Shown: positions 1 through 64,000 of the stretch, piece by piece | Layout: every line of letters starts with the position of its first letter | Position numbering within the stretch: the stretch's first letter is position 1 | DNA from: Mesorhizobium australicum WSM2073 | Lineage (GTDB): Bacteria; Pseudomonadota; Alphaproteobacteria; Rhizobiales; Rhizobiaceae | Length of the DNA stretch: 64,000 nucleotides | Assembly: GCF_000230995.2 (NCBI RefSeq) | Contig: NC_019973.1 | Span: 1,874,001-1,938,000, forward strand | Direction of reading: 5' to 3' | Notes under the pieces: model-generated | The model's input: the letters and a program-made list of their open reading frames with translations, nothing else | What the model was told of the DNA's origin: nothing | Databases searched by the model: none | Made by a program: the position numbers and the translations under genes

Positions 1-368
1 TGCGCCATGCCGGCCTGTGGTCGCTGCTTGGCTACGGCTTCTGGGCCATCGAGGAGAAAGCGACCGGCCGTTTCATCGGTGAGGCCGGGTTCCACGATCT
101 GAAGCGCGACATGGAGCCGTCGATCGAAGGCATCCCCGAGGCGGGGTGGGCGCTCGCCCCGGCCGCGCACGGCGCCGGTCTTGCCACGGAGATCGTCAGC
201 CGCGTGCATGGCTGGGGCGACGAGACGTTCGGCCGTGCCAGAACCGTCTGCATCATCGATCCCGAAAATACGGCTTCGCTGAACGTCGCCAGGAAGTGCG
301 GCTATATCGAGCTGACGCAGACCCTCTACCATGATGCGCCGACCATGCTGCTGGAGCGGCTGCCCTGA
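1..368 (+). CDS. GNAT family N-acetyltransferase, RimJ/RimL-like (5' truncated by window edge)
   Basis: This is the C-terminal part of an acetyl-CoA-dependent N-acetyltransferase. The frame is open from base 3, so the true start lies outside the window. Visible are the FIGEAGFHDL strand, the acetyl-CoA loop region (HGAGLATEIV, where most relatives have R/Q-x-x-G-x-G/A) and the C-terminal NTASLNVARKCGY segment, which matches motif B of RimJ/RimL-type enzymes. The substrate cannot be told; relatives act on ribosomal proteins, antibiotics or small amines. It ends 184 bp before the convergent IclR gene. Confidence 0.85.
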   Translation, partial: RHAGLWSLLGYGFWAIEEKATGRFIGEAGFHDLKRDMEPSIEGIPEAGWALAPAAHGAGLATEIVSRVHGWGDETFGRARTVCIIDPENTASLNVARKCGYIELTQTLYHDAPTMLLERLP

Positions 369-551
369 GGGGGTGTCAGGCGAGGCGAGGGCGCCGACAA
401 TCACCCGGCCAGGCGCTACAAACGCGCAATCCGGACGGAAAACCGCTGCACACCTTGACCTGCCGCAACCGGCCTTGGGCGCGCAGCTTCCTTACAGGGG
501 CGGCGAGCGGAAGTTGGAGGCCTTTCCGACGCCATAACCGCGGAGCTAGGG

Positions 552-1352
552 CTAAGCCTCCGTCGCGAGGCTCGCCTGCTCCAGCATGGAGGCATCCTCG
601 CCGAAGGCGCGAGTGGCGCGGGCCGCCGCCTCGAGCAGCGGGCGCTTCATGCGCTCAAGGAACGCAGCGTCGACGCGCGTGCTTGGACCAGCCAGCGTCA
701 AGGCGCCAAGCAGCGCGTGTCCCGGCCCGAAAACCGGCGCCGAGACGCCTGCCGTTTCGGGGTCGCGGTCACCCACAGCGAGACAATTGCACGTTTTGCG
801 GATGGTTTCGTAGGGTTCGCCCTGCTGTCCCGAAAACGCCGCCAGCACGCGCCCGCCCGAACCGGCCAGCAGAGGCAATACGTCGCCTTCGCGTATCGTG
901 TAGCGGATCGGATGCTTGGATTCGACCCGGTAAAGACAGGTGCGCACGTCTCCCGAGCGGACGTAGAAGGCAACACTCTCCCAACTTCGTTCGGAGAGAG
1001 CGCGCATGATCGGCAACAGGATGTCCACCGCCACCACCGAACGCTGGTAAAGCGCGCCCAGCCGAAAGGCGGCGGGTCCGACGCGATAGCGCCCATCGTC
1101 CAGGCGCTCGAGCAGTTGCCCGCGCAACAGCGAATTGGCGAGCCGCAGGATCGTGCTTTTGTAAAGACCGGTGCGCATCGCGATTTCAGCAAGACTTAGC
1201 GAGCGGTCGGCCGTGCTGAAGGCATCGAGGATGGCGATCGCCCGGTCGAGTGCCGCAACACCTTCGACGGAGGTACGCCGGATTTCCGCATCAGCCGAGT
1301 TGCCTGGTAAGTCCATTGCGGTTCCCAATTCGGTGAAGCCCGAGCGGAACAA
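552..1352 (-). CDS. IclR family transcriptional regulator
   Basis: A DNA-binding regulator of 266 aa, or 254 aa if it starts at the ATG at 1316. An N-terminal winged helix-turn-helix (about residues 30-95, containing LSLAEIAMRTGLYKSTILRL) is followed by the GAF-like IclR effector domain (about 110-255). The N-terminus before VAALDRAIAIL is poorly conserved in the family, so the start is uncertain. It is divergent from the tctCBA/CoA-transferase/lyase operon, so it is the likely local regulator of that operon, responding to the transported acid or its CoA ester. That role is inferred from position; the ligand is unknown. Confidence 0.9.
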   Translation of the reverse strand: MFRSGFTELGTAMDLPGNSADAEIRRTSVEGVAALDRAIAILDAFSTADRSLSLAEIAMRTGLYKSTILRLANSLLRGQLLERLDDGRYRVGPAAFRLGALYQRSVVAVDILLPIMRALSERSWESVAFYVRSGDVRTCLYRVESKHPIRYTIREGDVLPLLAGSGGRVLAAFSGQQGEPYETIRKTCNCLAVGDRDPETAGVSAPVFGPGHALLGALTLAGPSTRVDAAFLERMKRPLLEAAARATRAFGEDASMLEQASLATEA

Positions 1353-1392
1353 CTCTGTCGCGCCACCGGACCGTTCTGTCCAGCAGAATGTC

Positions 1393-1409
1393 GTTCCTGT
1401 TGACGGAAC
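1393..1409. promoter_or_regulatory. Candidate IclR operator, inverted repeat GTTCC-N7-GGAAC
   Basis: A perfect 5-bp inverted repeat with a 7-bp spacer lies in the divergent iclR-tctC intergenic region. The octamer CGGAACAA occurs at 1404-1411 and again at 1345-1352, next to the annotated regulator start. IclR-family proteins usually bind such short dyads between divergent promoters. Assignment is by position only. Confidence 0.35.
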
Positions 1410-1500
1410 AAGGTAAAATCTGCTTGAACTTGATCACGGGTCTGTGAACAGGCGCGTTTTGGCAGGCACCGGAGGAGGTGTCGTGATCTGGAGGAATCCC

Positions 1501-2478
1501 ATGCTGAACAGACGCAGATTTTTGATGAGTACGGCGGCGGCTGGCGCGGCCGGGCTGGTGGCATCGCATTTCTCACCCGCCTTCGCCGAAGGTGCGCCTC
1601 AAGTCCAGATCTTCGTGCCGGCGGCGCCCGGCGGCGGCTGGGACCAGACGGCGCGCACGATGGATCAGGTGCTGCGCGGCGAGAAGCTCATCTCCGGCTC
1701 GCAGATCACCAATGTCGGTGGTGCCGGCGGAACGGTAGGGCTGCCGCAGTTCATCAATCAGTGGAGCGGCAAAGGCAATGCGCTCATGGTCGCGGGCATG
1801 GTCATGGTGGGCGCCATCATCGCCAACAAGGCGGCCAACAACCTGACCCAAGTCACGCCCATCGCCCGTCTCACCGGGGAGTTCGAGGCGCTGGTGGTGC
1901 CGGCGGACTCGCCGTTCAAGACGGCCGCCGATTTCGTCGCGGCACTCAAGGCCGATCCGACGAAGGTTCCTGTCGCGGGCGGCTCGGCCGGTGGGTCCGA
2001 CCACATCCTGTTCGGCCTGATCGCCAAGACGGTCGGCGTTCCGGCTCCCAGCCTCTCCTATGTACCGTTCGCGGGCGGCGGCGAAGCTCTGTCGGCATTG
2101 CTCGGCAACCAGGTGGCGGCCGGCATTTCCGGCTTCGGCGAGTTCTCCGAGCAAGTCAAGGCGGGCGCGCTCAGGTTGCTCGCCATTTCGGCCGACAAGC
2201 GCCAGGACGGCATCGACGCGCCGACGCTCAAGGAAGCCGGTATCGATGTGGAACTGTTCAACTGGCGCGGCGTCTTCGCGCCGCCCGGCATTTCCGACGC
2301 CGACAAGGCGGCCATGATCACGCTGGTCGAAGCCATGGCCAAGAGCGATGCATGGGCGACCGAATGCAAGAACCGCAACTGGACGTCCATCCTGCTCACC
2401 GGCGACGACTATGCCAAATTCGTCACTGAGGATTCGGCTCGCATCGAGGCCATCCTCAAGGATCTCGGTCTCGCCTGA
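1501..2478 (+). CDS. tctC: Tripartite tricarboxylate transporter substrate-binding protein (TctC/Bug family)
   Basis: Periplasmic binding protein of a TTT transporter, 325 aa. The chosen ATG at 1501 has a GGAGG-type ribosome site just upstream and begins MLNRRRFLMSTAAAGAAGL, a signal peptide with a twin-arginine-like RRRF stretch ending near SPAFA. The open frame runs back to 1444 but those residues precede the signal peptide. The mature protein has the Bug fold features: VPAAPGGGWDQTAR near the N-terminus and SAGGSDHILFGLIAK in the middle. It is first in an operon with tctB and tctA. A hairpin right after its stop could let it be made in excess over the membrane subunits. The ligand may be citrate or another tricarboxylate. 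Confidence 0.92.
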   Translation: MLNRRRFLMSTAAAGAAGLVASHFSPAFAEGAPQVQIFVPAAPGGGWDQTARTMDQVLRGEKLISGSQITNVGGAGGTVGLPQFINQWSGKGNALMVAGMVMVGAIIANKAANNLTQVTPIARLTGEFEALVVPADSPFKTAADFVAALKADPTKVPVAGGSAGGSDHILFGLIAKTVGVPAPSLSYVPFAGGGEALSALLGNQVAAGISGFGEFSEQVKAGALRLLAISADKRQDGIDAPTLKEAGIDVELFNWRGVFAPPGISDADKAAMITLVEAMAKSDAWATECKNRNWTSILLTGDDYAKFVTEDSARIEAILKDLGLA

Positions 2479-2487
2479 TTTCCCCAA

Positions 2488-2517
2488 GGGGGCGGCTCGT
2501 GCCGCCTCCTCCTTTTC
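2488..2517 (+). terminator. Hairpin between tctC and tctB (partial terminator or mRNA stabiliser)
   Basis: A 9-bp GC-rich stem (one G-T pair) with loop TCGT spans 2488-2509, followed by a short pyrimidine/T tract CTCCTTTTC. It sits 10 bases after the tctC stop and 120 bases before tctB. Such a structure after a binding-protein gene commonly raises its level relative to the permease genes. That function is inferred. Confidence 0.55.
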
Positions 2518-2629
2518 TCGACGCATCGATCGCATGCGGCCATGCAGCGTGAAGGTACGACGAAGCCGGCTGCTGGAGGCGGCTGTTTTGGCCACCTGAT
2601 CGTAGCCATCCATAGCGGGGAGGACATTC

Positions 2630-3166
2630 ATGAGCACCACCGACCAGCAGGCAGTGCCGCCGCGACTTGCCGTACCGGAATTGTTGATCGGCGTCGGCCT
2701 CCTGGCCTGCGCCGGGGCCGTGGCCTGGCAGACGCTGGCGATCCCGGTCTCGCCGCTCTATTCCAAGGTTGGTCCGACCGTCTTTCCCTATCTGACCATG
2801 GTCGGCCTGATTGTGCTTTCCCTGCTGCTCATCCTCGCCGCGCTTCGCGGCGGCTGGCAGCCGGAGGAGGAAAAGGAAACGCCGACCGACTGGAAGGCGA
2901 TGGGCTTCGTCGTCATCGGTCTGCTGGCCAATCTTGTGCTCATCCAGCCGCTCGGTTTCACCGCCGCGTCGGTCATCATGTTCGTTCTCGTCTGCTACGG
3001 CTTCGGCAGCAGGCATACGCTGCGCGATGTGCTCACCGGCCTGGTGCTGGCGCTGGCTGCTTATTTCGGCTTTGCCAAGGCGCTCGGCGTCAACATCGGC
3101 GCTGGTGTCGTCGAGAACCAGCTGAACATGGTGATCGACGCGTTCACCAGCACGCTGGGAGGCTGA
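2630..3166 (+). CDS. tctB: Tripartite tricarboxylate transporter small membrane subunit (TctB family)
   Basis: A 178-aa inner-membrane protein with about four hydrophobic segments (roughly residues 20-40, 55-75, 95-130 and 140-165), the usual TctB size and topology. It partners with the large permease TctA, whose gene starts 5 bases downstream. The start has the ribosome site GGGGAGG 8 bases upstream. The subunit is needed for transport in characterised TTT systems, but its exact role is poorly known. Confidence 0.9.
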
Positions 3167-3170
3167 CGCC

Positions 3171-4694
3171 ATGGATACGCTCGGCCATCTCGCACACGGT
3201 TTCGCGGTCGCTTTCAGCCCGACCAATCTTTTGTGGTGCCTGCTCGGGACGACGCTTGGCACCGCCATCGGCGTGCTGCCTGGCCTTGGGCCAGCACTGA
3301 CCATCGCGCTGCTCTTGCCGATCACCTATCAGGTGGCGCCGGAGGCGTCCTTCATCCTGTTCGCCGGTATCTATTACGGCGCCATGTATGGCGGCTCGAC
3401 GACGTCGATCCTTCTCAACACGCCCGGCGAGAGCGCAACCATCGTGACGGCGCTGGAAGGCAACAAGATGGCCCGCTCCGGCCGCGGCGGCGCAGCACTC
3501 GCCACCTCGGCGATCGGCTCGTTCGTCGCCGGCACACTCGGCACGCTCGGCGTCGCCTTCCTGGCCCCGGTCGTGGTCAAGTTCGCGCTGGCCTTCGGCC
3601 CGGCGGAGTATTTCTCGCTGATGGTGCTGGCATTCATCACGGTTTCGGCGGTGCTTGGGTCGTCGTCGGTGCGAGGCTTGACCAGCCTGTTTGCCGGCTT
3701 CGTAATCGGGATGATCGGCGTCGATCTGCAGACGGGCCAGCCGCGCTTCACCTTCGGCATGACCGAGTTGCTCGACGGCGTCGACGTCATCATCGCCGCC
3801 GTCGGCCTGTTCGCGGTTGGCGAGACGCTCTACATGGCCTCGCGCCGCTATGCCGGCAAAGACGAGATCGTGCCGCTGAAAGGCTCGCTCTACATGACGG
3901 CGGCCGAATGGGGGCGTTCGTGGAAGGCCTGGCTGCGGGGAGCGGCGATCGGCTTCCCAATCGGCGCCATGCCGGCCGGCGGCGCCGAGATCCCGACCTT
4001 CCTGTCCTATGCCATCGAAAAGAAACTGTCGAAGCACAAGCAGGAGTTCGGTACGGTCGGCGCCATCGAAGGCGTTGCAGGGCCGGAAGCCGCCAACAAC
4101 GCGTCCGCCGCCGGCGTGCTGGTGCCGATGCTGACGCTTGGGCTGCCGACCTCGGCGACGGCGGCGATCATGCTCTCGGCCTTCCAGAGCTACGGCATCA
4201 ACCCCGGACCGCTGCTGTTGACGACACAGGCCGATCTCGTCTGGGGGCTGATCGCCAGCCTGTTCATCGCCAATGTCATCCTGGTCATCCTCAACCTGCC
4301 GCTGATCGGTCTGTGGGTGCGGCTGCTGAAAATTCCCGCGCCGCAGCTTTATGCCGGGATCCTGGTGTTCGCCACTGTCGGCACCTATGGCATCTCGCAG
4401 TCGCCGATCGATCTCGTCATCCTCTATCTCCTGGGCGCCGCGGGCTTCCTGATGCGGCGGTTCGATTTTCCGACCGCGCCCGTCATCATCGGCATGATCC
4501 TGGGACCGCTCGCCGAAACCCAGTTCCGCCGGGCGATGACCATCTCGAACGGCGACTGGTCGGTGTTCTACAAGCATCCGTTGTCGCTGACCCTGCTGAC
4601 GCTCGCCTTCATCGGCCTGGTCGGGCCGCATGTCTGGGCCTTCATCGAAAACCGGCGGCGGCGCGGTCCCGAACATGTGCCGGGCGATGCCTGA
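3171..4694 (+). CDS. tctA: Tripartite tricarboxylate transporter permease (TctA family)
   Basis: Large integral membrane subunit, 507 aa, with about 11-12 predicted transmembrane segments. Family signatures are clear: [17 protein letters not shown] near residue 30 and [18 protein letters not shown] near 305, followed by [13 protein letters not shown]. It forms the secondary, ion-gradient-driven channel that receives substrate from TctC. It is followed after 15 bases by a CoA-transferase gene, so transport and first metabolic steps appear co-transcribed. Confidence 0.95.
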
Positions 4695-4709
4695 GCGATC
4701 TGAAAAGAT

Positions 4710-5894
4710 ATGACAGACCTGCTTTCCGGTATCCGCGTCCTCGACCTGACCAATGTGCTCGCCGGGCCGTACTGTGCCTATCAGCTGGCCTTGCTGGGAG
4801 CCGACGTGATCAAGGTCGAGGGGCCGCAAGGCGGCGATCTGGCGCGCCAGCTCGGCGGCTCTCCAAAGCTCAACAATGCCGGCATGGGCGCATCCTTTCT
4901 GGCCCAGAACGCCGGCAAACGATCGGTCATGCTCGACCTCAAGAAGGACACGGATCGCGGGCGCTTCCTCGACCTGGTCGCCAGCGCCGATGCGCTGGTG
5001 GAGAATTTTCGGCCCGGCGTGATGAAACGCCTCGGGCTTGACTACGAGATGCTGAGGGTGGTCCGCCCAGGCCTCGTCTATTGCGCGATATCGGGTTTCG
5101 GGCAGAGCGGGCCGATGCGCGACAACCCGGCCTATGACCAGATCATCCAGGGTCTTTCCGGGATCATGAGCATAACCGGCACGCCGGAAACCGCGCCGCT
5201 GCGCGTCGGCTATCCCGTCGCCGACACGCTGGGAGGCTTGGTCGGCGCGTTCTCGATCGCCGCGGCGCTGGTCAGGCAGAAGACATCGGGCGAGGGCGCG
5301 TTCCTCGACGTGTCGATGCTCGAATGCACGCTTTCCGCGCTTGGCTGGCCTGTTTCCAATTACCTGACGGCAGGGGTCGATCCCAAGCCGATGGGCAATG
5401 AGAACATGACGGCGGCTCCCTCCGGCGCCTTCCGCACCGGCGACGGGCTCATCAACATCGCCGCCAACAAGCAGGAGCAGTTCGTGACGCTGTGCCGGCT
5501 GATCGGACGGCCGGAACTGGCGTCGGACCCGCGCTTTGCCGAGCGCGAGACCCGCAAGCAGAACCGTGCCGCGCTCAAGGTCGAGATCGAGGATGCTCTG
5601 GCAAGCGATCCGGCGGCAATTTGGGAAGAGACGCTCAACCGAGCCGGCGTGCCGGCGGGCCGGGTACTGACGATCCCGCAAGTGCTGACCGAACCACAAG
5701 TGCTCGAACGCCAGGTGACGGCTCGTTTCGAGGATGTGGCTGGCATGGATGGGCCGCTGACCGTCCTGCGCGGCGGGTTCATGGTAGACGGTACGGCACC
5801 GTTGCCGACGCGGCCGCCGCCTGTGCTGGGCGAGCACATGGACGAGGTGTTCGCCAGCCTGCCGCCGCGCGCCAAGGCAAAGGCCCTGACATGA
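4710..5894 (+). CDS. CaiB/BaiF (class III) CoA-transferase
   Basis: A 394-aa enzyme of the family III CoA-transferases, which move CoA between carboxylic acids through an aspartyl-CoA thioester. The N-terminus LLSGIRVLDLTNVLAGPYC and the VIKVEGPQGGD segment are typical. The expected catalytic aspartate is D172 in YPVADTLGG. Its stop overlaps the start of the citryl-CoA-lyase-like gene (ATGA, 5891-5894), which indicates translational coupling. With the upstream tricarboxylate transporter, the likely acceptor is the imported acid, for example citrate giving citryl-CoA. The CoA donor is unknown. This substrate assignment is inference. Confidence 0.88.
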   Translation: MTDLLSGIRVLDLTNVLAGPYCAYQLALLGADVIKVEGPQGGDLARQLGGSPKLNNAGMGASFLAQNAGKRSVMLDLKKDTDRGRFLDLVASADALVENFRPGVMKRLGLDYEMLRVVRPGLVYCAISGFGQSGPMRDNPAYDQIIQGLSGIMSITGTPETAPLRVGYPVADTLGGLVGAFSIAAALVRQKTSGEGAFLDVSMLECTLSALGWPVSNYLTAGVDPKPMGNENMTAAPSGAFRTGDGLINIAANKQEQFVTLCRLIGRPELASDPRFAERETRKQNRAALKVEIEDALASDPAAIWEETLNRAGVPAGRVLTIPQVLTEPQVLERQVTARFEDVAGMDGPLTVLRGGFMVDGTAPLPTRPPPVLGEHMDEVFASLPPRAKAKALT

Positions 5895-6742
5895 GCGGCG
5901 TGGAGAAGAAAACAGGCCGCGCGCGCGGCGAGGAATGGTGGCAGACCGGCATCATCGAGATGAGCCCCGGTGTGATCCGGCTGCGCGGCTACGAGATCCA
6001 GGACCTGATCGGCCGCGTCAGCTTCCCGGCTGTCATCTGGCTGATGCTGCGTGGCGAATTGCCCAGCGAGGACGAGGCGGCACTGCTCGGCATTGCCTTG
6101 GGGGCGGCCGTCGACCACGGGCCGCAGGCGCCGTCGATCGCCATCGCCCGCATGGCGGCGACCTGCGGCGTCGGCATCAACAGCGCCATGGCCTCGGCCA
6201 TCAACGTGCTGGGCGACGTGCATGGTGGCGCCGGCGAGCAGGCGCTTTCCTTCTATGGCGATATTGCCGTGGCGCTCGATGGCGGCACGGGCCTCAACGA
6301 AGCGGTTTCGACACGTCTCGACCGGCTCTTCGGGCAGGAGAAGGGCTATGTGCCGGGGCTTGGCCATCGCTTCCATCCTGTCGATCCGCGCGCGCCGCGC
6401 CTGCTGGAACTGGTCAGAGATTTTGCCGCGCGTGGCGTGGTCAACGGCCGCTTTGCCGACATTGCCGAGGCGATCGAGGCCGACGTCGCGCGGCGCAAGG
6501 GCAAAAAAATCCCGCTCAACATCGATGGCGCCACCGCCGTCATCTATGGCGAACTCGGCTTTCCGCCGCCGCTGACGCGCGGACTCTTCGTGCTGTCGCG
6601 TTCCGTCGGCATCCTGGCGCATGCCTGGGAGCAATCTCAGCAGTCCGAGCGCAACAAGGGGCCGCTGCCGCGCGAATGGCTGTGGGCCTATAGCGGCCCG
6701 CCGGCACGGCCGCTTCCTGAAGATGAGGGCGCGGACAATTGA
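5891..6742 (+). CDS. Citryl-CoA lyase-like protein (citrate synthase fold)
   Basis: A 283-aa short member of the citrate synthase superfamily. The start at 5891 overlaps the CoA-transferase stop. The three catalytic positions of citrate synthase have visible counterparts: H111 in GDVHGGAGE, H159 in PGLGHRFHPVDPRA and D212 in NIDGATAVIYGE. It is far shorter than housekeeping citrate synthase (about 430 aa), and similar short proteins are annotated as citryl-CoA lyases, which split citryl-CoA to acetyl-CoA and oxaloacetate. It could act on a related 3-hydroxy-3-carboxy acyl-CoA. Family assignment is firm; the reaction is inferred from family and operon. Confidence 0.8.
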   Translation: MSGVEKKTGRARGEEWWQTGIIEMSPGVIRLRGYEIQDLIGRVSFPAVIWLMLRGELPSEDEAALLGIALGAAVDHGPQAPSIAIARMAATCGVGINSAMASAINVLGDVHGGAGEQALSFYGDIAVALDGGTGLNEAVSTRLDRLFGQEKGYVPGLGHRFHPVDPRAPRLLELVRDFAARGVVNGRFADIAEAIEADVARRKGKKIPLNIDGATAVIYGELGFPPPLTRGLFVLSRSVGILAHAWEQSQQSERNKGPLPREWLWAYSGPPARPLPEDEGADN

Positions 6743-6745
6743 GGC

Positions 6746-7222
6746 TTATGCCTGCTCGAGCGGCGCGGGTCCGGGAAACTTCAAGGTGTTCACCAGCGTC
6801 GAGAGATCGGGCTCGTCGATGAGCATCGCGGCGTCGGCCGGCGCCAGCCAGGCCCGCTGCCGCCGCTTGGCTTCCTGCCAATCGGCAAGCTCTTCCGTCA
6901 CTTCCAGCAGAAACACGACGACGTCGACGCGGACAAAGCGGTTGGCCAAGCGTTTCCAGTAGGAATAGGTGCCCGCCGGCTGCTTCAGCGTCTTGCCGAG
7001 CACGCCGGCTTCCTCCAGTGCCTCGATGGTGGCTGCCTTGCGTCCGCTCTTGCCTTTCATCGGCCATCCCTTGGGCACGATGAAGCGTCTCGTGGTTCTC
7101 GATGTGACCAGCATCACCTCGATGCCGCCATGCGCGTTCAGCCGGAAGGGGATCGCCGCCACCTGGCGGATCCTTTCGCCTTTACTGGCCAGGCGTACGG
7201 CCTTCTTCTTGGTGGCTGCCAT
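6746..7222 (-). CDS. Nudix hydrolase
   Basis: Pyrophosphohydrolase of the Nudix fold. The motif region GWPMKGKSGRKAATIEAL then EEAGV keeps the EExGV part of the Nudix box but has K and I where the consensus has E and R. The preceding FIVPKGW strand resembles bacterial proteins related to diphosphoinositol polyphosphate phosphohydrolases. The likely start is the ATG at 7222 (MAATKKKAVRLASKG, 158 aa); the frame stays open to 7315 but the extra residues do not look like the family. It is convergent with the lyase gene, 3 bp apart. The substrate is unknown. Confidence 0.8.
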   Translation of the reverse strand: MAATKKKAVRLASKGERIRQVAAIPFRLNAHGGIEVMLVTSRTTRRFIVPKGWPMKGKSGRKAATIEALEEAGVLGKTLKQPAGTYSYWKRLANRFVRVDVVVFLLEVTEELADWQEAKRRQRAWLAPADAAMLIDEPDLSTLVNTLKFPGPAPLEQA

Positions 7223-7348
7223 CTCGATAATCCAGTCGCTGCAATGCCCCTTAACGTGCTGCGACGCCTTTGCAAAATCCAAACTGCCGCAGGGGCACCT
7301 GAAGTGCCCTATCATGTAAGTCGGCTAAATAAAAGAAGCTGCCGTTCG

Positions 7349-7657
7349 TCAGCGGCAGGTGCTCACGGCGGTGTTGCCGATTATCTGCGTCTGGCAGCTC
7401 GGCCTAACCTGCGGCACGACCGGCGGCGGTTGCTGGACGATGATGCGATCCTGGGCACGATACTGCTGTTGCTGCTGCTGAAACTGCTGCCGCTGAACCC
7501 GGTTTTGCAAGGCCTGCAGATCGTTCTGCTGGATGACTGTGTTGTTTCTGACCGTGGGATTGAGCACCTGCGCGGAAGCGGGCATCGCAAAGCCGGCGCA
7601 AACCGCTCCAGCCAGCACCACCAATCTTGATATCATCGATGAACGACGCGCACACAT
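7349..7657 (-). CDS. Small secreted Gln-rich hypothetical protein
   Basis: No function recognised. The start at 7657 has an AGGA site 8 bases upstream; later ATGs at 7636 would also leave the signal peptide intact. The product has a signal peptide (SRLVVLAGAVCAGFAMPASA), then a Gln/Asn-rich, probably extended or coiled middle (QNRVQRQQFQQQQQQYR), a proline patch, and two cysteines near the C-terminus (SCQTQ and STCR) that could pair in the periplasm. Compositionally similar small periplasmic proteins occur in rhizobia. Confidence 0.55.
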   Translation of the reverse strand: MCARRSSMISRLVVLAGAVCAGFAMPASAQVLNPTVRNNTVIQQNDLQALQNRVQRQQFQQQQQQYRAQDRIIVQQPPPVVPQVRPSCQTQIIGNTAVSTCR

Positions 7658-7829
7658 CCATCTATTCCTGCAAAAAAATCTCATCACACCAGATATATAG
7701 GGCTTTTGCCCGACGATGCCATGCGAGAATGCCGATCACCCTCACACCAACCGCGCCCGCTCAAGGGCTGCCACCCGCGCAGGCTGCGTGTTTCCGGCAA
7801 GGAAGAAGGGTCGGTTGCAGGTTTCAACT

Positions 7830-8061
7830 TTTTTCCACCAAGGAGTGGGAGATCGAAGGCCGCTTCGGCGCGGCGGAGAATCTGCTGGCACCCCCTGCAT
7901 TGCACTTGACGGAGGCGATCGATTCGCCGCTCTATCGGGTCGGCGCCGGCCTCGAGCTGAATTGCGTCGATGGCGTCGGCATGTCCGTCAGGTATAATGG
8001 CGCCTTCGGGGAAACGGTCAAACAGAATGCAGTCAGCGCGTCTTTCAAGGTCAGTTTCTAG
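7830..8061 (+). pseudogene. Remnant of an autotransporter-type outer membrane beta-barrel C-terminus
   Basis: The reading frame ending at 8061 gives alternating, barrel-like sequence finishing in VRYNGAFGETVKQNAVSASF and a terminal phenylalanine. This is the usual last strand and C-terminal F of autotransporter barrel domains. Only about 75 residues are preserved, with no passenger, signal peptide or complete barrel upstream. The upstream frame (from 7627) reads like non-coding sequence. It is best read as a decayed gene end. The left boundary is approximate. Confidence 0.5.
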
Positions 8062-8097
8062 GCTGGCTCGAGGCGGAGCCGGGCGGGAGAGATCTTG

Positions 8098-8679
8098 ATG
8101 AGGAAATACGCGTATTTTGCAGCAGTGCTGGGTGCTGCCTGCATCGCAGGCCTGCCGGCCATGGCGGCGCAAACCAAGGGCGACAAGGTGGCGGCAACGC
8201 CGCCCGCCGCAGCTGACGTGCCGAAACTGCCGGGTGGTGCTTCGGCCTTGTCCGAAACCCATGGCGACTGGACGGTCAATTGCCAGATATCGGGCACGAA
8301 CAAGGTCTGCAGCCTGTCGCACCAGCAGTTCAACAAGCAAAGCAACCAACGGCTTTTGGCGATCGAGCTGTCGAGCAAGACCGGCGAGGATGCGACCGGA
8401 ACGCTTGCCCTGCCTTTCGGTCTGGCGCTTGCCAAGGGTGTCGCGCTGACCATCGACGATCAGAAGCTCGACGGCAGCCTGCCGTTCAGCACCTGCCAGG
8501 TGGTCGGCTGCCTGGTGCCGGTGGCGTTCGATGCCAATGTCACGCCGCTGCTCAAGAACGGCACCACGCTCAAGATCGATGCGTTCGCGGCCGACACGGG
8601 GCAAGTCGTAAGCTTTTCCATTCCGCTCAATGGCTTCGGCGGTGCGCTTGCTCGCACGGCGGAGCTTTTGGCCAACTGA
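8098..8679 (+). CDS. Invasion-associated locus B (IalB) family protein
   Basis: A 193-aa exported protein. The ATG at 8098 follows GGGAGAGATCTTG; an in-frame TTG precedes it. A signal peptide (KYAYFAAVLGAACIAGLPAMAA) leads into the IalB domain: GDWTVNCQISGTNKVCSLSH, then LPFGLALAKGVALTIDD, and the paired cysteines in FSTCQVVGCLVPV. IalB of Bartonella contributes to erythrocyte invasion, but homologues are widespread in Rhizobiales as periplasmic proteins of unclear role. The cysteine pattern suggests disulfides. Confidence 0.88.
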   Translation: MRKYAYFAAVLGAACIAGLPAMAAQTKGDKVAATPPAAADVPKLPGGASALSETHGDWTVNCQISGTNKVCSLSHQQFNKQSNQRLLAIELSSKTGEDATGTLALPFGLALAKGVALTIDDQKLDGSLPFSTCQVVGCLVPVAFDANVTPLLKNGTTLKIDAFAADTGQVVSFSIPLNGFGGALARTAELLAN

Positions 8680-8737
8680 CGGCTTGGCTCACCGCAAGCG
8701 ACAGTGTGTTGGCGGCAAACGCTTCCGCCGGCACTTG

Positions 8738-10210
8738 TCAGACGACGATGGTTTTCAACCGCTCGGCGATGAGCGCGGCAAGCCGTGCCGCCACCTCGTC
8801 CTTGGTCATTTCAGGCCATTCCTCGACGCCGGCCTTCGACACGATCCGCACCCGGTTGCGATCACCCCCCATCACGCCTGAAGGACCGATGCCGCTTTGG
8901 TGCGACACATCGTTGGCGACGATGAGATCGGCCCCTTTCTTCGTGAGCTTGGCCTCGGCGTTGCGCAACAGATCCTGCGTTTCGGCGGCAAAGCCGACGA
9001 CCAGGCCTGGTCGATGCTTGTGATGGCCGACACCCGCCAGTATGTCGGGGTTTTCGACCATGCGCAGCACCGGCGGGCCTTCGCCCACGACCTTCTTGAT
9101 CTTCTCACCGGCTGAATTCTCGGTGCGCCAGTCGGCAACGGCGGCGACGAACACCGCGGCGTCGGCGGGCAGAAGCTGTTCCACAGCGTCGCGCATTTCC
9201 TGCGCCCGTTCGACATGGAGGGTCTTCACTCCGGCCGGATCGGCGATGGTGACGGGACCGGAGACGAGGCGCACATCGGCGCCGAGCCTTGCCAATGCCG
9301 CGGCGATGGCGTGGCCCTGCTTGCCGGACGAGCGGTTCGCGATATAGCGCACCGGGTCGATTGGCTCGTGCGTCGGGCCCGACGTGACGATGATCTTGCG
9401 CCCCGCCAGTGGCCTGGGGCCGGCATCGAGCAGCGCCTCGACCGCGGCGACGATCTCAAGCGGTTCGGCCATGCGGCCTTCGCCGGCCTCATTGCTCTCT
9501 GCCATCTCACCCTTGGCAGGGCCGACGAAGGTGATGCCGTCCTTGCCCAAGCTCGCGCGGTTGCGGCGGGTGGCGGGATGCGACCACATCCTGGGGTTCA
9601 TCGCCGGGGCCATCAGCACCGGCTTGTCGGTGGCGATGAGCACGGTCGAGGCCAGATCGCTGGCATGGCCATTGGCGAGCTTGGCCATCAGGTCGGCGGT
9701 GGCGGGCGCCACCACCAGGAGGTCCGCCTCGCGCGACAGCCTGATGTGGCCGACATCGTGCTCGTCATTGCGGTCGAACAGGTCGATGAAGACATGGTCG
9801 GCGGAGAGCGCACCGACCGAAAGCGTGGTGACGAACTCCTGCGCCGCCGATGTCATGACGACGCGCACCGCCGCGCCGCGCTCGCGCAGCCGGCGAATGA
9901 GATCGAGCGCCTTGTAAGCGGCGATGCCGCCGCCGATTATAAGCAGGATGCGCTTGTTGGAAAGCGTGCCTCGCGGCAAGCTCTTGCCTGCTAATGCTGA
10001 CGCCGGGGTCGGGGTGCCTTGCGAAGTGGCCAGTTTGTGCAGCGCTTTCTCGATCTGGTCGAGACGGCCAACAGGGCCGACCTGGCCGTTGACGGCGGCC
10101 CGGATCATCACCCGCGCCTGTTCTTCCATGGAGCGATCGTTTTCCGCCGCCAGGCGGCGCAGCAACTCCTTGACCTCATCGTCCAGGTTGCGGATCGTGA
10201 TGCTGGCCAT
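8738..10210 (-). CDS. coaBC: Bifunctional phosphopantothenoylcysteine decarboxylase/phosphopantothenate-cysteine ligase with N-terminal FitA-like RHH domain
   Basis: Coenzyme A biosynthesis, 490 aa. Residues about 84-250 are the flavin-dependent CoaC decarboxylase: GGGIAAYK, active-site H155 in DVGHIRLS and the substrate-clamp motif in PAMNPRMW. Residues 265-490 are the CoaB ligase, with TSGPTHEPIDPVRYIANRSS and the KKGADLIVAND region. Unusually, residues 1-45 (MASITIRNLDDEVKELLRRL onward) match a FitA-type ribbon-helix-helix antitoxin, joined by a 35-aa linker. No in-frame ATG separates the two parts; a TTG at the SLPRG position could be an internal start. It is last in the ubiE-ubiB-coaBC run. 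Confidence 0.93.
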   Translation of the reverse strand: MASITIRNLDDEVKELLRRLAAENDRSMEEQARVMIRAAVNGQVGPVGRLDQIEKALHKLATSQGTPTPASALAGKSLPRGTLSNKRILLIIGGGIAAYKALDLIRRLRERGAAVRVVMTSAAQEFVTTLSVGALSADHVFIDLFDRNDEHDVGHIRLSREADLLVVAPATADLMAKLANGHASDLASTVLIATDKPVLMAPAMNPRMWSHPATRRNRASLGKDGITFVGPAKGEMAESNEAGEGRMAEPLEIVAAVEALLDAGPRPLAGRKIIVTSGPTHEPIDPVRYIANRSSGKQGHAIAAALARLGADVRLVSGPVTIADPAGVKTLHVERAQEMRDAVEQLLPADAAVFVAAVADWRTENSAGEKIKKVVGEGPPVLRMVENPDILAGVGHHKHRPGLVVGFAAETQDLLRNAEAKLTKKGADLIVANDVSHQSGIGPSGVMGGDRNRVRIVSKAGVEEWPEMTKDEVAARLAALIAERLKTIVV

Positions 10211-10298
10211 GTGATTGCACTCTACTCATCCTACTTGATGGCGATGATAGCAATGCAATCAAATTGCCGCAAGCAGCTGGCTTGCCGCGATTGCGGGT

Positions 10299-11873
10299 CT
10301 AATGAAGCTTCCAGGCAATGTAGACCAGCGTCAGCGCGATCACCCATAATGCGACACGGCCGGAACGGCTGTAGCGCGCTTCGGCCTTGCCTATGGCGCG
10401 GGCGGTCGCCTCATCGAAGCGCAGGCCGTGCTCGGCCATCAGGTCGATCTCTCGCGACAGCCGTTCCGTACGGGCCGCGAGTTCCGGCGCCTGGCGGATC
10501 AGCGTCAGTATTGCCTTGCCGCCGTCGCGCGCGTCGGCCAGCAGGCCGCGCGGCCCGAGGTTCCCGGCTATCCAGCCGCCGACCACCGGTTCGGCGGTCT
10601 TCCACATGTTGAAAGCCGGATCGAGCGTGCGCGCCACGCCCTCGACAACCACCATGGTCTTCTGCAGCAGGATCAATTCCGGCCGTGTCGCCATGTCGAA
10701 GAGTTCGGTCACCTCGAACAGCAGCGTCAGAAGCTTGGCCATCGAAATAGTTTCGGCGGGTTGGCCGTGGATCGGCTCGCCGATGGCGCGGATCGCCTGC
10801 GCGAAGGCAGAGACATTGTGCTGGCGCGGCACATAGCCGGCCTCGAAATGGACTTCGGCGACGCGCAGATAGTCGCGTGTGATGAAGCCGTAGAGGATCT
10901 CCGCGAGGAAGCGGCGCTCCTTCTTGCCGAGGCGCCCGGCAATGCCGAGATCGACGGCAACGATGGTGCCGTTCGCCTCGACGAACAGATTGCCCGGATG
11001 CATGTCGGCGTGGAAGAAGCCGTCGCGCAGCGTATGGCGCAGGAAGGACTGGATGAGGTTGGTGGCGATTGCCTTCAGGTCATGGCCGGCGCTTTGCAGG
11101 CCGGCGATGTCGTTCATCTTGACGCCGTCGACCCATTCCATGGTCAGCACGTCGCGGCCGGTGCGTTCCCAGTCCACCGAAGGGACGCGAAAGCCAGGGT
11201 CTTCCCTGGTGCTTTGGCCAAGTTCCGAGAGCGCGGCCGCCTCGAGGCGCAGGTCCATCTCGATCCTGGTGGTCTGCGCCAGCGTCTCGGTCACCTCGAC
11301 CGGCCTCAGCCGGCGCGACGACGGTATGTATTTCTCCTGCAGGCGGGCGGCGAGGAAATAGCTTTCGAGGTCCTGGAAGAAGCGGCGGCGCACGCCCGGC
11401 CGGATGACCTTGACCGCTACCTTCCTGGCGACGCCACCATCGACGGTTTCAGCGGCATGGACCTGAGCGATGGAAGCCGCGGCGACCGGGTCGCCGAACT
11501 GCTTGTAAAGATCGCCGAGTTTGCGCCCGAGCGAGGCTTCGATGGCGGCCACCGCTTCCGCCGTCGGGAAGGTGTGCATCTTGTCCTGCAGCATGGCGAG
11601 ATCGAGCGCCATGTCGTTGCCGACGACATCGGGCCGCGTCGCCAGGAACTGACCAAGCTTGACGTAGGATGGGCCGAGCCGGACCACCGCCTTGGCCAGC
11701 CGATCGCTGCGCTCATAGGCGAGCGCGCGACGGCGGGTGAACAGCCGCGCCAGCCGCCAGCCGAATTTCGGCAGGCCGGATAGTTCCTCGCCGGGCAAGG
11801 CGGCAACGACGCCCTCGCGCACCAGCACCCAACCGGCCCGTACGAGCCGGAACGCCGCGCTGACGGTGCTCAT
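10299..11873 (-). CDS. ubiB: Ubiquinone biosynthesis atypical kinase/ATPase UbiB
   Basis: A 524-aa ADCK/ABC1-family protein needed for ubiquinone biosynthesis, working at the membrane with the Ubi complex. Visible are the KxGQ element (SYVKLGQFLATRPD), the Ala-rich nucleotide loop (PVAAASIAQVHAAE), the catalytic-loop equivalent FHADMHPGNLFV and the metal-binding VAVDLGIAGR. One or two hydrophobic segments close the C-terminus (VALWVIALTLVYIAWKLH), as in UbiB. It lies 70 bp downstream of ubiE on the same strand, an arrangement common in alphaproteobacteria. Confidence 0.95.
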   Translation of the reverse strand: MSTVSAAFRLVRAGWVLVREGVVAALPGEELSGLPKFGWRLARLFTRRRALAYERSDRLAKAVVRLGPSYVKLGQFLATRPDVVGNDMALDLAMLQDKMHTFPTAEAVAAIEASLGRKLGDLYKQFGDPVAAASIAQVHAAETVDGGVARKVAVKVIRPGVRRRFFQDLESYFLAARLQEKYIPSSRRLRPVEVTETLAQTTRIEMDLRLEAAALSELGQSTREDPGFRVPSVDWERTGRDVLTMEWVDGVKMNDIAGLQSAGHDLKAIATNLIQSFLRHTLRDGFFHADMHPGNLFVEANGTIVAVDLGIAGRLGKKERRFLAEILYGFITRDYLRVAEVHFEAGYVPRQHNVSAFAQAIRAIGEPIHGQPAETISMAKLLTLLFEVTELFDMATRPELILLQKTMVVVEGVARTLDPAFNMWKTAEPVVGGWIAGNLGPRGLLADARDGGKAILTLIRQAPELAARTERLSREIDLMAEHGLRFDEATARAIGKAEARYSRSGRVALWVIALTLVYIAWKLH

Positions 11874-11943
11874 GGCCGCGTCCGCCCTACCGGTTCATCG
11901 AACTGGCGCAAGGCTCGTCGCGTGAGGAAGATCGGCGACGGCT

Positions 11944-12720
11944 TCAAAGCTTCCAGCCCGAATGCAGGGCCGCTATGCCGCCGGAATAGTTGCGGAAGGA
12001 GACGCGGTCGAAGCCGGCCCGAGAAATCATCGCCGCGAAGTTTTGCTGATTGGGGAATTTTGCGATCGATTCGACCAGATAGGAATAGGGCTCGCCGTCC
12101 CCGGTGACCAACTTGCCGATCCTGGGGATGGCATTGAACGACCAGGCTTCGTAGACCTTGTCGAGGAGCGGCATCTCGACCTCGGAGAACTCCAGGCACA
12201 GGATACGGCCGCCGGGCTTCAGCACGCGGAACGCCTCGCCCAGGGCCACGTCGATATGCGGGACATTTCGAATGCCGAACGCGATGGTGTAGGCGTCGAA
12301 GCTGGCGTCGGGGAAGGGCAGTTCCTCGGCGTTGGCCTCGACGAAATCGGTGTTGCCGGACAATCCCTTCTTATCGGCCCTGTCGCGCCCGACGGCGAGC
12401 ATCGAGCCATTGATGTCGAGCACGGTGGCATGGGCATGGCCATGGCTGGCATCGACGATGCGAAAGGCGATGTCGCCGGTACCGCCGGCAACGTCGAGCA
12501 CGCGCCAGCCCGCGCGCTTGGGCGGATTGAGCCAGGCGACCATGGCATCCTTCCACAGCCGGTGCAGGCCAGCAGACATCAAATCGTTCATCAGGTCGTA
12601 GCGGTCAGCGACCTTGTGGAAAACATCGTTGACCAGGGATTGCTTCTCGCCTTTCCCTACACGCTTAAAACCATAGGAGGTTTCCATGCCGCCGGCGGCC
12701 GTGGTTCTCTCAACTGACAT
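11944..12720 (-). CDS. ubiE: Demethylmenaquinone/2-polyprenyl-methoxybenzoquinol methyltransferase UbiE
   Basis: SAM-dependent C-methyltransferase of ubiquinone synthesis, 258 aa. It has SAM motif [16 protein letters not shown], the UbiE signature regions [19 protein letters not shown] and [19 protein letters not shown], and the C-terminal [16 protein letters not shown]. The ribosome site is weak (GGATC then a run of A), which fits a modestly expressed gene. It heads the ubiE-ubiB-coaBC run. An internal Met at residue 12 (METSYGFK) is an alternative start. Confidence 0.95.
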
Positions 12721-12853
12721 TTTTTTGATCCGTCATAAAACCGGCGGGACCATAGCCGATCGATGATGCGGGCGCTATTGTTTAAGGCGCGGTGTTCAGC
12801 CGCGCTTCCAGGTGGTGGGTTTCAAGACCTGGACTGACCGACGGGATGTTTGA

Positions 12854-13828
12854 ATGCCTCTGAAAGCGGAACTGCACTGCCACATCGAAGGGGCAGCGGC
12901 GCCCGATCTCGTCATTCGCCAGGCGCAGAAATACGGCAAGGACACCTCGCCTTATATCCAGAACGGTTCTTTCGTCTGGCACGATTTCACCTCCTTTCTC
13001 GCCGCCTATGACTTCTCCGCCGACCTGTTCCGGACCGAGGAGGATTATGCGCGGCTGGCCGACCACTATCTGACCAGCCTGGCCCGCGATGGCGCCATCT
13101 ACTCCGAGGTGTTCACCTCGCCCGACCACGCGACGAAAGCCGGGCTGTCATCCAAGGCCTACACCGATGCGCTCGGCGAAGGCATGCTGCGCGCCAAGGC
13201 AAAGACCGGCATCGAGGGCCGCATGATCGTCACCGGCGTGCGCCATGTCGGTGTCGAGTCGATCGAGCGCGCGGCACGCTTCGCGGCGCGTTGCGGCCAT
13301 CCGCTGGTTACCGGGTTCGGCGTCGCCGGCGACGAGCGCATGGGCGAGATGGAGGACTATGTCAGGGCTTTCGAGATCGCGCGCGAGGCCGGGCTCGGCA
13401 TCACCGTCCATGCCGGCGAACTGACGGGCTGGGAAACCGTCCAGGCGGCACTCGACCATATCCGCCCGTCGCGCATCGGCCATGGCGTGCGCGCCATCGA
13501 AAACCCCGACCTTGTCCGGCGCATCGCCGACCAGGGTGTCGTGCTGGAATGCTGCCCCGGCTCCAATATCGCGCTCAAGGTGTTCGACAGTTTCGCCGAC
13601 CATCCCTTTCCCGCCCTGCAGGCGGCCGGCTGCAAGGTGACGCTCAACTCCGACGACCCGCCCTATTTCTGGACCTCGCTGAAGCGCGAATACGATATCG
13701 CCGCCGAACATTTCTCGATGAGCGAAAAGGCGCTTGCCGCCGTCACCAGGACCGCCATCGAAGCCGCCTTCGTCGACAGGAAGACCAAGACAGCGCTTCT
13801 TGGTCGGTTGGACGCGAAAGTTCGGTGA
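12854..13828 (+). CDS. add: Adenosine deaminase
   Basis: Zinc amidohydrolase of 324 aa converting adenosine or deoxyadenosine to inosine or deoxyinosine. Metal ligands H8 and H10 in HCHIEG and H186 in HAGE, the catalytic E188, H210 in IGHG, and D267/D268 in SDDPP are all present. The protein is slightly short at the N-terminus relative to mammalian enzymes, as usual for this bacterial group, some members of which prefer adenine. With upp 143 bp downstream and the nucleoside operon opposite, it fits purine salvage. Its last bases run into a heptamer repeat. Confidence 0.88.
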
Positions 13829-13864
13829 ACAGTGAGTAGTCAGTAGTCGGTAGTGACGGTGCAC
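13825..13864. repeat. Left heptamer-repeat arm (GTNNNNA-type) after add
   Basis: Starting inside the add stop codon, the sequence reads as consecutive imperfect 7-mers: GTGAACA, GTGAGTA, GTCAGTA, GTCGGTA, GTGACGG. The first 16 bases are the exact reverse complement of 13929-13944, so the two arms can form a long hairpin around about 88 bases. Function unknown. Confidence 0.7.
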
Positions 13865-13919
13865 GCATCGAGCGGTTGAAGGCCGGCGCTTTCACTGACG
13901 CAGGGACTCGCAAATCGGC

Positions 13920-13956
13920 TCACTATTCACTACTCACTGTTCACCACTCACTATTC
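13920..13956. repeat. Right heptamer-repeat arm (CACTNNT-type) before upp
   Basis: Five consecutive 7-mers, CACTATT, CACTACT, CACTGTT, CACCACT, CACTATT, lie 14 bases before the upp start. They are in inverted orientation to the arm after add. The array may fold with its partner or reflect slippage. It contains no spacer structure and is not CRISPR-like. Confidence 0.7.
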
Positions 13957-13970
13957 CGTCGGAGCACATC

Positions 13971-14600
13971 ATGAAGGGCGTCACCGTCGTCGATCATCCG
14001 CTTGTCCAGCACAAGCTGACCATCATGCGCAAGAAGGAGACCTCGACGGCCGGCTTCCGGCGGTTGCTGCGTGAGATATCGCTGCTGCTCGGCTATGAGG
14101 TCACCCGCAATCTCGAACTGACGACGACAACGATCGAAACGCCTATGGAGACGATGGAGGCTCCGACGCTGGAGGGCAAGAAGCTGGTCTTCGCCTCGGT
14201 GCTGCGCGCCGGCAACGGCCTGCTCGAAGGTTTGCTCGACCTGGTGCCGGCGGCCCGCGTCGCCCATGTCGGCCTCTACCGCGATCATGAAACGCTGGAG
14301 GCCGTCGAGTATTTCTTCAAGGCGCCGAGCGACCTCGCCGACCGGCTGGTCATCGTCGTCGACCCGATGCTGGCGACAGCCAATTCGGCGATCGCGGCGA
14401 TCGACAAGTTGAAAGAGCGCGGCGCCACCAACATCCGCTTCCTGTGCCTGCTGGCGGCGCCCGAAGGCATCGAGCGCTTTACCAAGGCGCATCCGGATGT
14501 TCCGGTCTTCACCGCGTCCATCGACCGCCAGCTCAACGAGAAGGGCTACATCATGCCCGGCCTTGGCGATGCCGGCGACCGCATGTACGGGACGAAGTAA
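13971..14600 (+). CDS. upp: Uracil phosphoribosyltransferase
   Basis: Pyrimidine salvage enzyme, 209 aa, making UMP from uracil and PRPP. The opening [20 protein letters not shown] and the PRPP-binding loop [20 protein letters not shown] are family hallmarks, and the C-terminus [12 protein letters not shown] closes the uracil site. The length matches E. coli Upp (208 aa). It follows add on the same strand with repeat DNA between. Together with deoA and cdd on the opposite strand it handles pyrimidine bases released from imported nucleosides. Confidence 0.96.
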
Positions 14601-14721
14601 TACCCGAGCAATGTGCTTGGTATTTTTTACCAGGCGTTTACGCAAAGACGTGGTTCCGGCGCGCGTTAAAGCGGCAAACACCATCCGGCGCTAATGATCA
14701 GCTCTTCACAAAGGCCGATCC

Positions 14722-15285
14722 ATGCTGCGCAAGCTTCTCATTCTCAGCGTCTTTGCCGGTGCGTCGGCATCGATCCCGGTCGTCTACCAGTCGAATCCGC
14801 GAATATTCGAAAACCTGCTGAAATCGGCGGTGACGGCCAAGCCAGCGGCCGAGACGCAACCGGATGTCAGCCTGGCCTCCGTTCCCGACAAGCCGGTAGC
14901 GCCGCTGCCGACCGGCCGGAAGGTCGTGGTCGCGGCGGACGGGCGCGGACACTTCTCGTCGACCTTCAGGCTCAACGGCCGTCAAGTCGACGGCATGATC
15001 GACACCGGTGCGACGCTGGTCGCGGTCAATATGTCGACGGCACGCCGGATCGGACTGTCGCTCAATCCCTCCGATTTCAGCCACGAAGTCAACACCGCCA
15101 ACGGCACCATCAAGGCAGCCGTGGTGACGATTGATCGTCTGCAGATCGGCAGCATCAGCGTCGAAGGTGTGCAGGCGATCGTACTCGACGACAGGGCACT
15201 GCGCACCAACCTGATCGGCATGAGCTTTCTCAACAGACTCGGCAAATACCAGGCCGAAAACGGCACATTGCTGCTGGTTCAGTAG
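14722..15285 (+). CDS. TIGR02281-type clan AA (retropepsin-like) aspartic protease
   Basis: A 187-aa predicted inner-membrane or periplasmic protein with one N-terminal hydrophobic segment (LLILSVFAGASASIPVVY) and a retropepsin-like domain over residues 70-187. The catalytic signature is DTGAT in QVDGMIDTGATLVAV, and ALRTNLIGMSFLNRL is the second conserved block. Only one DTGA is present, so it should act as a dimer like retroviral proteases. Related rhizobial proteins are uncharacterised; the substrate is unknown. Confidence 0.85.
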   Translation: MLRKLLILSVFAGASASIPVVYQSNPRIFENLLKSAVTAKPAAETQPDVSLASVPDKPVAPLPTGRKVVVAADGRGHFSSTFRLNGRQVDGMIDTGATLVAVNMSTARRIGLSLNPSDFSHEVNTANGTIKAAVVTIDRLQIGSISVEGVQAIVLDDRALRTNLIGMSFLNRLGKYQAENGTLLLVQ

Positions 15286-15291
15286 GTCCAC

Positions 15292-16611
15292 TCAGCCACG
15301 CGGCAGAATCCGCCGGATGACCGACTTGTCGGCGGCCGGCTTCGAAGCGCCGATCGCATAGGCTGAAAGCACGGTCGCGGCTGCCGTCTCGGCATCGGAC
15401 GGTGAGCGGGCGTGGATCAGCGCCAGCGCATCTCCGGCGCGTACTTCCGCGCCTATGGGCAGCAGCCTGGTGATGCCGACCGAGGGGTCGATCCTGTCGT
15501 CGGGCCGGGTGCGCCCGCCGCCCAGGCCGACGACCGCGAGACCGATGTCGCGGGTGGCGATGCCAGTGACGAAACCCTCCGACGTCGCCTTCACCGCGAT
15601 TTCCGTTGCTGCTTCCGACAGATATTTCTCTGGCTTCTCGATGAAATCGGCGGGGCCGCCAAGCACCGTCACCATGCGCGCGAAGGTGGCGGCTGCGCGG
15701 CCGCTGGCGAGTGTCTCGGTGGCGCGTCGCATGCCGTCCTGGTTCGACGACACCAGTCCCGCCGACTGCAGCATTTCGGCTGCCAGCGCCAGCGTCACGT
15801 CCTCCAGCCGCCGGTCGCGCAGGCGGCCGGTCAGGAAATCGACGGCATTGCGCACCTCGACGGCATTGCCGGCGGCGGAGGCAAGCGGTTCGTTCATGCC
15901 GGTGATCAGCGCCGAGACTTTCAGTCCGGCGCCGCTGGCGACCTCGACGAGGCTATTGGCAAGCGCGGTCGCATCTCGGGATTTCTCCATGAAGGCGCCA
16001 TTGCCGACCTTGACGTCGAGCACCAGCGATTGCAGGCCCGCCGCGAGCTTCTTCGACAGGATCGATGCGGTGATCAGCGGCACGGACTCCACGGTTCCGG
16101 TCACGTCGCGGATGGCGTAGAGCCGGCGATCGGCAGGTGCCAGGTCGGCGGTTTGGCCGATGATGGCGCAGCCGGTTTCAAGCACGGCTTTGCGGAACAG
16201 CGTGATGTCGGGTTGGCTGATATAGCCGGGAATGGCATCCATCTTGTCCAGCGTGCCGCCGGTATGGCCGAGGCCACGGCCCGAGATCATCGGCACATAG
16301 GCACCGCAGGCGGCAACGATCGGCGCCAGCATCAGCGAGACATTGTCGCCGACACCGCCCGTGGAATGCTTGTCGGTGACAGGGCCTGGCAAATCCGACC
16401 AGTCGAGCACGTCGCCGGAATCGCGCATGGCCAGCGTCATCGCCACCGCCTCGTCGCGGTTCATGCCGTTGAAGAACACCGCCATGGCAAAGGCCGCGAC
16501 CTGGCCGTCGGTGACGGTACCCGACGTCACGCCGTCGATGAAGGCGGCGATCTCGTGAGGCGCCAGCCTGTGGCCGTCGCGCTTGTGACGGATGATTTCC
16601 TGTGGAAGCAT
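15292..16611 (-). CDS. deoA: Thymidine phosphorylase
   Basis: A 439-aa pyrimidine nucleoside phosphorylase that splits thymidine (and deoxyuridine) with phosphate to base and deoxyribose-1-phosphate. The family signature SGRGLGHTGGTLDKMDAIPG and the phosphate-binding TDKHSTGGVGDNVSL are intact. Its start shares one base with the stop of the purine nucleoside phosphorylase gene (TGATG), implying coupling. It is the last gene of the minus-strand nucleoside operon. Confidence 0.96.
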   Translation of the reverse strand: MLPQEIIRHKRDGHRLAPHEIAAFIDGVTSGTVTDGQVAAFAMAVFFNGMNRDEAVAMTLAMRDSGDVLDWSDLPGPVTDKHSTGGVGDNVSLMLAPIVAACGAYVPMISGRGLGHTGGTLDKMDAIPGYISQPDITLFRKAVLETGCAIIGQTADLAPADRRLYAIRDVTGTVESVPLITASILSKKLAAGLQSLVLDVKVGNGAFMEKSRDATALANSLVEVASGAGLKVSALITGMNEPLASAAGNAVEVRNAVDFLTGRLRDRRLEDVTLALAAEMLQSAGLVSSNQDGMRRATETLASGRAAATFARMVTVLGGPADFIEKPEKYLSEAATEIAVKATSEGFVTGIATRDIGLAVVGLGGGRTRPDDRIDPSVGITRLLPIGAEVRAGDALALIHARSPSDAETAAATVLSAYAIGASKPAADKSVIRRILPRG

Positions 16612-17420
16612 CAGCTCTCCAGCAGCCCGTCACGGAACACGCGCTGCAGCACCGTTGCCAGCCGCGATCCGCCAACCGGCGCCATGTCCTTGGTTTCCTG
16701 GTGCGAAAGCTCGGCTCCGGTCATGCCGGCGGCCAAATTGGCGATGACCGAACAGGCAGCGACGCGAAGGCCGAGGAAACGCGCGAGAATCACTTCCGGC
16801 ACGGTCGACATGCCGACGGCGTTGGCGCCCATGATGCGCGCCATGCGGATTTCGGCCGGCGTCTCGAAGCAGGGGCCCGAGAACCACATGTAGACGCCCT
16901 TGTGAAGCGCAGTGCCGGTCGCCTTCGCCGCGCCTTCGATCGCGTCGCGGATGCCGGCATCATAAGCTTCGGTGAGGCCGACGAAACGGCGGTCGCTGGG
17001 CTCGCCGATCAGCGGGTTGGTGCCGGAGAAGTTGATATGATCAGTGAGCAGCATCACCGAACCCGGCGGCATATCCGGATCGACCGAGCCGGCCGCGTTG
17101 GTGAGGATCAGTTTCGTGATGCCGATGCCGGCGAGCACTTCCAGCACCGGACGCATCGCCGCGGCGTTCCCATGCTCATAGTAGTGGGCGCGGCCGGACA
17201 GCATAAGCACGGGAACGCCGGCAAACAGCCCGGCGACCACTTGGCCGGCGTGGCCGCTGACACCGCTCCTGGGAAAGCCGGGCAGGTCGGCATAGGAGAC
17301 GCGGATCGGATTCTCGATCCGGTCGACCAGGCCGCCCAGGCCCGAACCCAGCACAAGCGCGGTCGACGGCGCCAGGCCGTCCAGCCTTTCGATAAGGTGG
17401 TCGACCGTTTTTTGCGTCAT
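16611..17420 (-). CDS. Purine-nucleoside phosphorylase
   Basis: A 269-aa trimeric-type PNP (PunA/XapA family) that cleaves inosine and guanosine to base and ribose-1-phosphate. It has the phosphate loop GSGLGGLVDRI, SGRAHYYEHGNA, and the purine-pocket segment LTNAAGSVDPDMPPGSVML followed by DHINFSGTNPL. It lies between cdd (13 bp upstream) and deoA (overlapping), so it is co-transcribed with both. Specificity between guanosine, inosine and xanthosine cannot be read from sequence alone. Confidence 0.94.
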   Translation of the reverse strand: MTQKTVDHLIERLDGLAPSTALVLGSGLGGLVDRIENPIRVSYADLPGFPRSGVSGHAGQVVAGLFAGVPVLMLSGRAHYYEHGNAAAMRPVLEVLAGIGITKLILTNAAGSVDPDMPPGSVMLLTDHINFSGTNPLIGEPSDRRFVGLTEAYDAGIRDAIEGAAKATGTALHKGVYMWFSGPCFETPAEIRMARIMGANAVGMSTVPEVILARFLGLRVAACSVIANLAAGMTGAELSHQETKDMAPVGGSRLATVLQRVFRDGLLES

Positions 17421-17433
17421 ATCAGCCAGCTCT

Positions 17434-17826
17434 TCATTTCAGAATGTCGCCGCGGAAGCCGTAGGGCAGCATGTCGCCCATGGTCACGGTTTCGGCCACC
17501 CCAGTGTTGTCGCAGAGATAGAGCTTCGTTTCCGGGCGGCAGAATTCGGCCAGTCGCTGGCGGCAGCCGCCGCAAGGCGAGCATTTGGCCATGCGTTCGG
17601 CAAGGACAGCGATTTCAACGATCTTGCCGCCGCCGCCCATGATATAATGGCCAAGCGCGGTGGTCTCGGCGCACCAGCCTTCCGGATAGGAGGCGACCTC
17701 GATATTGGCGCCTGTGAAGACGCGTCCGTCCTCAGTGCGTATGGCGGCACCCACCGGGAACTTGGAATAAGGCGCATAAGCCTTAGCCATGGCAGCCTTG
17801 GCCGCTTCGAACAGATCATGCGACAT
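17434..17826 (-). CDS. cdd: Cytidine deaminase
   Basis: A small homotetrameric-type cytidine deaminase, 130 aa, converting cytidine and deoxycytidine to uridines. It has the zinc ligands and catalytic Glu in CAETTALG and PCGGCRQRLAEF. The N-terminal YAPYSKFPVGAAI and TGANIEVASYPEGWC are typical. It lies between the ABC permease genes and the phosphorylase genes, so imported cytidine can be deaminated then phosphorolysed by neighbours. Confidence 0.95.
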   Translation of the reverse strand: MSHDLFEAAKAAMAKAYAPYSKFPVGAAIRTEDGRVFTGANIEVASYPEGWCAETTALGHYIMGGGGKIVEIAVLAERMAKCSPCGGCRQRLAEFCRPETKLYLCDNTGVAETVTMGDMLPYGFRGDILK

Positions 17827-17889
17827 TCAGATGTTCTCTCCGATGATCGTGTGCAAACCCGGCGCTCGTCCGCGCCGAACTGTCGACCT

Positions 17890-18861
17890 TTAGCGTTCCT
17901 TGACATAGGGCACGCCGCCGGCGCGCGGCGGGATGGCCTTGCCGATGAAGCCGGCAAGCAGGATGACGGTGAGGATATAGGGCAGGGCCTGCATGAACTG
18001 CACCGACACCTTGCCGACAATGGGCAGCGGTGTTCCCTGCAGGCGGATCGACGCCGCGTCGAGGAAGCCGAACAGAAGGCAGGCGAACATGGCGTTGACC
18101 GGCTTCCATTTGGCGAAGATCAGCGCGGCCAGCGCGATGTAGCCCTTGCCTGCGGTCATGTCCTTCACGAAGCCGCCATTCTGCACCATCGAAAGATAGG
18201 CGCCTGCAAATCCGGTCAGGATGCCCGTGCAGATCAGCGCGCGATAGCGCAGCCAGGCGACCGAGATGCCGGCGGTGTCGACCGCGGCCGGATTCTCGCC
18301 GACCGCGCGCAGCCTGAGGCCAAAACGCGTGCGAAACAGCACCCACCAGGTGAACGGCACCATCGCAAAGGCGAAATAGACGAGGATCGAATGGCCGGAG
18401 ATCAGTTCGGCATAGATCGGACCGATGATCGGCACGCCCCTGATTGCATCGGCGCCGGGCCAGATGATCGCCTCGAATCGTTCGCCCGGTTGCAGCGCCG
18501 GCGTGCGGCCACCCTGCTGGAACCATGCCTGGCCGAGAATGATGGTCGATCCAGCGGCGACGAAGTTGATCGCAACGCCCGAAACGATCTGGTTGCCGCG
18601 ATGGGTGATCGAGGCAAAGCCGTGCACCAAAGCGAAGGCGACAGAGATCAGGATCGCCATGCCGAGACCGATAAGCGCCGAATGGAACACGGAAGCCGCG
18701 GCAGCACCCGCGAAGGCGCCGACCAGCATCTTGCCTTCGAGGCCGATGTCGAAAATGCCGGCCCGCTCCGAATAGAGGCCGGCGAGGCAGGCAAGCAGCA
18801 GCGGCACCGACAGGCGGATGGTAGAGTCCAGCACCTGGATGATCGCGTTGAAGATATCCAT
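17890..18861 (-). CDS. Nucleoside ABC transporter permease (BMP-associated, second subunit)
   Basis: A 323-aa integral membrane permease of the branched-chain/sugar-type ABC superfamily with about 8-10 transmembrane segments. The GIFDIGLEGKMLVGAFAGA stretch is the permease hallmark (N/D-I-G-x-E-G) seen in BMP-linked nucleoside importers such as YufQ. It starts 1 bp after the upstream permease stop. Assigning nucleosides as substrate rests on the salvage genes in the same operon. Confidence 0.9.
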   Translation of the reverse strand: MDIFNAIIQVLDSTIRLSVPLLLACLAGLYSERAGIFDIGLEGKMLVGAFAGAAAASVFHSALIGLGMAILISVAFALVHGFASITHRGNQIVSGVAINFVAAGSTIILGQAWFQQGGRTPALQPGERFEAIIWPGADAIRGVPIIGPIYAELISGHSILVYFAFAMVPFTWWVLFRTRFGLRLRAVGENPAAVDTAGISVAWLRYRALICTGILTGFAGAYLSMVQNGGFVKDMTAGKGYIALAALIFAKWKPVNAMFACLLFGFLDAASIRLQGTPLPIVGKVSVQFMQALPYILTVILLAGFIGKAIPPRAGGVPYVKER

Positions 18862-18862
18862 C

Positions 18863-20002
18863 TCAGGCGCCCTTCCCGTTGACAGCCTGCATGCCCACCG
18901 ATTTCGGGCTGAACGAGGCGAACAGAGCCTGGATATAGGGCCTGAACATATGCTCCAGCGCGCCGGCGAAGAGGATGACCAATCCTTGAATGATGACGAT
19001 CATGTCGCGGCTGATTGCCGGCATCTCGAAGGCGAGTTCGGCGCCGCCCTGGTAAAGCATGCCGAACAGGATCGCCGCCAGCACGATGCCGACCGGATGC
19101 AGGCGGCCCATCAGCGCCACGGCGATGCCGACGAAACCGGCGCCCGAAACGAAGTCGATCGCGACATTGTGCTGGTCGCCCATCACAGGGTTGAGCGCCA
19201 TCATGCCGGCCAGCGCGCCCGAGATCATCATCGCTGTGATGATGATGCGCGTTTCCGAAATACCGGCATAGCGGGCCGCCTTCGGGCTGTGGCCATAGGT
19301 GCGCATCTCATAGCCGAGCTTGGTGCGCCAGATCAGCAGCCAGACCAGGAAAGCCATCACCAGCGCCAGCAGGAAGCAGATGTTGAGCGGGGCCGAGCGG
19401 ATCTTGGCGCCGAACAATTCGATGATCCAGTTCAGTTTCGGCAGCTCCGCGCCGGCGAGGAAGTTGCGCGTCTGCGGCGCCTGCGACCCTGCCGGCTTCA
19501 GCGGGCCGACCAGCAGGTAGACCATGATCGAGGCGGCGATGAAGTTGAACATGATCGTCGTGATGACGATGTGCGAGCCCCGCTTGGCCTGCAGATAGGC
19601 GGGAATCAGGGCCCACAATGCGCCCACGAGCGCCGAAGCGACGATGGCCAGCGGAAATGTCAGCCACCAGGGCAGTGTGCTGTCGAAGGAAAGGCAGACG
19701 ATGGCGATGCCGAGGCCGGCGATGTAGGCCTGCCCCTCGGTGCCGATGTTGAACAGTCCGCAATGCGCCGCCACCGCCACCGAAAGCCCGGTGAATATGA
19801 AGGTCGTGGCGTAGAAGAGGGTGAAGGCGATGCCGGTGCCCTTGCCGAAGGCGCCTTCGACCAGGATGACGGCGGCACGGAAGGGGTTTTCGCCGACCAG
19901 CATGACGACGAAGCCAGCGACGATGAAGGCGACCGACAGGTTGATCAGCGGGATCAGCCCGTAGTCGGCCCAGGCCGGCAATTTGGCGTAAGGCGTGCTC
20001 AT
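18863..20002 (-). CDS. Nucleoside ABC transporter permease (BMP-associated, first subunit)
   Basis: A 379-aa permease with about 10 hydrophobic segments, a partner of the neighbouring 323-aa permease. The GLFNIGTEGQAYIAGLG sequence is the conserved permease motif, and the long loop around residues 170-200 (AGSQAPQTRNF) is typical of YufP-like subunits. Its start overlaps the ATPase stop by 4 bases, which fits a stoichiometric transporter complex. Confidence 0.92.
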   Translation of the reverse strand: MSTPYAKLPAWADYGLIPLINLSVAFIVAGFVVMLVGENPFRAAVILVEGAFGKGTGIAFTLFYATTFIFTGLSVAVAAHCGLFNIGTEGQAYIAGLGIAIVCLSFDSTLPWWLTFPLAIVASALVGALWALIPAYLQAKRGSHIVITTIMFNFIAASIMVYLLVGPLKPAGSQAPQTRNFLAGAELPKLNWIIELFGAKIRSAPLNICFLLALVMAFLVWLLIWRTKLGYEMRTYGHSPKAARYAGISETRIIITAMMISGALAGMMALNPVMGDQHNVAIDFVSGAGFVGIAVALMGRLHPVGIVLAAILFGMLYQGGAELAFEMPAISRDMIVIIQGLVILFAGALEHMFRPYIQALFASFSPKSVGMQAVNGKGA

Positions 20003-21531
20003 TGCGCCGCCTCCCGATGCTCGACACCGGCCATCAGCAGGCCAAGCTCGCCTTCGGTCGCGTCGGGGCCGCGCTCGCCAACGACCCGGCCGGCAAACAT
20101 CACCAGGATGCGGTCGGAGAGCGAGCGGATCTCGTCTAGCTCGACCGAGACCACCAGCACCGCCTTGCCCTGGTCGCGCATGGCGATCAGGCGCTTGTGG
20201 ATGAACTCGATGGCGCCGACGTCGACGCCCCGCGTCGGCTGGCCGACGATCAGCACGCCGGGGTCCTGCTCGATTTCACGCGCGAGCACTATCTTCTGCT
20301 GGTTGCCGCCGGAAAAATTGGCCGTCTTCAGGCGCGGATTGCCGGGACGAATGTCGTATTTCTCGATCTTGTCCCTGGCATCGGCCATGATGGCATCGAT
20401 GTTGAGAAACGGTCCTCTGAGGTAACGGGGATCGTCGTGGTAGCCGAGGATGGAATTCTCGTTCTCCTCGAAGGCCAGCACCAGCCCGACATGGTGGCGG
20501 TCTTCCGGTACGTGGGCGAGGCCGCGGTCGCGCAATTCGCCGGGATCGGCCTTGCCGGTGAGATCGATCGGCTTGCCGTCGAGCGTCACGGACCCGGAAA
20601 CGGCGCGCCTGATGCCGGAAATCGCCTCAAGCAACTCGGATTGCCCGTTGCCGGCGACGCCGGCGATGCCGACGATCTCGCCGGCTCTGATATCGAAGGA
20701 GACGTCGTCGACCATGGTGACGCCACGGGAATCCCTGACCGTCAGGTTCTTGACCGCGAGCTTGACGGCACCGGCCTCGGCTTCGCCCTTTTCGACCCTC
20801 AAGAGGACACGCCGCCCGACCATCAGTTCGGCCAGTTCCTCGACGGTGGTTTTCCTGGTCTCCCGGGTCGCCACCATCGTGCCCTGACGCATCACCGACA
20901 CGGTGTCGGTGATGGCCATGATCTCGCGCAGCTTGTGGGTGATCAGCACCACCGTCTTTCCCTGTTCCTTCAACTGCCTGAGGATGCGGAACAGGTGGTC
21001 GGCCTCGGCCGGCGTCAAAACGCCCGTCGGCTCGTCGAGGATCAGGATTTCGGCGCCGCGATAAAGCGCCTTCAGGATTTCCACACGCTGCTGCAGGCCG
21101 ACCGGCAGTTCTTCGATGATCGCATCGGGATCGACGTCCAGCCCGTATTCGCGCTCCAGCCGGTCAAGCTCGGAGCGCGCCTTGGCGATGCTGCTCTTCA
21201 GAAGCGCATCGGTTTCGGCGCCGAGGATGATGTTCTCCAGCACCGAGAAATTGTCGACCAGCATGAAATGCTGGTGCACCATGCCGATGCCGAGCGCGAT
21301 CGCGTCGTTGGGTGTCTTGATCGATGCCGGCTTGCCGCCGACGCGGATCTCGCCGCTGTCGGCCTGGTAGAAACCGTAGAGGATCGACATCAGCGTCGAC
21401 TTGCCGGCGCCGTTCTCGCCGACGATGCCGTGGATGGTGCCGCGCGCGATCTCCAGATTGATGTCGCGGTTGGCGCGCACCGCGCCGAAACTCTTGTTGA
21501 TGCCGATCAGTTCGATTGCGGCTTGCGCCAT
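19999..21531 (-). CDS. Nucleoside ABC transporter ATP-binding protein (two nucleotide-binding domains)
   Basis: A 510-aa tandem-NBD ATPase. The N-terminal half has a full Walker A (GENGAGKSTLMS), signature LPVGLQQRVEI and Walker B ILILDEPTG. The C-terminal half has a degenerate Walker A (GVAGNGQSELL, lacking GKS), signature FSGGNQQKIVLAREI and Walker B VLIVGQPTRGV. This asymmetry is normal for sugar and nucleoside importers of this class. It is the first gene of the operon ATPase, permease, permease, cdd, PNP, deoA. Confidence 0.94.
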   Translation of the reverse strand: MAQAAIELIGINKSFGAVRANRDINLEIARGTIHGIVGENGAGKSTLMSILYGFYQADSGEIRVGGKPASIKTPNDAIALGIGMVHQHFMLVDNFSVLENIILGAETDALLKSSIAKARSELDRLEREYGLDVDPDAIIEELPVGLQQRVEILKALYRGAEILILDEPTGVLTPAEADHLFRILRQLKEQGKTVVLITHKLREIMAITDTVSVMRQGTMVATRETRKTTVEELAELMVGRRVLLRVEKGEAEAGAVKLAVKNLTVRDSRGVTMVDDVSFDIRAGEIVGIAGVAGNGQSELLEAISGIRRAVSGSVTLDGKPIDLTGKADPGELRDRGLAHVPEDRHHVGLVLAFEENENSILGYHDDPRYLRGPFLNIDAIMADARDKIEKYDIRPGNPRLKTANFSGGNQQKIVLAREIEQDPGVLIVGQPTRGVDVGAIEFIHKRLIAMRDQGKAVLVVSVELDEIRSLSDRILVMFAGRVVGERGPDATEGELGLLMAGVEHREAAQ

Positions 21532-21744
21532 GCAGCCTGTCCCACTCTTATTTTTTTATCGCTTGGTCAAAACGCCTAGCATGGCACTCCGCCCATGCCA
21601 ATTGTCCGGAGCAGCATCCACTCTCGACAAATCCCCGCGCGCTTGTCAATTTCGAACGTGGCCGAAGCTCTCACATTCGCTACTATGGCGAGGTCGATTT
21701 GACGTTGCGGCGCAAGGTGTCGCGGTACAAACTGGGGACTTTGC

Positions 21745-21954
21745 ATGATCATGCCCGCCGACCGGCTGACGACGCTGGAAATCCGCGCCGCGGAGCAGGA
21801 GAAGACCATCGAGGAACTGTCGGGCCAGATCGCCGAGCAGTGGAAGGTGATCGAACGCATGCAGCGCAAGCTTGATGCGCTGACAGACCGCTTCCTGGCG
21901 CTTGAAGAGCAGGCGGCACCGGATGTGCCGGTGACCAAGCCGCCACACTGGTGA
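21745..21954 (+). CDS. slyX: SlyX family protein
   Basis: A 69-aa, almost entirely alpha-helical and heptad-patterned protein (RLTTLEIRAAEQEKTIEELS and following), ending in the SlyX-like tail VTKPPHW. The GGGGAC site 5 bases before the ATG at 21745 supports that start over the ATG two codons later. Family function is unknown; members are predicted coiled coils. It is divergent from the nucleoside operon and 22 bp upstream of an anti-sigma-like gene. Confidence 0.82.
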   Translation: MIMPADRLTTLEIRAAEQEKTIEELSGQIAEQWKVIERMQRKLDALTDRFLALEEQAAPDVPVTKPPHW

Positions 21955-21976
21955 GGAGAGGGGGAGGGCACGGATC

Positions 21977-22375
21977 ATGGCCGGTGAGAGCGATCGTATC
22001 GCAAGGGCCGGCGACTATGTGCTGGGCCTGATGAACGATGCCGAGCGCGAGCGGGCCGAGCGCGATCTCGAGATCGACCCTGCGTTCCGCGACGCGGTGG
22101 TGCAGCTGGCCGAGCGCATGCATGTCTTCGATCGCGCCGAAAAACCAGCCGGCGTCAATCATTGGGAACTGGTTACGCAGCGACTCGCCGAATTGCCGCA
22201 GATGCGAGGCGTTGGCTTGGGCGGCAACGATGCCAAGTCGCCGACAGTGATCCGAAGCCTGTCCCGACAGCCGTACGGCGTTGGCGTGCATTCGCTCGGC
22301 GGTAGGCGTGGACTTGTCGTCATGGCCGGGCTGATTGCGGCCTTCGCGCTCGGCTATCTCCTGGGCACATTGTGA
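21977..22375 (+). CDS. Short membrane protein with RskA-like anti-sigma N-terminal region
   Basis: A 132-aa protein. Residues 8-50 (ARAGDYVLGLMNDAERERAE and following) match the N-terminal sigma-binding region of RskA/anti-sigma-K proteins (A-x-Y-V-L-G-L-L-x-x-x-E-R). A single transmembrane helix lies at about 110-130 (LVVMAGLIAAFALGYLLGTL), and there is no C-terminal extracytoplasmic domain. RskA-like proteins normally pair with an ECF sigma factor, but none is seen here. It could be a truncated anti-sigma or a diverged homologue. Its stop overlaps the convergent GNAT gene by 22 bp. Confidence 0.6.
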   Translation: MAGESDRIARAGDYVLGLMNDAERERAERDLEIDPAFRDAVVQLAERMHVFDRAEKPAGVNHWELVTQRLAELPQMRGVGLGGNDAKSPTVIRSLSRQPYGVGVHSLGGRRGLVVMAGLIAAFALGYLLGTL

Positions 22376-22830
22376 TCGAGCCGGCGCGACATCAGCATCA
22401 TCGTTTCGCCGTCCTGTTCGCACAGCTCGATCGCGTCCCAGCCGAGCGCCACGTAGAACTCGCGCGCTTGCCAAGTGTAGAGGTAGAGCGTCTCGACGCC
22501 GGCTGACGCTGCATGCGCTTCGATCGCCTTGACCAGCGCGGTGCCGGTTCCCTTGCCTCGATGGCCGGCATCGACGACAAGCCCGGCCAGCCACGGTGTC
22601 AGATCATGCGCCGGTTCCAGTTCGTGGCGGACCAGCAGGCAGGTGCCTATCGGCACATCGTTCACAGGGGCAACCAGAGCCTTTTCGAGGCCGTCGCTGG
22701 TCAGCAGGTTGCGGAGCCCTGCCGCATCCTCTTCCAGCGTCCTTCCCGTGCCCTCGAAGAAGGCGGCAATCCGCAGTCGCGCGACGACTTCGATGTCATG
22801 CCCGCGCATGGGTTCGATCGTTGGCTGCAT
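22354..22830 (-). CDS. GNAT family N-acetyltransferase
   Basis: A 158-aa acetyltransferase. The chosen start (MQPTIEPMRGHD) has GGAG 6 bases upstream; an ATG 4 codons earlier is less well placed. The acetyl-CoA motif A is clear (GLVVDAGHRGKGTGTALVKA, with R/Q-x-x-G-x-G/A as HRGKGTG) and the C-terminal YTWQAREFYVALGW is the family's motif B. The substrate is unknown. It lies between the anti-sigma-like gene and the BMP protein, with no evident functional link. Confidence 0.85.
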   Translation of the reverse strand: MQPTIEPMRGHDIEVVARLRIAAFFEGTGRTLEEDAAGLRNLLTSDGLEKALVAPVNDVPIGTCLLVRHELEPAHDLTPWLAGLVVDAGHRGKGTGTALVKAIEAHAASAGVETLYLYTWQAREFYVALGWDAIELCEQDGETMMLMSRRLDHNVPRR

Positions 22831-22870
22831 TCCTCGCTCCACGCCATTTGCGAGCTTCGTTCGATCGGCA

Positions 22871-22901
22871 AAAGCAAAACCGCCGGGCTTTCGCCCAGCG
22901 G
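22871..22901 (-). terminator. Rho-independent terminator of the BMP gene
   Basis: On the minus strand a 9-bp stem with one G-T pair and a GAAA tetraloop is followed by TTTTGCTTTTG. It begins about 30 bases after the BMP stop codon, and ends transcription before the GNAT gene. Confidence 0.85.
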
Positions 22902-22931
22902 TTGCAGATCATGGCCGTACGCTGCCGCCGA

Positions 22932-23921
22932 TCAATAGGGGCAGGCGTTGTCGGCTGTGTAGTCGTGCACCTTGACCGTGCCGGCGATGATGTCGGCCTT
23001 GGCTTTTTCGACGGCCGCCTTCATTTCGTCGGTCACCAGTGCCTTGTTGTTGTCGTCCATGGCGTAGTCGACGCCGCCTTCCTTGAGGCCGAGATTCTCG
23101 ACACCACCCTTGAAGGTGCCGTTCTTGCCATCCATGAAGGCGGTGTAGACGGCAACGTCGACGCGCTTCAGCATCGAGGTCAGCACCTTGCCGGGCTGCA
23201 GGCCGTTCTGGTTGGAATCGACGCCGATGCCGAGCTTGCCGGCATCGGCCGCCGCCTGCAGCACACCGACGCCGGTGCCGCCGGCGGCCGCGTAAACCAC
23301 GTCGGCGCCCTGGTCGATCTGCGTCTTGGCGATCTCGCCACCCTTGGCCGGATCGTTCCACGCCGCCGGCGTATCGCCAGTCATGTTCTGGATGACGTCG
23401 GTCGCGCCAGCGGACTTGGCGCCGCCGACATAGCCGCATTCGAACTTGCGGATCAGCGGGATGTCCATGCCGCCGACGAAGGCAACCTTCTTCGACTTCG
23501 ACGCCATCGCGGCCATGATGCCGACGAGATAGGAGCCTTCATTCTCCTTGAACACCAGCGAGCGGACATTGGGCAGGTCGACCGCATCGTCGATGATGGC
23601 GAAGTTGAGGTCCGGGTATTCGGCCGCGACCTTCTTCAGCGCATCCTCCCAGGCAAAGCCTGCCATGACGATCGGGTTGTGGCCGTCCTCGGCGAAGCGG
23701 CGCAGCGCCTGCTCGCGCTGCGAGGCGTTGGACACTTCGAACTCGACATAGGCGACGCCGGTCTCGGTCTTGAATTTTTCGGCGCCATGGTAGGCAGCCT
23801 CATTGAAGGATTTGTCGAACTTGCCGCCCAGATCATAGAGGATGGCCGGCTGGACATCCGCGGCGAAAGCCGGAAGAACCATTGCGGTTGCGGCCAGAAG
23901 GCCGAGAACGATACGTTTCAT
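22932..23921 (-). CDS. BMP family ABC transporter substrate-binding protein
   Basis: A periplasmic binding protein (PnrA/Med-like) of 329 aa. The start at 23921 is chosen because it begins a signal peptide (KRIVLGLLAATAMVLPAFAA); upstream in-frame codons to 24098 look non-coding. There is no lipobox, so it should be soluble in the periplasm. Family features include LYDLGGKFDKSFNEAAYHGA and the purine-nucleoside pocket region IDQGADVVYAAAGGTG. It has its own terminator and is separated from the cognate ATPase/permease operon by three unrelated genes. It is the best candidate binding protein for that transporter. Confidence 0.9.
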   Translation of the reverse strand: MKRIVLGLLAATAMVLPAFAADVQPAILYDLGGKFDKSFNEAAYHGAEKFKTETGVAYVEFEVSNASQREQALRRFAEDGHNPIVMAGFAWEDALKKVAAEYPDLNFAIIDDAVDLPNVRSLVFKENEGSYLVGIMAAMASKSKKVAFVGGMDIPLIRKFECGYVGGAKSAGATDVIQNMTGDTPAAWNDPAKGGEIAKTQIDQGADVVYAAAGGTGVGVLQAAADAGKLGIGVDSNQNGLQPGKVLTSMLKRVDVAVYTAFMDGKNGTFKGGVENLGLKEGGVDYAMDDNNKALVTDEMKAAVEKAKADIIAGTVKVHDYTADNACPY

Positions 23922-24164
23922 GTGATCCACACCCTGTCGGTTATTTTTTCCGTTGCACACCGCCTGCAGCCCGGTTCTCCGGCAAGCAAACGACGTTAGC
24001 CAGGAGTGTATTGCCCTCCCGCTCCCGGGCAATCTGGCACGGCCCGAAACAAAATTCACGCGGAATTTTGACCTTTTGGAAAAGCGTGCCACGGGCAAGC
24101 CACGCCGCGATCCGATCTTGCGTGCAGCTTTCAGCAGCCGGCCGGAATGGTGCGGGAGATGGGT

Positions 24165-24488
24165 TCAGTTCGCGGCGAACTGTCCCGTGCGCCGCTGCCG
24201 CCGATAGCCGATGGCGTACAGCAGGAAGGCCAGCACCGCGAAGACGGCAAAGCCCGGCTGGTTGAGCACCCAGGCGATGACTGTGTCCCACAGCAGCGGA
24301 CTGGCCTTGGCGCGGACGAAGGTTTCGAAGGCGGCCCGCGTGTCCGGCGAGACGGCCAGCCAACTGGCGTTGAGCGGGGTCAGCACAAGGGCCGAAGCCG
24401 CCACCGTGCGCGTCGTGTCGAGCACCGCCATGATGACGGAAACCGATAGCGCGACCATGGCCGCAAGACGAAAGACGAAGCGAAACAT
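24165..24488 (-). CDS. Conserved small membrane protein of unknown function
   Basis: Not recognised as a named family. The ATG at 24488 follows GGGAGAGCCTTG, a good ribosome site. The 107-aa product has an N-terminal hydrophobic stretch (LAAMVALSVSVIMAVLD), a polar middle with TPLNASWLAVSPDTRAAFE, and a second membrane helix near residues 80-95 (FAVFAVLAFLLYAIGY) ending in a basic tail RRQRRTG. This suggests two membrane passes with the C-terminus in the cytoplasm. The larger open frame reaching 25235 is an overlap artefact. Confidence 0.65.
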   Translation of the reverse strand: MFRFVFRLAAMVALSVSVIMAVLDTTRTVAASALVLTPLNASWLAVSPDTRAAFETFVRAKASPLLWDTVIAWVLNQPGFAVFAVLAFLLYAIGYRRQRRTGQFAAN

Positions 24489-24619
24489 CAAGGCTCTCCC
24501 CCGGTTCCCCCTGGACGCTGACCAGAAGACCGCCGGCACATGTCCGAAACAGAAATAGAATGCGTGCGGTTCAGCTGCAATCGCGATACGCGAATTTAAG
24601 GCCCGCGCTTTTCTGGGCC

Positions 24620-25348
24620 CTATGCGACCGGCTCGCGCCTGGGGCGGTGAACGAGCCAGACGGCAAGAATGCCTCCGGCAATGGCGCCGACCACCAGCCC
24701 GGCCAATCCGATGAAGGCGGCAAAGTAGCCGCAGCCGCCCTCGAAGCAACTGACCTCGGCGACATCGGCGATCACCGAGCCAGCCAGGAAGCCGCCAACC
24801 ACGCCAATGATCGCGCCCAGGACGATGCCGAGCAAGGCAGCCACGATGGAAACGAAGACCGACGGCGCTTCGATCAGCGACCTGGCATAGACGCCCTCGG
24901 CGCCGGACCCACGGCGCAGCAGATAGATGCAGAGCAGGCCGATGGCGATTTCGACGCCGCCGATAAGCAGGCTCCTGGCGGAAAAGACGAAATCGGGCAC
25001 GGCGAGCACATAGGCCTGCCTCGCCAGCACCCAGGCGATGGTCGCCACCTGCCAGATGATGAACTGGCGCGGGAAGCGCGCCGAGCGGCCAAAGGCAAGG
25101 CCGAGCAAATAAAGCCCCCACAGGATGGTGATGATGTCGACGGCAAGCCCGCCAAGGAGGAAATAGAAAATCCTGTCCGGCAGGCCGGAATTGCCGGTCA
25201 GCCACCAGGCGGAGGCCAGGCCGTAGACCGACCACGCCATGACGAAGATGAGCCAGCCCACCGGCACGTAGGACAGCCCGCTGTCCGGGCGCCCGATTGG
25301 CGCCTGCCCCGGCATCCCGCCGCCCGGTTGTTCACTGCCTGATGTCAT
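24620..25348 (-). CDS. Multi-pass membrane protein, unknown function
   Basis: A 242-aa integral membrane protein with about six hydrophobic segments: four regularly spaced in the first 140 residues ([40 protein letters not shown] and others) and two Gly/Ala-rich ones at the C-terminus. The first four resemble the DUF2569 type, but this is a weak impression. A polar loop with two cysteines ([10 protein letters not shown]) separates the last two helices. It is 131 bp upstream of the other small membrane protein on the same strand. Confidence 0.7.
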
Positions 25349-25720
25349 GCCCGGACGATGCCCCCCCGCAAAGCCTCCGTTTCACTCGACAGGTGGCCCG
25401 CGACGAAGTCAAGCGCGGCCGGCCTTGCGGGCTCGCCTGTGCACATCATTCGGGGCGTCGGCACCTCGAAACGGATGCCGCGGCGGCCTCGCGAAGCGCT
25501 GTGTGGCCGGCAAAGCGAATAGACTGTCGTTATGGCTTGGCATTCGGCGCGGGATCGACTAGATGAGCCCCGCGCCTGTTGCTTTGACGGCTCAGGTGCC
25601 GGGGAGAGGTGTCCGCTGGTTGGCGGCACCCATAGCGCGGAAATCGCTACTCCTCCCTGAAGGGACTGCATTGTCCCCAACCCGCGCGGCGAAACCGGCC
25701 GTCGCGAAAAATGCAAGGAC
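25349..25720. other. 372-bp intergenic stretch before tRNA-Ser
   Basis: No convincing gene here. The open frames have high-G+C random composition and no ribosome sites or domain-like segments. It must contain the tRNA-Ser promoter, but no clear -10/-35 pair could be fixed by eye. Confidence 0.6.
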
Positions 25721-25810
25721 GGAGAGGTGGCCGAGTGGTTGAAGGCGCACGCCTGGAAAGTGTGTTTACGGGAGACCGTAACGCGGGTTCGAATCCCGCT
25801 CTCTCCGCCA
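25721..25810 (+). tRNA. tRNA-Ser (anticodon GGA)
   Basis: A 90-base serine tRNA with encoded CCA. It has a 7-bp acceptor stem (GGAGAGG with TCTCTCC), a D arm in CCGAGTGGTTGAAGG, and a 5-bp anticodon stem with loop CTGGAAA giving anticodon GGA. A long class II variable arm (ACGGGAGACCGT) and a T arm GCGGGTTCGAATCCCGC follow. It reads UCC and UCU. Its last 17 bases are part of a 21-bp sequence repeated at 28228-28248, so the 3' end has served as an integration site while the gene stayed intact. Confidence 0.97.
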
Positions 25811-25814
25811 GCTT
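25794..25814 (+). repeat. attL-like direct repeat (tRNA-Ser 3' end)
   Basis: A 21-bp sequence beginning TCCCGCTCTCTCCGCC, covering the tRNA T-arm/acceptor 3' strand, CCA and four bases beyond. It is identical to 28228-28248 and mismatched on both sides, as expected for the core of a tyrosine-integrase attachment site. Confidence 0.85.
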
Positions 25815-26206
25815 GCTAAATCGCCACTAACGTAGTGAAAAATGGACGCTTTCAAGAGAGCGTTCTCGCTGCGGTGCCCCACAACGGTGCCCCAATAGTC
25901 GAGCCTGCGCCCAGAAGAGTTAGCTATCGTTCCGACTCAAGGTTATGGGTGGGAATCAGATGTCGGCGCTCTCCAAGCGAGGGGCAGGCAACCTCTTCGG
26001 CACGAACACCGGGAACCTTTTTTGTGAGATTTCTGGCCCCAAGCCCGATTTTTAGGTTCGCTTGCGCGTGATGGACCAGGTATTCGGCCTGACGGTTTAT
26101 GATGGCAAGGGTACGGGGGGAAAGCTTGCAGAAGCCCCTGCGAGATGGGGCTCAAATAGGCGACCCCCAAATTAAGACCGGGGTCCGGCTTTTTGTGGCT
26201 GCATGT
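25815..26206. other. Island left end, no gene seen
   Basis: About 390 bp between the tRNA 3' repeat and the end of the ATPase gene. A short near-repeat GTGCCCCACAAC/GGTGCCCCAATA lies at about 25876-25898. Small open frames here lack ribosome sites and family features. It may be leftover from deleted island genes. Confidence 0.5.
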
Positions 26207-27973
26207 TCACTTGCTGTTCCACAGCGCTATCGCTTCGCAAAGCTGATCCAATCGCGCCGTCAAATCTAAGTGCCCACTCATGTCTCCGGCTTCGAGTTGT
26301 GCGACTGCGCTGTGTGCAATGGCGATCTTGTCGCCTCCAAAAGACTTTAGCTCGGGCAGCGCGACGATATCGTCGTAGGAATCCGCTTTCACCGCCTCTC
26401 CCGCCAATTTGTCGAGGACTTTCGGCGGAATGTAGTTTTCAACCTCCCGGCCCTCAGTGATCCAGACGTACCCTCCCAAAGCCTCAAACTCCTGCTTCAG
26501 GCGAAGCTTCGTGTGGTTGAGGTGCATGCGAGGTTTTCGAGCCTTCTTGCCTTCTGAAGCTGGCTTACCGCGGTGGCGGTCACTGTCAATCAACAGCGCT
26601 GCATTTCGGTTCAAAGCGAGAAGGGAGATAAGTTTGTCGCCCTCACCTGGGGCTAGACCGTGCAGATGCGAAAGGAGCTTGCCTCCATAAAACATGACCG
26701 AGTAATGAACGCCTTCCTTAAGACGATCACCGGTATTTAGAGCGATCCATTTATTGATGTAAATTCTATCAGATGGCCCTTCTACCCAGACTACCCCGTT
26801 AGCCTGCAGTATGTCGGAGGCGCGAATATCCAAATCATCCAATATTTCTCGTCCGTTTCCATATCCAATTGCAACTCTAGCGGACGCAGATACCCCATCA
26901 TGCTTTATGTGAATTATTTGGGTGTCACTACGCTTCGTAGACCAGTCAATGCCTATCGGTGAATGAGTGGAAATTATCAACGAAAATTTTCTCTCCTCTC
27001 GCTGCCTTGCAAGGAAATTCAGGAGTCTGCGCAGCAGGGCAGGGTGAAGGTTATTTTCTGGTTCCTCTAAAGATAATAATACCTTCGACCAATCAACATT
27101 GTCGATTTTTGGAAGTAGACGCAGCGTCGCTAGGATAATGAAGATCGACTTCAGGCTGCTTCCCGATTGAGATAGCCTTATGTCTCCTTTCGAATCCTCC
27201 CTCAGAAAAATCTCCCACACCCCACCTTTATTTTCACGACAGGTGATAGCTGTAAATAAACAGTCTCCAAGATATATTTCATTCAACTCACGGAGGAGCT
27301 CAATCTCAACCTCGTTCCGAGGAAGGTCGTCGCTGTTTATGAAAGCTCTAACAAGGTTAGTCAAACCGACACCGTTGGGAGATATCGTCCTTTCCCCTGC
27401 TCTCGGTTCAGGTCTAACATCGCGCTCGGCAGCAACTTGTACTAATCGAATGTTTTCGAAGGGAAAACCCAATGTCTGTGCTAAATTCTGGCGGAAATTG
27501 CTTGGAACCGCTATCAAGTCTCGGTCGGTACGCGGTATTTCCGCGAAGTCTGCTTTCCAGTCTGGCCCGTACCAAATCACCCCCCGCTTGGACAGCAGGC
27601 GCTTTCCGTAGTGCCAATGATTTCCAGGTAGGGAACCTCCACTGGTAGATTCCTGAAAAATACGCCTTAGAGCCGGTTCTGTAACTTCCCGCTCAATAAG
27701 GACGGAGAAGGGTCTTCCGGAGACGTCGTGATCAGCGCCGACGTACTTTTCACCTCTGGAGATGCACACATTAATAGCGTCAACGAGAGATGACTTGCCG
27801 CTGTTATTTCTGCCGATGATTACGTTTATCGGGCGGAAGCTAATTGGATCGAACGCCTCACGACCGAAACTTTTGAAATTCCTAATGGAGAACGCAATAC
27901 CATCTAATGGGTGTTCCAACTCACCGCCCCCAAGCGTTTTCGGTATCCTAAGGGCGTCATCGGTGTCCGACAA
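26207..27973 (-). CDS. OLD-like AAA ATPase with C-terminal TOPRIM nuclease domain, putative anti-phage protein
   Basis: A 588-aa SMC/ABC-type ATPase joined to a TOPRIM domain. The N-terminal half has RNFKSFG, Walker A GRNNSGKSS (residues 54-62), an ABC signature-like LSQSGSSLKS (268-277), Walker B VLLSLEEPENNLHP (298-311) and the H-loop STHSP (H337). The TOPRIM part has VVWVEGPSDRIYINKWI (E398) and ALLIDSDRHRGKP (D463, D465). This is the order found in OLD-family and GajA-type nucleases. No UvrD-like GajB helicase is adjacent, so a stand-alone (class 1-like) OLD is the closer reading; a PARIS-like protein is an alternative. The start is a TTG at 27973 with no clear ribosome site. Confidence 0.82.
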   Translation of the reverse strand: MSDTDDALRIPKTLGGGELEHPLDGIAFSIRNFKSFGREAFDPISFRPINVIIGRNNSGKSSLVDAINVCISRGEKYVGADHDVSGRPFSVLIEREVTEPALRRIFQESTSGGSLPGNHWHYGKRLLSKRGVIWYGPDWKADFAEIPRTDRDLIAVPSNFRQNLAQTLGFPFENIRLVQVAAERDVRPEPRAGERTISPNGVGLTNLVRAFINSDDLPRNEVEIELLRELNEIYLGDCLFTAITCRENKGGVWEIFLREDSKGDIRLSQSGSSLKSIFIILATLRLLPKIDNVDWSKVLLSLEEPENNLHPALLRRLLNFLARQREERKFSLIISTHSPIGIDWSTKRSDTQIIHIKHDGVSASARVAIGYGNGREILDDLDIRASDILQANGVVWVEGPSDRIYINKWIALNTGDRLKEGVHYSVMFYGGKLLSHLHGLAPGEGDKLISLLALNRNAALLIDSDRHRGKPASEGKKARKPRMHLNHTKLRLKQEFEALGGYVWITEGREVENYIPPKVLDKLAGEAVKADSYDDIVALPELKSFGGDKIAIAHSAVAQLEAGDMSGHLDLTARLDQLCEAIALWNSK

Positions 27974-27991
27974 TCTATTTGGTCGGCAACT

Positions 27992-28248
27992 TCACGGCCT
28001 GCACAAGGGTCCTCTTCGCCTTCTCCGGGGCCTGGCTAGGACCTTCTCAGCTGCGGCAATTGCACCCTTGAGGCGGCACACGATAGGCCACTTGCGGGCG
28101 TCTGCGTCCTTTAGGTCGGCAGCGTGGAGAGGGTAGGTGAGCTTGCCTCGCCCGATTAGATCACGAACCTTCGCTGGAACCCTAACGCGGACCCGCCACC
28201 GCTGTCCGTGCCATTCGGAGGAGAGTGTCCCGCTCTCTCCGCCAGCTT
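27992..28248 (-). pseudogene. Tyrosine integrase N-terminal remnant
   Basis: The minus-strand frame gives EWHGQRWRVRVRVPAKVRDL, then RGKLTYPLHAADLKDADARK and RLKGAIAAAEKVLA. This resembles the N-terminal part of phage-type integrases that act at tRNA genes (RVRVPxxVRxLIG...L.TxDxxxA). It stops at 27992 without any core-binding or catalytic R-H-R-Y domain. The frame runs through the right 21-bp repeat, so its N-terminus is also not native. The ATPase start follows 19 bp after its stop in the same frame. The call rests on a short segment. Confidence 0.55.
28228..28248 (+). repeat. attR-like direct repeat (partial tRNA-Ser 3' copy)
   Basis: An exact copy of the 21 bases at 25794-25814, here without the rest of the tRNA. 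It marks the right edge of the insertion; sequence beyond it (to the DUF982 gene at 28515) shows no gene. Confidence 0.85.
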
Positions 28249-28514
28249 CCCTTTTCAGCAGGCGCTTCTGGGTGCAGCCTAGCATACTAGCATCTCGACT
28301 ATCGAACCTTGATCCGTCTTCTCGCCGGTCCGACGGAGCAGCAGCCATGGCCGGTGGATCAGGATGCAAGATTTCCGGCGCACTCACGCGTGCGTTCCGC
28401 AAACGGTCCTGTTTGCTCCGGAACCTCCTAGCTCGCGATGCGTTACCCGGCGTCTCATCATAGATCCCCGCCAGGATTTTCTCCGAGAACCGCGTCCAAT
28501 CAGGAGCCCGCTTC

Positions 28515-28817
28515 ATGCATGACAAGCTGTTTCATTCGCCCGTCGCACTGACCGTCGGTCTCGGCTTCAAGCGCGAAATCGCCTCGCTGGCCGAAATGCA
28601 CGATTTCCTGACCAACTGGACGACCTCCCGACGTGGTCCGCTTTATCGCAATGCCGTCGAGGCGTGCGGCCTGGCCCTGGAAGGCTGCATCACGAGGGAC
28701 CAGGCGCGCCATGCGCTTGTTGAATTCGCGGAAGCCACCGGTATTCTCTGGCCCGAGATCGAGCCCGTCATCGTGGCGCGGGCCGTCGCACGCGGCCATG
28801 GCGGCTACGCCGCCTGA
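28515..28817 (+). CDS. DUF982 family protein
   Basis: A 100-aa protein matching the rhizobial DUF982 pattern: FHSPVALTVGLGFKREIASL, then FLTNWTTSRRGPLYRNAVEACGLAL, and a C-terminal region with QARHALVEFAEATGIL. Members are numerous in Mesorhizobium and Sinorhizobium and have no known function. It lies 266 bp beyond the island's right repeat, so it probably belongs to the chromosome. It is convergent with the DUF6894 gene, with a shared hairpin between. Confidence 0.85.
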   Translation: MHDKLFHSPVALTVGLGFKREIASLAEMHDFLTNWTTSRRGPLYRNAVEACGLALEGCITRDQARHALVEFAEATGILWPEIEPVIVARAVARGHGGYAA

Positions 28818-28864
28818 TCGTTCGAGCTGTCATTGCGATGGCCAGTTCGTACGGCCGTCCCCTG

Positions 28865-28896
28865 AAAGCCCGGCTTGGCCCTCCGAGCCGGGCTTT
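28865..28896. terminator. Bidirectional terminator between convergent genes
   Basis: A perfect 11-bp stem (AAAGCCCGGCT/AGCCGGGCTTT) with a 10-base loop. The stem ends in A3 and T3, so it can serve both strands: the DUF982 gene ending at 28817 and the DUF6894 gene ending at 28924. Confidence 0.8.
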
Positions 28897-28923
28897 CCAT
28901 TCCATCTTGCGGAGGGGCCGCGG

Positions 28924-29160
28924 TCAATCGCACCAGCTTGACGAGATGACGAGCGATGCTTCGAAGACATGGCGCCCGCTCTCGTCGCGCACCTTCACGG
29001 TGATGGCCGTTCGGTCGTTTTCGATCATCTCGTCGCGAATGATGTCGGGCAGGATGAGGATTGCCTCGCGCCGCAGACGCTCGCGCGTGTCGAACACCTG
29101 ACCATGGTCGTCCACCGTCAGGCCATCGCCATTGTAAAGGTCGAGAAAGTATCTGGGCAT
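28924..29160 (-). CDS. DUF6894-like small protein
   Basis: A 78-aa protein starting MPRYFLDLYNGDGLTVDDHG, the usual opening of this rhizobial family, followed by REAILILPDIIRDEMIENDR and TVKVRDESGRHVFEASLVI. The ATG at 29160 is preferred; the frame remains open upstream but those residues do not match the family. The function is unknown, and members are often found in many copies per genome. Confidence 0.8.
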   Translation of the reverse strand: MPRYFLDLYNGDGLTVDDHGQVFDTRERLRREAILILPDIIRDEMIENDRTAITVKVRDESGRHVFEASLVISSSWCD

Positions 29161-29383
29161 GATGCGGCCGGATCTCGAGCTGATGAATTTCCCAAAAGAG
29201 ACTTGATCGACAATTCGCGGGCTAAGCCATTGTTCCATCAGAGATGATCTTCGCCGGCGAATAAGCGCCTTCTAACAAATGTTAATGCCCGCCAGCGCCC
29301 GACGACCTAGTGCTTCGGCAGCCGCCCCTTGCTTCGACAGAACAGTTGGCGATCGGCTCTGAGCCCTTTCGCTGGAGATAGCG

Positions 29384-30103
29384 GTGCTGGAATCCCTGTA
29401 TCTGAATCTCGCCCAGCACGACGCGCTTTCCGATGCCGAAAAGGCGCTGCTGGCGGAAGCCATGACTTTCGAGCGGCATTTCGCGGTCGGCCAGGATATC
29501 GTCGCCTCGGGCGCGCGGCCGACCCATTCGACTCTGATTCTCGACGGATTGGCGGCGCGCTACAAGGTGCTCGAGAATGGCGGCCGGCAGTTCACCTCGC
29601 TGCAGGTACCTGGCGATTTCGTCGATCTCCACGCGTTCCTCCTGAAGACGATGGATCACGGCATCGTTGCCATGTCGCCCTGCCATGTCATGTTCGCCGA
29701 TCACAGCCGGCTTCGTGCCATCACCGAGGAAGCGCCGCATCTGACGCGGCTGCTGTGGCTGGATACGCTGGTCGACGGCGCCATCCATCGCGAGTGGATC
29801 GTGGCGATGGGCCGCCGCTCCAAGACCTCACACCTGGCCCATCTCCTCTGTGAGCTTTTCGTACGGCTGCAGGTGGTGCAGCGCACCAACGGCATGAGCT
29901 TTCACCTGCCGCTCTCACAGGCCGAGCTGGCCGATGTGCTCGGTCTTTCCGTCGTACACATGAACCGCGTCATCGGCGCCTTGCGCAAAGTCGGCGTCGT
30001 CAATTGGGCAAATCACACGGTGACAATCCTGGATTGGCACAGGCTCCAGGAAATCGCCGAGTTCGATCCGACCTATCTCAGCCTGACGCGGGAGCCGCGG
30101 TAG
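29384..30103 (+). CDS. Crp/Fnr family transcriptional regulator
   Basis: A 239-aa regulator with GTG start (GGAG 6 bases upstream). The cyclic-nucleotide-binding-like beta roll occupies residues 15-130, with [13 protein letters not shown] and [16 protein letters not shown] winged helix-turn-helix at about 170-215 includes [21 protein letters not shown]. The FNR iron-sulfur cysteines are absent and the cAMP-contact residues of Crp are not evident, so the signal is unknown. It lies 273 bp upstream of the kdp locus on the same strand, but nothing shows it controls kdp, which has its own KdpDE. Confidence 0.9.
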
Positions 30104-30376
30104 AGCGTTCCCAGCAAGGCCGCAAAGCGCGGCGGCATATCCTTCCCGGCAATCCGCGTCGACAAGCTGCTCTTCGACGGCGAGCCGCGCCGGAAACCTT
30201 TATAGAATTCCTATTTCTTTCCCATCCGCCCCGTCTCGAACCTTTATGGCGATCGGGTCCATATTCACGTCGAGCAAAAGCCGTCGGACGCCGCCCAGTG
30301 CGGCGCGCTGTCTCACAGTATTGCCGACCTGTCTTTGGCGGGCGAACAGTAGAAACTGGAAGCAACGAAAAGCACA

Positions 30377-30457
30377 ATGGACATTATTGTTCTTGGGATC
30401 GGGGTTTTGTTCTTCGGCCTGTCCATCGTCTACGTCAAAGCTTGCGACAGAATTTAA
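30377..30457 (+). CDS. 26-aa membrane microprotein upstream of kdpF
   Basis: A very short ORF encoding [20 protein letters not shown] followed by KACDRI. It is one hydrophobic helix with a charged C-terminal tail, ending 17 bases before kdpF. A similar hydrophobic ORF precedes kdpF in my recollection of other kdp operons, but that was not checked. A ribosome site (GGAAG) lies about 14 bases upstream, rather far. Its size and topology suggest a second KdpF-like accessory peptide of the KdpABC complex. Confidence 0.55.
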
Positions 30458-30474
30458 GCTGAAGGATCGAACCT

Positions 30475-30564
30475 ATGCTTGTCGATTACATCCTCGGCGG
30501 TGGCGTGACCTTGTTCCTGCTCGCCTACCTCACCTACGCGCTCATTCGTCCAGAACGCTTCTGA
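30475..30564 (+). CDS. kdpF: K+-transporting ATPase subunit KdpF
   Basis: A 29-aa single-helix peptide, [20 protein letters not shown] then YALIRPERF. The AAGGA site is 8 bases upstream. The C-terminal Y-A-L-x-x-P-E-R-F is the KdpF signature. KdpF stabilises the KdpFABC complex in the inner membrane. It is followed 20 bp later by kdpA. Confidence 0.93.
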
Positions 30565-30584
30565 AGGCACGGAAAGCCACAGCC

Positions 30585-32288
30585 ATGACACTGAACGGAT
30601 GGATACAGATCCTCCTCTATTGCGGGATCCTCGTTTTGCTGGTGAAGCCGCTTGGCTTCTACATGCACCGCGTCTTCAATGGCGATCGCACGCCGCTTTC
30701 ACCGGTCCTCGGCCCGCTCGAGCGCGGGCTCTACCGCATTTGCGGAACCAGCGAGCGCGAGGAGCAGCACTGGACCACCTATGCGGTGGCTCTCCTGATG
30801 TTCAACCTGGCGGGCTTCCTGGTGCTCTATGTCCTGCAACGCCTGCAAGGCAGTCTGCCCTACAATCCGGCCGGCATGAGCGCGGTCGACCCAGCGCTCG
30901 CCTTCAACACCGCCGTAAGCTTCACGACCAACACCAACTGGCAGAACTACGGCGGCGAAAGCACGATGTCCTACCTCGTGCAGATGGCCGGGCTGACGGT
31001 CCAGAATTTCGTTTCGGCCGCCACCGGCATCGCCATTGCAATCGCGCTGATCCGCGGCTTCGCCCGCGCTTCCGGAAGATCGATCGGCAATTTCTGGGTC
31101 GATATGACGCGCGCCACGCTCTATGTGCTCTTGCCGCTCTGCGTCGTGCTCACCCTGGTCTATGTCTGGCTCGGCATGCCGCAGACGCTGGGGCCTTACG
31201 TCGACGCCACGACGCTTGAGGGCGCCAGGCAGACCATCGCGCTGGGGCCGGTCGCCTCGCAGGTCGCCATCAAGATGCTCGGCACCAATGGCGGCGGTTT
31301 CTTCAATGCCAACGCGGCACATCCATTCGAGAATCCCGACGCCGTCTCCAACCTGATCCAGATGCTGTCGATCTTCGTCGTCGGCGCCGCATTGACCAAC
31401 GTCTTCGGCCGCATGGTCGGCAATCAGCGCCAGGGCTGGGCGATCCTCGCCTCAATGGGCGTGCTGTTCATCGTTGGCGTCGCCGTCTGCTACTGGGCGG
31501 AAGCCGCGGGCAATCCGCTGGTGCATGCGCTGGGCATCGACGGCGGCAATATGGAAGGGAAAGAGACCCGCTTCGGCATCGCGCTCTCGGCTTTGTTCGC
31601 CGTCATCACCACGGCCGCTTCCTGCGGCGCGGTCAACGCCATGCACGATAGCTTCACCGCGCTCGGTGGCATGATCCCGCTCATCAACATGCAACTCGGC
31701 GAGGTCGTCGTCGGCGGCGTCGGCGCCGGCTTCTACGGCATGCTGATGTTCATCCTGATCTCAGTCTTCGTCGCCGGCCTGATGGTCGGCCGCACGCCGG
31801 AATATCTCGGCAAGAAGATCGAGGCGAAGGAGGTCAAGATGGCCATGCTGGCCATCCTGTGCCTGCCACTGGCGATGCTGATCTTCACGGCGATCGCGGT
31901 GGTGCTGCCGAGCGCGGTGGCGTCGATCGCCAATGGTGGGCCGCACGGCTTCTCCGAGATCCTCTACGCCTACACCTCGGCGGCGGCCAACAACGGTTCG
32001 GCCTTCGGCGGCCTCAGCGGCAACACGCCCTGGTACAACATCACGCTCGGCATCGGCATGCTGATGGGCCGCTTCCTGGTCATCATCCCGGCGCTCGCCA
32101 TCGCCGGCGCGCTGGCGGCGAAGAAGACCGTCCCCGGCTCGGCCGGCACCTTCCCGACCGACGGTCCGCTGTTCGTCGGGCTGCTGGTCGGCGTCATCGT
32201 CATCGTCGGCGGCCTGACCTTCTTCCCGGCGCTCGCCGTCGGACCTGTCGTCGAGCACCTGGCGATGATCCATGGACAGACATTCTGA
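30585..32288 (+). CDS. kdpA: K+-transporting ATPase subunit KdpA
   Basis: The K+-channel-like subunit, 567 aa with about 10 membrane helices. The four selectivity-filter-like loops are visible: [47 protein letters not shown] and [20 protein letters not shown]. The start at 30585 begins [13 protein letters not shown]; the frame extends upstream to 30246 but overlaps kdpF and is not used. It handles high-affinity K+ uptake under K+ limitation. Confidence 0.97.
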
Positions 32289-32295
32289 GGCAGAC

Positions 32296-32507
32296 ATGTC
32301 CTGGTTCAGCAACAAGCGCCGCAATATCAGGCATCGGGCCGATCCGGGGAAGGAGGGGCTGCCGCCTCCCTTCCCGACCATGTCGACGTTTCTTGGGCTT
32401 GCCGCCGCCATGATCGCGCTTTGGCTGCTGGCCTACGGGCTTCCTCATCTTTTTTCGGCATCCGACCAGTCGCCGCCGCACACCAACACTGAAGCCGGAG
32501 CTTCAAA

Positions 32508-32511
<4 letters not shown>
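32296..32511 (+). CDS. 71-aa membrane protein encoded between kdpA and kdpB
   Basis: Not a recognised Kdp subunit. The ATG at 32296 has GAGG 5 bases upstream; a start inside kdpA (32272) is possible but not favoured. It has a basic, Arg-rich N-terminus ([19 protein letters not shown]), one hydrophobic helix at about 30-55 ([20 protein letters not shown]) and a polar tail. Its stop overlaps the kdpB ATG by 4 bases, so translation is coupled. It is probably a single-pass inner-membrane accessory of the Kdp complex. This is inferred from position only. Confidence 0.65.
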
Positions 32512-34601
<2,090 letters not shown>

Positions 34602-34612
34602 GGATCATTCCG

Positions 34613-35176
34613 ATGCTCAAGCAGATCAGACCCGCGATCATCATGATCGTTTTCTTCACCGTGCTGACCGGGCTCGTCTATCCCATCGGCATGACCGGCA
34701 TCGCCCAGGCGCTGTTCCCGCGCCAGGCCAATGGCAGCCTGATCGAGAGGGGCGGCAAGGTGATCGGCTCCGAACTGATCGGCCAGGCTTTCGCCAGCGA
34801 CACGTATTTCCACGGACGGCCGTCGGCTGCCGGCAACGGCTACGATGCCAGCGCCTCCGGCGGCTCCAACCTCGGTCCGACCAACCCGAAGCTGATCGAG
34901 CGCATCAAGGGCGACGCGGAAAAGCTGATGGCTGAGAACCCGGACCAGCCGGTGCCGATTGACCTGGTGACGACGTCCGGCAGCGGCCTTGATCCGCAGA
35001 TCAGTCCCGAGGCCGCTTATTTCCAGGTTCCGCGCGTGGCCAAGGCAAGGCGCATCGACGAGGCCAAGGTCAAGGCGCTCGTCGACGGCCAGGTCGAGGA
35101 CCGGGAATTGGGCGTGCTCGGCGAGCCGGCGGTTAATGTGCTGGCCCTCAACCTGGCGCTGGATGCCGCGAAGTAG
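34613..35176 (+). CDS. kdpC: K+-transporting ATPase subunit KdpC
   Basis: A 187-aa subunit with one N-terminal membrane helix ([20 protein letters not shown]) and a periplasmic domain. Conserved blocks are [20 protein letters not shown], the [10 protein letters not shown] segment, and [20 protein letters not shown] near the C-terminus. It completes the KdpFABC pump. The gene ends 10 bases before a strong inverted repeat that separates the structural genes from kdpDE. Confidence 0.97.
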
Positions 35177-35185
35177 GTGATGTCC

Positions 35186-35216
35186 GGCGCCGGGGATCGA
35201 CACGGTCCCCGGCGCC
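35186..35216. other. 10-bp perfect inverted repeat between kdpC and kdpD
   Basis: GGCGCCGGGG (35186-35195) and CCCCGGCGCC (35207-35216) with an 11-base loop. There is no T tract, so it is not a classic terminator. It could be a Rho-dependent or partial terminator that lowers kdpDE relative to kdpFABC, or an mRNA-end stabiliser. Confidence 0.6.
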
Positions 35217-35233
35217 ATTCATGATCGGACCCG

Positions 35234-37969
35234 ATGCCGGACGACAGAAGCTACGTCGAAAACAGACCATCTCCCGACGCGCTGCTAGAGCATGCCGTGC
35301 GGGAAGGGCGCGGCCGTCTGCGCATATTCCTGGGCGCGGCACCTGGTGTCGGCAAGACTTACGAGATGCTGATGTCGGGTCGTGCCAGGGTGGCCGACGG
35401 TGCCGACGTGGTGATCGGCGTGGTCGAGACGCATGGCCGCAAGGAAACACAGGCCCTGGTCGAGGGGTATGAAGTCATTGCCCGCCGCAGGGTCGACTAC
35501 AAGGGGCGCGTCCTCGACGAGATGGATATCGATGCCATCCTTGCCCGGCGTCCGGCGCTGGTCCTGGTCGACGAACTCGCCCACACCAACGCGCCCGGCA
35601 GCCGCCACCCCAAGCGCTATCTCGATGTCCAGGAAATCCTGGCGCGGGGCATAGACGTCTATACGACGCTGAACATCCAACATGTCGAAAGCCTGAACGA
35701 CGTCGTCGCCCAGATTACCCGGGTCAGGGTGCGCGAGACGGTTCCAGACTCCATCATCGACCAGGCGGATGATGTCGAGATCATCGATCTGACGCCCGAC
35801 GACCTGATCAAGCGGCTGGAGGAGGGCAAGGTCTATTTCCCCAACACCGCGCAGCGCGCCGTCGAGAACTATTTTTCGCCCGGCAATTTGACGGCGTTGC
35901 GGGAACTGGCGCTGCGCCGAACCGCCCAGCGCGTCGACGAGCAACTGCTCAACCACATGCAGTCCCACGCCATCCAGGGTCCGTGGGCGGCGGGGGAGCG
36001 GGTTCTTGTCTGCGTCGATGCCCGTCCGGGCGGGGCAGCCCGCATTCGCTACGCACGCAGGCTGGCTGACAGGCTTCGTGCGCCATGGACGGCGCTTCAT
36101 GTCGACACGCCCCGCTCCGCCGGCATGTCCGAGGATGACAAGGACAGGCTCGCCACACTGCTGCGCCTTGCCGAGCAGCTCGGTGCCGAGGTGACGACCA
36201 TCCCGGGCCAGAGCGTCGCGCAGGACATCGTTCGCCATGCGACGGCCAACAATTTCACCCACATCGTGGTCGGCAGGCCGACCCGGTCGCGCTGGCGCGA
36301 ACTGATCGAAGGGTCGCTCACCTATGATCTGATCCGCAATGCCGGCGACATCAGCGTCCATGTCATCTCCGGAACGGAGCGGGACACCGAAACGTCTTCC
36401 AGGAGAGTGAACGCGGCAGCCGAGGAAAGGCATTTCCAGGCCAAGCCGTATTTGCTCGCCACGGCTTACGTTGCCGGATCATTGGCCGTCAGCACCGTTC
36501 TCGACCAGTTCCTCGACGTTCGCAATCTGGCGATCGTCTTCCTGCTCTCCGTGCTGACGTCGGCGGTGGCTGGTGGTCTCTGGCCGGCGCTTTACGCCTG
36601 TTTCCTCAGTGTCCTTGCCTTCAACTATTTTTTCCTCGAGCCACGCTACACGCTGACGATCCGCGATCCCGAGAGCATCGTCGCGATTGCCGTCTTCGTC
36701 GCCGTTGCCGTCATCGCCAGCAACCTGACGGCGCGCGTGCAGCGTCAGGCCGCCGCCGCCCGCTCGCGGGCGCGGGCAACCGAGGACATCTATCTGTTCT
36801 CCAAGAAGCTCGCAGGCGCCGGCACGCTCGACGACGTGCTCTGGGCCACCGCCTTCCAGATCGCCTCGATGCTGAAGCTGCGCGTGGTGCTGCTGCTGCC
36901 GGAAGAGGGCACGATCACCGTCAAGGCAGGCTATCCGCCCGACGACACGCTGGCCGAGGCCGACATTGCCGCCGCACGCTGGGCCTGGGAGCACAACCGT
37001 GCCGCCGGACGCGGCGCCGACACGCTTCCTGGCGCCAAGCGCCTCTATCTTCCCTTGCGCACGGGACGCACCGCAATCGGCGTCGTCGGCCTCGACAATG
37101 ACAAGCAGGGCCCGCTTCTGACGCCCGAGCAGCAGCGGCTGCTCGACGCGCTGGCCGATCAGGCGGCGGTGGCGATCGAACGCATCCAGCTCGTTGCCGA
37201 TGTCGACCGCGCCAAGCTCGCGGCCGAAGCCGACCGGCTGCGCTCGGCGCTGCTGACCTCGATTTCGCATGACCTGAAAACGCCGCTCGCCGCCATCATG
37301 GGCGCGGCCGGCACGCTCAAGGAATTCGCGCCCGACCTCCCTGAGCAGGACAGGGCCGAGCTCCTGTCGACCGTGATCGACGAATCGGAGCGGCTGAACC
37401 GCTTCATCGCCAACCTGCTCGACATGACCAAGATCGAATCCGGGGCGATGGAGCCGAACTACGCCCTCCATTATGTTGGTGATATCGTCGGCACGGCGCT
37501 CGACCGTGCCCGCAAGATCACCAGCGAGCACAAGATCGAGGTCGATATTCCGCCCAACTTGCCGATGCTGCGGCTCGATCCCGTGCTGTTCGAACAGGTC
37601 CTGTTCAACCTTCTCGACAATGCCTCGAAATATTCGCCGCCCGGCTCGACGATCCGCGTCCAGGCCTGGGCGGACAATGGCTCCATCATCGTGCGGATCA
37701 TGGACGAGGGACCGGGCATTCCGGCGCAGGACCTGGAACGTGTCTTCGATACCTTCTACCGGGTGCGCAAGGGCGATCAGGTGCGCGCCGGCACCGGGCT
37801 CGGCCTGTCGATCTGCCGTGGCTTCGTCGAGGCGATGGGCGGCACGATCGCGGCCGCCAACCGGACCGACCGCCCCGGTGGCGCCTTCACCGTCACGATG
37901 CCGGTGCCGGCGCAAGCGCGCGATATCGGCAACCGCGGCGACGAGCCCGGCATGGATCAGCCTCGATGA
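35234..37969 (+). CDS. kdpD: Osmosensitive K+ channel sensor histidine kinase KdpD
   Basis: A 911-aa sensor kinase. The N-terminal KdpD domain has Walker A GAAPGVGKTYEML (residues 34-46). A universal-stress-like domain follows at about 250-370, then a four-helix DUF4118 membrane region (about 400-500), a GAF-like region (about 530-655) and the kinase core. The phosphoacceptor is H679 in SISHDLKTPLAA. The ATPase has NLLDNASKYSPPG, DEGPGIP and GTGLGLSICRG. It senses K+ limitation or ionic stress and phosphorylates KdpE. Its stop overlaps kdpE by 4 bases. Confidence 0.97.
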   Translation: MPDDRSYVENRPSPDALLEHAVREGRGRLRIFLGAAPGVGKTYEMLMSGRARVADGADVVIGVVETHGRKETQALVEGYEVIARRRVDYKGRVLDEMDIDAILARRPALVLVDELAHTNAPGSRHPKRYLDVQEILARGIDVYTTLNIQHVESLNDVVAQITRVRVRETVPDSIIDQADDVEIIDLTPDDLIKRLEEGKVYFPNTAQRAVENYFSPGNLTALRELALRRTAQRVDEQLLNHMQSHAIQGPWAAGERVLVCVDARPGGAARIRYARRLADRLRAPWTALHVDTPRSAGMSEDDKDRLATLLRLAEQLGAEVTTIPGQSVAQDIVRHATANNFTHIVVGRPTRSRWRELIEGSLTYDLIRNAGDISVHVISGTERDTETSSRRVNAAAEERHFQAKPYLLATAYVAGSLAVSTVLDQFLDVRNLAIVFLLSVLTSAVAGGLWPALYACFLSVLAFNYFFLEPRYTLTIRDPESIVAIAVFVAVAVIASNLTARVQRQAAAARSRARATEDIYLFSKKLAGAGTLDDVLWATAFQIASMLKLRVVLLLPEEGTITVKAGYPPDDTLAEADIAAARWAWEHNRAAGRGADTLPGAKRLYLPLRTGRTAIGVVGLDNDKQGPLLTPEQQRLLDALADQAAVAIERIQLVADVDRAKLAAEADRLRSALLTSISHDLKTPLAAIMGAAGTLKEFAPDLPEQDRAELLSTVIDESERLNRFIANLLDMTKIESGAMEPNYALHYVGDIVGTALDRARKITSEHKIEVDIPPNLPMLRLDPVLFEQVLFNLLDNASKYSPPGSTIRVQAWADNGSIIVRIMDEGPGIPAQDLERVFDTFYRVRKGDQVRAGTGLGLSICRGFVEAMGGTIAAANRTDRPGGAFTVTMPVPAQARDIGNRGDEPGMDQPR

Positions 37970-38655
37970 CCAATTCGAATGTCAGGATACTGGTCGTCGA
38001 CGACGAGCCGCCGATCCGCAAGCTGCTGCGGGTCGGCCTTGGCAGCCAGGGTTACGCGGTCAGCGAGGCGCCGAACGCCAAGCTGGCGATCGAGCTGATG
38101 GAACAGGAGAAGCCGGACCTGGTGCTGCTCGATCTCGGCCTGCCCGGCATGGGGGGCCATGACCTCCTGCGCAAATGGCGTGAGGAGGGCGTCGACGTTC
38201 CCGTTGTCATCCTCTCCAGCCGCACCGACGAGGCCGGCATCGTCAGCGCGCTCGAACTCGGCGCCGACGACTATGTCACCAAGCCGTTCGGCATGAACGA
38301 ACTGGTGGCACGCATCCGGGTGGCGCTGCGCCACAAGTTCCAGCAACAGGGTGAGAAGCCGATATTCCAGAGCGGTGACCTCAGCGTCGATCTGGTCAAG
38401 CGCGTCGTCAAGGTCGAGGACAGGGAGGTAAAGCTCTCGCCGAAAGAGTACGACATACTGCGCATCCTGGTGCAGCATGCCGGCAAGGTGCTGACCCACC
38501 ACTTCATCCTGAAGCAGATCTGGGACGATTCGACAGACGTGCAGTACCTCAGGGTCTATGTCCGCCAGCTCAGGCAGAAGATCGAAAAAACCCCCGACCA
38601 GCCGCGCTACATCACCACCGAGACCGGTGTCGGCTATCGCCTGCGTGTCGAGTGA
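37966..38655 (+). CDS. kdpE: Two-component response regulator KdpE
   Basis: A 229-aa OmpR/PhoB-type regulator that activates kdpFABC. The receiver domain has the acidic pair in VVDDEPPIRK and phosphoacceptor D56 in LVLLDLGLPGMGG. The winged helix DNA-binding domain is at about 130-229, with LSPKEYDILRILVQHAGKVL and YLRVYVRQLRQKIE. It is translationally coupled to kdpD and convergent with the MFS gene, 24 bp apart. Confidence 0.97.
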   Translation: MTNSNVRILVVDDEPPIRKLLRVGLGSQGYAVSEAPNAKLAIELMEQEKPDLVLLDLGLPGMGGHDLLRKWREEGVDVPVVILSSRTDEAGIVSALELGADDYVTKPFGMNELVARIRVALRHKFQQQGEKPIFQSGDLSVDLVKRVVKVEDREVKLSPKEYDILRILVQHAGKVLTHHFILKQIWDDSTDVQYLRVYVRQLRQKIEKTPDQPRYITTETGVGYRLRVE

Positions 38656-38679
38656 AATAGCCTGTCCGATAAACCTGCG

Positions 38680-40122
38680 TCAGCCGATGGCCTCCAGAGG
38701 CCGATTTGCCGCCGCCGATATCCGCAAGGCGGCGAGACAGCCCAGAATGCCGAGTGGCACGAAGGCAAGGAACAGCCAGCTCGCGACATTGGCCGCCGCG
38801 TCGTGATTCAGGCCTTGCGAAAAGCCGCTGGTATTGGCGACGATGCCGGCAATAGCGGCGCCCACGGCATAGCCGATGCGCTGCATGGTCGGCACCGCCG
38901 CCGAGGCGATGGTCTGCTCGTCGTCCGGTGCGGAGGCGACGATGACGCGGGTCAGGAACGGCCAGGCAATGCCGAAGCCGCCGCCCTGCAGCAGGGCGCA
39001 GACCAGGATCAGCGGGATCGAGCCCAGCGGTATCGTGTAGGCGAAGCCGGCGATGCCCGCCGCGATCATCAGCGCGCCGCAGACGATGATCAGCCTTTCG
39101 CGTCGCGGCGGCGCGTTGGCGACGAGGATCGACAGGATCGACCAGGCGATCGATTCGGCGGCGATGATGTAGCCGGTGGTCAGCAGCGGAATGTCGTGCA
39201 GGCTGGTCAAGAGCAGCGGCCCGTAGACGCCGAAGGAGCAGGTCGCGATGGAAAAGGCGGCGACCATCGTCATGCCGGCGCCGACCGGCGTGCGCCAGGA
39301 GAACAGCCGCGCCGGGAACAGCCTGGAGCGCGGCTTCAGCGCGTCGACGTAGAAAAACAGCGCGAGGCCCGTCAGGCCCAACAAGATCAGCAGCGAGGAA
39401 CGCAACAGGGCGATGTCGACGCCGGCCGAGGCGATCAGCAGCACGGCGACGGCAAGACAACCAAGCGCCACGAAAGGGAAGGGCGGCGCCTTGCCGGCAC
39501 TCGTGCTGGGTTTCTTCGCCTCCGGCGTGTTGAGTACGAGGAAGCTTGCCAGCGCCATGGCGGTGCCACCGAGTGTGAAGACGCCGAAGGCCCAGCGCCA
39601 GGACAGCAATTCGGTCATAACAGCGCCGAGCAACGGTCCGCTGAACGCCGCGACGCCCCAGATAGCCGACATGATACCGAAAAGCTGCGGCCAGATGGCA
39701 CGCGAAAACAGCCGCTCGACCGAGACGAAGGCCAGCGATACCAGCGCGCCGCCGCCGAGGCCCTCGATCAAGCGGCCGGCAAGGAACAATTGCATCGACG
39801 GCGAGGTGGCGCAGATCAGCGCGCCGGCGGCATAAAGCAGGGCCGCGACCACCATGTTGGTGCGCAGCGGAACATAACTCACCAGGCGTCCGGCGGCGGC
39901 ACCGGCGACGATGGCGCCGAGTTCGTAGATCGCCAGGGACCAGCCGACGAGCTGTACGCCGGCCAGTTCGCTGACCATGGCCGGCATGACCGTCGCCACC
40001 ATCGTCTCATTGGTGGCGTGCAGCAGGATGCCGAGGCTGATGAAGCAGAAGCGGGCGAGGTCGCCGCTTGCCCACAATGCGCGCCAGTCGACCTTGTTGC
40101 TGGTGATTTCAGTCATGTTCAC
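38680..40122 (-). CDS. MFS transporter, DHA2-like
   Basis: A 480-aa major facilitator with 12-14 predicted helices. The loop 2-3 motif A region reads LVSYVPLRTNMVVAALLYAA, weaker than the canonical G-x-x-x-D-R-x-G-R-R. The helix-5-like SGPLLGAVMTELLSWRWAFG is a good motif C, as in drug/H+ antiporters. The substrate is unknown. It stands alone between kdpE (convergent) and a 271-bp gap. Export of a drug or metabolite is the most that can be said. Confidence 0.88.
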   Translation of the reverse strand: MNMTEITSNKVDWRALWASGDLARFCFISLGILLHATNETMVATVMPAMVSELAGVQLVGWSLAIYELGAIVAGAAAGRLVSYVPLRTNMVVAALLYAAGALICATSPSMQLFLAGRLIEGLGGGALVSLAFVSVERLFSRAIWPQLFGIMSAIWGVAAFSGPLLGAVMTELLSWRWAFGVFTLGGTAMALASFLVLNTPEAKKPSTSAGKAPPFPFVALGCLAVAVLLIASAGVDIALLRSSLLILLGLTGLALFFYVDALKPRSRLFPARLFSWRTPVGAGMTMVAAFSIATCSFGVYGPLLLTSLHDIPLLTTGYIIAAESIAWSILSILVANAPPRRERLIIVCGALMIAAGIAGFAYTIPLGSIPLILVCALLQGGGFGIAWPFLTRVIVASAPDDEQTIASAAVPTMQRIGYAVGAAIAGIVANTSGFSQGLNHDAAANVASWLFLAFVPLGILGCLAALRISAAANRPLEAIG

Positions 40123-40393
40123 CCCTGCCTTTGCCTATCTCGCTTGTAGCGCATGGTGCCAGAGGCCAGTGCGGGCTTCCGGCAGGACCATAAGGATCGA
40201 CAGCGCCGTATCCAGGCGCTGTCTACCCAAGGGCAGGCTTCTAAAACCTCAAGCATGGTTGAGTTCAAGCGGCTTTTTTGCAGACGTCGCGAAGCCTCTC
40301 AATTTCGTCATCCTCGGGTCTGCGCCGCGTCGCTACGCTCCTAGCTCCGCCCGTGGATGACGAATCGCTGCGGAAGCCGCCCTCATGGCCCAG

Positions 40394-40876
40394 TCAATTC
40401 TCGGTGCTGCGCAACTGGAATTGGCTGACGCCGATGGCGAGATTGATGCCGGTCTGCGTCTGCAGGCTGAGCGGCTGCAGGGTAAAGGCCTGCGAGGAGC
40501 CGCCGACCAGGAGATTGGCGCCGGCGCCGACGGCGGCGGTCACTTCGGCGCTGGCGCCGATATAGTCGCCGGCCAATGCACCCGGCGCGTAGATGTTCTT
40601 CAGCGGCGTCAGCACCAGCCAGCGCATCACCGCCTGCTTGGTCGTGCCGATGTCGAGGCCGTATTTGTTGACGGCCCCGAAATAGGCTTCCGGCGCGAAG
40701 CTCTTGTCGGCCGGGGTGAAGGTGCAGCTCAAATCCTTGCTCGAGCCGAAGATGAAGCCGGTGCCGCCCGATATGGCGCATTCAAGCGCACCGAGTTCGA
40801 TGCCTTGGTCCTGCGCTCGTGCGGCGCCCGCAAGCATGATCGTGGTCGCGGCAGCGGCGATGGCTGTCCTGAACAT
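40394..40876 (-). CDS. DUF992 family secreted protein (copy 1)
   Basis: A 160-aa exported protein with signal peptide (TAIAAAATTIMLAGAARAQ). The DUF992 domain begins IELGALECAISGGTGFIFGS, with the motif LSCTFTP and a C-terminal GANLLVGGSSQAFTLQPLSL then QTQTGINLAIGV. The two cysteines (LEC and LSC) are positioned to pair. The function is unknown. It is a paralogue of the protein encoded at 40967-41443 and follows it on the same strand with a terminator between. Confidence 0.88.
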   Translation of the reverse strand: MFRTAIAAAATTIMLAGAARAQDQGIELGALECAISGGTGFIFGSSKDLSCTFTPADKSFAPEAYFGAVNKYGLDIGTTKQAVMRWLVLTPLKNIYAPGALAGDYIGASAEVTAAVGAGANLLVGGSSQAFTLQPLSLQTQTGINLAIGVSQFQLRSTEN

Positions 40877-40887
40877 GGCGGTCCCTC

Positions 40888-40929
40888 AAAATCAAACGGC
40901 GCGGAACCATACTATCTGGTTCCGCGCCG
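40888..40929 (-). terminator. Terminator after DUF992 copy 2
   Basis: A perfect 13-bp stem (40897-40909 with 40917-40929, sequence CGGCGCGGAACCA and its complement) and a 7-base loop. On the minus strand it is followed by TTTGATTTTGAG. It lies 38 bases after the stop of the upstream DUF992 gene and just before the next copy. Confidence 0.85.
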
Positions 40930-40966
40930 CAGGGTGAGGGGTCGTGGAGCGCGTGGCTCCGTGCAA

Positions 40967-41443
40967 TCACTTGAGCGAGTGGATCAGCTCCAGCGAGGTG
41001 ACGGCGACCGCCAGGTTGACGCCGGTCTGCGCCTGGACGCTGAGCGGCTCCAGCATGAAGGCGCTGTCGAAGCCGCCGACCAGCAGGTTGGCGCCGCCGC
41101 CGGTGACGACGCTCGCCTCGGCGTTGACGCCGTAGTAGCTGCCGGCAAGGTCGCCCGCGTCACGGTCGCGGGTCGCGGCAAACACCGCCCAGACCAACTG
41201 GCCCTGGTGCGTCTTGCCGAGATCGACGCCGAGCTTCGAGATGACGCCGGTGTAAATTTCAGACGGCCCGTGATGATAGGGCCGGAACACACAGGACACG
41301 CCCTTGTTGGAGGTCACGAGATAGCCGGTGCCGCCATCGATGGTGCAGTCGAGCGTGCCGAGCTGCAACCTGCCGGCGCTGGCCGGGGCGGCAGCGAACA
41401 TAGTCGTTGCAACGGCGGCAGCGCAGACGAGTTTCTTGATCAT
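40967..41443 (-). CDS. DUF992 family secreted protein (copy 2)
   Basis: A 158-aa exported protein. The start at 41443 begins a signal peptide (KKLVCAAAVATTMFAAAPASA) and has AAGGA 9 bases upstream; the frame stays open to 41521 but that part is not coding-like. The DUF992 features are LQLGTLDCTIDGGTGYLVTS, VSCVFRPYHHGPSEIYTG and GGGANLLVGGFDSAFMLEPL. It is similar to its neighbour over the full mature length, so the pair arose by tandem duplication. Confidence 0.88.
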   Translation of the reverse strand: MIKKLVCAAAVATTMFAAAPASAGRLQLGTLDCTIDGGTGYLVTSNKGVSCVFRPYHHGPSEIYTGVISKLGVDLGKTHQGQLVWAVFAATRDRDAGDLAGSYYGVNAEASVVTGGGANLLVGGFDSAFMLEPLSVQAQTGVNLAVAVTSLELIHSLK

Positions 41444-41651
41444 GGGAGGGTCCTTTCGCAATCGGTCTTCAGTAACGTCTCGAGCGCCGCGACCGTTCCG
41501 CCGAAAACTTGGCGCGAACAAGGCGAGGGTTAACGGCTTGTCGCGGGGGTTAATACAGGGTTGCCGGATTGGCGGCGATCTTCAACGCCGCGTGTCCTTT
41601 CGGATACGCACGATGCAGTGCGCACCTTGCCGTGGGCCTGATGAGCCGACG

Positions 41652-42494
41652 TCAGCTGACGCGGGCGAGGCCGTCCTTGGCCGGCTGGTAGCTGGGGTTG
41701 AGGCGCACAGCCTCGCGATAGGCCTTCGCCGCCTTTGCCTTGTCGCCGCGCCGTTCGTAGATCAGCGCCTGGTTGGCCCAGGCCTCGGCGTTCTGGCCGT
41801 CGAGCTTGATGGCCATGTTGAAATCGGAGAAGGCGTTATCCTCGTCGCCGGTCGCCAGATAGGAGAGGCCACGGCCGTTGTAGGGTTCGGCGGCGTCGGG
41901 GGCCAGCGAGATGGCGGTCGAGAAATCCTCAATGGCGAATTTGTGCTGGCCCTGGCTCTGATAGATCAGGCCGCGATTGTGATAGGCGCGGGCGTCCGTC
42001 GTGTCGAGCTGGATCGCCTTCTGGAAGTCGTTGAACGCATCCTGGGTGCGGCCCGCCTTACGGTAGAGATTGCCGCGGCCGATATAGGCGGCGTCATAAT
42101 TGCCGTTGATCTGGATCGAGCGATTGTAGTCGGCAAGGGCTGCTTCCTGGTTGCCGAGGAAACGCTGGATGAGGGCCCGGTTCGAATAGGCCTGGTAGAA
42201 ATTCGGATTGAGCTGGATGGCCTGGTTGAAATCCTTGAGCGCCGCCTGGTACTGGCCGCCGCGGCCATAGGCCGAGCCGCGGACATTATAGCCTTCCGGA
42301 TCCTGGGGATTGCGCTGGATGACCGCCGACAGCGAGGAGATATTCTCGCTCGACCCTTGCGCCTTGTCGATGTTGTTGAATTCACCGGCCGGCCCCGATG
42401 TCTGGCAGCCGGCAAGCATCAGTCCGGAAAGCAGGGCCGCTGTCAGGGCGAAACCACGCAATGCGGTCCCGCGCTCCACGCTTGTTGCGTTCAT
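41652..42494 (-). CDS. TPR-repeat lipoprotein
   Basis: A 280-aa lipoprotein with signal peptide and lipobox LMLAGC, so it is anchored through Cys30. Residues about 65-275 are six consecutive TPR repeats of 34 aa (for example AYGRGGQYQAALKDFNQAIQ and LYRKAGRTQDAFNDFQKAIQ). It probably scaffolds protein interactions at the inner face of the outer membrane, comparable to the NlpI/PilF group. No partner is evident nearby. Confidence 0.9.
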   Translation of the reverse strand: MNATSVERGTALRGFALTAALLSGLMLAGCQTSGPAGEFNNIDKAQGSSENISSLSAVIQRNPQDPEGYNVRGSAYGRGGQYQAALKDFNQAIQLNPNFYQAYSNRALIQRFLGNQEAALADYNRSIQINGNYDAAYIGRGNLYRKAGRTQDAFNDFQKAIQLDTTDARAYHNRGLIYQSQGQHKFAIEDFSTAISLAPDAAEPYNGRGLSYLATGDEDNAFSDFNMAIKLDGQNAEAWANQALIYERRGDKAKAAKAYREAVRLNPSYQPAKDGLARVS

Positions 42495-42557
42495 GTCTGC
42501 CCTGTCCTCACTTGCGCCGTCGTTCAGGTCCGGTTCCCCCCTCCGGGCCGGTCACAT

Positions 42558-42598
42558 CAAAATAAAAGGGTGGCGGCGATTCCGCATCGCGCCACCCT
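42558..42598 (-). terminator. Terminator of rpsU
   Basis: On the minus strand an 8-bp stem (AGGGTGGC/GCCACCCT) continues as a 5-bp inner stem after a one-base bulge, with loop GCGGA, and is followed by TTTTATTTTG. It lies 36 bases beyond the rpsU stop. Confidence 0.85.
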
Positions 42599-42633
42599 GG
42601 TATCCTTCGAAAAGGACGAAATATTGGCGATAA

Positions 42634-42906
42634 TCAGCGCGGCGGACGCGCTGCACCGGCGGCACCGCCAGCAGCGACCGGACGTGGGGTCATTGGCAGC
42701 AGGCCTTCGCGCTGTGCGCGCTTGCGGGCCAGCTTGCGGGCGCGGCGAACGGCTTCGGCCTTTTCACGGGCGCGCTTCTCGGAAGGCTTCTCGTAGTGGC
42801 CGCGCATCTTCATTTCGCGGAAAATGCCTTCGCGCTGCATCTTCTTCTTGAGCGCGCGAAGCGCCTGATCAACGTTATTGTCGCGGACGAGTACCTGCAC
42901 GGGCAA
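42634..42906 (-). CDS. rpsU: 30S ribosomal protein S21
   Basis: A small-subunit protein of 90 aa. The conserved core is [20 protein letters not shown] then [20 protein letters not shown], followed by a strongly basic helix ([12 protein letters not shown]). The Ala/Pro-rich C-terminal extension ([13 protein letters not shown]) makes it longer than E. coli S21 (71 aa) and is usual in rhizobia. It is transcribed alone with its own terminator. S21 takes part in initiation by helping base-pairing near the 16S 3' end. Confidence 0.96.
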
Positions 42907-43075
42907 TCCTGTCTTTCGGGTTTGATATCAACAGGCAAGCAGCCATAGCCGCAAGCCTCCGCGGCGCTCGACACCACGAATTGTGGCGGCTGATAGCAGA
43001 ATCAAGCCTCGCTGTCCACAGTCGAAATGAGAGACGACAGCCAAATTGCCACGTCGCCTGGAGATAGTGTGCCCG

Positions 43076-43462
43076 TTACACCGTCGCCAAGTGCAGCCGC
43101 TCGAAATCCTCGAAGAACTCACCGTAGTCGCAGGTGATCTCCTCGCCGATGGCGATATCCCGGGTCGCGGTCGCACCGCCATATTGCGAAAAGTCGGTGT
43201 TCGGTGTCGCCGAATGGTTCATGAAGCGGCCATTGTCGACCTCGTAGACGATGAAACCGGGCTTGTCCGGGCTCGGATAGGCATAGCGGTCGAGCAATTC
43301 CTTCAGGGGCTGGGGTGCGGCCTCATATTTGTCCATCGGAATCAGCCGGTCGAAATCCGGATCCAGGCGCCAGATCGAGGCGCCCTTCCGGATTGGTTCG
43401 GCGGCGAACATGCCGACGCCTTCGATTGCGCTCTGGGCGACATAGGTTCGGACCAGCATCAT
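43076..43462 (-). CDS. SET domain-containing protein (putative lysine methyltransferase)
   Basis: A compact 128-aa SET domain protein. The start is one of two adjacent ATGs (43462, 43459); the frame is open to 43537 but without family sequence. SET motifs are visible: GVGMFAAEPIRKGASIWRLD at the N-terminus, RFMNHSATPNTDF (the NHS-x-x-P-N pseudoknot motif) and ITCDYGEFF with the catalytic-site Tyr. It lacks the zinc-binding pre- and post-SET cysteines of histone enzymes. The protein substrate is unknown. Confidence 0.88.
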   Translation of the reverse strand: MMLVRTYVAQSAIEGVGMFAAEPIRKGASIWRLDPDFDRLIPMDKYEAAPQPLKELLDRYAYPSPDKPGFIVYEVDNGRFMNHSATPNTDFSQYGGATATRDIAIGEEITCDYGEFFEDFERLHLATV

Positions 43463-43589
43463 GGTTTCACAACCCGTCTTGGCAAGAAGACCCGTTTCGA
43501 CAGGAAACGGAATCGCCAAATCGCGCCGAAAAAGCAAGAGCGGCGGCCTGCGTCACAACGACGAACAGGCAGTTCTCCGTAAAAATCCT

Positions 43590-44357
43590 TCACGTCCGGT
43601 TGATCGACACACCGCCATCGGCAAACAACGCGGTACCCGTGGTGAAGCTCGAGGCGTCAGAGGCAAGGTAAAGCGCCGAGCGGGCGATCTCTTGCGGCTG
43701 GGCCATGCGTTTCAGGGCATGGAGGCCCTCGACGAAGGCGCGGGCCTCGGGTGTGGTCGTCGTCGCACCCGGTGTGTCGGTGCCACCCGGCAGCAGCGCG
43801 TTGACGCGCAGTCCCTTCGGTCCATATTCGGCGGCCAGCACCTGCGTCAAACCGATCAGGCCTGCCTTGGCGGCAGCGTAGGCGGCCATGCCGGGCATGC
43901 CGGCGGTGTAACCGACAAAGCTCGATGTGAAGATCAGCGAGCCGCCGCCGCGCTCCAGCATGGCCGGTATCTGATACTTCGCGCCGAGAAAGGCGCTGGT
44001 CAGATTGGTATCCATCGTCCCGTGCCATGTCTGTGCCGACATGTCGGGGACGGAGCCCATCAGTCCGACGGAGCCGGCATTGTTCAATGCGATGTCGAGG
44101 CCGCCGAAGCTGCCGACCGCCAGCTCGACGAGGGCTTTCGCATAGGTCTCGTCGGTGACATCTCCCGCGAGAGCGACGGCCGTGCCGCCGGCGTCCTCGA
44201 TTTCGACTGCGAGTGCATCGAGCTCCGCTCGGCGGCGAGCGGAAATGACGAGCCTGGCGCCTTCCTCGGCGAACAGCTTTGCCGTGGCGCGGCCGATGCC
44301 GGAACTGGCACCGGTGACGATGGCGATCTTGTTGGCGAGTGCGAGCATGTTTGGCAT
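43590..44357 (-). CDS. SDR family oxidoreductase
   Basis: A 255-aa classical short-chain dehydrogenase. The start at 44357 (MPNMLALANK) has AGGA 5 bases upstream. The cofactor motif is TGASSGIGRA near residue 14, the NNAGS element is at about 88, and the catalytic Ser and Y-x-x-x-K are in FTSSFVGYTAG and YAAAKAG. The acidic or basic residue after the second strand (SARRRAEL) favours NADP(H). The substrate is unknown, and the neighbouring genes give no pathway clue. Confidence 0.9.
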   Translation of the reverse strand: MPNMLALANKIAIVTGASSGIGRATAKLFAEEGARLVISARRRAELDALAVEIEDAGGTAVALAGDVTDETYAKALVELAVGSFGGLDIALNNAGSVGLMGSVPDMSAQTWHGTMDTNLTSAFLGAKYQIPAMLERGGGSLIFTSSFVGYTAGMPGMAAYAAAKAGLIGLTQVLAAEYGPKGLRVNALLPGGTDTPGATTTTPEARAFVEGLHALKRMAQPQEIARSALYLASDASSFTTGTALFADGGVSINRT

Positions 44358-44450
44358 CCTTGTCCTTCGCGCCAGCTTCGCCGGCGATCGGATGCTTGGT
44401 CGCAAATCGGCAGAACAGCAGCCACCCGAAAGCTGCAGAGATCCGCGCCA

Positions 44451-44819
44451 CTACTGCCGCAGCAGCCATGCCAGACGATCCAGCGAGAACGCGTAGCTGA
44501 TGACGATCAGCAAGGCCATGATGATGGCAGTAATGGTATGGCCCGCCAAATGGAAACCCGCGGCGCCGCCGAACAGGACGATGAATTCCAGCGCCAGCCT
44601 GATAGCGCCCGGTACAGGCACCGGTGCCCGGCCCGACCGGCTTGGATCGTTGAGGACCGCGAAGATACCCCATGCCGCGGCTGCGGCGAGCGGCAGGGCA
44701 ATGGCGAGGACCCAACGCCACGCTTCGTCCGAAAGGCTCCAGCCTGCCGTGCCGAGGCCAAGCAAGGCGGCAAGCTCCAGCAGGAAGCGCAATGTGAGGT
44801 TCCACCGGGCGTTGCCCAT
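44451..44819 (-). CDS. YrdB/DUF2568 family membrane protein
   Basis: A 122-aa membrane protein with four predicted helices (LRFLLELAALLGLGTAGWSL, WVLAIALPLAAAAAWGIFAV, AIRLALEFIVLFGGAAGFHL, ITAIIMALLIVISYAFSLD). The pattern N-x-x-L-R-F-L-L-E-L-x-A and GIFAVLNDPSRSGRAPVPVP is characteristic of YrdB. Three consecutive ATGs occur (44825, 44822, 44819); GGAGA spacing favours the last two. The function is unknown. Confidence 0.82.
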   Translation of the reverse strand: MGNARWNLTLRFLLELAALLGLGTAGWSLSDEAWRWVLAIALPLAAAAAWGIFAVLNDPSRSGRAPVPVPGAIRLALEFIVLFGGAAGFHLAGHTITAIIMALLIVISYAFSLDRLAWLLRQ

Positions 44820-45022
44820 CATCATTCTCCGAATCCCAGCGCCGAGAAGTGTGACTGAAGGCAATCATGGGGGCCAGGCCGGATAGCTCTTTTTCAGCGC
44901 GGCGCAAAACGGCAAGCGCCGTCGCAAACAGCGCAAGGGTGGCAGCGCAGTTTCGCTAGTGATACACCTCGCGCGCCGGGGCTTGATGATGAACGCCCGG
45001 CTGCCATTTGCGAGGCTGGAAC

Positions 45023-46276
45023 GTGAAGAAATATTCGGTATTCGCCATCGCCCGCGAGGCCATGCGCGGCCACAAGGGCTGGGAGGAACAATGGTCCTCG
45101 CCGGAGCCGAAGAAGGAATACGACGTTATCATCGTCGGCGCCGGCGGCCATGGGCTGGCGACCGCCTATTACCTCGCGACCGTGCACGGCATCACCAATG
45201 TCGCGGTGCTGGAAAAGGGCTGGCTGGGCGGCGGCAATACCGGCCGCAACACCACCATCATCCGTTCCAACTATCTCTATGACGAGAGCGCCGGCATTTA
45301 CGACCACGCGCTGAAGCTGTGGGACGGGCTCTCCCAGGAGCTCAACTACAACGTCATGTATTCGGCGCGCGGCGTCATGATGCTGGCGCATAATGTGCAC
45401 GACATCCAGGTGCTGAAGCGCCATGTGCACGCCAACCGGCTCAACGGCATCGACAATGAATGGCTGACACCCGAGCAGGCGAAAGAATTCTGCCCGCCGC
45501 TCAACACGTCCAAGGACGCACGCTATCCGGTGGTCGGTGCGGCGCTGCAGCGTCGCGGCGGCACGGCGCGCCACGACGCGGTCGCCTGGGGTTATGCGCG
45601 CGGCGCCTCGGCGCGCGGCGTGCACATCATCCAGAACTGCGAGGTGACCGGCGTCAAGCGGGCCGCCAATGGCGCGGTGACGGGCGTCGACACGACGCGC
45701 GGCTTCATCGGCGCCAAGAAGGTTGGCGTCGTCGCCGCCGGACACTCCTCCGTCATCATGAACATGGCCGGCTTGCGCATGCCGCTGGAAAGCTATCCGC
45801 TGCAGGCGCTGGTGTCGGAGCCGATCAAGCCGGTCGTGCCTTGCGTTGTGATGTCGAACACGGTGCACGCCTATATCTCGCAGTCCGACAAGGGCGAACT
45901 GGTGATCGGCGCCGGCACCGACCAGTATGTCTCCTATTCGCAGACCGGTGGGCTGCACATTCTTCAGCATACGCTCGACGCCATCTGCGAAATGTTCCCG
46001 ATCTTCACGCGCATGAAGATGCTGCGGTCGTGGGGCGGCATCGTCGACGTCACACCCGACCGCTCGCCGATCCTGGCCAAGACGCCGGTGCCCGGCCTCT
46101 ACGTCAATTGCGGCTGGGGCACGGGCGGCTTCAAGGCGACGCCGGGGTCCGGGCATGTCTTTGCCCACACCATCGCCAAGGACGATCCGCACCCGATCAA
46201 CGCGCCCTTCACCATCGAGCGCTTCCGCACAGGCCGCCTCATCGACGAGGCGGCGGCCGCGGCGGTGGCGCACTGA
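45023..46276 (+). CDS. soxB: Sarcosine oxidase beta subunit
   Basis: A flavoprotein subunit of heterotetrameric sarcosine oxidase, 417 aa, which demethylates sarcosine to glycine, with H2O2 and methylene-THF as products of the complex. A GTG start at 45023 with GAGG 7 bases upstream gives [20 protein letters not shown], the normal SoxB opening; the TTG-initiated extension is unnecessary. The FAD fold is [19 protein letters not shown]. The candidate covalent flavin histidine is H184 in [12 protein letters not shown]. The C-terminal [14 protein letters not shown] is conserved. It is first in the soxB-orf-D-A-G operon. Confidence 0.95.
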
Positions 46277-46701
46277 TGATGATGGCCGAGGTGGCAGTCG
46301 CGGTGCCGCTGATGCTGGCGGGGGAACAGGGCATGTTCCATGTTCCGACGGCGCAGGAAGTGCGGCTGCAGCCGATCAGCCGTGCGGGAAACGAGACCGG
46401 CTGGCCGTTTTCTGTCGACGAGGGAATGCTCGCCTGCGTCTGGAGTGTCGGCCAGAAAGTGGTGATGTTCTTCGAAGGCAGGCCGTATGGGCTGGATGAA
46501 GACGAGGATTTCCAGCCGCGTGGCGTCATCGTTACGACAGATCCGATGCAGCTGACGCTCGGCAACATGGCCAACCGCGATCTGTTCAGCGCGGCGACGA
46601 GCGTCGAGGAGCGGCTGCGGCTCGTCGCTCCCTTCATGACTATGGGCCAGAAGCTTTGCGATCAACCGGCTGGCGCGCGCGTCGGCCACGGCGAATTGTA
46701 G
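46276..46701 (+). CDS. Conserved-looking hypothetical protein inserted in the sox operon
   Basis: A 141-aa soluble protein, no family recognised. Its start overlaps the soxB stop (TGATG) and it ends 11 bp before soxD, so it is co-translated with the oxidase subunits. The sequence is compact, with a central WPFSVDEGMLACVWSVGQKV strand-like region and the acidic GLDEDEDFQPRG turn. It has no signal peptide or membrane segment. Possible roles are assembly, flavinylation or regulation of the sarcosine oxidase, which is inference from position only. Confidence 0.65.
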   Translation: MMMAEVAVAVPLMLAGEQGMFHVPTAQEVRLQPISRAGNETGWPFSVDEGMLACVWSVGQKVVMFFEGRPYGLDEDEDFQPRGVIVTTDPMQLTLGNMANRDLFSAATSVEERLRLVAPFMTMGQKLCDQPAGARVGHGEL

Positions 46702-46712
46702 GAACAAACACG

Positions 46713-47009
46713 ATGCTTCTCATCCGCTGCCCCTATTGCGAGGAAGAGCGCCCGGAACTCGAATTCCGCAACGCCGGCGAGGCGCACATCGCACGCTCGG
46801 CCAACATATCAGGCGAGAGCGACGACGACTTCGAGAAGTTCTTCTTCATTCGCTCCAATCCAAAGGGCATTATCTATGAGCGCTGGCGCCACATGCATGG
46901 CTGCGCGCGCTTCTTCAACGCGGTGCGAGACACCGTCACCGACAAGTTCGTCATGACCTACAAGGCCGGCGAACCGAAACCCTCCAAGCTGCCCGGAGTA
47001 GCGAAATGA
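46713..47009 (+). CDS. soxD: Sarcosine oxidase delta subunit
   Basis: A 98-aa zinc-binding subunit. The CPYC pair in LIRCPYCEEERPELEF and the histidine and cysteine in WRHMHGCARFFNAVRDTVTD correspond to the zinc site of SoxD. The GEAHIARSA and FIRSNPKGIIYE blocks are typical. The ATG at 46713 follows AGGAACAAACACG. It overlaps soxA by 4 bases. Confidence 0.94.
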   Translation: MLLIRCPYCEEERPELEFRNAGEAHIARSANISGESDDDFEKFFFIRSNPKGIIYERWRHMHGCARFFNAVRDTVTDKFVMTYKAGEPKPSKLPGVAK

Positions 47010-49999
47010 GCGGCGCGTTGCGCATTCCCGGCGCCGGACGCCTCAGCCAGGCCAAGACCGCGCGGTTCAGCTTCGACGGCCAGTCCTATGAGGGCATCGA
47101 GGGGGACACTCTGGCCTCGGCGCTGCTCGCCAATGGCGTGCATCTGGTCGGCCGATCGTTCAAGTACCACCGCCCGCGCGGCATCCTGTCGGCCGGCGCG
47201 GAAGAGCCCAACGCGCTGGTGCAGATCGTGCGTGACGACGCGCGCAAGACGCCGAACGTGCGCGCCACCGTGCAGGAGCTCTATGACGGGCTCGCCGCCA
47301 ATTCGCAGAACCGCTGGCCGTCGCTGTCCTTCGATGTCAGCGCGGTCAACGACCTGGCCTCGCCGCTGTTCTCGGCCGGTTTCTACTACAAAACCTTCAT
47401 GTGGCCGAAGGCGGCCTGGAAGAGCCTCTACGAACCCAAGATCCGCGAAGCCGCCGGCCTCGGTGTTTCGCCCGACAAACCCGATCCCGACCATTATTCG
47501 TCGCGCTACGCCCATTGCGACGTGCTGGTGCTGGGCGGCGGCGCGGCCGGCATCGCGGCGGCACTTGCCGCGGCGGAGACCGGCGTGCGCGTCATCCTGG
47601 CCGACGAGCAGGCCGAGTTCGGCGGCAGCCTGCGCTTCGAATCTGGTGCGAAGATCGACGGCCAGGACGGCTTTGCCTGGGCACAAGCGGCGATCGCCAG
47701 ACTGAGCGCGATGGACAATGTCCGGGTGCTGCCGCGCACCACGGCGTTCGGCTATTACGCGCAGAATTTCGTCGGTCTGGTCGAGCGCGTCAGCGATCAC
47801 CTGAAGGTCCCCGGCCACGATCTGCCGCGCGAACGGCTCTGGCAGGTCCGCGCCAAGCGCGTGGTGCTGGCCTCCGGCGCCATCGAGCGTCACATGGTGT
47901 TTGCCAACAATGACAGGCCCGGCATCATGCTGGCGGGTGCGGCGCGCACCTTCCTCAACCATTATGGTGTCGCGGTTGGCCGGAATGTCGGCGTCTACAC
48001 CGCCAACGATTCGGCTTACGGCGCCGCGATCGACCTGAAGAAGGCCGGCATCAACGTGGCGGCGATCGTCGATTTGCGTGACAACCCGACCGGCCCGGTG
48101 ATCGATGAGGCCAGGGCCCTCGGCATCGAGATCAATTTCGGCCGTGCAGTGATCCGCGCCGGCGGCAAGCTACGCGTGTCGTCGATGACGGTGCAGCCGA
48201 AGAATGGCGGCGGCGAACGCACTATTCCCGTCGATGCGATCCTGATGTCCGCCGGCTGGACGCCGTCGGTGCATCTGTTCTCGCAATCGCGCGGCAAGGT
48301 TGCCTTCAACGACGAGACCAAGCGCTTCGTGCCTGGCACCTACGCGCAGGACTGCGTGTCGGTCGGCGCCTGCAACAGCACCGACGGCCTGACGGCGACC
48401 GTGGACGAGGCCTATGCGGCGGGCGCCAAGGCGGCGAAAGAAACAGGCGGCAAGGCGTCCAAGGGCACCAAGCCGAAGGTCGAAGCCTCGGAAAGCTGGT
48501 CGCGCGGCATGCTGGGTGCTGGCCCCGGCGCCGGGCCGGACACGACGGTGAAAGCCTTCGTCGATTTCCAGAACGACGTGACCGCCAAGGACATCCGCCA
48601 GGCGGTGCATGAAGGCATGCGCTCGATCGAGCATGTCAAGCGCTTCACCACCAACGGCATGGCGACCGACCAGGGCAAGACCTCTAACATGCACGGACTG
48701 GCGATTGCCGCCGAAACCCTGGGCAAGCCGATCCCGGAAGTCGGCCTGACCACGTTCCGCGCGCCCTACACGCCTGTCACCTTCGGCGCGATCGTCAGCC
48801 ACGCGCGTGGGCCGCTGTTCGACCCAACACGCAGAACCGCGATCCATCCCTGGGCCGAGGCGCAAGGCGCGGTGTTCGAGGATGTCGGCCAGTGGAAGCG
48901 CGCCTGGTACTTCCCCAAGGCAGGCGAGGACATGCATGCGGCGGTCGACCGCGAATGCGTCGCCGTCCGCAACCAGGCCGGCCTGTTCGATGCGTCGACG
49001 CTGGGCAAGATCGAAGTGGTCGGCCCCGACGCGGCGAAGTTCATGGAACTGCTCTACACCAATCCGTGGGAGAAGCTGGAGCCCGGCCGCTGCCGCTATG
49101 GCATCATGCTGCGCGAGGACGGCTTCATCTATGATGACGGCGTCGTCGGCAGGCTGGCGCCGGACCGCTTCCATGTAACGACGACGACGGGCGGCGCGCC
49201 GCGCGTCATGAACCACATGGAGGATTACCTCCAGACCGAGTTCCCGCATCTTAATGTCTGGCTGACCTCGATCACCGAGCAGTGGGCGGTCATTGCCGTC
49301 CAGGGGCCGAAGTCGCGCGAGATCATTGCGCCGCTGGTCGAAGGCATCGACATGTCCGACGAGGCGCTGCCGCACATGTCGGTGCGCGAGGGCAAGATCT
49401 GCGGCGTGCCGACGAGGCTGTTCCGCATGTCGTTCACCGGCGAACGCGGTTTCGAGGTCAATGTGCCGGCCGACCATGGCCAGGCGGTCTGGGAAGCGTT
49501 GTGGGCCGAGGGCCAGAAGCATGGCGCCACCGCTTACGGCACCGAGGCGATGCACGTGCTGCGCGCCGAGAAGGGCTACATCATCGTAGGCCAGGATACG
49601 GACGGTACGGTGACGCCAAACGATGCCGGTCTGGACTGGGCGGTCGGCAAGAAGAAGGCCGATTTCGTCGGCATTCGCGGCCTGACGCGGCCTGATCTCG
49701 TCGCCAAGGGCCGCAAGCAACTGGTCGGCCTGAAGACCAAGGATCCAAAGGTGGTGCTGGAAGAAGGCGCGCAGATCGTCGAGGATCCCAAGCAGGCGAT
49801 CCCGATGAAGATGATCGGCCATGTCACCTCGAGCTATTGGTCGCAAAATTGCGGCCGTTCCATCGCGCTGGGGCTGGTGGCCGGCGGCCGTGACCGGATG
49901 GGCGACACGCTCTATGTACCGATGCCGAACGGGGTCATCGAAGTGGAGGTTACCGGCATGGTGTTCTTCGACGAGACGGGAGGGCGCCTCAATGGCTAA
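47006..49999 (+). CDS. soxA: Sarcosine oxidase alpha subunit
   Basis: The 997-aa large subunit. The N-terminus (ARFSFDGQSYEGIEGDTLAS) is a ferredoxin-like domain without cluster cysteines, as in SoxA. A Rossmann NAD-binding domain follows (CDVLVLGGGAAGIAAALAAA, near residue 172). The C-terminal half (about 600-997) is a GcvT-like folate-binding domain, including TFRAPYTPVTFGA and GYIIVGQDTDGTVTPNDAGL. It transfers the methyl-derived carbon to tetrahydrofolate. It overlaps soxG by 8 bases. Confidence 0.96.
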   Translation: MSGALRIPGAGRLSQAKTARFSFDGQSYEGIEGDTLASALLANGVHLVGRSFKYHRPRGILSAGAEEPNALVQIVRDDARKTPNVRATVQELYDGLAANSQNRWPSLSFDVSAVNDLASPLFSAGFYYKTFMWPKAAWKSLYEPKIREAAGLGVSPDKPDPDHYSSRYAHCDVLVLGGGAAGIAAALAAAETGVRVILADEQAEFGGSLRFESGAKIDGQDGFAWAQAAIARLSAMDNVRVLPRTTAFGYYAQNFVGLVERVSDHLKVPGHDLPRERLWQVRAKRVVLASGAIERHMVFANNDRPGIMLAGAARTFLNHYGVAVGRNVGVYTANDSAYGAAIDLKKAGINVAAIVDLRDNPTGPVIDEARALGIEINFGRAVIRAGGKLRVSSMTVQPKNGGGERTIPVDAILMSAGWTPSVHLFSQSRGKVAFNDETKRFVPGTYAQDCVSVGACNSTDGLTATVDEAYAAGAKAAKETGGKASKGTKPKVEASESWSRGMLGAGPGAGPDTTVKAFVDFQNDVTAKDIRQAVHEGMRSIEHVKRFTTNGMATDQGKTSNMHGLAIAAETLGKPIPEVGLTTFRAPYTPVTFGAIVSHARGPLFDPTRRTAIHPWAEAQGAVFEDVGQWKRAWYFPKAGEDMHAAVDRECVAVRNQAGLFDASTLGKIEVVGPDAAKFMELLYTNPWEKLEPGRCRYGIMLREDGFIYDDGVVGRLAPDRFHVTTTTGGAPRVMNHMEDYLQTEFPHLNVWLTSITEQWAVIAVQGPKSREIIAPLVEGIDMSDEALPHMSVREGKICGVPTRLFRMSFTGERGFEVNVPADHGQAVWEALWAEGQKHGATAYGTEAMHVLRAEKGYIIVGQDTDGTVTPNDAGLDWAVGKKKADFVGIRGLTRPDLVAKGRKQLVGLKTKDPKVVLEEGAQIVEDPKQAIPMKMIGHVTSSYWSQNCGRSIALGLVAGGRDRMGDTLYVPMPNGVIEVEVTGMVFFDETGGRLNG

Positions 50000-50573
50000 G
50001 GCTGCTGCAAAGACGGCCACGATGGCTTCATCATCAGCAGAGCGGCGTCCGGCATTGGCCGGGCGCACTGTCTCCGCAACGAGTGTCAAGGTCGAAGTGC
50101 TGCCGCCGGCCGAGCGTATCTCGCTGCGCGCCCCGGAGGCTTCAGTCGCCGCTTTGTCGAAGGCGCTCGGCCTGACCTTGCCGAAGAAGCCGAAAACCTC
50201 GGCGTCGAAGGGCGGGCGTACGGCGTTGTGGCTTGGCCCGGACGAGTGGCTTGTCATCGACGAGGCCGGCAAGGACCCACTCGCCGATTGCGCAGGAGTT
50301 TCCGCCTTGCATTCGTCGGTCGGCATCTCGCATCGCAACATCGCGATTTTAGTCGCCGGTCCGGCGGCGGAAGCCGCGATCAATTCGGGCTGCCCGCAGG
50401 ACCTGTCGCTCGACGCCTTCCCGGTGGGCGCCGCTTCGCGCACCATTCTCGGCAAGGCCGAGATCGTGCTGCTGCGCACGGCCGACGAGGCCTTCCGGGT
50501 CGAGTGCTGGCGTTCCTTCTCGGACTATGTCTTTACTTTCCTGTCCGAGGGAGCCCGCGACGCCGCCGGCTGA
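49992..50573 (+). CDS. soxG: Sarcosine oxidase gamma subunit
   Basis: The 193-aa fourth subunit of the complex. The conserved elements are ALWLGPDEWLVIDEAG, SALHSSVGISHRNIAILVAG and RTILGKAEIVLLRT, with the SoxG C-terminus VECWRSFSDYVFTFLSEGAR. The Ala/Ser/Lys-rich first 30 residues are poorly conserved, so a later start cannot be excluded, but the overlap with the soxA stop supports 49992. It closes the operon. Confidence 0.92.
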   Translation: MAKAAAKTATMASSSAERRPALAGRTVSATSVKVEVLPPAERISLRAPEASVAALSKALGLTLPKKPKTSASKGGRTALWLGPDEWLVIDEAGKDPLADCAGVSALHSSVGISHRNIAILVAGPAAEAAINSGCPQDLSLDAFPVGAASRTILGKAEIVLLRTADEAFRVECWRSFSDYVFTFLSEGARDAAG

Positions 50574-50604
50574 CCCCGGAACGTTTGCCGCCCGCGTCCG
50601 TTGA

Positions 50605-50856
<252 letters not shown>

Positions 50857-50932
50857 TTTCAGAATTTTTGGCTGACGGCCTCTTCCCAAGACCTCCGTGG
50901 ATGCGATATTCAAAGCGCTTTGGAGAGGAAAA

Positions 50933-51718
50933 ATGCCTGTTAGAGCCGTTGTCTGGGGTGAAAACGTCCATGAACAGACCAATGCTGCCGTGCGCGACCT
51001 CTATCCGCTGGGTATGCATGGCACCATTGCCGCCGCACTCAACCAGGACAAGGGCGTCGAAGCGACCACCGCCACCTTGCAGGAACCCGAGCATGGCCTG
51101 AGCGAGACGCGCCTGGCCGCCACCGACGTGCTTTTATGGTGGGGCCATGCCGCCCACGGCGAGGTCAAGGACGAGATCGTCGAGCGCGTGCAGAAGCGGG
51201 TCTGGGAAGGCATGGGGTTGATCGTGCTCCATTCCGGCCACTACTCGAAGATCTTCAAGCGGCTGATGGGCACGCCCTGTTCGCTGAAATGGCGCGAGGC
51301 GGGCGAGCGCGAGCGTGTCTGGGCGATCAACCGCGGCCACCCGATCGCGCAAGGCATCGGCGAATGCCTGGAGATCGGCGAGACGGAAATGTATGGCGAG
51401 CCGTTCGCGGTGCCGGAGCCGCTGGAGACGGTATTTGTCTCCTGGTACCAAGGCGGCGAGGTGTTCCGATCGGGGCTGACCTATCAGCGCGGGGCGGGAA
51501 AAATCTTCTACTTCTCGCCGGGCCATGAGACCTATCCGATCTATCACAATGAAGGCGTTCAGCAGGTGCTGCGCAACGCCGTGCATTGGGCGCACAACCC
51601 GGCCCCGGCCTGGTCCGGCATCACCAATGCGCCAAACGTGTCGACGGACAAGGCCAAGGAGAAGATCGTCCAGAAAGGCCTGCGCCTGCATGCGGACGGT
51701 GACAGGGGACTGAGCTGA
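50933..51718 (+). CDS. thuA: ThuA-like domain protein (trehalose/disaccharide utilisation)
   Basis: A 261-aa protein of the class I glutamine-amidotransferase-like ThuA family. The start at 50933 ([17 protein letters not shown]) has AGAGGA just upstream. Features are [33 protein letters not shown] and [20 protein letters not shown]. In Sinorhizobium, thuA and thuB convert imported trehalose and related disaccharides to 3-keto derivatives. The gene overlaps thuB by one base. No ThuEFGK transporter is next to it, so the substrate may differ. Confidence 0.88.
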
Positions 51719-52767
51719 TGCACCGCCTGCTTTTGCTCGGCACCGGTTGGATCGCGGCGCATCATATCGAGGAGTTCGGTCAGGTCCCGGGCTGCGCCAT
51801 CGTCGCTTGCGTGGACCACCTGCCGGGCCGCGCGGCGGCGTTCGCAGCCGCCAACAAAATAGGCACTTTCTTTGAAAGCCTCGATGCGGCGATCGCTTGG
51901 GGTGAGTTCGATGCCGCCATCAACGCCACGCCCGACCAGGTTCACAAGGCGACGACGCTGGCCCTGCTGGCCGCCGGGAAACATGTGTTCTGCGAAAAGC
52001 CGCTGGCGCCGAACCACGCCGATGCGCTTGCGATGAGCGATGCCGCCGAGGCGGCCGGGCTCGTCAACATGGTCAACCTGACCTATCGCAACACTCCGGT
52101 GATCCAGGAGGCGCGGCGCATGGTGCAGGCCGGCGAGATCGGCGAGTTGCGCCATGTCGAGGCGAGCTACCGGCAAAGCTGGCTGGTCAGCAAGTTCTGG
52201 GGCGATTGGCGGGTCGACGACAAATGGCTGTGGCGCCTGTCGGGCCGGCACGGTTCGACAGGCGTTTTGGGCGACGTCGGCATCCATATCCTCGACTTCG
52301 CGACCTATGGGGCGGCCGAGGATATCGTCAGCCTGCATGCCGATCTGGTGACGTTTCCGAAGGCGGAGGGCGACCGCATCGGCGACTATGTGCTCGACGT
52401 CAATGACAGCTTGGCGATAACGGCGCGGCTCGGTTCAGGCGCGCTGGCCACGATCATGGCCAGCCGCTACACGACAGGCCACGGCAATGATTTGTCGCTG
52501 GCCCTGCACGGTACCAAGGGCGCGATCAAGGTCGAGACCGACGGCAAGGTTTCGAAACTGTCCGCTTGCCTGGGTGACGACGTCGATCAGCACCGTTGGC
52601 GGACGCTGACGCCACCTGGCGTCAAGCACAACGCCCGGCGCTTTGTCGATGCGCTGGACACGGGACAGAACGGCGATCCGTCGTTCCGGCGGGCCGCCGA
52701 CATGCAAAGGCTGATCGACGCGGCCTTCGAAAGTTCAGCGACCAAGTTGCCGGTCTCGATCGGCTGA
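51718..52767 (+). CDS. thuB: Gfo/Idh/MocA family oxidoreductase, ThuB-like
   Basis: A 349-aa NAD(P)-dependent dehydrogenase. The N-terminal Rossmann fold starts LLLGTGWIAAHHIEEF and continues with the family motif HVFCEKPLAPNHADAL (E-K-P, near residue 95). The C-terminal beta-sheet domain includes GGDWR-like FWGDWRVDDKWLWRLS and the HG-S-T-G-V-L-G-D-V-G-I-H-I-L-D active-site strand. It is coupled to thuA (TGATG overlap). It probably oxidises a disaccharide or sugar derivative at C3. Confidence 0.88.
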   Translation: MHRLLLLGTGWIAAHHIEEFGQVPGCAIVACVDHLPGRAAAFAAANKIGTFFESLDAAIAWGEFDAAINATPDQVHKATTLALLAAGKHVFCEKPLAPNHADALAMSDAAEAAGLVNMVNLTYRNTPVIQEARRMVQAGEIGELRHVEASYRQSWLVSKFWGDWRVDDKWLWRLSGRHGSTGVLGDVGIHILDFATYGAAEDIVSLHADLVTFPKAEGDRIGDYVLDVNDSLAITARLGSGALATIMASRYTTGHGNDLSLALHGTKGAIKVETDGKVSKLSACLGDDVDQHRWRTLTPPGVKHNARRFVDALDTGQNGDPSFRRAADMQRLIDAAFESSATKLPVSIG

Positions 52768-52816
52768 AATCATCATCCGGCCGGCTGAGCCGGCCAGAAC
52801 CGACTTTCGGAAAATC

Positions 52817-53065
52817 TCAGTAGGCGCTCGGCATGATCCAAGGGTTCACCGTGATGCCGAGCCGGGGACCCTTGCCGTCGGTCGTGGCTTCCGTGGAGGC
52901 CTTCTTGTCGACTGAGCCGGTCGAAGCGCAATCGAGCTTCATATGGGTCTTGGTGTCGACGCAGGTCGCGGCGGGAACGTGCTTGACCGCGTGGGTGCCG
53001 TTGGCGGCAAAGGCCGAGCCCGAAAGTGCCAGCACGGCGGCGAGGGTGAGGAGTGTCTTTTTCAT
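52817..53065 (-). CDS. Small secreted hypothetical protein
   Basis: An 82-aa exported protein, no family recognised. It has a signal peptide (KKTLLTLAAVLALSGSAFAA), then a mature region with two cysteines (ATCVDTKTHMKLDCASTG) that could form a disulfide and the tail GITVNPWIMPSAY. GGAG lies 8 bases before the ATG. Its promoter region carries three CGTAC-based palindromes, so it may be under tight control by a palindrome-binding regulator, perhaps the TetR protein encoded next to it. Confidence 0.7.
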   Translation of the reverse strand: MKKTLLTLAAVLALSGSAFAANGTHAVKHVPAATCVDTKTHMKLDCASTGSVDKKASTEATTDGKGPRLGITVNPWIMPSAY

Positions 53066-53099
53066 GGCCTGTCTCCGGTTTCGGCGGGTGAATTTTTTT

Positions 53100-53111
53100 C
53101 GTACATGTACG
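53100..53111. promoter_or_regulatory. Perfect palindrome CGTACATGTACG
   Basis: A 12-bp palindrome in the leader of the small secreted protein, 35 bases before its start. It has the form CGTAC-NN-GTACG shared with 53159-53170. Candidate operator. Confidence 0.5.
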
Positions 53112-53116
53112 TTATT

Positions 53117-53150
53117 CCGTACAAATACGTCCGTCGATCGCGAAGTTCAA
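53117..53150 (-). promoter_or_regulatory. Promoter of the small secreted protein, with operator-like dyad over the -10
   Basis: On the minus strand TTGAAC (53150-53145) and TATTTG (53127-53122) are 17 bp apart, a plausible -35/-10 pair. The imperfect dyad ACGTATTTGTACGG (53130-53117) covers the -10 and shares TGTACGG with the site in the tetR promoter. Confidence 0.45.
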
Positions 53151-53158
53151 GAGAAAAT

Positions 53159-53170
53159 CGTACGCGTACG
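53159..53170. promoter_or_regulatory. Perfect palindrome CGTACGCGTACG
   Basis: A 12-bp palindrome just upstream of the -35 of the small secreted gene, 59 bp from the matching palindrome at 53100-53111. Candidate operator. Confidence 0.5.
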
Positions 53171-53252
53171 GTAGTTTTTTGTTAACCAAGAAAGTCGCCG
53201 CGGAAGGCTTGGAGGGGCGGTGCGGAATCTGGGAGAACAAAGGATATAGCGC

Positions 53253-53897
53253 TCAGCAGTTGACCGGTGTCTCGGTCAATGGCGGCACATCTTGCGTGCT
53301 GAGCGTGGCAAGGGTGAAGTCGCACATTCGCTTCACGAAAGCCTGCGGGTCGCCGAACGGGTAGAAGGGGAAGGTGATCAAAAGCGAGATCGTGCCATGG
53401 CCGACGGCCCACAGTATGGTGGCGATGGCGCGTGGATCGCCATGCAATTTGCCGGCGGCGACACAGGCCTCGACCCTGCTGATCAGCGCCTTCATTGCGG
53501 GGTTGCTTTCCTCCATGTCCTCGTAGCTCCTGCCTTCCGGCAGCTTGGTCTTTTCGGTCATGAAGACGGTGCGGTATTCGTTGGGGTTGCCGAGCCCGAA
53601 GGCGGCATATTCGGTCATGACCGCCTGCAAGGCCTCGATCGGATCGTCTGACGGGTGCTCCTCGATGCGTCGGGCGAGCGTTTCGAACGCGTCCTCGGCC
53701 AGGGCGAACAGGATGTCCTGCTTGTCGGCGAAGTAGGAATAGACCGACATCGGCGCATAGCCGACCCGCTTGGCCAGCTTGCGGATGGTCAAGCCTTCAT
53801 AGCCTTCTTCCTGGACGAGCTTGTGCGCGGCCGCGACAAGCTCCGAGCGCAGTTCGGCCTTTTGTTTCTCGCGGCGTTTCTGGACGCTCAGCGGCAA
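53253..53897 (-). CDS. TetR/AcrR family transcriptional regulator
   Basis: A 214-aa repressor-type protein with a TTG start at 53897 (AAGGG 9 bases upstream). The helix-turn-helix is residues about 15-62, containing LTIRKLAKRVGYAPMSVYSY and FADKQDILFAL. The C-terminal ligand domain (about 85-200) resembles the WHG type (TILWAVGHGTISLLITFPF). It lies at the 3' end of the SDR-MaoC-APH-SDR operon but has its own promoter carrying a candidate self-operator. It is a likely local repressor of the acyl-CoA cluster; the ligand may be an acyl-CoA. Confidence 0.9.
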   Translation of the reverse strand: MPLSVQKRREKQKAELRSELVAAAHKLVQEEGYEGLTIRKLAKRVGYAPMSVYSYFADKQDILFALAEDAFETLARRIEEHPSDDPIEALQAVMTEYAAFGLGNPNEYRTVFMTEKTKLPEGRSYEDMEESNPAMKALISRVEACVAAGKLHGDPRAIATILWAVGHGTISLLITFPFYPFGDPQAFVKRMCDFTLATLSTQDVPPLTETPVNC

Positions 53898-53931
53898 GTC
53901 CGTTGCCCTTGTCTGGTTGGTGCCTGGCTAA

Positions 53932-53959
53932 ATTATATACGCTGTACGGAAACGGACAA
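53932..53959 (-). promoter_or_regulatory. tetR promoter with operator in the spacer
   Basis: On the minus strand TTGTCC (53959-53954) and a consensus TATAAT (53937-53932) are 16 bp apart. The sequence TATACGCTGTACGG (53935-53948, plus strand) fills the spacer and -10. It matches TATCCGAAGTACGG at 57189-57202 at 11 of 14 positions. This suggests autorepression. Confidence 0.55.
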
Positions 53960-53988
53960 GGGCGCCGCGGGTTCCCACGCGGCAGGCG

Positions 53989-54765
53989 TCAGATCGCGCC
54001 GACACCGCCATCGATGGCCAGCGCATGGCCGGTCATGAAGGAATTGGCCGGGTCGGCGGCAAACAGGATGGCCGTGGTGATCTCGTCGACTTCCGCCACG
54101 CGCTTCATCGGTATGCCACGGGTCAGCTCGGCCAACGCCTCTGCCTCCGGAATGCCGGAGACGCTCACGAAACCGTCTATCATGCCCGTTCTGGTGTGGG
54201 CGGGGCAGATGGCATTGATGCGCAGACCCTTGCTGGCATATTCGACCGCCGCCGACCGGGTCAGGCCGATCACGCCATGCTTGGCGGCTGCATAGACCGA
54301 AAGCTTCGGCGCGCCCGAAAGGCCGGCGGCCGAGGCAATGTTGACGATGGCGCCGCCCTTGCCGGTCGCCTTGAACTGCCGCTCCATTTGCGGGATCTGG
54401 TGCTTCATGGCGTAGAAGACGCCGAGCAGGTCGATCTCGAGCACCCGGCGGGCTTCGTCCGATGGAACCTGCGGCAGGCGCACGAAGCTCTGAACGATGC
54501 CGGCATTGTTGACGGCGACATCCAGGCGGCCAAATTTTTCCAACGCCAGCGCCACCAGTGCTTCCGACAGTGCCTCCTCGGCAATGTTGCCTGCCAGCAT
54601 CGCGGTCTCGGTATCGAGCGTCTCGGCGAAACTCATCAGGGCCGTTTCATCCAGGTCCGAGAGAACCAGCCGGGCGCCTTCGGCGGCAAAGCCCTTGGCG
54701 GCGCCACGGCCGAGGCCGCCGGCCGCGCCCGTGATCAGCACCGTGGTTCCATCAAAGCGGCCCAT
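53989..54765 (-). CDS. SDR family oxidoreductase (acyl-CoA cluster, distal)
   Basis: A 258-aa short-chain dehydrogenase. It has TGAAGGLGRGAA for the cofactor, DLDE after the second strand (an NAD-preferring Asp), VNNAGIV, and the catalytic Ser/Tyr/Lys in NIASAAG and YAAAKHG. It is the last structural gene of the minus-strand run from 57140, 3 bp after the APH-like gene. A 3-hydroxyacyl or alcohol dehydrogenase role in the pathway is probable; the substrate is unknown. Confidence 0.9.
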   Translation of the reverse strand: MGRFDGTTVLITGAAGGLGRGAAKGFAAEGARLVLSDLDETALMSFAETLDTETAMLAGNIAEEALSEALVALALEKFGRLDVAVNNAGIVQSFVRLPQVPSDEARRVLEIDLLGVFYAMKHQIPQMERQFKATGKGGAIVNIASAAGLSGAPKLSVYAAAKHGVIGLTRSAAVEYASKGLRINAICPAHTRTGMIDGFVSVSGIPEAEALAELTRGIPMKRVAEVDEITTAILFAADPANSFMTGHALAIDGGVGAI

Positions 54766-54768
54766 TGC

Positions 54769-55803
54769 TTAGTCTTCCTTGTCGATCAGCTCGGCGGCGA
54801 AGTGCGACAGCAGCTTCACCGCCTCGCCATAGGTCCTGGCTTTTTCCGGATTGGAAGCATTGCCGTCCAGCGCCCGCCTGTAGACACCCTGGCAGATTGC
54901 AGCCAGGCGGAAGAAGGAGAAGGCGAGGAAGAACGTCCAGTTGCCGATGCCGGCGAGGCCGCGCCGCCGGCAATAGGCAGCGACATAGTCTTCTTCCAAA
55001 GGCAGGCCGAGGGCCGGGCGATCGATGCCGCCAAGGCCGCGAAAGCCGGAGGCATGCGGCAGGCGCCATTGCATGCATTGATAGGCGATGTCGGCGAAGG
55101 GGTGGCCCGATGTCGACAATTCCCAATCGAGCACCGCCAGTACCCTCGGCTGGTCCGGCGCAAAGATCAGATTGTCCAGCCGATAGTCGCCATGCACCAG
55201 CGATATCAGGCCGTCATCGACCGGCAGGTGGGTTTCCAGCCAGGCGATCAGCCGGTCCATGTCGGCAATGATACCGGTTTCGGAAGCACGGTACTGGCCG
55301 GTCCAGCGTGCCAGCTGCCGCTCGAAGTAATTGCCGGGGCGTCCGAAATCGCCAAGACCCACGGCCTCGACATCGACATCGTGCAGGGCGGCGAGCGTGG
55401 CGTTCATGGCGTCGTAGATCGCGGCGCGTTCCTCGTTGCCGTGCGTCTCCGGCAGTGCCGGATCCCAGAAGATGCGGCCGTCCAGGAAATCCATGACGTA
55501 GAACATGCGGCCGATGGGCGAATCCTCGGTCGACAGGTGCAGCATTTCGGGCACTGGTACGGCGGTGCCGGAAAGCGCCTTCATCACACGGAATTCGCGG
55601 TCTACTTGGTGAGCCGATTTCAGGAGTTGGCCTGGCGGCTTGACGCGCAGCACGTAACGGCCGCTTGCCGCCGTCAGGAGATAGGTCGGGTTGGATTGGC
55701 CGGATTTGAATTTTTCGATGGCCGCGAGTCCGGAAAAACCCGGGATATGCGCGTCGAGGTAAGGCGCGAGCGTCGCCTGGTCGAGCGCGTTGGCGTCGCT
55801 CAT
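54769..55803 (-). CDS. Phosphotransferase family protein (APH-like, ACAD10/11 N-terminal type)
   Basis: A 344-aa protein-kinase-fold phosphotransferase. It has the N-lobe FKSGQSNPTYLLTAASGRYV with the conserved Lys in LRVKPPG, the catalytic loop SLVHGDYRLDNLIF and the metal-binding LAVLDWELSTSGHPFADIAY. Such proteins sit with acyl-CoA dehydrogenases in bacteria. In animals the homologous domain is fused to ACAD10/11, which phosphorylates 4-hydroxyacyl-CoA. A 4-hydroxy acid degradation role here is a reasonable inference. It overlaps the MaoC gene by 4 bases. Confidence 0.88.
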   Translation of the reverse strand: MSDANALDQATLAPYLDAHIPGFSGLAAIEKFKSGQSNPTYLLTAASGRYVLRVKPPGQLLKSAHQVDREFRVMKALSGTAVPVPEMLHLSTEDSPIGRMFYVMDFLDGRIFWDPALPETHGNEERAAIYDAMNATLAALHDVDVEAVGLGDFGRPGNYFERQLARWTGQYRASETGIIADMDRLIAWLETHLPVDDGLISLVHGDYRLDNLIFAPDQPRVLAVLDWELSTSGHPFADIAYQCMQWRLPHASGFRGLGGIDRPALGLPLEEDYVAAYCRRRGLAGIGNWTFFLAFSFFRLAAICQGVYRRALDGNASNPEKARTYGEAVKLLSHFAAELIDKED

Positions 55804-56285
55804 GCTGTCTCGGGCTGGCGTTCAAGCAAGGTCAGCGTCAGCCAACGGGCGGTGAGCGCCGGTTTTTTGGAGCCTTCGATCTCGATGGTCACGTCGTGCG
55901 CCGTCTGCACCCAGCCCGACGGCCTGACCTTGACGTCGGCCAGCACGAAACGGGTGCGGATGCGCGCGCCGGTCTTCACCGGGGCGAGAAAGCGCAGCGA
56001 ATCGAAACCGTGATTGACGCCCATCTTGCCGTTTTCCAGCGGCGGCATTGTCTCGAACGTCATCGCCGACAGCAGCGACAGCGATAGGAAGCCATGCGCG
56101 ATGGTGCCGCCGAACGGCGTTTCGCGCTTGGCCCGCTCCGGATCGCAGTGGATGAACTGGTGGTCGTCGGTGGCGTCGGCGAACTGGTCGATCATGCGTT
56201 GCGTGACCACCCGCCAGGGCGAAACGCCGACCTCCTTGCCGACACTGGCCAGAAGCACATCGAGACTGATTGGTTCCACGCTCAT
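55800..56285 (-). CDS. MaoC family dehydratase
   Basis: A 161-aa hot-dog-fold hydratase acting on enoyl-CoA or 3-hydroxyacyl-CoA. The catalytic region is FADATDDHQFIHCDPERAKR (Asp/His of the hydratase-2 motif), followed by TPFGGTIAHGFLSLSLLSAM. The single-domain length is typical of (R)-specific enoyl-CoA hydratases of the NodN/MaoC kind. It lies 39 bp downstream of the SDR and upstream of the APH-like gene, in the same operon. Confidence 0.9.
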   Translation of the reverse strand: MSVEPISLDVLLASVGKEVGVSPWRVVTQRMIDQFADATDDHQFIHCDPERAKRETPFGGTIAHGFLSLSLLSAMTFETMPPLENGKMGVNHGFDSLRFLAPVKTGARIRTRFVLADVKVRPSGWVQTAHDVTIEIEGSKKPALTARWLTLTLLERQPETA

Positions 56286-56324
56286 GTCCTCCAGTTCACC
56301 TCCGGCTTCTGCGGCCGGAAAATG

Positions 56325-57140
56325 TCATTCCTTGAACAAGGTCAACCCATGCTGCACCGACTGCCCGCCGTCGATCGGAAGGATGGCGCCGGTGACATAG
56401 CTGCCTGCACGGCTGCACAAATAGAGCGTTGCGCCGGCAATGTCATCCGGTGTGCCGATGCGGCCGATCGGGACATGGCCGCCGACATGCCTGGCCTGCT
56501 CGTCCGTGCCGGTGGCAAATGCGGTCATACGGCTCTGGAAGGGACCGGGGGCAAAGGCGTTGACGGTGATGCGGCGGCCGGCGAATTCGAGCGCCAGCGT
56601 GCGTGTCAGGTGATGAACGGCCGCCTTGGAGGCGGTGTAGGAATAGGCGTCGTCGGCCAGCGGCTGCGTTCCCATCACCGAGCCCAGATTGATCACGCGG
56701 GCAGGATCTTCGTCGCTGGCGGCGGCATCGAGCAGCGGCAGCAATTCGCGTGTCAGATGGAAAACCGCGGTGACATTGACGCCGAACACCTTGGCCCATG
56801 CCGAATAAGGGAAGCTCTCCAGCGGCGCACCCCAGGACACGCCGGCATTGTTGATGAGGATATCGAGTTTGCCGGTGCGCGCCTTGACTTCGCCGACCAA
56901 GGCGGCAATGGCGGCCTCGCTGGAGACGTCGCCGGCAAAGCCTTCCGCTTGGCCCGAAGCGCCAAGCCCGTTCAACTCACTGGCCACCTTGATGCAGTCC
57001 TCGCCCTTGCGCGAGGCGATCATTACGCTGGCGCCGGCCTTGATCAGCGCGGTCGCCGCCATGCGGCCGATGCCGGTCGCGGCTCCCGTCACCAGCGCGG
57101 TCTTGCCGGTGACCGAAAACAGCTCGTCCAGATAGCTCAT
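56325..57140 (-). CDS. SDR family oxidoreductase (acyl-CoA cluster, proximal)
   Basis: A 271-aa short-chain dehydrogenase. The start at 57140 (MSYLDELFSVTGKTA) has GGAGG 6 bases upstream; the longer frame to 57221 is rejected. It has TGAATGIGRMAA, NNAGVSWGAPLES, and catalytic Tyr/Lys in YTASKAA. The SRKGED after the second strand favours NADP(H). It heads the minus-strand operon, with the acyl-CoA dehydrogenase gene divergent 113 bp away. Confidence 0.9.
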   Translation of the reverse strand: MSYLDELFSVTGKTALVTGAATGIGRMAATALIKAGASVMIASRKGEDCIKVASELNGLGASGQAEGFAGDVSSEAAIAALVGEVKARTGKLDILINNAGVSWGAPLESFPYSAWAKVFGVNVTAVFHLTRELLPLLDAAASDEDPARVINLGSVMGTQPLADDAYSYTASKAAVHHLTRTLALEFAGRRITVNAFAPGPFQSRMTAFATGTDEQARHVGGHVPIGRIGTPDDIAGATLYLCSRAGSYVTGAILPIDGGQSVQHGLTLFKE

Positions 57141-57178
57141 GACAATCCTCCGCACGGCCTGCGGGCAAACAGTTCGCG

Positions 57179-57202
57179 TTGACAAGGCTATCCGAAGTAC
57201 GG
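57179..57202. promoter_or_regulatory. Candidate TetR operator and -35 in the divergent SDR/acyl-CoA dehydrogenase promoter
   Basis: A consensus TTGACA (57179-57184, plus strand) is followed by TATCCGAAGTACGG (57189-57202), which matches the tetR-promoter site at 11 of 14 positions, including GTACGG. No good -10 was seen at normal spacing. Between two divergent starts, one bound repressor could block both. Confidence 0.4.
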
Positions 57203-57253
57203 TCATCCTTGCCACTGACAAAATGCCCGGCCTGCATGAAGGGTTAGCGACCG

Positions 57254-58495
57254 ATGACGGAGATGAATCTCGGCATGACCGAACGGTTGAAGCCGATCCA
57301 CGCCCGCGTCGCGGCCATGGTGCGCGACGAGATCATGCCGCTCGACAAGGAATTCCTGAGCGAGGTCGGCAAGGCCGGCGACCGTTGGGTCTACAGCAAG
57401 CGCCAGGGGGAGATCCTTGAGGGGCTGAAGAAGACCGCACGGGAGCGCGGCCTGTGGAACTTCTGGCTGACCGGCTCGGAGCGCGGCTACGGCCTGTCCA
57501 CCGTCGAATACGCCTATTTGGCCGAGGAGATGGGCAAGGCGCATCTGGGCGCCGAAACCTTCAACTGCTCGGCACCCGACACCGGCAACATGGAGGTTCT
57601 GGAACGCTACGGCTCGGCCGAGCACAAGCGGGAATGGCTCGAGCCGCTGCTGGACGGAAAGATCCGCTCGGCCTATCTCATGACGGAGCCGGACGTCGCC
57701 TCCTCCGACGCCACCAACATTTCCATGCGCTGCGAGCGACAGGGCGGCGACTATCTGCTCAACGGCGAGAAATGGTGGGCGTCGGGTGCCGGTGACCCGC
57801 GCTGCGCCATTTACATCGTCATGGTGCGGACCGCCGGCGATGAAGAGCCACAGCACCGCCGCCATTCGATGATCCTGGTTCCCTCGGGCGCGAAGGGTGT
57901 GACCAAGGTCCGGGCGATGCAGGTCTATGGCGACGATGACGCGCCGCATGGCCACATGCATCTTCGCTTCGACAATGTGCGGATATCGACGTCGAACCTG
58001 ATCCTCGGCGAGGGCAGGGGCTTCGAAATCGCGCAAGGCCGGCTCGGCCCCGGCCGCATCCATCACTGCATGCGCGCCATCGGCCAGGCCGAGATGGCGC
58101 TGGAGATGCTATGCCAGCGTTCCCTACGCCGCGAGGCCTTCGGCCAGAAGCTGGCGAAACTCGGCGCCAATCTCGACATCATTGCCGAATGTCGCATGGA
58201 GATCGAGATGGCCCGGCTGCTCTGCCTCAAGGCGGCATGGATGATCGATCAGGGCGACTCGCGGGCCGCGGCCCCCTGGATCAGCCAGATCAAGGTCATC
58301 GCGCCGCGCGTGGCGCTCAAGGTCACCGACGAGGCGGTGCAGATGTTCGGCGCGCAAGGCATCAGCCAGGATACGCCTCTCGCACGCTCGTGGACGCATC
58401 TCAGGACGCTGCGCCTCGCCGACGGGCCCGATGCAGTGCATCGGCGGCAGGTGGCACGCATGGAGCTGAAGAAATACACGCATGAAAAGATCTGA
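57254..58495 (+). CDS. Acyl-CoA dehydrogenase family protein
   Basis: A 413-aa FAD-dependent acyl-CoA dehydrogenase. Family landmarks are LMTEPDVASSDATNISM (flavin and substrate binding), GEKWWASGAGDPRCAIYIVM and the helical C-terminal QMFGAQGISQDTPLAR. It resembles the ACAD10/11-like branch, which fits the APH-like kinase divergently encoded nearby. The catalytic base should lie in the C-terminal domain; I could not place it with certainty. The start at 57254 has GAAGGG about 10 bases upstream. Confidence 0.92.
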   Translation: MTEMNLGMTERLKPIHARVAAMVRDEIMPLDKEFLSEVGKAGDRWVYSKRQGEILEGLKKTARERGLWNFWLTGSERGYGLSTVEYAYLAEEMGKAHLGAETFNCSAPDTGNMEVLERYGSAEHKREWLEPLLDGKIRSAYLMTEPDVASSDATNISMRCERQGGDYLLNGEKWWASGAGDPRCAIYIVMVRTAGDEEPQHRRHSMILVPSGAKGVTKVRAMQVYGDDDAPHGHMHLRFDNVRISTSNLILGEGRGFEIAQGRLGPGRIHHCMRAIGQAEMALEMLCQRSLRREAFGQKLAKLGANLDIIAECRMEIEMARLLCLKAAWMIDQGDSRAAAPWISQIKVIAPRVALKVTDEAVQMFGAQGISQDTPLARSWTHLRTLRLADGPDAVHRRQVARMELKKYTHEKI

Positions 58496-58540
58496 GCGCT
58501 GCCCGGCAGCGTTGCCGCTGACAAACAAGGAATACCGTCA

Positions 58541-59578
58541 ATGACGATCCCCTCCGAAATGAAGGCGCTGCTCTTGGTCGGTGACGGCTATACGAGGACG
58601 CCGAGCGGCAGTGCGCTCGAGGCGATGGAGCCGTATCTCGAGCCGGGCAGCATCCCTGTGCCTGCGCCCGGACCTGGCCAAGTGCTGATCAAGGTCAGCC
58701 TCGCTTCGATCAATCCATCGGATGTCGCCTTCATCAAGGGCCAGTACGGCCAGCCGCGCGTTATGGGCCGTCCGGCCGGCTTCGAGGGTGTCGGCACGGT
58801 CGTCGCGGGCAGCGAGGAGCCCTATCCCAAGAGCCTTGTCGGCAAGCGCGTCGCTTTCGCCACCGGTCTGAGCAATTGGGGCTCGTGGGCTGAATATGCC
58901 GTCGCCGAGGCGGCGGCCTGCATTCCGCTTCTCGATACGGTTCGAGACGAGGATGGCGCTGCGATGATCGTCAATCCGCTGACCGCGATCGCCATGTTCG
59001 ACATCGTCAAGCAGGAAGGCGAAAAGGCCTTCGTCATGACCGCCGGTGCGAGCCAGCTCTGCAAGCTGATCATCGGGCTGGCGAGGGAGGAAGGGTTTCG
59101 GCCTGTTGTCACGGTGCGCCGTGACGAGCAGATCGCGTTGCTGAAACAACTTGGCGCGGCGCATGTCCTCAACGAGAAGGTGCCTGATTTCGAGGCCACG
59201 CTGCGCGAGGTGATGAAGGCCGAACAGCCGCGCATCTTCCTCGATGCGGTCACCGGGCCGCTGGCATCAGCCATCTTCAACGCCATGCCAAAAAGGGCTC
59301 GCTGGATCATCTACGGCCGGCTCGATCCCGAGGCAACGATCATCCGCGAGCCCGGCCAGCTGATCTTCCAGCACAAGCACATCGAAGGCTTTTGGCTTAG
59401 CGAGTGGATGCGGCAATCCAGGGATCGGCGAGGTCCGGCAGTCCTCGAGGCACAGAAGCGTTTTTCGGACGGACGCTGGTCGACCGACGTGACGGCGGTC
59501 ATTCCGCTGGCCGAGGCAATGGCGCGAATGCCGGCGGAACTGGCCAAGCCCAACGGCAAGGTGTTCATTCGGCCCTGA
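58541..59578 (+). CDS. Zinc-independent MDR oxidoreductase (quinone/enoyl reductase-like)
   Basis: A 345-aa medium-chain dehydrogenase/reductase. The N-terminal catalytic domain has VLIKVSLASINPSDVAFIKG and GFEGVGTVVAG; the catalytic and structural zinc cysteines are absent, so it is of the quinone reductase/enoyl reductase (MECR) kind. The nucleotide domain begins about residue 150, with VMTAGASQLCKLIIGLA. It follows the acyl-CoA dehydrogenase by 45 bp and is probably co-transcribed. Confidence 0.85.
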   Translation: MTIPSEMKALLLVGDGYTRTPSGSALEAMEPYLEPGSIPVPAPGPGQVLIKVSLASINPSDVAFIKGQYGQPRVMGRPAGFEGVGTVVAGSEEPYPKSLVGKRVAFATGLSNWGSWAEYAVAEAAACIPLLDTVRDEDGAAMIVNPLTAIAMFDIVKQEGEKAFVMTAGASQLCKLIIGLAREEGFRPVVTVRRDEQIALLKQLGAAHVLNEKVPDFEATLREVMKAEQPRIFLDAVTGPLASAIFNAMPKRARWIIYGRLDPEATIIREPGQLIFQHKHIEGFWLSEWMRQSRDRRGPAVLEAQKRFSDGRWSTDVTAVIPLAEAMARMPAELAKPNGKVFIRP

Positions 59579-59787
59579 TGCCGTCTTATGCGGCCCGGGA
59601 AGGGCGATCGCAGGCTTTCTGGACCTTTTCCCAGTTCGGTCGGCCATCCTTGGCGATCCCCGAAATTGATCGCCGCGTCTTTCGACCCCTATGCCTCGTC
59701 GCTTTGTCCGTGATATGTCGCCGCCATCGAATGCCGGGACGGCGCCAAGGCTGAGGCGCCTTCCCCCATGGCGTGCGGGGTGAATTG

Positions 59788-60954
59788 ATGACGATTTCCA
59801 AGCCGGTTTTCGATCGTTTGGGGCTGGGCATGTGGATCGGGGCATTCCTGATCGTTCTCGGCCTGGTGCTATGGTCGCCCGGCACGCGCACGGTGACGCA
59901 GGCCTATGGATATGGCAGCGAAGCGTTCCTGACCGGGCGGCCGCTGTACAATCTTCAATCCGAGATGGGGTACCTGTATGCGCCAGCCTTCGCCGCGCTC
60001 TACCTGCCGGTGCTGAAGCTCGGACCCTATCTGGGCGGCGTGGTGTGGCATGTGGTGGGCTTCGCAGCGCTCACCTTCGCGGCGATGCGGCAAGTGCGCA
60101 AAATCGGCGGTGAGGAATTGCCATGGCTGCTTTCCTTCGGCCTCTTCCTTGCCCTGCCGATGGCGCTGGGTGCGATCCGCAACGGCCAGGCGACGATCCT
60201 TTTGACCGCGGCCTGCTGGCTCCTGACCCTGTCGGCGCTCGAAGGGCGGCGCGCCGAAACCTTCTTCTGGGCTTCGGTCGCCATCATCGCCAAACCGACC
60301 GCGATCATCATGCTTTTGCTGGTGGGAGCCCTGCGCCTGCGGCTGATACCCGTGCTCGTGCTGGCAGTGCTGTTGGTACTGGCCATACCGTACGCGTTCG
60401 CGCCTGCCGGCTACCTCAACCAGCAGTACGGCGATTTCGCCCGCATGTTGACCTCCATGGCCGTCGACAAGTCCGGCCACTTTGTCCCTACCGACTTCAC
60501 GGCGCCTTTCACCTCGGCCGGGCTGCCCATGCCTGAGTTCGCCGCCACGATCGTGCGCATCGTCGGGGCATTGCTTACGCTGTCGACCGTCCTCTGGTTC
60601 GACCGCAAGCTCCAGCCTGGAATAGCCGCACTGGCGATCTTCCTGGCGGCTGCCTTCTACATGTGCGTCTTCAATCCGCGTGTCGAGCCAAATACCTATG
60701 CCATGATCGCCGTGCCCGCCGGCCTCGCTATCGCCACACTATGGCGGGAGGAGCGTGGCGGCGTCCTGGCCTCGGTGCTGTCGACGGTATTGTTCCTCAC
60801 AGGTTTGACCAGCGTCGAGCGCCACATGCATGATTTCTTCTATCCTTGGTTCCGGCCGATCGCGGTCACCTTCATCGCCTGTTCGCTGATCTGGTGGTTC
60901 TGGGCCAAGGCGCGCGAAAAGATCGTGAGCGTCGGACCCGTTGCACATGGCTGA
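59788..60954 (+). CDS. DUF2029/GT87-like polyprenol-dependent GT-C glycosyltransferase
   Basis: A 388-aa membrane protein with about 10 hydrophobic segments. It has the GT-C pattern: a periplasmic loop after the first helix with YGYGSEAFLTGRPLYN, and LPMALGAIRNGQATILLTAA in the third cytoplasmic/membrane region, typical of GT87 mannosyltransferase-like proteins. It should use a polyprenyl-phosphate sugar on the periplasmic face. The ATG at 59788 is preferred over an upstream GTG. Its stop overlaps the GT2 gene by 8 bases. Confidence 0.82.
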   Translation: MTISKPVFDRLGLGMWIGAFLIVLGLVLWSPGTRTVTQAYGYGSEAFLTGRPLYNLQSEMGYLYAPAFAALYLPVLKLGPYLGGVVWHVVGFAALTFAAMRQVRKIGGEELPWLLSFGLFLALPMALGAIRNGQATILLTAACWLLTLSALEGRRAETFFWASVAIIAKPTAIIMLLLVGALRLRLIPVLVLAVLLVLAIPYAFAPAGYLNQQYGDFARMLTSMAVDKSGHFVPTDFTAPFTSAGLPMPEFAATIVRIVGALLTLSTVLWFDRKLQPGIAALAIFLAAAFYMCVFNPRVEPNTYAMIAVPAGLAIATLWREERGGVLASVLSTVLFLTGLTSVERHMHDFFYPWFRPIAVTFIACSLIWWFWAKAREKIVSVGPVAHG

Positions 60955-61933
60955 TCCGCGTCAAAAACTCGACATCGTGGCGCCCTTCTTCAACGAGGCG
61001 CAATCGGCGCCGGCCTTTGCCGCCCTGCTCGACAGGCTCGAGGAAGCGGTATCAAGCCGTTTCGGCATGGCCGTCCACAAGATCCTGGTCGACGACGGCA
61101 GCCTCGACGATGGCGCCAGGCGATTTTCGCAAGCCCTGTCGGGATCGTGGGAGATCGTTCGCCTCAGCCGCAATTTCGGCAAGGAGGTCGCGGTGCTCGC
61201 CGGCCTCGACCAGTCGCGGGGCGACATGGTGCTGATCATGGATTCGGATCTGCAGCATTCCATGGATATCAGCTTGAAGATGATCGCCGAGCTGGTGGAA
61301 AGCCCAGACATCGACGTCGTATACGCGCAGAACGACCGCCGCGAGGCGAGCTGGCGGCGCAGCCAGCTGGCGCGACTTTTCTACAGCCTGATCAACAGCA
61401 GCCAGCGTTTCGACATTCCGGAGAACGCCGGTGATTTCCGCGTCATGCGCGGTCCCGTGGTGCGCGCGCTGACCAGCCTGCGCGACAAGCGGCGCTTCAA
61501 CAAGGGCCTGTTCGCCTGGGCCGGTTTCCGTCAGAAAGCCATATCCTATTCGCCGGAAAACCGCGCCATCGGCACGTCGAAATGGAGCCGGCTCAACCTG
61601 ATCGCCTTTTCGCTGGAAGGGTTTACATCGTTTTCCGTCATTCCGCTGCGCATCATCAGCTTGAGCGGGATGCTGGCGGCGCTGGCGGGCGTCGTTTACG
61701 GCGCCAAAGTGTTCTTCGAGGTGATGTTCTACGGCGTTGCCGTGCCTGGTTACCCCAGCCTGATGGTCGCCGTCGTGCTGCTCGGCGGTCTCAACCTCAC
61801 CTTGCTCGGCCTGATCGGCGAATATGTCTGGGTCACGCTGTCGGAGAGCAAGGACCGGCCGGTCTATCTGGTGCGCGATGTGGTGCTCAGCGAGACCGCT
61901 CACGACAAGCCGCCGGGCGCGTCCCGCGGATGA
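60947..61933 (+). CDS. Glycosyltransferase family 2, polyprenyl-phosphate sugar synthase-like
   Basis: A 328-aa enzyme with an N-terminal GT-A domain and two C-terminal membrane helices (about 235-265 and 270-300), like ArnC, GtrB and DPM1. Motifs are DIVAPFFNEAQSAPAF, LVDDGSLDDGA, and the metal-binding IMDSDLQHSMDISLKM. It should transfer a sugar from a nucleotide to undecaprenyl phosphate on the cytoplasmic face. It overlaps the next gene by 4 bases. Confidence 0.92.
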   Translation: MADPRQKLDIVAPFFNEAQSAPAFAALLDRLEEAVSSRFGMAVHKILVDDGSLDDGARRFSQALSGSWEIVRLSRNFGKEVAVLAGLDQSRGDMVLIMDSDLQHSMDISLKMIAELVESPDIDVVYAQNDRREASWRRSQLARLFYSLINSSQRFDIPENAGDFRVMRGPVVRALTSLRDKRRFNKGLFAWAGFRQKAISYSPENRAIGTSKWSRLNLIAFSLEGFTSFSVIPLRIISLSGMLAALAGVVYGAKVFFEVMFYGVAVPGYPSLMVAVVLLGGLNLTLLGLIGEYVWVTLSESKDRPVYLVRDVVLSETAHDKPPGASRG

Positions 61934-62748
61934 CGCGGCGCATTCGCCTGATCGCCGATGACTACGGGCTGGCACCAGGGGTTTGCGCCGGCATTCTCGA
62001 CCTGCTCGACCGCGGACGCCTGACCGGCACCAGCTGCATGACCGGTTTTCCGGAATGGGCCGAGGCGGCGGCGCGCATAAAGCCGCTGCGCGGCCGCGCG
62101 GCGATCGGGCTGCACCTGACCCTTACGGACCAGCCAGCGGTCACAGGCAAATCGAGCCTGGCGCCCGGGGGCCGGTTGCCGCCGCTTCGTTCGCTCGCCC
62201 TGCCGGTCCTGCGCGGGCGAGTCGACGAGCGCGACGTCCATGCCGAACTCGACGCGCAATATAGCCGTTTCGTCGAGGCGCTGGGCCGCAAGCCCGACTT
62301 CATCGACGGTCATCAGCACGTGCATTTCCTGCCTGTCGTGCGCGGCTGGCTGCGGACACGTTTTCCCGACACTGCCGGCAGGCCGGTGTTGCGCGGCGCT
62401 CCGGCGCTGAGCGATGCCGCCGCCGCACCGAAAATCGCGGCAATCGCTGCCGTGGCCGCCGGTTTCAACCAATCGATGCAGCGCGCCGGCTTTGCCGTTT
62501 TGAAGCCGCTCGCCGGCATCTATGACTGGCGGCAACCCGAAAAGTTCGCCCCCCTGCTGGAGGCTGCCGTCGAGGCGCTGTCGGACCGTGGGCTGTTCAT
62601 GTGCCACCCCGGCCATGTCGACCAAACGCTGTGCGCGCGTGACCCCATGCAAAGCGTGCGCGAAGTGGAATTCGGCGTTTTGGCTTCGGATGCGTTCGGC
62701 GCGAGCCTGGCCCGAGCCGGTGTCGAGATTTTGGACGGCCGGGAATGA
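61930..62748 (+). CDS. ChbG/HpnK (YdjC) family deacetylase
   Basis: A 272-aa metal-dependent carbohydrate deacetylase. The metal site is visible: D10-D11 in RLIADDYGLAPGV, His in AIGLHLTLTD, and DGHQHVHFLPVV. Relatives deacetylate chitooligosaccharides (ChbG) or the N-acetylglucosamine of hopanoid glycans (HpnK). Encoded with a GT2, a GT-C and a GtrA flippase, it probably deacetylates a lipid-linked amino sugar. It overlaps GtrA by 4 bases. Confidence 0.9.
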   Translation: MTRRIRLIADDYGLAPGVCAGILDLLDRGRLTGTSCMTGFPEWAEAAARIKPLRGRAAIGLHLTLTDQPAVTGKSSLAPGGRLPPLRSLALPVLRGRVDERDVHAELDAQYSRFVEALGRKPDFIDGHQHVHFLPVVRGWLRTRFPDTAGRPVLRGAPALSDAAAAPKIAAIAAVAAGFNQSMQRAGFAVLKPLAGIYDWRQPEKFAPLLEAAVEALSDRGLFMCHPGHVDQTLCARDPMQSVREVEFGVLASDAFGASLARAGVEILDGRE

Positions 62749-63152
62749 ATGGCGTTCAGCCACGGCGTTCGACCGGCAGCAAGATCGTCCGTTTTGCGCT
62801 GGTCGGACTGGCAAATACGGCCATCGACCTTGCCGGTTTTTTCCTGCTGCTCAAGCTGCACGCCCCGCCGTTGTCCGCCAATGTCATCTCTTGGTCGATT
62901 GCCGTCGTCTTCTCTTTCGTGGCGAATGGCTTCTGGTCGTTCGAACGCAATCACGCCATTCGGCTGCATGATGCCTTCCTGCGCTTCGTCTCGGCTGGGG
63001 CGTTGATTTCGCTCGGCGTGTCCAGCCTGTCGATCGCACTCTTCGCCGGCATCGGCGGTGTGTGGCCGGCAAAGATCGGCGGGGTCATCGTGGCGGCCGT
63101 GCTGAACTTCCTTGCCTCGCGTTGGTCGATCGAGGGCCGGCTGCTGAAATAG
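62745..63152 (+). CDS. GtrA family membrane protein (putative polyprenyl-P-sugar flippase)
   Basis: A 135-aa protein with four membrane helices, the GtrA size and layout. The N-terminal FALVGLANTAIDLAGFFLLL and the central FSFVANGFWSFERN are family signatures. GtrA proteins are thought to flip undecaprenyl-phosphate sugars to the periplasm. It completes the four-gene set with GT-C, GT2 and deacetylase. It is convergent with the RND gene, 6 bp apart. Confidence 0.9.
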   Translation: MNGVQPRRSTGSKIVRFALVGLANTAIDLAGFFLLLKLHAPPLSANVISWSIAVVFSFVANGFWSFERNHAIRLHDAFLRFVSAGALISLGVSSLSIALFAGIGGVWPAKIGGVIVAAVLNFLASRWSIEGRLLK

Positions 63153-63158
63153 GTATCT

Positions 63159-64000
63159 CTATTCCGCCGGTTCCACATTGGTGTAGGCGGCTTCCTCGAG
63201 TTCGCGCTTCAGCCGTGCTTCCTCATGGGTCTTCGGCGTGACGAAGCGGCCAAGCAGAAGATAGGCGACCGGGGTCAGGAACAGTGTCGAGATGGTGGCC
63301 AGGCCAAGCCCGCCGACAATGACCCAGCCGAGCGCCACGCGTGCCTCGGCGCCCGCACCGGCGGCCAGCACGAGCGGCACACCGCCAAGTATGGTGCAGA
63401 TCATCGTCATCATCACCGGCCGCAGGCGGATGGTGGAAGCCTGCTCGATAGCTTCGCGCACGCCCAGGCCTCGATCTCGCAGCTGGTTGGCGAATTCGAC
63501 GATCAGGATGCCATTCTTGGCCATGACGCCGACCAGAAGCACCAGGCCGATCTGGCTGTAGGCGTTGAGGCTGGTGCCCGAAAGCAGCAGCGCGAAAATG
63601 GCGCAGGCGAGGCCGAGCGGCACCGTCGCCATGATGATGACGGCGCTGACGAAACTCTCGAACTGAGCGGCCAGCACCAGGAGGATGATGACCAGGGCGA
63701 AGCCGAAGATGGTGACCATGGCGCTGTTGGTTTCACCCAAAGTCGCTGCCTCGGCCAGGGGCAGGATGCGGCTTCCAGGCGGCAGGAGCGGCGTGGCGAT
63801 CTGCTCGGCGCGTGTCAGCGCATCGCCAAGCGCGAAATTGCCAGAAAGGTTCGAGGTGATCGCCACCGAAGGCTGCTGCTGTTCGCGCGACAGCGACGGT
63901 GGTACGGCGCGCTCGGTCAGGGTGGCGATGGTCGACATCGGCACGAAGCGGCCATCCGCCGTCTTGAGGAACACATTTTCCAGATCGGTCGGATCGTTGA
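63159..64000 (-). CDS. RND efflux transporter permease, C-terminal part (truncated by window edge)
   Basis: The last 280 or so residues of an AcrB-type inner-membrane pump; the frame stays open to the window end and the start lies outside. Visible are the end of the porter domain (SVAITSNLSGNFALGDALTR) and transmembrane helices 8-12. These include AQFESFVSAVIIMATVPLGL, LVGVMAKNGILIVEFANQLR (the conserved helix-10 K-N-G-I-L-I-V-E-F region), and RLRPVMMTMICTILGGVPL. The substrate cannot be told from this part. Confidence 0.95.
   Translation of the reverse strand, partial: NDPTDLENVFLKTADGRFVPMSTIATLTERAVPPSLSREQQQPSVAITSNLSGNFALGDALTRAEQIATPLLPPGSRILPLAEAATLGETNSAMVTIFGFALVIILLVLAAQFESFVSAVIIMATVPLGLACAIFALLLSGTSLNAYSQIGLVLLVGVMAKNGILIVEFANQLRDRGLGVREAIEQASTIRLRPVMMTMICTILGGVPLVLAAGAGAEARVALGWVIVGGLGLATISTLFLTPVAYLLLGRFVTPKTHEEARLKRELEEAAYTNVEPAE

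Follow-up and report, generated by a model that had tools for sequence, protein, structure and literature searches.

Class 1 OLD proteins (P2 Old, Ts OLD and YbjD/OldB) are the products of single genes and join an ABC ATPase to a TOPRIM domain. P2 Old is lethal to recB and recC mutants and also interferes with phage lambda. Defence by a single OLD gene has been shown for P2 Old against lambda (PMC10568477), and YbjD is protective on induced expression, with a TOPRIM domain that is dispensable (PMC13261556). Whether a lone OLD protein gives broad anti-phage defence by itself is described as an open question in a 2023 review (PMC10568477). In the Class 2 system Gabija the OLD protein GajA has a UvrD/PcrA/Rep-like helicase, GajB, as its partner. 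The trigger proposed for Gabija is linear DNA with RecBCD excluded (PMC12407980). Decayed remnants of ICEs or IMEs whose integration and transfer genes are lost while both att sites are kept are termed CIMEs, or cis-mobilizable elements (PMC5704250). In Mesorhizobium, tRNA-Ser is a reported integration site of ICEs and IMEs, which carry conjugation or relaxase genes and of which the smallest IME measures 5,814 bp (PMC8627217). Islands with repeats at tRNA genes have been described in Sinorhizobium, and the accessible part of that report contains nothing on the island described here (PMC11476347). Among the papers listed by a literature search, none showed an OLD-only island of this kind by title or abstract start.

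The window, that is, the whole stretch of DNA analysed, comprises 64,000 nucleotides (positions 1874001-1938000) of a Mesorhizobium genome with one 6.2-Mb contig. ARAGORN and Rfam both identified an intact tRNA-Ser(GGA) gene on the plus strand at 25721-25810, and this tRNA was the sole match in an Rfam scan of 25500-28600, with no other RNA family found. The 21 bases at 25794-25814 recur exactly and in the same orientation (plus strand) at 28228-28248, a start-to-start distance of 2434 bp. Seventeen of these 21 bases are the 3' end of the tRNA, including the CCA, and the remaining four are the bases that follow it. When up to three mismatches were allowed, the 21-mer matched the window only at the two repeat copies, against an expected count of 0.00, and 0 of 100 shuffled windows contained two or more such matches. 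The 17-mer corresponding to the tRNA 3' end occurs twice in the whole genome (its backward-read control, 0 times). The intact tRNA and the downstream repeat of its end, both features of the original prediction, were thus confirmed.

We take the two copies as the tRNA-side and distal att cores of an integrated element. The region 28217-28246 matches the distal att region of an island in genome G035 at 30 of 30 nucleotides. That the tRNA end was duplicated by chance or by an unrelated event, with no site-specific integration, has a negligible probability in view of the zero expected count and of the presence of the same integrase family with the same att in G035. Beyond the distal repeat, the conserved chromosomal flank starts at 28384; the feature assigned to it (28384-28820, plus strand) includes an ORF at 28515-28817 that matches the DUF982 family. 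Genome G107 matches this flank from 28384 (87%), and many other genomes do so from about 28417.

The only intact gene recognised between the repeats lies on the minus strand at 26207-27919 and is predicted from family profiles, fold and conserved residues to encode an OLD-family ATPase/TOPRIM nuclease of 570 amino acids. The TTG start at 27917-27919 is likelier than the start of the longest ORF (588 amino acids) because a relative of 89% identity, P0002, begins there. The gene has a GC content of 49.5%, as against 64.7 ± 1.6% in 37 other long ORFs of the window, a contrast somewhat flattered by the choice of the comparison ORFs for high GC3 among overlapping frames; a sliding GC profile shows the same dip. 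The foreign-looking composition that had been noted for an intact OLD-like gene was confirmed. Two other ORFs between the repeats had no Pfam match in a scan that covered the ORFs not antisense to the OLD gene.

Pfam placed AAA_21/AAA_15 above cut-off in the OLD protein, indicating an N-terminal ABC ATPase. Residues Lys-41, Glu-284, Glu-285 and His-318, which represent the Walker A, Walker B and H-loop elements, are invariant or at least 90% conserved across 45 sequences. The C-terminal TOPRIM domain has the E...D and DxD metal ligands, and the catalytic positions checked are conserved. GajA was both the best PADLOC match (75.9 bits) and the best fold match of the protein model in Foldseek, but at 13-18% identity. 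The model superimposed poorly on full-length OLD structures (TM 0.24-0.32). With the whole model as query, the best 50 rows of VIA-align were all ATPase-domain matches (PtuA, SMC, Rad50 and cohesin) and included no GajA or Ts OLD row; the C-terminal part was therefore modelled alone. The domain so modelled was closest to Bp and Xcc OLD, which are of the Class 2, GajA type.

This protein combines characters of two OLD classes. It resembles the Class 1 proteins in being encoded by a single gene, with no helicase or retron partner recognised, in having an ABC ATPase plus a TOPRIM domain, and in the types of its metal-binding residues. However, it is 45 amino acids longer than Ts OLD and has a longer helical C-terminal part that is closest to Class 2 domains. 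Because of this architecture, with a C-terminal helical domain present, the protein was not filed under Class 1. Its best profile, fold and C-terminal domain matches liken it to GajA, but no UvrD-type helicase motif was found in 21 kb around the gene by crude motif patterns applied to long open frames, and no other intact gene was recognised in the island. Filing under Gabija was rejected because the helicase is missing. The AriA/AriB proteins of PARIS differ in that the window encodes a fused OLD protein, which scored lower with the AriAB fusion profile (50.6 bits) than with GajA. The retron Eco8 type was rejected too: the same motif patterns detected no reverse transcriptase (RT) motif in the 21 kb, and Rfam gave no noncoding RNA besides the tRNA at 25500-28600.

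Between the OLD gene and the distal repeat lie two pieces of an integrase gene, both on the minus strand. The 3' piece (27984-28034, about 50 nt) has 84-88% DNA identity to the 3' ends of the integrase genes of genomes G021, G135 and G035. The 5' piece (28041-28217, 177 nt) matches DUF6538 with 27.0 bits, just at the cut-off of that family, and has 76-81% DNA identity to the intact integrases of the same three genomes; the intact G035 protein has 450 amino acids and contains DUF6538 plus Phage_integrase. The integrase remnant of the original prediction is therefore real. The 177-aa ORF that holds the DUF6538 piece runs through the distal repeat and is not itself a gene.

Taking G035 as the reference (locus L122), two losses were recognised. 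About 1.06 kb of the integrase middle is missing (L122 13596-14658), and the 5' piece is joined almost directly to the distal repeat, with about 108 bases absent (L122 14836-14943). In G035 these 108 bases hold the integrase start and two GGTGCCCC repeats, the right arm. On the tRNA side, two direct GGTGCCCC repeats are kept in the window on the plus strand (25873-25880 and 25886-25893, spanning 25873-25893) and stand at the same place in G035 and G135; one G021 copy has one mismatch. The GGTGCCCC repeats are probably arm-type integrase sites. A comparison of 58 codons in the 5' piece shows 8-10 amino acid differences between the remnant and the intact genes and 2-6 among the intact genes themselves, which in this small sample would fit mild drift. 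A search with the N-terminal piece found no second integrase of the DUF6538 family in the genome of the window.

According to the original prediction, the island may have shed everything except a putative anti-phage gene. Most of the integrase and the right arm are gone; that more cargo was lost is plausible from the content of the larger sister islands described below. On the left side cargo loss was not directly seen, since 25811-26206, from the tRNA to the OLD stop codon, matches the genus only by a 25-bp stretch of the arm repeat region, which is identical in G135.

The site was surveyed in 146 Mesorhizobium genomes. The 17-mer is present in 142 of them, and at least eight, including that of the window, have a second copy on the same strand of the same contig within 20 kb. 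The spacing of these pairs ranges from 2.4 to 16.2 kb, and that of the window is the shortest among the matches listed. Two further genomes, G140 and G143, have two copies each, one of which lies inside the stretch fetched from each. Among 35 stretches fetched around the site, the tRNA end was present in 31, each with a single copy of the 12-base core; these stretches did not always span the whole site, and the genomes with two copies were fetched separately. A close copy of the OLD gene was found in two of the 146 genomes and stands at tRNA-Ser(GGA) in one, that of the window, so that the gene is not a fixture of this locus throughout the genus. No other genome among the matches listed has a second 17-mer 2434 bp away. 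These data support an integrated element in the tRNA 3' end that is sporadic in the genus.

An empty site, one of the checks proposed with the original prediction, is most nearly represented by G107, which has one repeat copy and no island; 157 bases separate its left-flank match, which extends 6 bases past the tRNA, from its right-flank match. G107 belongs to a different species, and the comparison was made with other species only. The expectation of larger islands at the same tRNA was borne out by G035, in which a 13.2-kb island lies downstream of tRNA-Ser(GGA), is closed by the same repeat and has an integrase of the same type and orientation as in the window. Its cargo is a different one: an AriAB-like (PARIS) fused ATPase gene adjoins the DUF6538 integrase (L122 11685-13286, minus strand; PADLOC 1.7e-54). 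In G135 and G021 the same integrase type is found at tRNA-Ser(CGA), and in both genomes the last 17 bases of that tRNA occur a second time. As judged by eye, a resolvase-like ORF is common to the islands of G035, G135 and G021. The survey of islands across the genus identifies tRNA-Ser(GGA) as a recurrent integration hotspot with diverse occupants.

Further units were recorded at this tRNA. The 16.2-kb island of G002 (L176 1229-17401) contains TIR-TM and NsnA/GmrSD-type genes, another integrase type and a different AAA ATPase gene (606 amino acids) that is a weak match of the window OLD protein (2.1e-7). G001, G032 and G039 (L175, L177 and L178) have islands of 7.6-7.8 kb with integrase-like ORFs that are nearly identical over their first 60 residues and differ in type from that of the window, the family search covering the G001 ORF. 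G055 has a 5.0-kb unit between two tRNA-end copies (L179 1207-6204) in which no ORF of at least 100 amino acids appeared integrase-like by eye. In G098 (L180) the tRNA-Ser(GGA) gene is present in two complete copies, which are 4258 bp apart and enclose a gene for a 1119-aa Trypsin_2 protein.

A second OLD-only unit was found in genome G085. The tRNA-Leu(CAG) gene there is followed, after about 0.1 kb, by an OLD homologue of 64% identity, and a 42-bp stretch recurs 3,007 bp away with three mismatches. G075 has a single copy, around which both flanks share an overlap of 42 bp; this represents a clean empty site for the G085 unit. The OLD gene is the only recognised gene between the G085 repeats, where two other ORFs had no Pfam match. 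Thus att-like repeats enclose both copies of more than 60% identity that could be placed in the genus, each at a different tRNA gene. This pair of single-OLD units raises the possibility that the unit is a non-autonomous mini-element, consisting of att ends and a nuclease gene and moved in trans by the integrases of different islands, with the integrase pieces in the window left by an earlier occupant. In the G085 unit a scan of two ORFs recognised no piece of an integrase, which would agree with such an origin. However, the integrase pieces, left arm and distal att in the window belong to one integrase family and stand in the order of the G035 island, the right arm sites are gone, and a search of the genome with the N-terminal piece gave no second integrase of the family; we therefore consider a mini-element improbable.

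It is also conceivable that illegitimate recombination brought the OLD gene into an island that had already decayed; the repeats would then date an older event rather than the arrival of the gene. No intact island with both this integrase and the OLD gene was seen among the 146 genomes, and the genus contains nothing related to the DNA that separates the left arm from the OLD gene. Nevertheless, the OLD gene directly adjoins the integrase 3' end, the slot taken by AriAB in G035, and the G085 homologue is likewise bounded by att-like repeats, which makes a late entry of the gene quite improbable. A decayed tRNA island with a dead integrase and one OLD gene is the likely explanation of the locus. 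A DUF6538-type tyrosine integrase would have placed the island in the tRNA-Ser(GGA) 3' end; the tRNA would thereby have been restored, and a second att core copy would have arisen at the far end. The integrase middle was later lost and, through a separate deletion, the integrase start and the right arm sites. With these parts lost, the element can hardly move by itself.

In a tree of 45 homologues the window protein grouped with P0002 and P0007 (100/100), whereas the G085 copy fell in the subgroup next to it. Support for the fork between these subgroups was weak (91/40), and the tree by itself is silent on vertical versus horizontal descent beyond the sporadic presence of the gene. P0007, from Mesorhizobium sp. 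C089B, is an 82%-identical copy of 435 amino acids that departs from the family near its end, as a frameshift would cause; the OLD gene is thus apparently not kept intact everywhere. Homologues of 44% identity occur in G004 and G014, and the 19 kb surrounding each of them contain no tRNA. Among 397 genomes sampled at order level (E 1e-60), a 54% homologue was found, beyond the genome of the window, in G597; it has no tRNA in 19.5 kb and is close to an ORF that looked resolvase-like by eye. Linkage to tRNA genes is therefore not general. Among 394 genomes sampled at family level (E 1e-30) there were three partial matches, and a scan of genome contigs with the OLD protein gave 12 loci of 31-37% identity. 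No homologue was found in plasmid records at E 1e-40 or in phage records at E 1e-10. Viral contigs contained no relative when scanned with the single protein and 23 loci when scanned with alignment A1, the best segments being 23-43% identical; some of these distant homologues lie in viral contigs with Mu-like genes.

The neighbourhoods of distant homologues were surveyed in 73 of 100 ORFs, from 19 of 20 loci (L109 gave none); most of the 27 ORFs left out are shorter than 200 amino acids, but proteins of 1796, 416, 299 and 246 amino acids are also among them. Four of the 73 ORFs match Resolvase, in a count covering the best 25 of 84 matched families. At L098, L101, L102 and L104, in unrelated bacteria, OLD homologues of 31-33% identity adjoin recombinase- or resolvase-like ORFs (assignment by eye). 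Crude motif patterns applied to 26 homologue loci found a UvrD motif in one, L103, and an RT-like motif in one, L101, where it is three ORFs away. The UvrD motif at L103 is in the gene beside a DUF2290 gene.

The original prediction of an anti-phage gene stands as regards OLD-family membership, and it is this family that points to the activity. We consider an anti-phage role of the window protein somewhat more probable than not. The ABC domain would probably bind ATP and the two-metal TOPRIM site would probably cut DNA. Most likely, the protein would protect its host by cutting phage DNA, or other DNA that enters the cell, under the control of ATP. By analogy with Gabija and P2 Old, the target may be phage DNA ends to which the host recombination nuclease has no access. 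The dispensable TOPRIM domain of YbjD calls for caution about assuming nuclease-dependent action.

The nuclease might instead be a repair or exclusion factor, or inactive, as little defence has been demonstrated for Class 1 OLD proteins beyond P2 Old (PMC10568477) and YbjD (PMC13261556), distant homologues occur in viral contigs, and the C089B copy looks broken. Yet the catalytic positions checked are conserved, and the islands of G035 and G002 at the same tRNA carry PARIS-like, TIR and GmrSD-type genes. Moreover, the 33% homologue at L103 stands beside the DUF2290 gene and a PADLOC-matched helicase, though it matches no PADLOC family itself at 1e-15. This alternative appears rather unlikely. 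Selection may have retained the OLD gene.

As an island type the element is ordinary, and it is best read as a CIME-like remnant, integrase-dead, that keeps a stand-alone OLD nuclease, one whose C-terminal architecture is GajA-like but which lacks a helicase partner. Like a CIME, it keeps both att copies (attL and attR, the exact 21-bp pair) and has lost integration and transfer genes, its integrase being reduced to two pieces. It differs in its small size of 2.4 kb, its single gene and the loss of one arm region; with the right arm region deleted, its mobilization is doubtful. It shares tRNA-Ser anchoring with the Mesorhizobium ICEs and IMEs, possibly at a different tRNA-Ser gene, but has no recognised conjugation or relaxase gene.

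The little weight added by this very small case comes from an OLD gene having survived alone between att-like repeats more than once, and from the mixed class of the protein, which joins a single-gene context with Class 2-like architecture. Two natural elements are now available whose sole recognised gene between att-like repeats encodes an OLD nuclease, together with sister and empty sites. They would make a convenient test case for defence by a lone OLD protein. We tentatively suggest, as a doubtful reading, that an OLD lineage with GajA architecture and no helicase may be a complete one-gene defence, which in Mesorhizobium would travel and persist as nearly the sole cargo of islands anchored at two tRNA sites and outlast their integrases.
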